Translations under genes and position numbers: made by a program
In this document: piece after piece, positions 1 to 33,016 of the stretch
Layout of the letters: each line of letters starts with the position of its first letter
How positions within the stretch are numbered: position 1 is the first letter of the stretch
Assembly (NCBI GenBank): GCA_013360495.1
Contig: JABWBM010000020.1
Coordinates: 1-33,016 of the forward strand
Reading direction: 5' to 3'
Length of the DNA stretch: 33,016 nt
Source of the DNA: Planctomycetaceae bacterium
GTDB taxonomy: Bacteria; Planctomycetota; UBA8742; UBA2392; JABWBM01
Notes under the pieces: generated by a model
The model's database searches: none
What the model was told of the DNA's origin: nothing
What the model saw: only the letters and a program-made list of their open reading frames with translations

Positions 1-11
1 TCAGAGGCGGG

Positions 12-383
12 ATGGCGGCCCCGGGCAGCAGGGAACAGGCCGCGCGCGCCCTCGCACGCCTGCAAGCGGTGCTCGATGCGCGCGCGGAGGCCTTCCGCGA
101 GGTGCGCATTTGCGTTGATTGCGGAGACGGCCCCCGCGAGACGGTCGAGCGGTACCTCAACCCGGTAGGCGCAACGGACCGCGCCCTTTCGGCCATCGAG
201 GCTCACGCCTGCGACTCGCACGACGGCGCCCCGCACGCCGTTCGCGTGACACTCGGGCGGCTGTGCCCGGGGACCCGGGACGGCATGAAAAGCACGGCCG
301 GAGAGGCCGGCCTGCCGGGCGGTGGCGTGACCGCGGGACCACGTGCGCGGTTCCTGCAGATGATGTTGCGGGCCGCCGGTTAG
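12..383 (+). CDS. hypothetical protein, possibly 5'-truncated by window edge
   Basis: ORF of 123 aa; the frame stays open to the window start, and it lies just upstream of valS on the same strand. No recognisable domain. Confidence 0.45.
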   Translation: MAAPGSREQAARALARLQAVLDARAEAFREVRICVDCGDGPRETVERYLNPVGATDRALSAIEAHACDSHDGAPHAVRVTLGRLCPGTRDGMKSTAGEAGLPGGGVTAGPRARFLQMMLRAAG

Positions 384-432
384 GTTCGGCGAGGTTCGGT
401 CGAACCCGGACCTGCTGGTACACTGGACATCC

Positions 433-449
433 GGCGGCGATAAGCCGCC
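433..449 (+). promoter_or_regulatory. hairpin in valS leader (GGCGGC-GATAA-GCCGCC)
   Basis: 6-bp perfect inverted repeat between the upstream ORF stop and the valS ATG; a second dyad GGTTC-GGTC-GAACC lies at 393-406. Confidence 0.4.
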
Positions 450-477
450 AGATTCATACCTCCAGTTAGGGACGGCC

Positions 478-3243
478 ATGACCACGCTACCGGCTCGCAA
501 GGAACTACCTCCTGCTTACGAGCCGGCCACAGTAGAGGGCCGCATCTACCAGTTCTGGGAGGAGCAGGGCTACTTCCAGCCGCGCATCGATCCGGCCCAG
601 AAGCCGTATACGATCATCATGCCGCCGCCAAATGTGACGGGTGAGCTTCACCTTGGGCACGGGCTTGAAGACGCCATCACCGATGCGCTCGTGCGCTGGC
701 ACCGCATGCAGGGCGAGCCCACGCTCTGGCTCCCGGGCGAGGACCACGCCGGGATCGCCACTCAGAACGTGATTGAACGCGAGCTGGCGAAGGAGGGCCT
801 CAGCCGCCACGACCTGGGGCGCGAAGGTTTCGTCGAACGTACATGGATGTGGGTACGCAAGTACCGGAGCCGCATCGCCGACCAGCACCGCAAGCTGGGG
901 GCGAGCGCCGACTGGTCGCGTGATGTGTTCACGCTCGACCCGGGAATCGTGAAGGCGGTAAGGACGACATTCGTCAATCTCTACCGTGACGGGCTCATCT
1001 ACCGCGGGCTGCGGATGATCAACTGGTGTCCTCGCTGCGAGACGGCGCTCTCGGACCTCGAAGTCGATTACGTGGATGTCGCCTCGAAGCTCTACTACGT
1101 GCGCTATCCGCTCGTGGGCGAAGGGGGAATGCCCCTGCCGGCCTACGTGGTGGTGGCGACTACCCGGCCCGAGACCATGGTCGCGGACACGGGCGTTGCC
1201 GTGAACCCGGCCGATGAGAGGTACGAGGAGAAGATCGGGCGCATGCTCCTCCTGCCGATCATCGGGCGCGAGATCCCAATCGTTGCCGATGACGCGGTGA
1301 AGACGGAGTTCGGCACGGGAGCGGTGAAGGTGACGCCTGGTCACGACCCGAACGACTGGGAGATCGGGCAGCGGCACAACCTGGAAGTCATCATCGCCAT
1401 GGACCGCCAGGCGCGCATGAACGATGAGGCGGGTCCGTACACGGGGATGACGGATGAGGAGGCGCGCGCCGCCATTCTCCATGACCTTGAGGATGAGGGC
1501 TTCCTGGACCACATTGAGGAGTACACCCACAGTGTGGGGCATTGCAGCCGCTGCAAGTCGGTGCTGCAGCCCATCCCGAGCGAACAGTGGTGGATAGACG
1601 TCCGGCGCGAGTACGAGCCGGGGCGTTCGCTGGCCGGCGAAGCGGCGAAGGCGGTTCGCGAGGGGCGGATCCGCATCGTTCCGCAGCGCTTCGAGAAGGT
1701 GTACCTGAACTGGATGGACAACATCCGCGACTGGTGCATCAGCAGGCAGCTGTGGTGGGGGCACCAGATCCCTGTCTGGTACTGCCCAGATGGCCACATG
1801 ACGGTGGTGGTGGAGGACCCGGGGGCGTGCGCGCAGTGCGGTTCCACGGCCTTGCGGCAGGACGAAGATGTGCTCGATACGTGGTTCTCGTCGGGGCTTG
1901 CTCCGCATGCCGACCTGGGCTGGCCGGGCGACACGGAGGACCTGCGCTACTTCTACCCGACAGGCGACATGCAGATGGGCTACGACATCATGTTTTTCTG
2001 GTGCGCCCGCATGGTCATGTTCGCTCTCTACAACATGCGGCACCTGGGCCCGGAGAACGAAGTTCCCTTCCGCACGGTGCTCTTCCACGGGCTAATTCGC
2101 GACGCCAACAACGAGAAGATGACCAAATCGCGGGGCAACGTGGTCGACCCGCTGGTGGCCGCCGCCCAGTATGGCGCGGATGCCTTCCGGTTCGCCGTGC
2201 TCACCGGGGCAGCCATGGGGGCGGACCAGCGCTACCAGGACGAACGGATGGCGGCGGCACGGAACTTCGCCAACAAGCTGTGGAACAGTGCCCGGTACGT
2301 GCTCATGAAGCTCGAATCGCGGAGCGTTGGGCGTCCTCACCCGCGGGACCGGGACGCCTTCGCCATCGAGGATCGCTGGATCCTCTCGCAGCTTACCGAC
2401 ACGGTTGTCAGCGTCACCGACAGCATCGAGCGCTATCGCTTCCATGAAGCGACGCAAGCGCTCTATCACTTCATCTGGGACGACCTGTGCGACTGGTACC
2501 TCGAAGTGATCAAGCCGCGCTTCTATGACAACAAGGGCGGCGCCGCATCCAAAGCCATGGCGCAGGCGGCGCTGATCCGCTCGCTCGATACGACGTTGCG
2601 CTTGCTCCACCCCTTCTGCCCCTTCGTGACGGAAGAGATTTGGGCGAGCCTGCGCCCAGCTATTGCATTACTCGACAAAAAGCAGGCGTCGGCGGAGTGC
2701 CTCGCCATTGCGCCCTGGCCCAAGGCCGACAAGGCGTTCATGGATGCAGAGGCGAAGCAGCGGTTCGCGGAGCTGTGCGACATCGTGCGCAGCATCCGCA
2801 ACATCCGCGCCGAGCACAACGTCGAACCCAAGCGCCAAGTTCCGGCGATCGTCTCTTACCCCGATACTGAACGCGCGGGCAAGCTCGATGATTGGCAAAA
2901 GGCGATCATCACGGCACTCTGCAAGTTAAGTGAATTAAAAGCCGGCGCCAAGCTCGACAAGGTTCCGGGCGCGGGTTCGGCCGTGGTCGGCGCCATCGAG
3001 GTGTCGATCCCGCTGGCAGATGCCATCGACCCCGAGATGGAGAAGAAGCGCCTTGTGGCGCGCGTGGAGAAGCTCAAAGAGCAGACCCACAAGCTCAAGA
3101 TGAAGCTCGAGAACCAGTCCTACATCGAGCGTGCGCCCAAGGAGCTTGTGGAGGAATCGCGCGAGATGCTACGCAAGAACGTCGAGGAACTTGGACGCCT
3201 CGAGCGCAACGTCGAGGAACTGATGCGCTCACCGGCGAAGTAA
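478..3243 (+). CDS. valS: valine--tRNA ligase
   Basis: 921 aa; class I aaRS motifs PPPNVTGELHLGHG (HIGH-type) and NNEKMTKSRGNVVDP (KMSKS-type), plus the C-terminal coiled coil typical of ValRS. Confidence 0.97.
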   Translation: MTTLPARKELPPAYEPATVEGRIYQFWEEQGYFQPRIDPAQKPYTIIMPPPNVTGELHLGHGLEDAITDALVRWHRMQGEPTLWLPGEDHAGIATQNVIERELAKEGLSRHDLGREGFVERTWMWVRKYRSRIADQHRKLGASADWSRDVFTLDPGIVKAVRTTFVNLYRDGLIYRGLRMINWCPRCETALSDLEVDYVDVASKLYYVRYPLVGEGGMPLPAYVVVATTRPETMVADTGVAVNPADERYEEKIGRMLLLPIIGREIPIVADDAVKTEFGTGAVKVTPGHDPNDWEIGQRHNLEVIIAMDRQARMNDEAGPYTGMTDEEARAAILHDLEDEGFLDHIEEYTHSVGHCSRCKSVLQPIPSEQWWIDVRREYEPGRSLAGEAAKAVREGRIRIVPQRFEKVYLNWMDNIRDWCISRQLWWGHQIPVWYCPDGHMTVVVEDPGACAQCGSTALRQDEDVLDTWFSSGLAPHADLGWPGDTEDLRYFYPTGDMQMGYDIMFFWCARMVMFALYNMRHLGPENEVPFRTVLFHGLIRDANNEKMTKSRGNVVDPLVAAAQYGADAFRFAVLTGAAMGADQRYQDERMAAARNFANKLWNSARYVLMKLESRSVGRPHPRDRDAFAIEDRWILSQLTDTVVSVTDSIERYRFHEATQALYHFIWDDLCDWYLEVIKPRFYDNKGGAASKAMAQAALIRSLDTTLRLLHPFCPFVTEEIWASLRPAIALLDKKQASAECLAIAPWPKADKAFMDAEAKQRFAELCDIVRSIRNIRAEHNVEPKRQVPAIVSYPDTERAGKLDDWQKAIITALCKLSELKAGAKLDKVPGAGSAVVGAIEVSIPLADAIDPEMEKKRLVARVEKLKEQTHKLKMKLENQSYIERAPKELVEESREMLRKNVEELGRLERNVEELMRSPAK

Positions 3244-3382
3244 TACCGATCCTAAATTGGAAATGTGATTTCCACCGTCATTCCGGCGAAAGCCGGAATC
3301 CAGACGTGACAAACGATTTCTCATAGTCGCTGGATGCCGACGGCATGACGGGTAAATCCAACAACCATTTTGGGTTTGGTAT
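3243..3382. repeat. MITE/REPIN-like nested inverted repeat between convergent valS and hemE
   Basis: Imperfect terminal inverted repeats ATACCGATCCTAAATTGG (left) and ATACCAAACCCAAAATGG (reverse complement of right) enclose an inner pair CCGTCATTCCGGCGAAAGCCGGAATCCAG / reverse complement CCGTCATGCCGTCGGCATCCAG. Confidence 0.75.
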
Positions 3383-3426
3383 AAGAGTAAACATTTGAAT
3401 CACGCTACCGCAGCGTGTCTTCGCGG

Positions 3427-4470
3427 CTAAATATGTTCAACTGATCGCTCGTGAACGTAGTTAACCAGCGCGCGGACGTTATCCACCGGCGTGCCGGGCA
3501 GGATACCGTGGCCGAGGTTGAAGATATGCCCGGGCCTGCCGCCCGCGTCTTTCAAGACCTCGCCAGCTTTCTCGAGCACCACCTCACGCCGCGCAAAGAG
3601 CGTGATCGGGTCGAGGTTGCCCTGCACGGCGCACACGCCGAGCCGCTTCCATGTGGCGCCGATGGGGGTCTGCCAATCGAAACCCATGACATCCGCGCCG
3701 GCTTCATGCATGGCATCAACGAGTGTCGCCGTCCCAACACCAAAATGAATAATCGGCACGCGGCTCTTGATCCCCGCAACGACGGCCTTCGTGTGCGGCA
3801 GTACATAGCGCCGGTACTCGGCGGGGCCAAGACAGCCCACCCAGCTATCGAAAAGCTGGACGGCCTGCACGCCCGCATCGATCTGCGCGTTAACGTAGTC
3901 GATCACCACGCGGGAAAGCTTCCCGAGCAATTCGTTCCATGCGCCTTCATCGTTAAGCATGAAAGTCTTGGCATGCTGAAAATGTTTGGAGCTTCCGCCT
4001 TCTATGGTGTAGGCCGCGAGCGTAAATGGCAAACCCGCGAACCCGATCAATGGAATGTCGGGCTTCAAGCCGCGGCGAATCAGTAGAATGGCATCATAGA
4101 CGAAGGGCATGGTGCTCAGAGGCTTGTGCAGCTTGACGCGATCCACGTCCTTCGCTACTCGCACGGGATTGCCGATCACCGGGCCTTCGCCTTCCTTATA
4201 ATCGAGCGCAAATCCCATGGGCTCGAGGACCGGAAGCAGGTCGGCAAACAAGATCGCGGCGTCGACGCCAAGCTTCTCCTGCGCTTCGACGGTCACTTGA
4301 CAGGCCAGCTCCGGCGTCTTGCAGAGACCGAGGAAGGTCGTCTTGCTCCGCACCGCCTGATACTCGGGCATGTAACGCCCCGCCTGACGCATCAGCCAGA
4401 TGGGCGTAGCATCGGCCTTCTCGCCGCGGCAGGCCTTGAGAAAGCGGGAGTTGTGGAGATTATCTGACAT
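3427..4470 (-). CDS. hemE: uroporphyrinogen decarboxylase
   Basis: 347 aa; N-terminal RFLKACRGEKADATPIWLMRQAGRYMPEY signature and overall UroD-like sequence. Confidence 0.96.
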   Translation of the reverse strand: MSDNLHNSRFLKACRGEKADATPIWLMRQAGRYMPEYQAVRSKTTFLGLCKTPELACQVTVEAQEKLGVDAAILFADLLPVLEPMGFALDYKEGEGPVIGNPVRVAKDVDRVKLHKPLSTMPFVYDAILLIRRGLKPDIPLIGFAGLPFTLAAYTIEGGSSKHFQHAKTFMLNDEGAWNELLGKLSRVVIDYVNAQIDAGVQAVQLFDSWVGCLGPAEYRRYVLPHTKAVVAGIKSRVPIIHFGVGTATLVDAMHEAGADVMGFDWQTPIGATWKRLGVCAVQGNLDPITLFARREVVLEKAGEVLKDAGGRPGHIFNLGHGILPGTPVDNVRALVNYVHERSVEHI

Positions 4471-4479
4471 AGTGTGATG

Positions 4480-5121
4480 CTACCACGATGTTGGTTTATG
4501 AAACGTACCATTCTTGTCGGTCAGCGTGGCCGGGAACTGGCTCGCGGCGAGCGCACCCTTGCGAACAATGTAAATCGGGACACGAAGCTCGCGCATGAGC
4601 ATGGCTGGTTGACGGTAGGGGCAGAGAATCGCAACGCGTTTCTTGAGATCATTTCTCACAAGTCTGATGGGATGAATCAAGTCAGTATCGTTGCTGATGA
4701 CAACGCAGGCGTCATATTGTCCCCGATGTCCATCATGCAGCATCTCCACGGCAAGATTGACGTCTGATCCCTTCTCTTCGGTGGTGACGACTTCAACATA
4801 CTTTGGCCGCCCATCCGGGCGACGAACGATCTTCCCATCGCGAATCATCGGACGGCTTATCGTTTTGTTGAGGAACTGTCCCTCCACAATCTCCAAACCT
4901 GGTATCGTTAGAAGCGCCCGAAAATAGGTATCTTGCCTTTGTGGTGCATCGGGATCATCGGGACGTGCTGAAATCCTCGCCCCATAGCATTTGACCCTAG
5001 CGATCACATATTTCTTCAAGACATTTCGGCAAAGAGCATGGATGTTGAGCCAACGATACGGTGTACCCTTGAGTGCTCCGTAGTAAAGATTAAACATATC
5101 TACATAGACATAGGTTTTCAT
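4480..5121 (-). CDS. NYN domain (LabA/PIN-like) putative ribonuclease
   Basis: MKTYVYVDMFNLYYGALKG...KGSDVNLAVEMLHD...DACVVISNDTDLIHPIRLV matches the NYN/LabA pattern. The track ORF starts at 5229, but that extension translates the hairpin array; ATG at 5121 is the likelier start. Confidence 0.85.
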   Translation of the reverse strand: MKTYVYVDMFNLYYGALKGTPYRWLNIHALCRNVLKKYVIARVKCYGARISARPDDPDAPQRQDTYFRALLTIPGLEIVEGQFLNKTISRPMIRDGKIVRRPDGRPKYVEVVTTEEKGSDVNLAVEMLHDGHRGQYDACVVISNDTDLIHPIRLVRNDLKKRVAILCPYRQPAMLMRELRVPIYIVRKGALAASQFPATLTDKNGTFHKPTSW

Positions 5122-5141
5122 TGCATCGGCTAAAATTGGCA

Positions 5142-5209
5142 GAAGCCACCCGGAGGTGGCTTCGCACCCTATCGCCGAAGCGATAGGGGGGGTAATACCC
5201 TTACGGGTA
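5142..5209 (-). promoter_or_regulatory. tandem array of three tetraloop hairpins between hemH and the NYN gene
   Basis: Read on the minus strand: UACCC-GUAA-GGGUA (5196-5209), CCCTATCGC-TTCG-GCGATAGGG (5167-5188), GAAGCCACC-TCCG-GGTGGCTTC (5142-5163). All stems are perfect; loops are GNRA or UNCG class. Confidence 0.75.
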
Positions 5210-5270
5210 CGGGAGCAAGTGTAACACACAGCAATCTATTGTCAAACCGTACACATACCACGTTTCCGCA

Positions 5271-6248
5271 TTACACCTTCGCGACTTGAGCGAGCTTCTC
5301 CTGTACGCGGTCGGCGAGCATGGTGATAAATGCGGGATGGGTGTTGACCGCTTCGGCGCGAACGAAACGCGCGCCGTGTTCCTTGGCGGCATATTCGCCC
5401 TCGATACCAAGATCGTAGAGCACTTCGACGTTGTCGCCGAGGAAGCCAACCGGAATACCGATGATGTTCTTAATGCCATCGCTTGCAAGCTGCTTGATTC
5501 CGTCTTTCAAGAACGGCCCCGTCCAAGGAATACGAGAGTCTTCCGGCTGCGACTGATACGCGCCCATTGCATTGGGCGAGCCGAGCTTTTGCAGCACGAG
5601 CCGCGACGTCTCAACGATCTGCGAACAATAGGGCGAGGTCTTCGACACGGACTCCGGCACCGAATGCGCCGAGAAAAGTACAGCAGTATCCTTCGACGAC
5701 AGCGACCAGCCCGCCTTCTTCGCCGCAGCCCGCACGTTGTCGGCGATGGCGTCTATGAAGCCGGTTGCGTTCCAGAATGGTTCCACAACGCCGAGCACCT
5801 GCGGCGCACGACTCCCAAGTTTGTTGATCGACTCAGCCACAAGGCGCACGTAGCCGTCCCAGCTCACGCTCGATTGGTGCGGCGACATCACGAGCACCAG
5901 GAATTCCCCAACGCCCTCATTAGCCATGCCCGCGATCACATCGCTCACGTATGGCTTCCAGTGGTGATAGCCGGAATAGATGGTTGCGTCGACGCCGCGC
6001 TTCGAAAGTTCTTTGCGAACAGCCTCGCCTTGGGCTTCGGTAATTTCATTAAAACGTGAAAAACCTCCAACCGTTGTGTAGTGCTCGACCACTTCGTCGA
6101 TGCGTTCCTTGCGTGCCGGGTTGTGGCCGAAGATGCCGGAGACGAAGCAGTATGCCTCACCGGGGCAGGGATCGACGCGCTTGCAACAGCCCGGCGTCGG
6201 CCCGCCGAAGCTCACAAGAAGAATGTTTATTTTTTCCTTGGGTGCCAT
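5271..6248 (-). CDS. hemH: ferrochelatase
   Basis: 325 aa; ferrochelatase-like features such as VLFSAHSVPESV, GAYQSQP and IPVGFLGDNVEVLYDLGIE. Confidence 0.93.
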   Translation of the reverse strand: MAPKEKINILLVSFGGPTPGCCKRVDPCPGEAYCFVSGIFGHNPARKERIDEVVEHYTTVGGFSRFNEITEAQGEAVRKELSKRGVDATIYSGYHHWKPYVSDVIAGMANEGVGEFLVLVMSPHQSSVSWDGYVRLVAESINKLGSRAPQVLGVVEPFWNATGFIDAIADNVRAAAKKAGWSLSSKDTAVLFSAHSVPESVSKTSPYCSQIVETSRLVLQKLGSPNAMGAYQSQPEDSRIPWTGPFLKDGIKQLASDGIKNIIGIPVGFLGDNVEVLYDLGIEGEYAAKEHGARFVRAEAVNTHPAFITMLADRVQEKLAQVAKV

Positions 6249-6368
6249 GGCGTGAACCTACCCATAGATCGTATTCACGCAACCAGAAATCGGGAACGGA
6301 TCGCGCTCATAGGCCGCAAGAAATCATCAAAGCCAATTGTTGAGATCGTGTAAATCCCTGTTCGCGCC

Positions 6369-6398
6369 TTGACCGGACGGGGCATGTGCGCGTAGTAT
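6369..6398 (+). promoter_or_regulatory. candidate sigma70-type promoter for citrate synthase
   Basis: TTGACC (6369-6374), 18-nt spacer, TAGTAT (6393-6398), about 95 nt upstream of the likely ATG. Confidence 0.4.
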
Positions 6399-6491
6399 AT
6401 CGCCATCAGCGATTCAAGGTACCACCAAGGCAGGGCGAAGCCATGCCCCTTGATCGCACGATTTGTCAGATACATACCTCGAGGAACTACC

Positions 6492-7613
6492 ATGACCGTT
6501 AGCGAAGGCCTCCGCGATATCGTCGTCACGTCCACTGAAATCTGTTCCATCGACGGGAGCAAGGGCGAACTGATTTATCGCGGCTACGACATCCATGACC
6601 TCGCGCAGAACGTCACCTTCGAGGAAACTGTTTATCTCCTCTGGCACGGCAAGCTTCCCACCAAAGCACAGGTCGACGATCTCGATAAGAAACTCAAAGC
6701 CGAGCGCAATATCCCGAAGCAAGTGATCGACTTGATCCGCAGCATGGACAAGCATGAACACCCGATGAGCATGCTGCGAACGGCGATCAGCTACCTTTCG
6801 AGCTTCGACCCCGACAGCAACAACAGCGAACCTGAAGCGCGCGTGCGCAAGTCCATCCGCCTCACCGCGAAGATGGCCACCGTCGTCGCCGCCATCTGCC
6901 GTATTCGCGAGGGCAAGGAACTGGTAGCGCCCGACAACTCGCTGAGCCACGCCGGCAACTTCCTCTATATGATTCAGGGCAAGAAGCCTGACGCCGACTC
7001 GACGCTCACGATGGACGTGGCCCTCACGCTCCACGCCGAGCACGACATGAACGCCTCGACCTTTACCGGTCGCGTGATCGCGGCGACGCTCTCAGACGTT
7101 TACTCCGCCGTCGTCGGCGCCATCGGCGCGCTCAAGGGCCCGCTGCATGGCGGCGCGAACACGGCTGTGATGGAAATGCTGCTGGAGATCGGCGACCTCG
7201 ACAAGGTGGAGTCCTACGTCGCGGCCGCCATGGCCAAGAAGCAGAAGATCATGGGCATGGGACACGCGGTCTACAAGACTTACGACCCGCGCGCGGTGGA
7301 ACTGATCAAGCTCTCGCGCAAGATGGGCGAGCGCGTGAAGAATACCAAGTGGCTCGAGATGTCCGAGAAGGTGCAGGACATCGTGCACAAACAGAAGGGG
7401 CTTTACCCCAACGTCGACTTCTATTCGGCGTCCACCTATTACACCATGGGCATCCAGCCCGACATGTTCACGCCGATTTTCGCCGTGTCGCGCATATCGG
7501 GCTGGACCGCGCATATCATCGAGCAGTTGAGTCACAACAAGCTCATCCGCCCGAGCACCGAATACACCGGCCCGCGCGGCTTGAAGGTCGTTCCCCTCGC
7601 GCAGCGAGGATAG
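6492..7613 (+). CDS. gltA: citrate synthase
   Basis: MTVSEGLRDIVVTSTEICSIDGSKGELIYRGYDIHDLA..., GPLHGGAN and GMGHAVYKTYDPRA motifs. ATG at 6492 follows GAGGAA; the track ORF starts earlier, at 6450. Confidence 0.94.
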   Translation: MTVSEGLRDIVVTSTEICSIDGSKGELIYRGYDIHDLAQNVTFEETVYLLWHGKLPTKAQVDDLDKKLKAERNIPKQVIDLIRSMDKHEHPMSMLRTAISYLSSFDPDSNNSEPEARVRKSIRLTAKMATVVAAICRIREGKELVAPDNSLSHAGNFLYMIQGKKPDADSTLTMDVALTLHAEHDMNASTFTGRVIAATLSDVYSAVVGAIGALKGPLHGGANTAVMEMLLEIGDLDKVESYVAAAMAKKQKIMGMGHAVYKTYDPRAVELIKLSRKMGERVKNTKWLEMSEKVQDIVHKQKGLYPNVDFYSASTYYTMGIQPDMFTPIFAVSRISGWTAHIIEQLSHNKLIRPSTEYTGPRGLKVVPLAQRG

Positions 7614-7631
7614 AGAAACGACAGGTGGCTT

Positions 7632-7714
7632 GTAGCGTCACGCCTATGGCGTGACGTCTTGAGTTGGCATGCCTTTCCTGCAGACAAGACGTCACGGCAT
7701 AGCCGTGACGCTAC
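7632..7714. repeat. REP-like doublet in inverted orientation
   Basis: 7632-7661 GTAGCGTCACGCCTATGGCGTGACGTCTTG and 7685-7714 (reverse complement GTAGCGTCACGGCTATGCCGTGACGTCTTG) match at 28/30; each is itself a 9-bp hairpin with a 3-nt loop. Confidence 0.85.
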
Positions 7715-7739
7715 CACGGAACACATTGGCAAGGGTCCT

Positions 7740-8294
7740 ATGGCGAGACGCCGAATCCGTATTGTCCGCCCGAAGCTCTCGCATATCGACAAGAGCGGCG
7801 CTGCCCGCATGGTCGATGTGTCAGCGAAGGATGTTACCGAACGCGAAGCCGTCGCTGAGGCATGGCTGCTGATCTCGCCTCCCGCGGCGAAAGCCATTGA
7901 AACCGCGACGCTGCAAAAGGGCGATGCCGTTGCTACCGCCCGCCTCGCTGGCATTACGGCGGCGAAGCGCACCCATGAATTGATCCCGCTCTGCCACCCC
8001 CTGCGTATCTCCTCCGTCAATATCACCATCGGACTCAAGCGCGGCGCAACCATTCCCGCGCCGGTGGCCGGCCTTGCGCCCGCCGGATGGTGCGCACTGC
8101 AGGTGATTTCCACGGTTCGGGCCAATGACCGGACCGGCGTCGAGATGGAGGCATTGACCGCTTCTTCTGTGGCGGCGCTCACGCTTTATGATATGCTCAA
8201 AGCCATAGGCAAGGACATGATCCTTGGCTCGTGCCGGTTGCTTGAGAAGCGCGGCGGTAAGTCGGGCGATTACCGAAGTCCGACACTTCAATAA
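7740..8294 (+). CDS. moaC: cyclic pyranopterin monophosphate synthase (molybdenum cofactor biosynthesis protein C)
   Basis: LSHIDKSGAARMVDVSAKDVTEREAVAEA..., AAKRTHELIPLCHPL and TGVEMEALTASSVAALTLYDMLKA. ATG at 7740 is preferred because the longer ORF runs into the REP doublet. Confidence 0.95.
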   Translation: MARRRIRIVRPKLSHIDKSGAARMVDVSAKDVTEREAVAEAWLLISPPAAKAIETATLQKGDAVATARLAGITAAKRTHELIPLCHPLRISSVNITIGLKRGATIPAPVAGLAPAGWCALQVISTVRANDRTGVEMEALTASSVAALTLYDMLKAIGKDMILGSCRLLEKRGGKSGDYRSPTLQ

Positions 8295-8301
8295 ACCGTA
8301 G

Positions 8302-8321
8302 GAGCCTGCAGGAACAGGCTC
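8302..8321. repeat. short hairpin GAGCCTG-CAGGAA-CAGGCTC
   Basis: 7-bp perfect stem directly abutting the annotated GTG of the RNase D ORF. Confidence 0.6.
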
Positions 8322-8342
8322 GTGGAAAGAGTAACAACAAGC

Positions 8343-9494
8343 GTGATCCACCCGGCCCTGATCGACACCCGCGAGGCGTTCAATACCTTCGTCAAAGCCT
8401 TCGATAACGCAGGCGCATTCGCCATCGACATCGAATCCAACGGTTTCTACAACTTCCGCGAGAAAACCTGCATCCTCACGATCTCGATTCCCGGTCATGA
8501 CGTGGCCATCGACTCGCTGGCGCTGTGGGATGAGATGCCACGCCTCGCTCCGGCGTTCGCCGACCCCGGACGCAACATCCTTGCCCACGGGTCGAGCTAC
8601 GATGTCACGAGCCTCAAACGCGACTTCGGCTTCACCTTCGCGAACCTCTTCGATACGATGATCGCGGCGCAAATGCTCGATCAACCCAAGGTCGGCCTCG
8701 CCGATCTTGTGCGCGAGAACTTCGGCGTGGAAATGGCCAAAGAACTCCAGCGCTACAACTGGGCCGAACGCCCGCTCCTCGAAGAGCACATGCACTATTT
8801 GCTCGCGGATACCAAGTACCTCTTCGAGCTGCACGATATCCTCAACAAAAAACTCGCCGAGAAAGACCTCCTCGACGAATACCGTATCGAGTGCGATGTG
8901 GTCGCGAATCAGCCCGGCGCCGTCAGCGCGGCGAGCGACCCTGACTCCTGGCTGCGAATCAAGGAGGCGCGCGCCATGTCGCCTGCCCAGCGCGGCGTCC
9001 TGCGCGCCGTCAATGACGTCCGCCGCACTATCGCGGAAGCTGAGGACCTGGCCCCCTTCCGTGTGGCGAGCAATTCCTTCCTCGCGGATATCGCGTTCCG
9101 CCAGCCCGCGACACGCGACGAACTGCTCGCGCTTAAGGGCTACAACCCGAAGTTGATCGAGACTCACGCCGGCGAATTCCTCGAGGCCGCCGCACTTGGC
9201 TACGACAATCCCATTCACCGGCTTCCCCGCAACGAAGACGACGCGCCACTGCGCGGCCGCCCGCTTCCCCTCGAGCGAGACCTCGCCAAGCGCTTGAAGA
9301 CATGGCGTACGGCGGAGGCCGCGAAGCGTGGCATCGGCATTCAGGCGGTGCTACCCACTCCGCTCTTGAATGACATCGTGCGCGACCCACCGCGGAACAT
9401 CGAGGAATTGGGACGTCATCCACGCATGGGCATGAAGCGAGTCGAGAAGTACGGCGAAGTGTTGATGACGTTCGCGGCGGAGATGAAGCGGTAG
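8343..9494 (+). CDS. rnd: ribonuclease D-like 3'-5' exonuclease (DEDD plus HRDC-like region)
   Basis: FAIDIESNGFYNFREKTCILTISI, ILAHGSSYDVTSLKRDF, LADTKYLFELHDIL. The track start at 8322 (GTG) touches a hairpin; GTG at 8343 preceded by GGAAAGAG is an alternative. Confidence 0.88.
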   Translation: MIHPALIDTREAFNTFVKAFDNAGAFAIDIESNGFYNFREKTCILTISIPGHDVAIDSLALWDEMPRLAPAFADPGRNILAHGSSYDVTSLKRDFGFTFANLFDTMIAAQMLDQPKVGLADLVRENFGVEMAKELQRYNWAERPLLEEHMHYLLADTKYLFELHDILNKKLAEKDLLDEYRIECDVVANQPGAVSAASDPDSWLRIKEARAMSPAQRGVLRAVNDVRRTIAEAEDLAPFRVASNSFLADIAFRQPATRDELLALKGYNPKLIETHAGEFLEAAALGYDNPIHRLPRNEDDAPLRGRPLPLERDLAKRLKTWRTAEAAKRGIGIQAVLPTPLLNDIVRDPPRNIEELGRHPRMGMKRVEKYGEVLMTFAAEMKR

Positions 9495-9500
9495 GCCGCA

Positions 9501-9528
9501 TTGACGGCGCGCCCAGCCGTGGTAACGT
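9501..9528 (+). promoter_or_regulatory. candidate tRNA promoter
   Basis: TTGACG (9501-9506), 16-nt spacer, TAACGT (9523-9528), shortly upstream of tRNA-Arg. Weak -10 match. Confidence 0.3.
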
Positions 9529-9550
9529 GGTTTTACTCAAGGCTAAGAAA

Positions 9551-9627
<77 letters not shown>

Positions 9628-9692
9628 GATCTACGGCTCTCCAGGCGGTTGACGATGGAATCCCGGTGTCGTCTTGGTAAAAATAGCCACTC

Positions 9693-10334
9693 ATGAATTC
9701 TGAAAACGCTGACATATTCCGACGTGGCCTCGTGGAACTTGGGCTTACGCTTGATGCGGAGCGCGTGGAACGCCTCGTCGCCTACCACGATTTTGTGTTC
9801 GCCCGAAACGCAGAGATGAACCTCGTCGGGTTCAAGGACGAGCGTGATTCTGTGATCAAAAATCTTCTCAACGCGCTTGGTCCCTGGCGGCAGGTGTTCC
9901 CCACGAAGCGCACCTGCGATGTCGGCTCCGGCGCGGGTTTCCCCGGCATTCCACTCGCAGTCGCCCTCGACATGCCGGAAGTGACCCTGGTGGAATCAAA
10001 AGCGAAGAAAGCAAAGTTCCTCGCGGAGGCGTGTGACCGTTTCGCGCCAACGGTGAAAGTCCTTAACGTCAACGCTGCCGAGATGAAAGAGCGCTACCGG
10101 CAGATCATTTTCTGCGCTTTCGGTTCTCTTAATAAAATCGTTCGCATGGCGGAACCGATGCTCTCCGAAGACGGCCGAATCCTGGCGTATAAGGGCAAAC
10201 GAGAGGCCATCGATCAGGAAATCGCCGAGTGCAAAGCGCGTCACAAGGAATGGCAAATCGTGCCCTTCAAGGTGCCTGGCCTCGAAGCGGGAACCGAGCG
10301 GCACGTATGCATCTACAAGTCGCGGCATAGCTGA
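9693..10334 (+). CDS. rsmG: 16S rRNA (guanine(527)-N(7))-methyltransferase
   Basis: 213 aa; [36 protein letters not shown] is characteristic of RsmG/GidB. Confidence 0.93.
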
Positions 10335-10362
10335 TGGCGGCCATGACGGCCGTTGAAAAGTT

Positions 10363-10407
10363 ATCCGCGCGGCGTAGCCAACGCTACGTTCTCCCGGCGG
10401 TGCGGAT
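10363..10407. repeat. nested inverted repeat between rsmG and hemG
   Basis: Outer ATCCGC (10363-10368)/GCGGAT (10402-10407) encloses CGTAGC-CAAC-GCTACG (10373-10388); another dyad CGGCC-ATGAC-GGCCG lies at 10338-10352. Confidence 0.5.
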
Positions 10408-10531
10408 GAGAGCGGCCATCGCGCTTCTGCTCTTTCGCGGTCCGCCGCTGTGACGCCAGACACTCTGATGACAAGGAGTTACCATTGTGCCTTTGTAGTT
10501 CGTTTTATCGTCCTGTGTTAAGCTCGTCCCG

Positions 10532-12010
10532 GTGAAACGCATCACGTCCAGAATCGAATCAGGCAAGCCAGTCCGTGCCGTAGTCGTCGGTGGGGGCATC
10601 TCAGGGTTGTCGGCGGCGTGGTATCTGCGACGAGCCGCGAACGATGCCCGTATCCCGGTCGAAACGAGCCTGCTCGAAGCATCGAATCGGGTGGGAGGCG
10701 TGTTGCGGAGTGAGCGCCGCGACGGTTTCTTGCTGGAACATGGGCCGGACTGTTTCATATCGAGCAAGCCCGAAGGTATTGAGCTTGCCTGCGAGCTTGG
10801 CCTAGAAAGCGAATTGATCGGCACCAATCCGAAATGCCGGCGTAGCTTCATCGTCAGCAATGGCCGCCTCGTTCCAGTGCCGCAGGGGTTCTACCTGCTT
10901 TCGCCAGTATCGTTGAGCGCGCTCATCAAGGCGCCGATGTTTACGCCATGGGGGAAGCTTCGCATGGCGATGGAATTATTCATGCCGCCACGGACGGACG
11001 TGGGCGATGAATCCCTTGCGTCCTTCGTGCGCCGCCGCTTCGGCGAAGAAGCGCTGGAGCGCTTTGCCCAGCCGATGGTGGGTGGCATCTACACCGCAGA
11101 CCCTGAGCGATTAAGTCTCGCCGCGACGTTCCCGGCATTTCTTGACATGGAGCGCGAGCATGGCAGCGTGATTCGCGGTCTCGGGCGAAAGGCGCGCAAT
11201 GGGGCGGAGAGCAGCGCCAGCGGCCCGCGCTATGGATTATTTGTCTCGTTGAGCGGCGGCATGGAGCGGTTGCCGCAGGCTCTCGCGGAGCGGCTAGGGC
11301 CGGGAGTTGTGCGAGCAGGCACGCGAGTGCAGAGCCTTTCGCGCGACGGTCTCACGCGATGCTGGAATCTGACGCTGGCGAGTGGCGAGCGAGTTCGAGC
11401 GGACGTCGTCATATTGGCGCTGCCGGCCTGGGCGAGCGCGAAGCTTATGGAAGGCGTCGATGCGGAATTAGCGCGGCGACTTGCGACGATTCCCTATGCG
11501 TCGTCGGTGACGGTAAACCTCGCCTTTGAACGCGAGGCATTTGCGGCCGGCTTGCCCGATGGCATGGGCTTGGTTGTGCCAGAGCGCGAAAAGCGCGACC
11601 TGCTGGCGTGCAGTTTCTCGACCAACAAGTTTGATGGGCGTTCGCCGGACGGGAAAATACTGTTGCGGGCATTTATGGGTGGAGCGCTTCGGCCAGACGT
11701 TGCCGAACTTGATGATGGGGACGTCGAACGTCGCGCATTATCCGATGTACGAGACCTCTTGAATTTTCAGGGCGAGCCGGTTTTCGCGCGGGTGGCCAAG
11801 CATCGTGCCACGATGGCTCAATACGAGGTCGGGCATTTGGAGAAGGTCGCGCGCATTCAGGCAGGAGCGGCGGCGCACGAGGGGCTTGCCTTGATAGGCA
11901 ACGGCTTTAAAGGCATTGGTATTCCAGACTGCATCCGTGAGGCGCGCGCTGCTGCCATGGAAATGATAGGTGCGGTGAAGAGCAACACCATGATTGGAGT
12001 GAACTTGTAG
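10532..12010 (+). CDS. hemG: protoporphyrinogen/coproporphyrinogen oxidase, HemG/HemY FAD type
   Basis: AVVVGGGISGLSAAWYLRR dinucleotide-binding motif, EASNRVGGVLRSERRDGFLLEHGPDCF, FAQPMVGGIYTADPERLS. Confidence 0.92.
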   Translation: MKRITSRIESGKPVRAVVVGGGISGLSAAWYLRRAANDARIPVETSLLEASNRVGGVLRSERRDGFLLEHGPDCFISSKPEGIELACELGLESELIGTNPKCRRSFIVSNGRLVPVPQGFYLLSPVSLSALIKAPMFTPWGKLRMAMELFMPPRTDVGDESLASFVRRRFGEEALERFAQPMVGGIYTADPERLSLAATFPAFLDMEREHGSVIRGLGRKARNGAESSASGPRYGLFVSLSGGMERLPQALAERLGPGVVRAGTRVQSLSRDGLTRCWNLTLASGERVRADVVILALPAWASAKLMEGVDAELARRLATIPYASSVTVNLAFEREAFAAGLPDGMGLVVPEREKRDLLACSFSTNKFDGRSPDGKILLRAFMGGALRPDVAELDDGDVERRALSDVRDLLNFQGEPVFARVAKHRATMAQYEVGHLEKVARIQAGAAAHEGLALIGNGFKGIGIPDCIREARAAAMEMIGAVKSNTMIGVNL

Positions 12011-12053
12011 TAGGGCCCATCTCCAAAATGCCGCTTGGCATATGCCGGTCCCG

Positions 12054-14087
12054 TTACTTCATCTCCAGCCTTGCAGGCGGCAGCGCGTCGATGAAGCGAC
12101 GCCCGTAAGGTTTGCGGCGCACGCGGCTATCGAGGATCGTCACGGTGCCGTAATCCGTCGCGCGGCGGATCAGCCGGCCAAAGCCCTGTTTGAGTTTGAT
12201 GACTGCCTGGGGCAGTGAAAAGTCCATAAAGCTGTTGCCGCCGGCGCGGTCGATTGATTCCATGCGCGCCGCAATGAGCGGCTCGGTAGGTACGGCGAAG
12301 GGGAGGCGCGTGATGATCACGCCCGTGAGCGCCTCGCCGGGGACGTCAACGCCCTGCCAAAAGGTTTCTGTGCCAAACAGCACCATCTTCGTGCCTTGCT
12401 TGAACATCTCAATCATGCGCGAGCGCGGCACGCCGTCGCCCTGGCGCAAGATGCTGTAGCCGAGCAGTGTCAGCTCGGGCGTAACAGTGTCGCAGGTGCG
12501 CCGCAGTTGGGTATAGCTCGTGAATAACACGAAGCTTCCGCCCTTGGATTCTTTGACGGCGCGAACGACTTCCTTTGCCAAAGATTCATCGTAGCCGGGA
12601 GTGCCGGGTTCGGGCATATCGGGGACGCGCAGCACGGCCTGCTTTTGATAATTGAAGGGCGAGCCGAGGAGGAGTTCGCGAGTCTCGCTGGTAGGTAGGT
12701 CTTTGTCCCTCGGCGAACCTTCATGATTGAGGGCATCGCCGGCCATGCTTCGCCCGAGGCCAAGCCGGTCGCGCAGGTAGGCGAAAGCATTATTCCCTGA
12801 CGCTGTGGCGAGCGTGGCGCTGGTCATCGCCACGCTTTTGACCTTGCTGAACAGATGCTGGCGCAGCAGGTCGCCGACGTGGATGGGGGCGGCGCACAGT
12901 TCGACATTGTTGCCGATACGGGACTCGGCGCTTTCGATCCAGTAGACCTGTCCGGGCAAAGACTGCGCATTAAACGTTTCTATAGCGTCGCCGATGGCGA
13001 GCGCGCGTTTAGCCGCCGAGTCGATCTCGATCTGCTCGTCTTCGTTCTCGGATTCGCGGGCGCATTCGGCGAGACCAAGATAAATGTCCTTGAACACCAT
13101 CGGCGCTTCGGTGTTGAAGGCGCCGGGTTCGCGCAGCCGCATCCGCCCATCGGCATTGCGCGAGAGCATCGCGTAGACATCGTCGAAGTAGGCGCCCGCC
13201 AGCACGCGCGCGCGGGACACGTGGTTGAGCACGCGCTCGGCGCGCGGATAGGTGGAGGTCAAGCCCTTGCCGGTGCGGTGGTGGCGGATGGAGTTCAGAA
13301 AATAGTCCACCGACGAGCGAGTGAGGTGAATGCCAAGGTGTTCGCTGGCGATTTTCTCGATGTCGTGGGCCTCGTCGATGATCAGATAGCGATAATCGGG
13401 CAGGTAGCTCACGCCGGACATTTTCAGCGCGAGGTCGGCGAAGAGCAGGTGGTGGTTGACCACGAGGACATGGGCGTTGTACATGCGGCGCTTGGCCCGC
13501 TGGAAGAAGCAGGCCTCGTAGGTCGGGCAGTTTTTGCCCAAACAATTGTTGCGGTCGCTCTCCACCTGACGCCATGCTTCGGCGTCGGGGGTGAAGTCAA
13601 GGTCGGTGCGCGAGCCGTCGCCGGTGGAGCCTGCCCAATCGGCGATGCGGCGCAAGTCGCGGTCGGCCTGCATGTCGAACATGACGCCTTGTTTGACGCG
13701 ATCCATGGCGAGGCTCAGGCGGCGCAGCGACAGATAGTTGGCGCGGCCCTTGGCCAGTACGGCCGTAAATTCTTTGTCCCACACGGAGCGCAAAAAGGGG
13801 ATGTCCTTACCTGCCAGTTGCTCCTGTAGCGCGATGGTGCCGGTGGAGATGACGACGGGACGGGCGCTGCGCTCCATCGAGATGGCCTTCAGTACCGCCG
13901 GGATCAGGTAGGCGAAGGATTTTCCGACGCCCGTACCGGCCTCGACGATCAAGTGGTGATTGTCGTTGAATGCAGCCTCGATGGCGCGGGCCATGGCGAG
14001 TTGCTGTGGCCGCTCCTCATAGTCGGAGAGCTTGTTGGCGATCATGCCGCCGCGCGCGAGCAGATGGCTGGATTGTAGGGTGTCCAC
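12054..14087 (-). CDS. dinG: DinG/XPD-family ATP-dependent DNA helicase
   Basis: 677 aa; EAGTGVGKSFAYLIPA (Walker A), IIDEAHDIEK (DEAH), Cys-rich NCLGKNCPTYEACFF (FeS-like), FWQGVDVPG and QGFGRLIRR motifs. Confidence 0.93.
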   Translation of the reverse strand: MDTLQSSHLLARGGMIANKLSDYEERPQQLAMARAIEAAFNDNHHLIVEAGTGVGKSFAYLIPAVLKAISMERSARPVVISTGTIALQEQLAGKDIPFLRSVWDKEFTAVLAKGRANYLSLRRLSLAMDRVKQGVMFDMQADRDLRRIADWAGSTGDGSRTDLDFTPDAEAWRQVESDRNNCLGKNCPTYEACFFQRAKRRMYNAHVLVVNHHLLFADLALKMSGVSYLPDYRYLIIDEAHDIEKIASEHLGIHLTRSSVDYFLNSIRHHRTGKGLTSTYPRAERVLNHVSRARVLAGAYFDDVYAMLSRNADGRMRLREPGAFNTEAPMVFKDIYLGLAECARESENEDEQIEIDSAAKRALAIGDAIETFNAQSLPGQVYWIESAESRIGNNVELCAAPIHVGDLLRQHLFSKVKSVAMTSATLATASGNNAFAYLRDRLGLGRSMAGDALNHEGSPRDKDLPTSETRELLLGSPFNYQKQAVLRVPDMPEPGTPGYDESLAKEVVRAVKESKGGSFVLFTSYTQLRRTCDTVTPELTLLGYSILRQGDGVPRSRMIEMFKQGTKMVLFGTETFWQGVDVPGEALTGVIITRLPFAVPTEPLIAARMESIDRAGGNSFMDFSLPQAVIKLKQGFGRLIRRATDYGTVTILDSRVRRKPYGRRFIDALPPARLEMK

Positions 14088-14139
14088 GGGAATGTTGTAT
14101 CACATGGAAGGGTGAGTGGCCAGCAAAATGGTGGATATA

Positions 14140-14209
14140 CGTTCAGGAGAACGAGCAGGCGGTGGTGTACGGATTTGTTCGTTCAGTTAACAAAAGAACA
14201 CATCTGAAC
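14140..14209. promoter_or_regulatory. cluster of six GTTC/GAAC half-sites upstream of dinG
   Basis: GTTC at 14141, 14177, 14181 and GAAC at 14149, 14196, 14206, including the dyad CGTTC-AGGA-GAACG (14140-14153). Confidence 0.5.
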
Positions 14210-14227
14210 ATCTTCGTTGGGCTGAAA

Positions 14228-14261
14228 GTACCCCTTGAGATACACAGGTGTACCCTTTGAG
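14228..14261 (+). promoter_or_regulatory. direct repeat pair (22-bp spacing) overlapping a dyad
   Basis: GTACCCCTTGAG (14228-14239) and GTACCCTTTGAG (14250-14261), 11/12 identical; dyad TACAC-AG-GTGTA at 14241-14252. Confidence 0.55.
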
Positions 14262-14334
14262 TGCAGAAGGGCAGGGCGTACAGCGTGTGCATCCTGCAGA
14301 GGACATCATTCGTGACTGGACAAAGGAGAAGAAC

Positions 14335-14736
14335 ATGATTTCGAAGGCGCTTTATGTTTTCTTGGTGATCGCAGCTCTTGTCGTATTGATTCCCGGAAGT
14401 GAAACCATTACCTCAGCTGGGACGATTGGTGCAGGGGGAAAGCCTGCGCAAGCTCCGCTTTCGACGACTGGCGTCATCGTCAATTACGATTTTCCTATAA
14501 CGGTTTATGCGACACTTGGTGGCGATATCAAAATTGTGGGGCCAGGAGGCCAAACGATTGCGCAATGCCAAGGCGGTCATGTTGAGCGATTCCCCGGTGG
14601 AGGATGGTCGTTCGATTTTCCTAATGGTCACCCATTCGAAGGTACAGACGGATACGTTGATGGAAATGGCAATGGGACTGGTACTTTGAATGGGGTTCCT
14701 GGCCAAGGGCCGCTTGATCTGCGCTTCCCCGGATAG
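14335..14736 (+). CDS. small secreted protein of unknown function
   Basis: 133 aa from ATG at 14335 after AAGGAG; N-terminal signal-like helix MISKALYVFLVIAALVVLIPGSETITSA; Gly-rich C-terminus. Confidence 0.75.
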   Translation: MISKALYVFLVIAALVVLIPGSETITSAGTIGAGGKPAQAPLSTTGVIVNYDFPITVYATLGGDIKIVGPGGQTIAQCQGGHVERFPGGGWSFDFPNGHPFEGTDGYVDGNGNGTGTLNGVPGQGPLDLRFPG

Positions 14737-14768
14737 ACCAATGTAACTTAGGTTCATCATACGAAGAA

Positions 14769-14807
14769 CGTGGAGGGAGCTTCGGCGTCCCTCCACGCGC
14801 ATTTTTT
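14769..14807 (+). terminator. intrinsic terminator of the small secreted protein gene
   Basis: CGTGGAGGGAGC-TTCG-GC(G)TCCCTCCACG stem (one bulged G) followed shortly by TTTTTT at 14802-14807. Confidence 0.88.
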
Positions 14808-14867
14808 ATGAACATTTCACAGGTTGATCTGCAGTCACAGAGTCTCGTGCGAGGGGGTGTAGTGCCT

Positions 14868-15698
14868 TTACGGGCGACAATGGTGCCGCAGGAGCTGGTT
14901 GACGCGTTCGACCAGCTCCTTCGTATTGAAGGGCTTTTTAAGCACGTCGTCGGCGAGGTCGAGGCTTTCCTGATCCACATCGGCGTAGGTCGCGATCACC
15001 ACCGGGATGTTGCACGTTGCTTGATCGTGCTTCAACTCCGCGCATACTTCCCGTCCTGACATCTCCGGCATCATGTAGTCGAGCAGCACGAGGTCGGGCT
15101 TGCTGGACTTTGCCTTGTCGATCGCCTCTCGACCGCAGCAGGACGTGGCCACCCGATACCCCTCACGGGTGAGTGCGATGCCGAGGAGATGGACGGCGTC
15201 GGGTTCGTCATCGACGATCAGGATATGGGCGCCAGCGGGAGCCGTTCGCTGGGAAAAATGAGCTCTCTCCTTGACGGTGCGGAGTGTCGGCAGGCCGGCC
15301 GTATACCACGCCTGTTCGATTTCCATCTTGTACTTCCGGTTGGAGTCCTGAAGCGTCTTCCACTCGGTTTGGCCGAGCGCGATGACGCTGGTCTTGGCTT
15401 GGTCGTGGGTGTCGGCGGAGAAGTAGTACTGGTCGCCGCCCATAAAACGTTCCACCACGAATTTCATATGCGGATAGCGAGTATTGCCGAGACGGAGCAC
15501 GAAGCGGGCGCATTCGCCGCTGGTTCCCTTGCGGCGGGATTCGTCGATGAAGGCCGCCAGTGTGGCAGATAAAGGAGCCGATTCGTCGATGGCTGGCGGG
15601 GGAACCGGAGGGGTTTTGCCGTCGTAAGCGATGGAACAATAGATCGCAAGCGCTTTGGCGATGTCGGCTGAGGTCAAGCTGGGCTGCGTTTGCTGCAT
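14868..15698 (-). CDS. response regulator: unassigned N-terminal domain plus C-terminal receiver (REC)
   Basis: C-terminal HILIVDDEPDAVHLLGIALTREGYRV...LVLLDYMMPEMSGREVC...VLKKPF is a receiver domain; N-terminal ~165 aa carries LRLGNTRYPHMKFVVERF...YYFSADTHD. Confidence 0.9.
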   Translation of the reverse strand: MQQTQPSLTSADIAKALAIYCSIAYDGKTPPVPPPAIDESAPLSATLAAFIDESRRKGTSGECARFVLRLGNTRYPHMKFVVERFMGGDQYYFSADTHDQAKTSVIALGQTEWKTLQDSNRKYKMEIEQAWYTAGLPTLRTVKERAHFSQRTAPAGAHILIVDDEPDAVHLLGIALTREGYRVATSCCGREAIDKAKSSKPDLVLLDYMMPEMSGREVCAELKHDQATCNIPVVIATYADVDQESLDLADDVLKKPFNTKELVERVNQLLRHHCRP

Positions 15699-15739
15699 GG
15701 TCCTTGAGCCTGCCCGGTGTCGCCACAGACTCCCCCCCT

Positions 15740-15766
15740 ATTGTACGTTTTTGACGGATGTTGCAA
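15740..15766 (-). promoter_or_regulatory. candidate promoter of the response regulator gene
   Basis: Minus-strand TTGCAA (15766-15761), 15-nt spacer, TACAAT (15745-15740). Short spacer, so weak. Confidence 0.3.
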
Positions 15767-15855
15767 GTCATCGAATTTTCATGGAAACGATCATCGGTCA
15801 CCATGGCCCATGACCATTCCGCCGTAAAGAAGGCCAGTGACCGCGGGAGAGTCTT

Positions 15856-18800
15856 TCAGGACAGGCCGTTTTCAATGCGATCGAAGACTTTGAGCGGGAA
15901 GTCTTTGAGGGCGTCTAAAACCCGGGAATCGTTCTTGAGGAGTTGATACCGGAATGGCCGCTTCAGGAGGAGGTTGCGGAGCGCGCTCTCCATCACCTTG
16001 TTGGTTTCATTCTGGTTGCTGAGACCGCCACGCCACAGTTCGACGAGGTACATGATCAGTTGCACCATTTCGTCGTGCGAAACGCGCGGGATCGCCTTTT
16101 CCGCCTCATTGCGCACGACGGCGAGGTATTCCACCAGCTGGGTATAATCCCGCCCTTCTGTTTGATCAATCGCGCTGCGCAGGCGATGGAGGTCAAGGGC
16201 GTACTGCTGGTCGCCCGAGGCAAGTTTGCGCTCAGGGTTGGTAATGTAGAGATTCAACGATTCGTTCATTCGAATCGTACGGTCGATCTCCCCAAGAAGT
16301 TCTTCGTGGTCGCCTTGGGCCGCGTCGGAAGCGCGTTTGAGCAATCGCGCGCCTTCGTCGAAATCCCCGATGCGAGTGCGGGCGGCTCCCGCGGCGATAT
16401 CGGCTTGGACCGTCGCGGGCGAAAGCGTGACCGTATCGAGGAATTCACGGGTGAACTCGAGATTGCCCTGCCAATCGAGGTAACGCAGGGTTTCCTTGAA
16501 ATAGTAGGCTTTCAAGTCGGCGAACGTGACGGGAATGGTGTCGAAGCCTCCGCCACGTTCGCGCTCGGCTTCGTCAATGCGCCATGCAATTGTCTCGAAC
16601 GCTTCAAGCAGCGCTTGCCCATCGCCGCGCTCGGCAAGCAGGCGCAGGTAGTCACAGAGAGACGTCTTGAACCCGTCGAACCATTGGCGGGAGCCTTTAG
16701 CGAGCTCTTGAAGGCTTAAGACTTCGCGCTCGGTGTGCGGGTCCCACCGGTCGAATGTGAGCGCATGGGAGGCGATCGCTTCGTCAAATCGGCGCTGGCC
16801 TTCAAGGTGCTCCGCAAGAGCTCTCCGGGCAGCGCCAAAGTCGGGGTTCAATTCGAGCGCTTTGGCGAGATCTTTTTCCGTCGCGGCTGGAAGCCGGGAC
16901 GACATGGTTCCCGCGAGCCTTAGAGTTTGTTGTAAATAACGCGGAGCGATGGCGCGGGCGTAATAGCCGACCGGGTCGTTCGGGAATTTCGTGATAAAGG
17001 CATCCCATTGATCGATGACCAATCTGTTGAGCATGTATTCGCGTTCCGTCTTGCCAAGAATCCCCCGGCGATCCTGATAGTATTTATACGCGCTGAACAG
17101 ACTCGTGAAGTGAGTGCAGAGCGGAATATGCGGACGGAGGGCGACCGCGCGGCGAAAGGACTTTTCGACCTGCTCCATTTCCTTATCGGAGATCCGGTCC
17201 AGCATAAACTGGCCGGTCTTCGGATTTGCATTGAGGACGGTGAAGAAACCGGAGAAGAAGTGTACCTCCCAGAGCTGCTGTGTGTCGTTCTGGAGGCTTG
17301 CGAGCGTTTTGCGCAGCACATCCAGCGCGCGGGTACGTTCGGACATCGGGCTGTTTTGGTTGGCGATATCACGTCCTTGCAAGAGAGCCTTTGAAAGTTC
17401 GTGAATAATCGTGCCGTTCCCGGAGGCTGCGAAGGCCTTTTCGAGGTAGCGGTACATGCGTCCGAGGTGGATTGGGCCAGTAGCGTCGTCGTCGATCAGG
17501 AAAGCCACGGTCAGTTCGAGCATTGCCGCTGCCAGAAGCGAGTTCGGGTCGCCTTTTGATGCGTCGCTCTGTCCGTCCTCATCGGTGGCGGCGAGAAGGT
17601 CATTGCCATGGCGGAAATCGGCGAGGGCGGCATCGTAAAAGCCAAGTTCCATTTCGATGTAGCCGCGCTCGATGTAGGCGCGCTCGAACTCGGGGTCGAT
17701 GGCAATGGTTTCCGAACAGATGTCGAGGGCTTTATTGAGTGTTTGCGCGATCGAAGCGTGGTCGTCTTCACTGCTCGCGTTGGCCAGCATGTCCTTCGCG
17801 CGAAGCAGGAGGTCGGACGCTTCTCCGAGCACCGCCGTCGCATGCAGGCGCTGCGCCTGGCGCTCTTTCTCCAGGCGAACCTGATCGTTCAAGAGTTGTT
17901 CTTTAAGGCGCGCGTCTTTCTCCGCCTCCAGCCTCAAAGCCTGCTCGTTGGTTATCGCATCCTTCGCCGCCAGTTCGTTTTTGATTTGTTCCGCGCGCGC
18001 GGAGGCGGCGGCAAGATCGCTGGCGCTTTTATCTGCGTAGAACACCGCGATGACGGATGTTGAAATCAGGCCGACGAGCAGAACGGACGCGGCGGTGGTC
18101 GAGATCACACGATGACGTCCGGCCCATTTCAAGAGCCGCTTGTACATTGGCTCGTCATACGCCTTGACCGGCTCTCGTTTGATGAAGCGCTCCACGTCGC
18201 GGGCGAGTTCTTCCACGCTCGGGTAGCGTTCCGCGGCATTTTGCGACAAGGCCTTCAGCGCGATGGCGGCGAGTTCTTTCGGAAAGCGCTTGGCGCGCTC
18301 GATGGCGGCTCTGCACACCGGCGATCCGTCTGGCAGGGTTTCGTGTTTCTCCAGATCTTCGACGGCCTCCTTTGGCGGCAGAAGCTGGTATTTCTGCGCG
18401 CGCCTCAGCGCGTCGCGCGAGGACTTTGCGTGGAAGGGGGGGATAAAGGTGATCAGTTCGTACAGCAAGGCTCCGAGCGCGAACACGTCGGTGCGCTCGT
18501 TGATTTCGCTGATGCGTCCATGAGCTTGCTCAGGCGACATGTAGGCTGGTGTGCCGGAGATCGTTCCTTCGACGGTATGCTGGGACTCGCCGGGCGTTGT
18601 ATAAACAACGTCGCTGATGGTGTCCGTGGTCGTGGACGGGACATCCTTGCGGCCCATGATTTTGGCTAAGCCCCAGTCCATCACCTGCACTTCGCCGAAG
18701 CGGCCGACCATGATGTTGTCGGGTTTGAGGTCCCGGTGGATCACGCGCTTGCTGTGCGCGAAGCTCATGGCGTCGCACACTTTGATAAAGATTTCGCAAA

Positions 18801-19455
18801 ACTCGTATACGCCAAAGCGGGCGAGCGGCTTCTCCTCGCCGTCGCGCATAGCGTCGAGAATATCGCGTAGCGATTGTCCCTCCACGCGCTTCATCGTGAA
18901 GTAGATGCGCCCCTCGGAATCCGTCCCGATGTCATGGACGGGGACGATGTTCGGGTGCTCGAGTTGACCGGTGATCTGCGCTTCCTCGACAAAACGCTGC
19001 AATGGTGTGCGTTCGTCGGCCCCGCCAGTGGGCTTTTTGTGGGGGTCGCGCAAGACTTTCATCGCGACGTGACGGCGCAGGTCGGTGTCGATGGCGTCGA
19101 CGACGACGGCCATGCCGCCTCGCCCGAGCTCCTTGCGGACGCGGTAGCGGTCGGGGGATTCCTCGGCGAGTTTTTGCAAGCGGCCGGAGTCGGGCTTGCC
19201 GGGCTCCTTCGCGTCGAAGACCGTGGAGGCAGAAGAAATCGTCTCGTCCGGCCCGATGTCCGATGACAACGAGGCGTCGTCGAGGTCGAGGCTCAACATG
19301 TCGGAAAAGAGCGCGGTGTTGCGGCCGGTGTTGGGAGTGACTTTAAGCCATTCCGAGTCAAACACGGGAGTCAATGTTATGCCGGGTTTATCAACGGGCG
19401 CTTGCGCGCCGCTGTCGCTCGACTTCCGGTCTATCTTGTCACCCGGTTTGCTCAC
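15856..19455 (-). CDS. membrane Ser/Thr protein kinase with C-terminal TPR-like region
   Basis: GRGGMAVVVDAIDTDLRRHVAMKVL, VIHRDLKPDNIM, MDWGLAKIMG, GTPAYMSPEQAHG; TM-like STTAASVLLVGLISTSVIAVFY; TPR-like AYIERGYIEMELGFYDAALADF. GTG at 19455 preceded by GGAGAG is favoured over the track start at 19527. Confidence 0.93.
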   Translation of the reverse strand: MSKPGDKIDRKSSDSGAQAPVDKPGITLTPVFDSEWLKVTPNTGRNTALFSDMLSLDLDDASLSSDIGPDETISSASTVFDAKEPGKPDSGRLQKLAEESPDRYRVRKELGRGGMAVVVDAIDTDLRRHVAMKVLRDPHKKPTGGADERTPLQRFVEEAQITGQLEHPNIVPVHDIGTDSEGRIYFTMKRVEGQSLRDILDAMRDGEEKPLARFGVYEFCEIFIKVCDAMSFAHSKRVIHRDLKPDNIMVGRFGEVQVMDWGLAKIMGRKDVPSTTTDTISDVVYTTPGESQHTVEGTISGTPAYMSPEQAHGRISEINERTDVFALGALLYELITFIPPFHAKSSRDALRRAQKYQLLPPKEAVEDLEKHETLPDGSPVCRAAIERAKRFPKELAAIALKALSQNAAERYPSVEELARDVERFIKREPVKAYDEPMYKRLLKWAGRHRVISTTAASVLLVGLISTSVIAVFYADKSASDLAAASARAEQIKNELAAKDAITNEQALRLEAEKDARLKEQLLNDQVRLEKERQAQRLHATAVLGEASDLLLRAKDMLANASSEDDHASIAQTLNKALDICSETIAIDPEFERAYIERGYIEMELGFYDAALADFRHGNDLLAATDEDGQSDASKGDPNSLLAAAMLELTVAFLIDDDATGPIHLGRMYRYLEKAFAASGNGTIIHELSKALLQGRDIANQNSPMSERTRALDVLRKTLASLQNDTQQLWEVHFFSGFFTVLNANPKTGQFMLDRISDKEMEQVEKSFRRAVALRPHIPLCTHFTSLFSAYKYYQDRRGILGKTEREYMLNRLVIDQWDAFITKFPNDPVGYYARAIAPRYLQQTLRLAGTMSSRLPAATEKDLAKALELNPDFGAARRALAEHLEGQRRFDEAIASHALTFDRWDPHTEREVLSLQELAKGSRQWFDGFKTSLCDYLRLLAERGDGQALLEAFETIAWRIDEAERERGGGFDTIPVTFADLKAYYFKETLRYLDWQGNLEFTREFLDTVTLSPATVQADIAAGAARTRIGDFDEGARLLKRASDAAQGDHEELLGEIDRTIRMNESLNLYITNPERKLASGDQQYALDLHRLRSAIDQTEGRDYTQLVEYLAVVRNEAEKAIPRVSHDEMVQLIMYLVELWRGGLSNQNETNKVMESALRNLLLKRPFRYQLLKNDSRVLDALKDFPLKVFDRIENGLS

Positions 19456-19546
19456 CGGACACTCTCCATGACGGTCGAAGGAACGGCCGCTCCCGTATCT
19501 AACGGTTGAGTTCCTCAAAGGTTGCATCTATCCGGGTCACATATGC

Positions 19547-19552
19547 ATTATA
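19547..19552 (-). promoter_or_regulatory. candidate -10 element (TATAAT) upstream of the kinase gene
   Basis: Perfect TATAAT on the minus strand in the FHA-kinase intergenic gap; no clear -35 seen. Confidence 0.35.
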
Positions 19553-19581
19553 CTTGCCACAGAGACGGGACGCGCTTTTTT

Positions 19582-22353
19582 TCACTCGCCGCCGCGCGAG
19601 ATGTCATTCCCTTCGCCTTCGTCGACATTCCCGAAAAGTTGCGTCCAGACCGTTCCATAACGGCCGTTCCCCATCACGACCCAGATGTCATTGAGCACGT
19701 TGCGGCTATGACCGGAGCTGGCAATCCACGCGAAGTGTGAGCTTTCGGCAGTGGGGGTTCCAGAATTCCAATGAATGTTCTCGCCCGCCGGATGGTTGTA
19801 GCCCTCGTAACGGGCGCGGTCGCCGGGTCCTTCGCCTCGCGGTTCGCCTTTGATGTAGTGAGCGATGGTGCTGTTGTTGTGTTCGACGATGTATTTCGAA
19901 TGGTGCCAGCATGCCCAGGAAAGCTTGAAGTTCATCTTGAGCGCGCGCCGCCCCATCATGATGCGGTATTCGTTGGTAATTCTTAGTTGTTCCCATTGTT
20001 CGTCGGCGGGCGCGCCTTTGACGCCCTTGTGCTTCTTCCAGCGCTCCGCGTTTTCTTCCATGACTGCGGCGTTATAAACCATCATCTGTTTCTCGGCGTC
20101 ATTGAGCGCGAAGGTTCGCACGTCGAGTTGTTTGTTGGCGAGCGCGCCGAGGTAGTCGATATCGGCGGCGCTGGTGGATTGGTGGAAAGTCTTTTCCGAG
20201 TCGAGCTGATCCATGCGGGCGTTGATCCAGACGAGGATTTTGAGGTTACGCTCGAAGTCCGGGTTTTTCTTACCCTGGAGATTCACAGGATTGTTCCAGA
20301 CCTCTTCTACCTTCTCGATCAGGTCAATCACTTCCTTCGTCACGGCTTGATTGTTCGGGCCGTATGGATAGGGCCAGCGTTGCTCGTCGTAAATCAGCTT
20401 GATGGCGTCTGCGCGCCGGCGGTTGAGTTCTTCCTTCAGCGACTTCAACTCTGAGGTGTCGCCGAACAGGCCGGTGGCTTTTTCCGCGATCGCACGAATC
20501 TCCACACGTTTGGCATCGAGCGCCTTAATCGTGGGCTCGACGGCGACATCGCCGAGCAGGAACAATTCGTCAAAGGCCTCATCGGCCGCGCGCAGTGTTT
20601 CATCCTTCCGGTCGTTGACGCCATCGAGGAGTTGCTTGATGAACGCTTGGATCTGGGCGTCGAGCTGGGCCTTGTCACGCTCCATGGGCGCCATGAAGCG
20701 CCCCTCGTGGACGACGAAACCACCCTCAGGGATCGCCATCTTTCGCTTGGAGGCGATAAGGATGTCGATGCCTTCCTTTGCCGAATGGTCAAACTCATAC
20801 ATTTCCACTAACCATGTGCATGCGAGTTGGACGTTGCCGCGTTCGAAGGCGAGGAGCGAAAGCCCGAGGAGACTGTCCTTCCCGCGTTTTCCCGCTGAGG
20901 TCAGCAGGGTGGAGAGTTGTTCGGGCAGAAACTCGCGCCAGGGAATCTCGCGGGTCGACCCGCCGGTGATGACGGCCTTGACGCCATCGGCGGTGACGTC
21001 CTGAACGACAGCGTGGAAGGTTGCGAATTTGAGGCTCGCGGAACGCAGCTTTTCTTTTGCGCCGGCGAGCGTTTCATAGAGCGTTCTGATTGCTGCTGCT
21101 TCGCTCTCCGGCCCATTGGGCAGGAGGGGGTTATGGCCCGGGAGGCGCAGCTTGGTCGGCGGCTTGAGCTTGCTGAGGATGTCATTGGCGTCCCCCTCGA
21201 CACTCGGGCGCTCGAGCACGGGGGAAGTTTTGCTTCCCCGAGCGATGGCTTCCTCCAGCTTGAGGAGTTTTGTTTCAAGCGCGGCGTCCGTGAATGCATC
21301 CATGATTAACTGCGCGCGAGCCGTCATGAGGAGCGCTTTGCCTTCCTCGTGGTTGCCCAAGGTGGCGGCATTATCGGCGCGCATGACAAGCACATCGAAA
21401 TACTGAGCGTTTTCTTCGGGCAGCACGGAGTCGCGGAGGTTACGCAACTCCGCCTCGAAATCCCTTGCTCCCGTCCGTCCGCGCCAATAGGAATTTCGCG
21501 TCTCGACGCTCTTCAACGCGGCCTGAACATCGGCGAGCGCCTTGGCGTATTCGCATTTCTCGCGGTGGAGGTTGACTTCACGGGTTACGTTCGAGCGCCA
21601 TTCCACAATGCCACTGTCAATCTGGTTGTCAGTGAGGGAAATCAGGTCCGTAAGCCGTGCAGCGAGGACGGTCCCGGACACATCGCGCTTGTTCTCCCTC
21701 TGGAACTGGGCGAGCTTGACCGCGCGTTCTTCCGGTGGTTCGGCCGCTTCGATCGCGTCGAGTTCGTCGCTCAGTTTCTTCAATGCCGGGGAAAGCGGAG
21801 TCTGGTCTGGTGTCCGCGCTTCGGAACGTGCTGGCTGGCTCGCTGTTCCCACGGACTGGCCGGGGGCGTTGTTCGTCACAAGAGCCCAAAAAATCACGCC
21901 GCCGGCAGCCAGTGCCACGCACGCCACGATCACGACGAGCGTTGCATTGCTTTTTACCTGCGTCGCCGGAACACGGTGGCGCGGAACGGGATGCGCGCGG
22001 CCAGAATGAGGCGCGTTCGAGCGCTTGTGTGGCGGCGCTTTCTCAGGCGCGGCGTGAGAAGGCGCGAATTCCACGCCAATGGTTGTTCCGCCGATCATCG
22101 CCGTTGAACCATTGAGCAGGTCGACGAAATTCGCTGGCTTGCCGTTGAACTTCGTGCCGTTCGCGCTGCCGAGGTCGATCAGCCGCCAGCAATTGCCGCG
22201 AAATTCGAGCCGCCCGTGCGTACGGGAAGCATGAGCCTCGAACTCGATCACGATGTCGCAATCCTTGCGGCCGATGGTGTAGGCGCGAGCGCGGTCGAGC
22301 GGCACCGCGCGCGGAGCGTCAAGCGCTGGAGACTGAATCGTCAAGCGCTCCAA
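19582..22353 (-). CDS. FHA domain - TM - large extracytoplasmic region - CAP/SCP-like domain protein
   Basis: N-terminal FHA-like YTIGRKDCDIVIEFEAHASRTHGRLEFRGNCWRLIDLGSANGTKFNGKP; TM ATLVVIVACVALAAGGVIFWALV; C-terminal CAP-like GENIHWNS...HFAWIASSGHSRNVLNDIWVVMGNGRYGTVWTQLFG. Confidence 0.85.
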   Translation of the reverse strand: MERLTIQSPALDAPRAVPLDRARAYTIGRKDCDIVIEFEAHASRTHGRLEFRGNCWRLIDLGSANGTKFNGKPANFVDLLNGSTAMIGGTTIGVEFAPSHAAPEKAPPHKRSNAPHSGRAHPVPRHRVPATQVKSNATLVVIVACVALAAGGVIFWALVTNNAPGQSVGTASQPARSEARTPDQTPLSPALKKLSDELDAIEAAEPPEERAVKLAQFQRENKRDVSGTVLAARLTDLISLTDNQIDSGIVEWRSNVTREVNLHREKCEYAKALADVQAALKSVETRNSYWRGRTGARDFEAELRNLRDSVLPEENAQYFDVLVMRADNAATLGNHEEGKALLMTARAQLIMDAFTDAALETKLLKLEEAIARGSKTSPVLERPSVEGDANDILSKLKPPTKLRLPGHNPLLPNGPESEAAAIRTLYETLAGAKEKLRSASLKFATFHAVVQDVTADGVKAVITGGSTREIPWREFLPEQLSTLLTSAGKRGKDSLLGLSLLAFERGNVQLACTWLVEMYEFDHSAKEGIDILIASKRKMAIPEGGFVVHEGRFMAPMERDKAQLDAQIQAFIKQLLDGVNDRKDETLRAADEAFDELFLLGDVAVEPTIKALDAKRVEIRAIAEKATGLFGDTSELKSLKEELNRRRADAIKLIYDEQRWPYPYGPNNQAVTKEVIDLIEKVEEVWNNPVNLQGKKNPDFERNLKILVWINARMDQLDSEKTFHQSTSAADIDYLGALANKQLDVRTFALNDAEKQMMVYNAAVMEENAERWKKHKGVKGAPADEQWEQLRITNEYRIMMGRRALKMNFKLSWACWHHSKYIVEHNNSTIAHYIKGEPRGEGPGDRARYEGYNHPAGENIHWNSGTPTAESSHFAWIASSGHSRNVLNDIWVVMGNGRYGTVWTQLFGNVDEGEGNDISRGGE

Positions 22354-22504
22354 TCGATGCTCCGTGGTGGCCGTCGAACGGGGAATCAGGGCGCGTCCAT
22401 TTTAGGAGCGTTTCTGCGTCCGATCCATTGCCAGAATACAGAAGTTTTCCAAAGCGATGGTGTCGCCGCTACGCGGCTGTAACAGGGCTGAGAGGTACCA
22501 GGGG

Positions 22505-23488
22505 TTACCAGAAATAGGACGCGCCAAAAGTAATGACGAAATACGTCGGGCGCGACAGGTCCGTATACAAGGGGTCTCCCGGGAGATCGGCCGCGAACGT
22601 ATTGAAGTTCATGGGCGCGGAGAGGTAGAGGCCTCCGGTAAAGCGCCAGGAATTGATCAGGTTACCACGCTCGCCAATGAAGGTTGGCGTGAAGACAACG
22701 TCGCCGCCAATGTTGAGCAGGTAGGACGGCAGGAAATTATGAGAGCGAACCAGCACGCCGTCGAGGTTTCTCGTGGTACCGGCGCCGCTGGACAAACCGG
22801 TATCGGTTGAGTCATGGGTCCCAATATCCACCTGATCAGAGAGGTGATAATTCATCTCAAGCCACAACGCTGGGTCGATCTGGAAGGAATCGGTCAGCGG
22901 TATGTCCATCGCCACGCCAAGGTCGAAGCCAACCGTGGAGAGACCGTTGAGCGAGTCAAAGTCTCCGAGGAAGAATCCGAGATCAATGCCAAGCAGCATG
23001 GACAGATTGAAATTGCTGCGCGAACGGCGCCCATCGCGCTCGACAAATTCCGATTTGTAGAAATTGAACACCCAATCGAATCCGAACTTCGCGATAGTCG
23101 CCGTTTTGGAAATCGTTCCGAAGCCGGTTGGATCGGGGTCTGTGATTTCGACGGCGTGGCTCACCAGGTCCAACGCCAGGTTCGTCCCCGCGATATCGCT
23201 GTCTGTTCCCATCTGGTATTCGAACGATATTCCCGCCACAGTTTCATTGCGGGTCAAAGGGGTTCCGTCGCCGAGGCGGCCACCGCCGCCGATATCGGAA
23301 ACAACCTGAGCGCGATACATGTCGCCCGCGACCATGGCGCCGAGCAGGAATCCTGCGCCGAAGCCGCCAACGTCGTGCTTGCCTTCCCGGACGTTGTAAT
23401 TGAGTGCCTGAGCGGAGCGTTGCGCGGACACAATAGGGCTTCCGGTCAGAAGGCCAAGAATCAATGCGATCATCCAGCGGCCAGACAT
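22505..23488 (-). CDS. putative outer membrane beta-barrel protein
   Basis: Signal peptide MSGRWMIALILGLLTGSPIVSAQ; C-terminal TYFVITFGASYFW resembles a barrel-terminal aromatic strand; ATG at 23488 preceded by GGAGGAAAG (track start 23578 is upstream). Confidence 0.7.
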   Translation of the reverse strand: MSGRWMIALILGLLTGSPIVSAQRSAQALNYNVREGKHDVGGFGAGFLLGAMVAGDMYRAQVVSDIGGGGRLGDGTPLTRNETVAGISFEYQMGTDSDIAGTNLALDLVSHAVEITDPDPTGFGTISKTATIAKFGFDWVFNFYKSEFVERDGRRSRSNFNLSMLLGIDLGFFLGDFDSLNGLSTVGFDLGVAMDIPLTDSFQIDPALWLEMNYHLSDQVDIGTHDSTDTGLSSGAGTTRNLDGVLVRSHNFLPSYLLNIGGDVVFTPTFIGERGNLINSWRFTGGLYLSAPMNFNTFAADLPGDPLYTDLSRPTYFVITFGASYFW

Positions 23489-23760
23489 AACTTTCCTCCC
23501 GACCGCCAATGCCCGGAACTTCGCGGATGGAGTATCCACAGTGACGCGAAGAGGGCATTCAAGGCGTTCGTATCTCAATCAGTTGCTTTACGAACAGGCG
23601 GACTCGGGGGGGAACCATCCGCACCGAATGATATGAAGTGTGGCGGGATGCTTTCAACGTAAAACCCTTGGCTTCATGGATTTGTCATCGGCTCGAATGC
23701 GCGCCATTTCGATCAACCGCCGCGTGAGCGGTAACGCACTACCTTGTTCGCTCGAGCGCA

Positions 23761-25041
23761 TTACTGAATATTCTTGATCATCTCAACCATCGGCAGGAAG
23801 AGTGAAATGACGATGAAGCCGATCGCGCCGCCCATGAAGACGATCAGGATCGGTTCAAGCACGCTCAACATCGATTCGACGGCGATATCGACTTCCACAT
23901 CAAAGGTGTCGGCGACCTTGGACAGCATCTTGTCCAGTTCGCCGGTTTCCTCGCCGACGTCGATCATGTTGACGACGATATCGTCGAACAGGTCGGTTTT
24001 GCTCAAGGGCGCCGCGATCGATTCGCCTTCCTTGATGGAAGCCACCACCTGATCGATCGCCTCCGCCAGCACTTCGTTATTGATCGCCTCGCGGCAGATG
24101 GTGAGCGCTTCAAGAATCGCCACGCCCGACGTCTGCAACGTCGCGAGCGTGCGGCAAAAACGGCTGGTCGTCGATTTCTTGACTACCACGCCGATGATCG
24201 GGACTTTTAATTTAATGCGGTCCAACGCTCGGCGTCCGCCATGGGTACGGCCCCATGCTTGAATACCGATGATCGTCGTAAAAACGAAGATGACGAGGAC
24301 GAGGCCCGGCCAGTCTGTCATGTTTCGCGACGTCCAAAGCAGGATTTTCGTCGGCATTGGCAGTTCCATGCCCTGCTTGGTGAACATCTGTTCGAAGGCG
24401 GGAACGACGAAAATAATGATCGCCGAGAGGATCAAGACGGCGACGCCCATCACCACGATGGGATAGATGGACGCGCCAATGACTTTTTTCTTCAACCGCT
24501 GGGCCTTTTCAAGGAAGCCGGAGAGACGGTTGAGGATGACGTCGAGATTACCGGACACCTCGCCCGCGCGGATCATGTTGCAGAAGAGCTTGTCGAAAGT
24601 TTTCGGATGGCTCGCCATCGCGTCGGACAGCGATGTGCCGGATTCCACGCTGGCAGCAAGGTCTTCGAGAATCGCTTTCAGCGGCCCCTTCTTCTGCTGA
24701 TTGGAAAGCACCTTCAAACTGCGGACGACGGGAAGGCCTGCATCCTGCAGCACGGCGAACTGGTTGGCGAAGTTCACAAGATCCTGGCCGCGTACACGCC
24801 CTTTGATTTTCTTTGCGGCTGGGGCCGCGGGCGCTCCTGCCTGCGATGCTTCGCCGGGGGACTTTCGCGCACCTCTACGGGCTCCTTGGCCGCCAGCCGC
24901 GCCCGCGCGCTGGGCGACCTTCGTTGGCTTCAGGCCCGAGTTGCGAATTTCCGAGATCGCTGCTGTGCGGTCGGCGGCTTCGATTTCGCCAGTTGTGCGC
25001 TTGCCATCAGCGGTTAATGCTTCATAGGCAAAAAGGGGCAT
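23761..25041 (-). CDS. type II secretion/type IV pilus inner-membrane F (GspF/PilC) family protein
   Basis: MPLFAYEALTADGKRTTGEIEA, FANQFAVLQDAGLPVVRSLKVL, LDKMLSKVADTFDVEVDIAVESMLSVLEPILIVFMGGAIGFIVISLFLPM. ATG at 25041 with an upstream GGAG. Confidence 0.93.
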   Translation of the reverse strand: MPLFAYEALTADGKRTTGEIEAADRTAAISEIRNSGLKPTKVAQRAGAAGGQGARRGARKSPGEASQAGAPAAPAAKKIKGRVRGQDLVNFANQFAVLQDAGLPVVRSLKVLSNQQKKGPLKAILEDLAASVESGTSLSDAMASHPKTFDKLFCNMIRAGEVSGNLDVILNRLSGFLEKAQRLKKKVIGASIYPIVVMGVAVLILSAIIIFVVPAFEQMFTKQGMELPMPTKILLWTSRNMTDWPGLVLVIFVFTTIIGIQAWGRTHGGRRALDRIKLKVPIIGVVVKKSTTSRFCRTLATLQTSGVAILEALTICREAINNEVLAEAIDQVVASIKEGESIAAPLSKTDLFDDIVVNMIDVGEETGELDKMLSKVADTFDVEVDIAVESMLSVLEPILIVFMGGAIGFIVISLFLPMVEMIKNIQ

Positions 25042-25246
25042 ATCGCTCCTCGAGCGGGGTGCCGCGTCCTGTGCGGTAGTACGGTGATGCGCTTTCCGCA
25101 CCGGCGGGGGGTGCCACTGGTTTAACTATACCCTAGACCGAGCGATTCGCACAAGATAGGTGATCGCGCTTTCTCGCTCTGGTGATAGGCCCATGACGGG
25201 GATAGGATGCCGTCATACATCAGACAGAGCGAAAACCGGAGAGCAT

Positions 25247-26599
25247 ATGATCGAGCAGGATGAGTCGCGCCGCACTGCGCAAGCGTTGCTTGGAAAAATC
25301 AAGGCCGACGAGGCTGAGGTGGTGATAACGTCCGACCGTACCGGCGCCACGCGCTTTTCGCGCAATTCCATCTCGCAGAACGTCGACGAAAGCATGCGCC
25401 GTGTCCGCATTCGCGTTATCAAGGATGGACGGCAGGGCGTGGCAACCGTCAACAGCTTCGACGACGCCATGCTTTCCCGCGCGGTCGAGCGCGCGCTTGC
25501 TGCCGCGGCGCATTCGCAACCCGACCCAGACATTCTCCCGATGATCGACCGCCAGCCGGAATATCAGAACGTCGATACATTCAACGCAGAGACCTTCGAG
25601 GCCACACCGCGCATGCGCGCCGAGCGAATTCTGGAACAGGTGAATCTTTGCCGTCAGCGCGACCTGGAAGCTGCGGGGTTGCTGCAAACAGGCGGCGGCT
25701 CCTGCGCCTACGCCAACAGCAAGGGCGTGTTCGCCTATTGCAAGGCATCGATCGCGAGCTTGACTTTCTCGGCGTTCGCTGACGATGGCAGCGTAGAAGG
25801 CGCCGCCGATGCCGTCGACCACAACATTAATTCTCTTTCGACGAGGAAGGTCGGCAATACGGCGGTCGAGCGCGCCATCAAGGCTCGCAAGCCGAAGGTC
25901 GTTCCCGCCGGGGAATACGATGTCGTCCTCGAGCGCGGAGCTGTTTCCGACCTGATCCTCTTTTTGAGCTGGCTCGGCCTTTCGGCCCAGCGCCATGTCG
26001 AGGGGCGCTCGCCGCTCGCGGGAAGAATCGGCGAGAAGCTTTTCTCCGACAAGCTCACGATGATTTCGGATCCTTACGACCCACGCTTCGAGGGGCGGCC
26101 ATTCGATATGGAAGGCTACCCGACAAAGAAAGTGGTGATGATCGAGAAGGGCGTCTTCAAGGCCCTGCCCCATGATCGGCGCACTGCCAAAGCCCTTGGC
26201 GGCGAGAACAGCGGATATGGCAACCTGCAGCCGGATATCGACGGCCCGGAGCCGGGCAGCGTCACCGTGAAGGAAGGCGACGCCACGATCGAGAGCATGA
26301 TCCGCTCGACCAAGCGCGGGTTGCTCGTCAATCAATTCCACTATTCCAACACGGTCGATCCCATGGCGCTGAGCGTCACCGGCATGACGCGCGGCGGCCT
26401 CTGGATGATCGAAAACGGCGAAATCGCCTATGCGGTCAAGAACCTGCGCTACACGGAAAATCTTTTCAAAGCGCTTTCCAATATCGAAGCTGTGGGCAAT
26501 ATCGCCGAACCGGGTGCTGGCAACCTCTTTGGCGGCGGCGCTGTCCTGCCCGCAATGAAGATCAAGGGGTTTACGTTTTCATCGCAAACGGAATTTTAG
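25247..26599 (+). CDS. TldD/PmbA family protein, PmbA/TldE-like (no HExxxH seen)
   Basis: VVLERGAVSDLILFLSW, KLTMISDPYDPRFEGRPFDMEGYPTKKVVMIEKGV, GGLWMIENGEIAYAVKNLRYTENLFKALSNIEAVG. ATG at 25247 after GGAGAG. Confidence 0.88.
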   Translation: MIEQDESRRTAQALLGKIKADEAEVVITSDRTGATRFSRNSISQNVDESMRRVRIRVIKDGRQGVATVNSFDDAMLSRAVERALAAAAHSQPDPDILPMIDRQPEYQNVDTFNAETFEATPRMRAERILEQVNLCRQRDLEAAGLLQTGGGSCAYANSKGVFAYCKASIASLTFSAFADDGSVEGAADAVDHNINSLSTRKVGNTAVERAIKARKPKVVPAGEYDVVLERGAVSDLILFLSWLGLSAQRHVEGRSPLAGRIGEKLFSDKLTMISDPYDPRFEGRPFDMEGYPTKKVVMIEKGVFKALPHDRRTAKALGGENSGYGNLQPDIDGPEPGSVTVKEGDATIESMIRSTKRGLLVNQFHYSNTVDPMALSVTGMTRGGLWMIENGEIAYAVKNLRYTENLFKALSNIEAVGNIAEPGAGNLFGGGAVLPAMKIKGFTFSSQTEF

Positions 26600-26645
26600 G
26601 CGAACGGCCAACCGTTGAGTTGACGCGGCGTTCAATCAAGAGCAT

Positions 26646-27341
26646 ATGAAGCTTCCCACCTGCATTGGCGTATTCGTTTTTGTCGCGGCATGCAGTGCGT
26701 GTGGCGATAATGCTGCGAATGTCGCGCCACAGGAGAATGTTCAAGGCGCGCAGTCGAAGAGCGTTCCTAGCGACAATGCGCCATCGAAATCTGCCAATTC
26801 CGCTTCGCAAGCAGCGGATATCCCGCCCGGACTGCGCGCGGCAAGAGATGCGCTGTCGAAACGCAACCTTGCGGCAGAACCGGTCGCGGGCTGGTGGTCG
26901 GGCGAGGCCTTCTCAACGAAGGAAGGCGAGTTCCGCGCGATCAAAGCTATCTATGTCAAATCGGATACGCCCCTGGTCGATAACGTCGTGAATGAGAATG
27001 GCGAGTTTAATCCGGCCGCGCGTTCAGTGGCTTTCGAAGAACGGGTCGAGTTCATTGTCATCGCCGCAGGTGCGAGGCGGGCGGAACTTCGCGAGGCGAT
27101 CGCATCGAGGTACGCCGGCAGCGAATGGACCGCCGATGCGAACACCGTTTTCAATACGGACGGCACTTCAACGGAAATTCCTTATTGGTACAACGAGAGT
27201 GAGGAAGTCTACCTCGCCGAGCGCGGCAGTCTTGTCGTTTACGCCCACGAATGGAATGGCGCCCATAAAATCGGCAGCGGCCGTGGCGTCAGTTATGGCG
27301 GCCAGAAGATCGCCGAGTTTTTTACCGTGTACGAACCCTGA
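26646..27341 (+). CDS. putative lipoprotein of unknown function
   Basis: 231 aa; MKLPTCIGVFVFVAACSACGDN contains a lipobox-like VAAC. Confidence 0.7.
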   Translation: MKLPTCIGVFVFVAACSACGDNAANVAPQENVQGAQSKSVPSDNAPSKSANSASQAADIPPGLRAARDALSKRNLAAEPVAGWWSGEAFSTKEGEFRAIKAIYVKSDTPLVDNVVNENGEFNPAARSVAFEERVEFIVIAAGARRAELREAIASRYAGSEWTADANTVFNTDGTSTEIPYWYNESEEVYLAERGSLVVYAHEWNGAHKIGSGRGVSYGGQKIAEFFTVYEP

Positions 27342-27344
27342 CCG

Positions 27345-28946
27345 CTACGTCACGCGCGGTGTTGTCAATACGCCCCTCGAGTTCACCACCGTCGAAGTCG
27401 CTTGAGGCGGCTGCCACACGAGGCAATGGTAACCTTTCCCGCGATATTCCGCGATGAACGCTTCGGCTTGCGCGCGCATGGCCGCCAGTTCTTCCTTGCG
27501 CTCGTTCGTTGTCACGAGATCGAGGACATTGCGGGCGTGGATCGCGCGTAACAGGAACGATGGCGTCGTTCCTTTGGGCAAGCCTTCCCAGTGATCGGCG
27601 GCTCCAAGCAAAGCGCTGCGGGCTTCGTCTGTACGGGCAAGCAGCCGCGCAGCCTGTGTTTCAACGATGCTGCCGTAGAGGCTTAAGAGCTCCTGCTCCT
27701 CGGAGTGGAATTTGATGTAGCTCTCGGCGTCGCCGCGGAAGCGGATAAGGGCATTGGCGTCTCCGCTTGCCGCTCCGAGCAAGGCATGGGCATGGAGGGC
27801 GACGAAGGTCGAGCCGAGCCCGCCCTCGACTCCGGTGTCGATATGCCGCGCGCAAGCATCGCGCACATGGGCGGGATTTTCCGTCCAGCAGGCATAGAGC
27901 ACCGCGAGCCCGGCGCGGGATAGGCTTGCGCCCGCTGCCGATCCGATATTCTCGTACTGTAACGTACCGCCCAAGGCCAGCGCCTTGGTGGAATAGTCGA
28001 GGGCGAAGGCGCGGATTCCCTCGCTCGCGGCTTCCGCCAGCACGCTTTGAATGACCTTCACGCCTTCGTTGACGTTGCCAAGCTCCATCATCACGTCGGC
28101 GTGGAGAATCAGCAGGCGCTGAAAGGATTCAAGCCGTTTGGCGCGCAAGGGGATCAACGCCCGCGCTGCCTGACAGATGTTTTCGGCTTCGTCGAGCTGA
28201 CCGGCCGCCACCAGCGATATCACGAGATTGTGGGCCGCCACTGCCGACTCAGCCGTGAAATCCCTCCCCGCGAGCAGCGAGCGCACGAAACTACGGCGCT
28301 GATATTCCGTCGCCGACTTCGGACGTTTGAGCATGTATTCGAGCGTCGCCTGATGCTGGTCGAATTCGAGTAGCAGGTTCGGGTCGTCGCAGAAATCGGC
28401 GAGTTGCGCCGCCGATTCGCGGGCGTTGGTTGCGCGTTCGAGCTTCCCGCGTTCCAGCGCTTGCCGCAGGTCGGCGAGCAACTGTTCGAATGCCGGCCGC
28501 AGCTTGTCCTTGAGCGCGTCGCGCACGTCGCGGTATTTGCGCATGGCCTCGCGCAAGTCGTGCAAAACCTTGAGGTGGAGCTTGGAAGCTACCTGCCCAA
28601 GTCGCATCTTGTCCACGGCGTTGAGCGCTTCGATCAGACGGAGGAGTTCGTGGGCGTTCGTTTGGGTGTTTGCGGAGACATCGGTGACGTACAGGTCGCC
28701 CTTGCCAGTCAGCAGCCAGACGGGGTTGACGTTGAGTGCGGTGCAGAGCGTGACGAGAAATTCGCCGGGAATCTTCGCGCCGTGGACATAGCGGTTGACG
28801 TTGCTGCGCGTCCAGCCGGTCTTGCGCGCGAGGTCCGCCTGCGAGTGATCTTGCAGCAGGCGCTCAAGACGTTCGCGCAGTTGCGCGTCGAGGTCGGTGA
28901 CGCTCAAACGCGACTGGTCGTCCGGGTATGGAAGCTGATCGCTCAT
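27345..28946 (-). CDS. XRE-type HTH regulator with long helical/TPR-like C-terminal region
   Basis: LLQDHSQADLARKTGWTRSNVNRYVHGAKIPGEFLVTLCTALNVNPVWLLTGKG is a Cro/CI-type HTH; the rest is helical. ATG at 28946 chosen (track start 28979). Confidence 0.8.
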   Translation of the reverse strand: MSDQLPYPDDQSRLSVTDLDAQLRERLERLLQDHSQADLARKTGWTRSNVNRYVHGAKIPGEFLVTLCTALNVNPVWLLTGKGDLYVTDVSANTQTNAHELLRLIEALNAVDKMRLGQVASKLHLKVLHDLREAMRKYRDVRDALKDKLRPAFEQLLADLRQALERGKLERATNARESAAQLADFCDDPNLLLEFDQHQATLEYMLKRPKSATEYQRRSFVRSLLAGRDFTAESAVAAHNLVISLVAAGQLDEAENICQAARALIPLRAKRLESFQRLLILHADVMMELGNVNEGVKVIQSVLAEAASEGIRAFALDYSTKALALGGTLQYENIGSAAGASLSRAGLAVLYACWTENPAHVRDACARHIDTGVEGGLGSTFVALHAHALLGAASGDANALIRFRGDAESYIKFHSEEQELLSLYGSIVETQAARLLARTDEARSALLGAADHWEGLPKGTTPSFLLRAIHARNVLDLVTTNERKEELAAMRAQAEAFIAEYRGKGYHCLVWQPPQATSTVVNSRGVLTTPRVT

Positions 28947-28987
28947 GCGCTTCTTTGCCGCGGCGCTTGGCATCAGCAACGCCGCCC

Positions 28988-29009
28988 GCGCGGGGAGACG
29001 CCCCCGCGC
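28988..29009. repeat. GC-rich hairpin GCGCGGGG-AGACGC-CCCCGCGC in the leader of the XRE regulator
   Basis: 8-bp perfect stem about 40 nt upstream of the likely start of the minus-strand regulator. Confidence 0.55.
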
Positions 29010-29109
29010 GAATGCCGCGTGATGTTAGTTTCATATTGGTGGATGATCCATCGCGGCGCAGCAATGGCCGTTGTTCTCAAAATGAAGCGAAGTGAATTCG
29101 TTATCCAGC

Positions 29110-30672
29110 CTACTCCACGGCCTTGACGATGGCTGGGTCGAGGCCCGGCCATTTTTTCATGTATTCCTTGCGGTCGGCCTTGAAGCGCGTCACGAACTCG
29201 TTGTATTCCGCCTCGCGACCTTGGGCCGCATAGAGCTTCCTCGGCTGCAGGAGGTCGCTGTCAACATCGGCGATGCCGGGGATGGACGTCGCGACCTCGT
29301 AACCGAAGTCCTTGTCTTTGGTCCACTTGATCGTGCCTTCGGCGATGCCCTTCACGATGGCCGATGAGTGCGGGATCTTGACCTTCTTGGCGCGCTTGTC
29401 GTCGTCCTTGCCGCCGATGCGGCCAGTGTTGAGGACATAGACCTCCATGGGCCGCTTGGTGAGGAGCTCCTTCAAGCGGTTGCCCTGTTGGGCATGGAGC
29501 AGCGGGAAAAACGGATTAGTGCCGGGAACGCGCAGGGCCTTGCCTTCCTCGGCTTTACCGCCGGCTGCAGTTCCCTTGGTTTCGCCGAGCATGAAGTAGG
29601 CGGCTGCCTGTTCGGTGTTGAGCTTCGCCACCGCTGGCATGATGTTGTCGTTGCAGTTAAGGATGAGCAGGATGTCGGCGCTCTTGAGTTCGCTGGCGTC
29701 GACGGCGCCCTCGACCTTGCTCATCGTGAAGGTCGCGCGGCCATTCTTGGTGTAGCTCTCGTCGAAGTAATCGACCTTGCCTGATGCTTGTTGGCTGACG
29801 TTTTCCAAGTATGCGTCGGGTTGATTGGTGGCCTTGTAGATGGCGGGCTCGAAGTCGGGGTTGAGGCCGAACGTTTTCGCGAAGCAGCCGTTCTCCGACG
29901 CGACGACCGAGCCATCGGGCATCCAGGCAATGAAGTCGTCCTGAATGGGATTACTGCCGTTCTGGTTGGTGAAGGTCGTGGTGGTTTTGCCCGTGCCTGA
30001 GAGGCCGACAATCAGCACACCCTTCTTCTTGCCGCCGACGGGAATGAGCTTTGCGCCGGCGTGCATTGGCAGGCCGCCCTTGTCGTAGATCAGCTTGTTC
30101 CACATGCGGAGTCCCCCCTTTTTCGACTCGCCGAAGTAGTCGGAGTTGAAGACTCTGGTGATGCCTTGATCGAGGTAGACGGCGATCAGGCGGTCGTCGG
30201 GACAGCCCGCTGCCACGAGGTTTGGCGTGTAAATCACCGTCAACGTCGGTTCGAAGTTCGCCTTCTCGGCTTCGGAGATAGGATAGTAGAGCTGCTGCTG
30301 CATGCCCGCGATGTTGGCGTTGGCCTTCTCGATAATCAGCCGCGTGGCAGTGCGGTGTTTGGGGTGGTTGCCGATGTAGCCATCGACGACGATCATCTCG
30401 TGTTGCTTGATATAGTCGTCCTGCAGCTTCGCCCATTTCTTGCCATCGGCGGTTGTCATGCAGCGGTCAGAGTGTTTGCTGGTATCGTCCGTAACAATGT
30501 AGGTGCTCAGTTTTGAGCGGGAGAGAACCTTGGTCTGGACGTTTGGGGCGCCGAAGTCAGTTTTGCGCGCGTTTGGCATGGCGAGTGCCCACTCTTTGAG
30601 TTGCTTCGCGGACGGGTTGAAGTGTACGACTTTAGGTTCGACCGGAAGCTTCTGAGTGGTTGCTGTGGCCAT
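29110..30672 (-). CDS. pckA: phosphoenolpyruvate carboxykinase (ATP)
   Basis: 520 aa; IPVGGKKKGVLIVGLSGTGKTTTTF kinase motif, QDDFIAWMPDGSVVASENGCFAKTFGL. Confidence 0.93.
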   Translation of the reverse strand: MATATTQKLPVEPKVVHFNPSAKQLKEWALAMPNARKTDFGAPNVQTKVLSRSKLSTYIVTDDTSKHSDRCMTTADGKKWAKLQDDYIKQHEMIVVDGYIGNHPKHRTATRLIIEKANANIAGMQQQLYYPISEAEKANFEPTLTVIYTPNLVAAGCPDDRLIAVYLDQGITRVFNSDYFGESKKGGLRMWNKLIYDKGGLPMHAGAKLIPVGGKKKGVLIVGLSGTGKTTTTFTNQNGSNPIQDDFIAWMPDGSVVASENGCFAKTFGLNPDFEPAIYKATNQPDAYLENVSQQASGKVDYFDESYTKNGRATFTMSKVEGAVDASELKSADILLILNCNDNIMPAVAKLNTEQAAAYFMLGETKGTAAGGKAEEGKALRVPGTNPFFPLLHAQQGNRLKELLTKRPMEVYVLNTGRIGGKDDDKRAKKVKIPHSSAIVKGIAEGTIKWTKDKDFGYEVATSIPGIADVDSDLLQPRKLYAAQGREAEYNEFVTRFKADRKEYMKKWPGLDPAIVKAVE

Positions 30673-30687
30673 GGTTCGTGCTTTCTT

Positions 30688-30775
30688 CTATGGGGGTATT
30701 GAGGTTTCAAAGATAGTGTCGGGGAAAGCCCGGGCGGCTTTCCAAGGTTTCAGCATACGGCTCGAACCCCCGTAG
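30688..30775. promoter_or_regulatory. nested inverted repeat between divergent pckA and SDR gene
   Basis: Outer CTATGGGGGT (30688-30697)/ACCCCCGTAG (30766-30775); inner hairpin GGAAAGCC-CGGGC-GGCTTTCC (30723-30743); direct repeats AGGTTTCA at 30702-30709 and 30745-30752. Confidence 0.55.
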
Positions 30776-30815
30776 TTCCAGAGTTTTCACGGGGTTGGCG
30801 GTGCAGAGGTAAGCC

Positions 30816-31676
30816 ATGAATGGCGCAATTATCATCACCGGGGCGAGCGCAGGGTTTGGCGCCGCTACAGCCATTCGGATAGCTCGATTGGGCTACCCGC
30901 TCGTGCTGACGGCCCGGCGTGAAAACGAACTGCAAATGGTGGGGGAGAAGGTTCGCTCGGTTGGTGGCCAAGTGACCTGCATCGCCGGAGATATCACCGA
31001 TGTGGCGACGAGACAGCGGGTGGTGGACGCCGCCAAGGCGTTCGGACGAATTCATGCGCTTCTGAACAACGCCGGATTCGGGCAGCCCGGCCCTGTGGCG
31101 CTGGTGGGGGAAGCGGAATACCGGCGGCAGATGGAAGTCAACGTCTATGCGCCTGTTGAGATGATTCGGTTAGTGGCGCCGATCATGCGCTATCAGGGCG
31201 CGGGGCGCGTCGTCAATGTGTCAAGCGCTGCGGGCCGTATGACGGTGCCGATGATGGGCTGGTACTGCGCCAGCAAGCATGCGCTGGAAAGCCTGACTGA
31301 GGCTTTGCGATCAGAGGTTCGCGCGTTTGGTATTCATGTTTCGTTGATCGAGCCGGGGCCGGTGGCCACGGAGTTCGCGAGTGCCGCGACGAAAGCGGCC
31401 GACACGGTGGGCGGCGACCGGGAAGCTTACAAAGAACATATCGAGGCGTTTACAGCGACCTACACCGGCGATGATCCGCTTCGTGGCCGCGCGCATCCCG
31501 ACGCAACGGTGGGGGTGATCGTTCACGCGCTGACGGCCCGTTGCCCGCGATTCATCTATCGCACCACGGCGCTTGGGAAATTCGCGCTGGTCGCGGGCTG
31601 GTTGCTCCCGCGCTCATGGTATGAACGCGTTATCGCGCGCGTATACGGCATGCCGGGGCGCGCCAAAAAATCGTGA
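30816..31676 (+). CDS. short-chain dehydrogenase/reductase
   Basis: TGASAGFGAATA cofactor motif, LNNAGFG, NVSSAAG and YCASK (YxxxK). Confidence 0.93.
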   Translation: MNGAIIITGASAGFGAATAIRIARLGYPLVLTARRENELQMVGEKVRSVGGQVTCIAGDITDVATRQRVVDAAKAFGRIHALLNNAGFGQPGPVALVGEAEYRRQMEVNVYAPVEMIRLVAPIMRYQGAGRVVNVSSAAGRMTVPMMGWYCASKHALESLTEALRSEVRAFGIHVSLIEPGPVATEFASAATKAADTVGGDREAYKEHIEAFTATYTGDDPLRGRAHPDATVGVIVHALTARCPRFIYRTTALGKFALVAGWLLPRSWYERVIARVYGMPGRAKKS

Positions 31677-31754
31677 AGATTTGCGGGTTCCCGCTTGTCT
31701 TGCTTTCACGCCCATCGGAAAATGCGGCTTCGGGCAGGGAGGCCCAACGTCACC

Positions 31755-32816
31755 ATGGTCGTACGGTCAGCCAACATCGCGGGCAGCGGGCTCGCCACCA
31801 ATGCCGTGGCTCAGGCGATCCATGCCCACAACGTGGCGAACATCCTCACGCCGGGGTTCGAAGCAGGCCGCGTCGAGATGACCGAAATGGCCGGGCGCTC
31901 AGGCGTAGCGGTTGGGGCAGCGACGAAGCAGCCGCACACCGGGTCGCTGATCTTGACGGGCAATCCACTCGACCTCGCCATCGGTGGGTCGGGCTTCTTT
32001 ATGGTGGAAGGCGCAAACGGTGTCGAGTTAACCCGCGACGGACGTTTTCAAGTAGATGCAAAGGGGAATCTTACTGACGCCGCCGGACGTCTGGTTCGCC
32101 CGGCGATCAGTGTTCCAGCAGATACGGTTCGTATCGGCGTGAGCCGTCACGGCGACGTCGTTGCGGTGCAGAACGGCGGCCAGCGCACATTCCTCGGAAC
32201 TTTGCAGCTTGCCACGGTGGGAAACCCGCGCGGATTGGTGGCGTTGAGCGATACGACCTTTGGCATGAGCGCTGCTGCCGGTCCGCTCTTGCGCTCGCTC
32301 CCGGGCGTGGCGGGTTTCGGCTATATCGTTCAGGGCGGCTTCGAGTCGTCCAACGTTGATATGATTCAGGAGACGGTAAGCCGCGTGGTAAGCGCGCGCG
32401 CGTTTGACGCTAACGCCAGCGTGTTCCGCATCGCATCCGCCATGTCGGCTGAATTGAATGAGATTGGCTCACCAGCGCGGCGCGATAAAAAGCGAACCGA
32501 GCAGATCGATTTGAGCCGCACGCAGGCTTCGCGTCTGGTGCGAATTTTTGGCGACGATATTCACGAGGATGTGACGACTCCGCAAGCGGAGGAGTTAAGC
32601 CCTGAGGTTCGAGCGCGTCTCACAGCCCGACGTTTGAATGCGCCGGAAATTGCCGAGATTTACCGAGTGCGGGTCCGCTACGTTCCGGAGCGATTCAGCG
32701 AAAGCGCGGGCGGCCCCGTGTCGTCGAAGCGCCGAAGCACGATGACCGACCGCATCGTGATGGAGCAGGAGCTTCGCATCGCCCAGCGTCAAGCGGCAGA
32801 AGCCCATAAGACATAA
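31755..32816 (+). CDS. flagellar hook/basal-body protein (FlgG/FlgF-like) with C-terminal extension
   Basis: SANIAGSGLATNAVAQAIHAHNVANILTPGFEA, GNPLDLAIGGSGFFMVEG, LTRDGRFQVDAKGNLTDAAGRLV, GGFESSNVDMIQETVSRVVSARAFDANASVFR. ATG at 31755 aligns with the family N-terminus (track start 31695). Confidence 0.88.
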   Translation: MVVRSANIAGSGLATNAVAQAIHAHNVANILTPGFEAGRVEMTEMAGRSGVAVGAATKQPHTGSLILTGNPLDLAIGGSGFFMVEGANGVELTRDGRFQVDAKGNLTDAAGRLVRPAISVPADTVRIGVSRHGDVVAVQNGGQRTFLGTLQLATVGNPRGLVALSDTTFGMSAAAGPLLRSLPGVAGFGYIVQGGFESSNVDMIQETVSRVVSARAFDANASVFRIASAMSAELNEIGSPARRDKKRTEQIDLSRTQASRLVRIFGDDIHEDVTTPQAEELSPEVRARLTARRLNAPEIAEIYRVRVRYVPERFSESAGGPVSSKRRSTMTDRIVMEQELRIAQRQAAEAHKT

Positions 32817-32831
32817 GAGTTTAGGACGTTA

Positions 32832-33016
32832 TACCTGCGCCGGATTCCCGGCGATCAGGGGTATTCCAAAGTGGATTTTCGCGGCCAAAATGCCGATAAA
32901 GACCTTAGCAGGCCGTCGAAAAACGGCCTGATATCCGAACCATGGATGGTTCGGCGTTTCGCGAGGTTCGTAAAACCGAGCGAAACGGGAGTTATGGCGA
33001 ATTCACTTCGCCATAA
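32832..33016. repeat. array of consecutive hairpins downstream of the flagellar gene, reaching the window edge
   Basis: CGCCGG-ATTC-CCGGCG (32839-32854), CAGGCCGT-CGAAAA-ACGGCCTG (32909-32930), CCGAACCA-TGGA-TGGTTCGG (32935-32954), CGTTTCG...CGAAACG with inner GGTT/AACC (32955-32987), TTATGGCGAA-TTCAC-TTCGCCATAA (32992-33016). Confidence 0.8.

Follow-up and report, generated by a model that had tools for sequence, protein, structure and literature searches.

What role do three tandem hairpins play that lie on the minus strand of a planctomycete contig, between hemH and a gene for a predicted NYN-domain nuclease? The window, meaning the whole stretch of DNA analyzed (33,016 nt), had been described from its letters alone as carrying at this point a strand-specific RNA element with tetraloops, placed in a heme operon, that might act in attenuation or processing or be a substrate of the encoded nuclease. 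The sequence bears out the three minus-strand hairpins with perfect stems (Table 1), and the triplet (5210-5139, minus strand) sits between a promoter-like site and the nuclease gene. The core of the last hairpin, GAAGCCACC(UCCG)GGUGGCUUC, spans 5163-5142 on the minus strand and is extended by a GC at 5165-5164 that pairs with the GC at 5140-5139 and leaves the U at 5141 bulged. An RNA is predicted from sequence to start near 5211 on the minus strand, and between the hairpins and the NYN start (5121) there is no room for a further promoter. Both the U-run and the −10 box of the window are weaker than the family norm. The proposed comparison of folding with shuffled controls was run, and a 109-nt region folds at −47.8 kcal/mol versus −31.6 ± 3.2 kcal/mol for shuffled sequences (z = −5.05), with 0 of 200 shuffles as stable.

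Table 1. Coordinates of the NYN gene and of the RNA element with its putative promoter in the window
Feature	Position	Strand	Remarks
NYN-domain nuclease gene, 213 aa, predicted toxin/effector	4480..5121	-	Pfam NYN, 4e-11
R1-matched conserved RNA	5134..5198	-	72.7 bits, full model length
H2 hairpin, GC-GAAGCCACC(UCCG)GGUGGCUUC-U-GC	5139..5165	-	Terminator-like, then CAAUUUU
H1 hairpin, CCCUAUCGC(UUCG)GCGAUAGGG	5167..5188	-	9 covarying pairs in family; UUCG-type loop kept
H0 hairpin, GUACCC(GUAA)GGGUAU	5195..5210	-	Extra 5'-most hairpin, outside covariance model R1
Promoter −10-like TACACT, 16-nt spacer	5218..5223	-	Predicted from sequence; weaker match than in relatives
Promoter −35-like TTGACA	5240..5245	-	From sequence; relatives have a −35/−10 pair at fixed distance from the RNA

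Homologues were gathered by protein similarity alone, using an alignment as the query of genome contigs (a single-protein query of the contigs gave no homologue matches), and the best 80 loci of at least 573 NYN relatives were compared. Their upstream regions share one order of parts: behind a promoter come an unpaired AUAUCCC and a UUCG-looped hairpin, which a short linker joins to another hairpin that has a single bulged base, and between this hairpin and the NYN gene is a U-run. A covariance model, R1, was built from 28 seeds, the window among them; its E-values come from a briefly calibrated model. Linkage proved near-universal, as the R1 RNA adjoins the NYN gene at 79 of these best 80 protein-picked loci, and many of the matches are to non-seed sequences (for example L023, L057, L082, L105, L118, and L122). 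The sole miss, L044, is a NYN gene that is cut by a contig end and apparently interrupted; its RNA and first NYN codons are found on a different contig, on which the reading frame is broken off, possibly by an insertion sequence. By the names of the sequence records, RNA–NYN loci are spread over more than a dozen phyla. A survey of the same phylum, in which RNA matches of ~22-25 bits were taken as background, returned eight matches above 40 bits. Seven of them are at NYN loci, one of which is split over two contigs; the other (G371) lies 375 nt from the end of its contig, where its neighborhood is cut off. A 34.6-bit RNA match (G217) was dropped because it lies within apparently coding sequence. 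The heme operon context is incidental, since among homologues the RNA travels with NYN and not with hem genes. A search for an empty site in the hem region found relatives without hemE within 1.5 kb flanking hemH, and no insertion point was definable there.

The search of the window's own genome identified a single strong R1 copy (72.7 bits; the runner-up scores 14.9 bits), and the exact H1 sequence is likewise single-copy in the 3.4-Mb genome. The sequence-only reading had named a dispersed repeat as the finding that would count against it; a dispersed repeat was looked for and is ruled out, because the element is single-copy in its genome.

The conserved RNA is ~65 nt long, and its R1 consensus is accounted for by two hairpins. 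In the window these family members are the two gene-proximal hairpins, H1 and H2, and the match runs through an unpaired ACCC, H1, a linker U, H2 with its bulged U, and a U-rich tail; H0 was not recovered as a conserved element of the RNA family. In an alignment of 94 distinct sequences, paired cells make up 95.6%, both sides have changed in 19 of 20 pairs, and the covariation score is 0.622, versus 0.210 for shuffled and ~0.1 for slid partners, although this alignment was fitted to R1, which favors the covariation result. In the MAFFT seed alignment, 16 of 20 pairs covary. The loop of H1 is the sole conserved loop (UUCG in 67 and CUCG in 8 of the 94 sequences), while that of H2 varies widely and its single bulged base is kept (U in 69, A in 13, C in 11). 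Thus, the emphasis that had been placed on tetraloops holds for H1, but the tetraloops of H2 and H0 are local to the window. A permissive Rfam search of the window region gave no family match, nor did a search of the relatives at the gathering threshold. Collectively, the R1 matches, the covariation, and the locus survey strongly support the RNA function, strand specificity, and tie to the NYN gene that had been proposed. By eye, H1 of five loci (L043, L049, L052, L093, and L098) has an internal GUA/GAA-like loop in place of part of the stem, which resembles the loop E (bulged-G) motif.

The NYN protein matches the PADLOC HEC-09 model PDLC04163 almost end to end (residues 3-213, 2.1e-36). Its AlphaFold2 model, made with 51 aligned relatives, has a mean pLDDT of 96, and the best fold matches among solved structures are 2QIP and the NYN domain of MARF1 (2QIP, 5YAA, and 6FDL are listed); a PDB sequence search with the protein gave no match. 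Residues D8, D120, D145, and D147 are invariant across 51 NYN sequences, and the protein has both the NYN fold and the conserved catalytic aspartates of an NYN nuclease. The active-site aspartates of NYN proteins matched by fold are described in earlier work (PMC11346440). Because of the fold match of the model and the invariant aspartates, the protein is expected to be a ribonuclease.

We propose, with a probability of roughly two in three, that the element is its own small gene, encoding an RNA that forms a near-obligate partner of an NYN/PIN-like RNase and is most likely its inhibiting antidote, in a toxin–antitoxin-like and possibly anti-phage arrangement. The gene would encode an RNA of ~65-85 nt with two conserved hairpins, the second doubling as terminator. 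Made in excess from its own promoter, the RNA would bind the NYN protein directly and hold it inactive, neutralizing a putative toxin; where the RNA lies upstream, its terminator would also limit read-through into NYN. If the RNA were lost or diluted, for example upon phage infection or plasmid loss, the RNase would be freed, which is how an anti-phage or addiction role could arise.

The arrangement of the loci bears on whether the RNA acts as a gene of its own or as a cis-acting 5' leader, in which the hairpins would be a terminator or processing site and NYN would autoregulate its own mRNA by cutting or binding the leader. The leader explanation suits the 89 of 100 loci whose RNA precedes NYN on the same strand, at a distance of a few to ~50 nt, and has a terminator-like end. 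However, at the other 11 the RNA is on the opposite strand, either convergent at the 3' side (8 loci: five from Actinobacteria and three viral contigs, L132-L134) or divergent upstream (3 loci), and Chloroflexota supply two further convergent cases. A sigma-70-like promoter scoring at least 10 of 12 precedes 47% of the RNAs, versus 0.35% of mononucleotide shuffles, and in most loci the −10 box ends at a fixed spacing of 8-10 nt before the conserved UCCC. At several loci there are, by eye, tandem RNA copies, each with a promoter-like site and a terminator-like end. From these sequence features the RNA reads as a separate gene with its own sigma-70-like promoter and its own terminator. The opposite-strand loci, the promoter at fixed distance, and the tandem copies with their own ends make a cis leader inadequate, and the RNA also persists without NYN, as described below. 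Given the opposite-strand loci, acting as a cis leader cannot by itself account for the function in general, and we consider the leader explanation unlikely. The attenuation proposed in the sequence-only reading survives in part: the terminator-like last hairpin may attenuate NYN when it lies upstream, and leader cleavage may additionally serve autoregulation in this common arrangement, but a role as leader attenuator or substrate alone leaves the orientation data unexplained. For the suggested role as nuclease substrate, a partner or antitoxin role fits better.

A survey of 301 Chloroflexota genomes, in which 97 RNA matches at E ≤ 1e-5 were compared with NYN matches, placed 67 of the RNAs no more than 500 bp from a NYN match, with stops or frameshifts breaking several of these NYN genes, and left 30 with no NYN match within 500 bp. 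Among the orphans that were inspected, one RNA stands before a NYN gene that has an early stop (L211) and another before a truncated NYN (L204); the hflX and MazEF cases below are further ones. RNAs thus stand beside dead NYN genes. Fourteen NYN genes seemingly devoid of the RNA were also reexamined, and for seven or eight of them R1 matches more weakly nearby, in one case on the opposite strand; three more share another upstream hairpin pair, and a few show nothing clear. As judged from these genomes, NYN without RNA appears to be rare and RNA without intact NYN to be common or tolerated. That the RNA is kept without NYN while the reverse is rare is therefore the pattern expected of an antidote and its toxin.

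The same pattern weighs on the idea that the NYN nuclease uses the RNA as an activating cofactor, sensor, or guide and is not inhibited by it. The near-obligate linkage would suit any ribonucleoprotein, as would the conservation of the unpaired AUCCC 5' segment, the UUCG loop, and the bulged base. However, survival of the RNA without NYN and the rarity of NYN without the RNA fit an antidote better, and the lack of a variable guide segment in the RNA makes a guide role unlikely. We therefore regard the activator explanation as decidedly unlikely. The orphan RNAs, including three before hflX, count at the same time against an antidote-only reading, and an additional or different role is possible for them. 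These three Chloroflexota RNAs (L205, L212, and L214) lie upstream of an hflX-like gene, named by eye from its translation, with no NYN, and may be retained antidotes or recruited regulators. At L192 (1501-2400), an RNA without NYN lies just before a MazEF-like toxin–antitoxin pair (also named by eye from translation), and L074 (1366-1690) carries a tandem duplication: of its first NYN a stretch of ~50 codons is left, beside an intact RNA, and the second unit is complete.

It is very improbable that the element is only a cassette for a cargo gene, a promoter plus insulating terminator with no RNA function. The second hairpin with its U-run does look like an intrinsic terminator, and NYN loci occur on plasmids, viral contigs, and varied chromosomal sites, but H1 is not involved in termination and yet all 9 of its pairs covary; in addition, unpaired segments and the bulged base are conserved, and convergent RNA copies exist. 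Scarcely credible is a type I-like antisense RNA pairing with the NYN mRNA. Its C-rich 5' end could in principle base-pair with a purine-rich ribosome-binding site, and an SD-like motif is present in 26 of 58 loci; yet the RNA 5' end and the NYN leader show no cognate pairing, the energy being no better than after swapping partners (187 of 200 permutations equal or exceed the cognate strength).

Variants among relatives, in which the RNA itself differs, also speak for the antidote reading. On 4.6-kb plasmids of E. coli, four to five tandem hairpin units of 29-33 nt are followed by a terminator and then NYN, and the plasmids differ by one unit, showing unit gain between plasmids; on 5.4-kb Klebsiella plasmids there is a different RNA, in two units. 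For more distant NYN proteins, linkage was assessed by eye. In a distant branch (Pseudomonas, Xanthomonas, Rhizobium, Cupriavidus, and others), the equivalent position holds a different RNA: a hairpin is enclosed by pairing between a 5' ACCCC-like strand and GGGGU, and an A/U-flanked terminator follows. RNA and NYN protein thus seem, from these comparisons, to diversify together. The NYN subgroup of L260, L261, and L262 has two adjacent upstream hairpins; on the opposite strand these read as a hairpin followed by a terminator, and they may represent a third type of RNA. On Cupriavidus and Rhizobium plasmids (L181, 1399-2421; L182, 1492-2469), NYN is apparently fused to an Xre/MbcA/ParS toxin-binding domain. 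A 3461-bp plasmid found in Serratia and E. coli (L017) has only three annotated genes, for a helix-turn-helix protein, NYN with a hairpin RNA, and a VbhA-family antitoxin. In Pseudomonas syringae pB76-81 (L244, 574-1536), NYN homologues carry the annotation nicB (6-hydroxy-3-succinoylpyridine 3-monooxygenase), apparently in error.

On balance, we lean toward the view that these loci make up an undescribed class of RNA–protein toxin–antitoxin or anti-phage systems, in which HEC-09-like NYN RNases would each be restrained by a dedicated hairpin RNA, drawn from several unrelated RNA families according to branch. The class would extend over at least a dozen phyla, plasmids, and prophages, with solitary antidotes in many genomes. 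Against an antidote stands the finding that most loci have one RNA unit and no tandem array, and against a defense role one Pseudomonas study, in which HEC-09 correlated with phage susceptibility and not with resistance (PMC12447246). The open-access literature searched gave no description of a NYN protein with an RNA antitoxin or of an RNA partner of HEC-09, and novelty rests on this and on Rfam 15.

To our knowledge, few families of protein toxins, among them ToxN-like proteins and AbiF, have known RNA antidotes. If our reading is correct, an unrelated toxin fold (NYN/PIN-like) and a new, very widespread RNA family would join the RNA-antidote systems. The PADLOC HEC-09 model, which the window protein matches, describes the protein alone as a candidate defense gene; this candidate would gain its missing partner, and there would be a reason why expressing the protein alone may mislead. 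The compact versions on small E. coli plasmids open the system to direct testing.

Several known systems resemble the pair in part. DUF3800-motif RNAs of Rfam are associated with DUF3800 genes and are likewise diverse structured RNAs beside a putative nuclease family, but that protein is unrelated to NYN; a DUF3800-VII RNA (Rfam RF02967) lies near the distant NYN gene of L181 (1080-1164), which may be coincidence. The CRISPR-associated NYN protein of Bacteroides fragilis, for which Mn-dependent RNA cleavage has been shown (PMC11346440), MARF1, and VPA0982 have the NYN fold and conserved aspartates in common with the window protein, but their genomic context differs and no dedicated hairpin RNA is reported for them. 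Type III systems (ToxIN, CptIN, and TenpIN) consist of a small RNA, a terminator, and an endoribonuclease (PMC5086642). Their layout of RNA, Rho-independent terminator, and toxin under one promoter is matched in the window and in 89 of 100 loci, with other orientations in 11. Of the tandem repeats typical of their antitoxin RNAs, the E. coli plasmids show four to five units, several loci two units, and the window one unit plus an unrelated hairpin. Unlike type III RNAs, the NYN-linked RNA is mostly a single unit and sometimes convergent or divergent; the type III antitoxin is pseudoknotted, the consensus here is accounted for by two hairpins, and the window protein (Pfam NYN; NYN fold as in 2QIP, 5YAA, and 6FDL) is not homologous to ToxN, CptN, or TenpN. 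In AbiF/RCd22 of C. difficile, a promoter, a short hairpin-motif RNA, a terminator, and an RNase toxin follow one another, and RCd22 neutralizes AbiF by direct binding, in cis and in trans (PMC12373285). The NYN loci have this same order, with a predicted toxin. However, the AbiF toxin belongs to Abi_2/AbiD/F (Cas13-related) and its RNA is Rfam RF03085 (abiF RNA motif), in contrast to an NYN fold and an RNA without any Rfam match. The NYN–RNA pair is thus a member of neither type III nor AbiF/RCd22, and the best-supported reading, by analogy, is that it would work in the manner of both, with a toxin and an RNA unrelated to theirs.

Follow-up and report, generated by a model that had tools for sequence, protein, structure and literature searches.

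A membrane-spanning FHA-CAP protein family of Planctomycetota, viewed from a four-gene run with a Hanks-type kinase, a receiver protein and an outer-membrane-like protein

A planctomycete genome carries, side by side, genes for a receiver protein, a Hanks-type Ser/Thr kinase, a protein that joins an FHA domain to a CAP domain across a transmembrane helix (FHA-CAP), and an outer-membrane (OM)-like protein. We lean, at little better than even confidence, towards an incidental gene run without a dedicated four-part system, whose key member is a stand-alone FHA-TM-CAP transducer acting from the cytoplasm to the envelope. The best-supported reading of FHA-CAP itself is a conserved one-piece transducer from threonine phosphorylation to an extracytoplasmic CAP domain, with neighbours that depend on the lineage; its receiver and OM-like neighbours are most likely incidental. 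We propose that a cytoplasmic partner may receive phosphate on a threonine from one or several of the many Hanks kinases in the cell. The FHA domain of FHA-CAP would dock at that phosphorylated threonine, and docking would position or cluster FHA-CAP and so control the CAP domain at the envelope. The adjoining kinase may be among those that feed FHA-CAP, though nothing marks it as dedicated.

The window, that is, the whole 33,016-nt stretch of DNA that was analysed, is contig C33 of a 3.42-Mb, 256-contig Planctomycetota MAG (family f1). Gene calls and Pfam searches on it agree with the preliminary description that four minus-strand genes follow one another here:

14868-15698, minus strand: receiver protein (RR), 276 aa; an N-terminal domain of about 150 aa followed by a CheY-type receiver (Pfam Response_reg, E=1.5e-22, at residues 159-267 only)
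15856-19527, minus strand: Hanks-type Ser/Thr kinase with a TM segment (478-496) and an extracytoplasmic TPR-like region, assigned from Pfam and motifs; 1223 aa from ATG, alternative start GTG 19455
19582-22353, minus strand: FHA-CAP, 923 aa from a TTG start; FHA, TM, helical region and CAP, assigned from Pfam, sister-family orthologs and a structure model
22505-23578 (from TTG), minus strand: OM beta-barrel-like protein with a signal peptide and a C-terminal ...YFW; alternative ATG 23488, giving 327 aa

All four reading frames are judged real because each has full-length orthologs. The OM-like gene had been taken to end at the ATG at 23488. Gaps of 157 bp (RR/kinase) and 151 bp (FHA-CAP/OM-like) separate the outer pairs, and the kinase/FHA-CAP gap is 126 bp from GTG 19455 or 54 bp from the upstream ATG; the lower end of the earlier range of 126-157 bp comes from the GTG start. 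A terminator and promoter scan of these gaps gave results at or below shuffle expectation, with no convincing terminator, and is uninformative. The RR gene is bordered on the opposite strand by a 162-aa open frame (14248-14736, plus strand) whose N-terminal segment is hydrophobic and which matches no family. The window's genome contains about 22 kinase matches and 11 FHA matches in 3.4 Mb. From this density we estimate that kinase-FHA adjacency would arise by chance in roughly 0.1-0.2 pairs per genome, and the adjacency of the four genes is not clearly beyond chance.

The FHA-CAP protein has the FHA-TM-CAP arrangement first proposed for it, with an FHA domain (residues 25-84), a TM helix (137-155), a long helical region and a CAP domain at about 784-909, so that one TM helix separates FHA from CAP. 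The FHA domain is recognised by Pfam (E=1.7e-11; 44.8 bits against a cut-off of 20.7), and the structure model shows an FHA fold and a TM helix, the FHA part matching phosphothreonine-binding FHA domains in the PDB. In an alignment of 14 orthologs, residues R29, S43, R44, N65, G66 and T67 are invariant; the domain thus belongs with FHA domains both by fold and by its canonical Arg/Ser/Asn phosphothreonine-binding residues. The CAP region of the window copy alone scores 18.1 bits, under the Pfam cut-off of 21.1; all 14 aligned orthologs match the CAP profile at E<=0.01 (best 8.9e-10), and it is on these matches that the region fits the CAP superfamily sequence profile. Residues H832, E858 and H882 are invariant in the same alignment. 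The model has low confidence over residues 828-923, and no CAP structure stands among the fold matches listed for it; there is a weak sequence match to 4ifa. The protein combines this architecture with a topology-compatible TM helix, phosphothreonine-binding residues and a conservation that is independent of the other three genes. We infer phosphothreonine binding and, likewise, the orientation of the protein, the activity of its CAP domain and its target. A relative from the same class (L085:4085-8095) has three FHA domains ahead of the CAP region by Pfam; the EBP label that our own HMM gave to L085 is probably an artefact of the FHA repeats, as it probably is for L001, L002 and L008, on contig C124, whose protein has three FHA domains.

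The kinase was also correctly described as a kinase-TM-TPR protein. It matches Pfam Pkinase at E=1.7e-38, retains intact motifs (AMK155, HRDLKP264, DWG284 and SPEQ) and has a single TM segment, and its TPR region is weak in the window protein and clear in an ortholog (Pfam); catalytic motifs, TM and TPR side together place it among the Hanks-type kinase-TM-TPR proteins of Planctomycetota. Judged from its sequence, it is apparently catalytically active, and its activation segment is rich in threonine (DWG...STTTDTISDVVYTTPGESQHTVEGTISGTPAYMSPEQ). The window kinase and a sister-family kinase of ~1090 aa are best matches in both directions; searching back into the window's genome places the window kinase first, with 428 bits vs 241 for the runner-up kinase. 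In the sister family this ortholog frequently stands second in a tandem kinase-TPR pair of ~1480 and ~1090 aa (L090, L093-L098), as against seemingly one kinase-TPR gene in the window's genome.

The Pfam match likewise confirms the receiver call, and the receiver domain, at the C-terminus of RR, has a conserved-looking phosphorylation site. Residues 1-150 match no Pfam family, Pfam recognised no DNA-binding or other output domain in the protein, and no histidine kinase was recognised adjoining its gene; the crosstalk to the response regulator that had been suggested finds no support. The N-terminal ~150 aa are conserved, again ahead of a receiver, across 12 further genomes of the class. The OM-like protein matches no Pfam family. 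Its predicted structure is all-beta at low confidence (pLDDT 56), and the PDB matches listed for it are nearly all outer-membrane beta-barrel proteins or BAM complexes, which is consistent with the OM-barrel-like assignment made earlier.

Whether the four genes stay together was examined by an ortholog search in 20 genomes of the class, 16 of them from the sister family f2; family f1 is represented by the window's genome alone. Full-length FHA-CAP orthologs occur in all 16 sister-family genomes, kinase orthologs (~1090 aa) and OM-like orthologs in 15 each, and full-length RR orthologs in 11 as well as in one other family. No kinase, RR or OM-like gene lies within the flanks (up to ~10 kb each side) of FHA-CAP at the sister-family loci. 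In G004 (5 contigs), FHA-CAP is at C2:674k, the kinase at C2:770k, the OM-like gene at C2:119k and RR at C1:1026k; in G011 (6 contigs) the positions are C1:310k, C2:134k, C1:1309k and C1:2346k, respectively, so that in these two genomes the genes are separated by 96 kb up to megabases or sit on different contigs. Adjacency, set beforehand as the test that could refute a four-gene module, is thus not kept in the 16 genomes. As a control, hemE, hemH, hemG and tldD of the window are likewise scattered in f2, and because gene order is generally not kept between f1 and f2, the lost adjacency is weak evidence against a module: it removes support for one yet leaves room for a module specific to f1. 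At 10 of the 16 sister-family loci (L070, L073, L074, L075, L077, L078, L079, L080 and L081, and cut off in L071) the gene upstream of FHA-CAP encodes a secreted protein of ~1050 aa with no Pfam family; we rejected this candidate, its homolog in the window's genome being elsewhere, on contig C176.

Across the phylum, a protein search of 150 Planctomycetota genomes found relatives of the window FHA-CAP in 65 of them at E<=1e-12, many of these relatives matching on the CAP side only, with FHA recognised separately in most of 60 loci. These 60 loci are the better-scoring matches of the 150-genome sample, and neighbour counts among them are lower bounds because some contigs stop close to the gene. 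A conserved order of UvrD, FHA-GAF-sigma54 activator, FHA-TM-CAP, small FHA protein, LptF and LptG is found at L179, L180, L181, L196, L197, L199, L200, L208 and other loci, several of its junctions being 3-4 bp apart or overlapping. UvrD lies upstream of FHA-CAP at no fewer than 19 of the 60 loci, the sigma54 activator upstream in the same orientation at 21 or more (including cases one gene further off, or truncated with FHA unseen), the small FHA gene directly downstream at at least 21, and the LptF/LptG pair downstream at at least 14. Activator-linked loci span 13 planctomycete families. Pfam confirmed GAF-sigma54-HTH_8 in the activators of six loci from five families (L180, f53; L153, f80; L208 and L181, f41; L199, f32; L196, f30) and FHA in five of these six, that of the L208 copy being seen only with our own profile; FHA in the small partner protein was also confirmed by Pfam. 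In an IQ-TREE tree of the helical-CAP region, the root of which is arbitrary, cluster-bearing FHA-CAPs form one clade of 28 (100/99), the window and f2 proteins form a separate clade (100/100) outside it, and another clade includes FHA-CAPs beside valS. A second FHA-CAP type (L144, L145, L185, L194, L203, L205 and L218) adjoins genes for valyl-tRNA synthetase, a GH3 hydrolase, DAHP synthase and a decarboxylase in a conserved neighbourhood. No description of FHA-CAP proteins or their cluster was found in the literature searched, mostly outside subscription journals, in agreement with the preliminary description, which did not recognise the four-gene combination as a described system; FHA-TM-CAP is apparently a widespread, undescribed family.

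Possibly, though this is doubtful, the kinase signals together with FHA-CAP as a genuine pair, with the receiver and OM-like genes as bystanders. The TPR-bearing kinase would sense an envelope cue and autophosphorylate its activation segment or else phosphorylate a partner; FHA-CAP, through its FHA domain, would then bind the phosphorylated kinase or partner, linking two extracytoplasmic regions. The two proteins each have one TM segment and a cytoplasmic signalling domain, their genes are same-strand neighbours, and the threonine-rich activation segment is in keeping with such a pair. Moreover, two loci of the phylum have a same-strand kinase directly upstream of FHA-CAP, a kinase-TPR gene 277 bp away at L141:4266-10770 (f10) and 166 bp away at L142:3069-8790 (f40). 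These two kinases are orthologous to each other (40% over 538 aa; next best 162 bits) and their FHA-CAPs are sisters in the tree (100/97), so this pairing has been kept, and because kinase adjacency arises independently in the f10/f40 clade the idea is still plausible. However, the window kinase is of another subfamily than the f10/f40 kinases, which lie on the opposite side of FHA-CAP, so the pairing in the window arose separately; sister-family genomes keep both proteins, but apart. Nor are kinases enriched near FHA-CAP, with 1.24 kinase genes per 100 kb around the 60 loci (967 kb) vs 2.97 in the background, a comparison from which we conclude only that there is no enrichment because the background is small, with 19 stretches drawn from nine genomes that also supplied loci, and leans towards genomes rich in kinases. 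We consider it unlikely that all four genes form a lineage-specific module, a single envelope signalling chain put together within family f1 alone. The shared strand, gaps of 54-157 bp and lack of a convincing terminator within them would fit such a chain, but gaps of this size leave space for separate promoters, all four families occur separately in relatives, where none of the other three is seen to adjoin FHA-CAP, and the receiver protein has neither a recognised output domain nor a recognised histidine kinase beside it.

Just as improbable, in our judgement, is an origin of the run as a leftover or side branch of the phylum cluster. FHA-CAP is homologous to the middle gene of that cluster, and the window's genome retains an FHA-sigma54 activator (L005) and LptF/LptG, but these are on other contigs (C38 and C203, respectively), while C33 reaches 19 kb and 10 kb past FHA-CAP. 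The cluster is absent at the window, where the FHA-CAP neighbours are the OM-like protein and the kinase, and near all 16 sister-family FHA-CAP loci, and the window and f2 clade falls outside the cluster clade under the arbitrary root. A broader reading, which we hold tentatively, makes FHA-TM-CAP a phylum-wide class of phosphothreonine-to-envelope transducers with partners that depend on the clade. The large clade might work with the FHA-GAF-sigma54 activator, the second FHA protein and the LptF/LptG permeases, and the f10/f40 and window FHA-CAPs might each pair with a kinase-TPR sensor; if so, the cluster clade would use threonine phosphorylation to bring outer-membrane biogenesis into step with sigma54 transcription. 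We favour the incidental run with a stand-alone FHA-TM-CAP transducer because FHA-CAP is kept throughout the sister family without the other three genes in its flanks, and because one clade links it to FHA genes and LptF/G, not to a kinase. This preference is weakened by f1 being a single genome, by the scrambled gene order, by the upstream kinase kept in f10/f40, and by background stretches that come from nine genomes only.

Planctomycetes have many Hanks kinases and nearly no assigned readers or outputs, and the link that FHA-CAP makes between a reader and an extracytoplasmic CAP domain is a concrete output candidate for this signalling. In many families FHA-CAP has a sigma54 activator and LPS-export permeases for neighbours, which shifts attention from the chance-like neighbours in the window to the UvrD/FHA-sigma54/FHA-CAP/FHA/LptFG cluster. 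The closest parallel in outline is the Fha/PpkA threonine phosphorylation pathway, as in Agrobacterium TssL-Fha (PMC3953482), which likewise has a Hanks kinase, an FHA reader and a membrane output; the window FHA domain differs in being fused via a TM helix to CAP, without a conserved kinase link, and no type VI secretion (tss) genes were recognised among the seven proteins scanned around FHA-CAP. Kinase-TM-TPR proteins have already been described as common in Planctomycetota, and the window kinase is an ordinary member with a cytoplasmic kinase and a periplasmic TPR side (PMC11032199). Only its FHA-CAP neighbour is unusual. The CAP region shares with bacterial CAP/SCP proteins (YkwD-type, PF00188) the conserved C-terminal NEYR, H, GEN, SGH-RN and WTQ-FG segments. 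Bacterial CAP/SCP proteins are usually simple secreted proteins, whereas the window CAP is joined to a cytoplasmic FHA domain. The FHA-GAF-sigma54 activators do not adjoin the window's FHA-CAP, but they too carry an FHA reader, and they are genetic neighbours of FHA-CAP in those 13 families.
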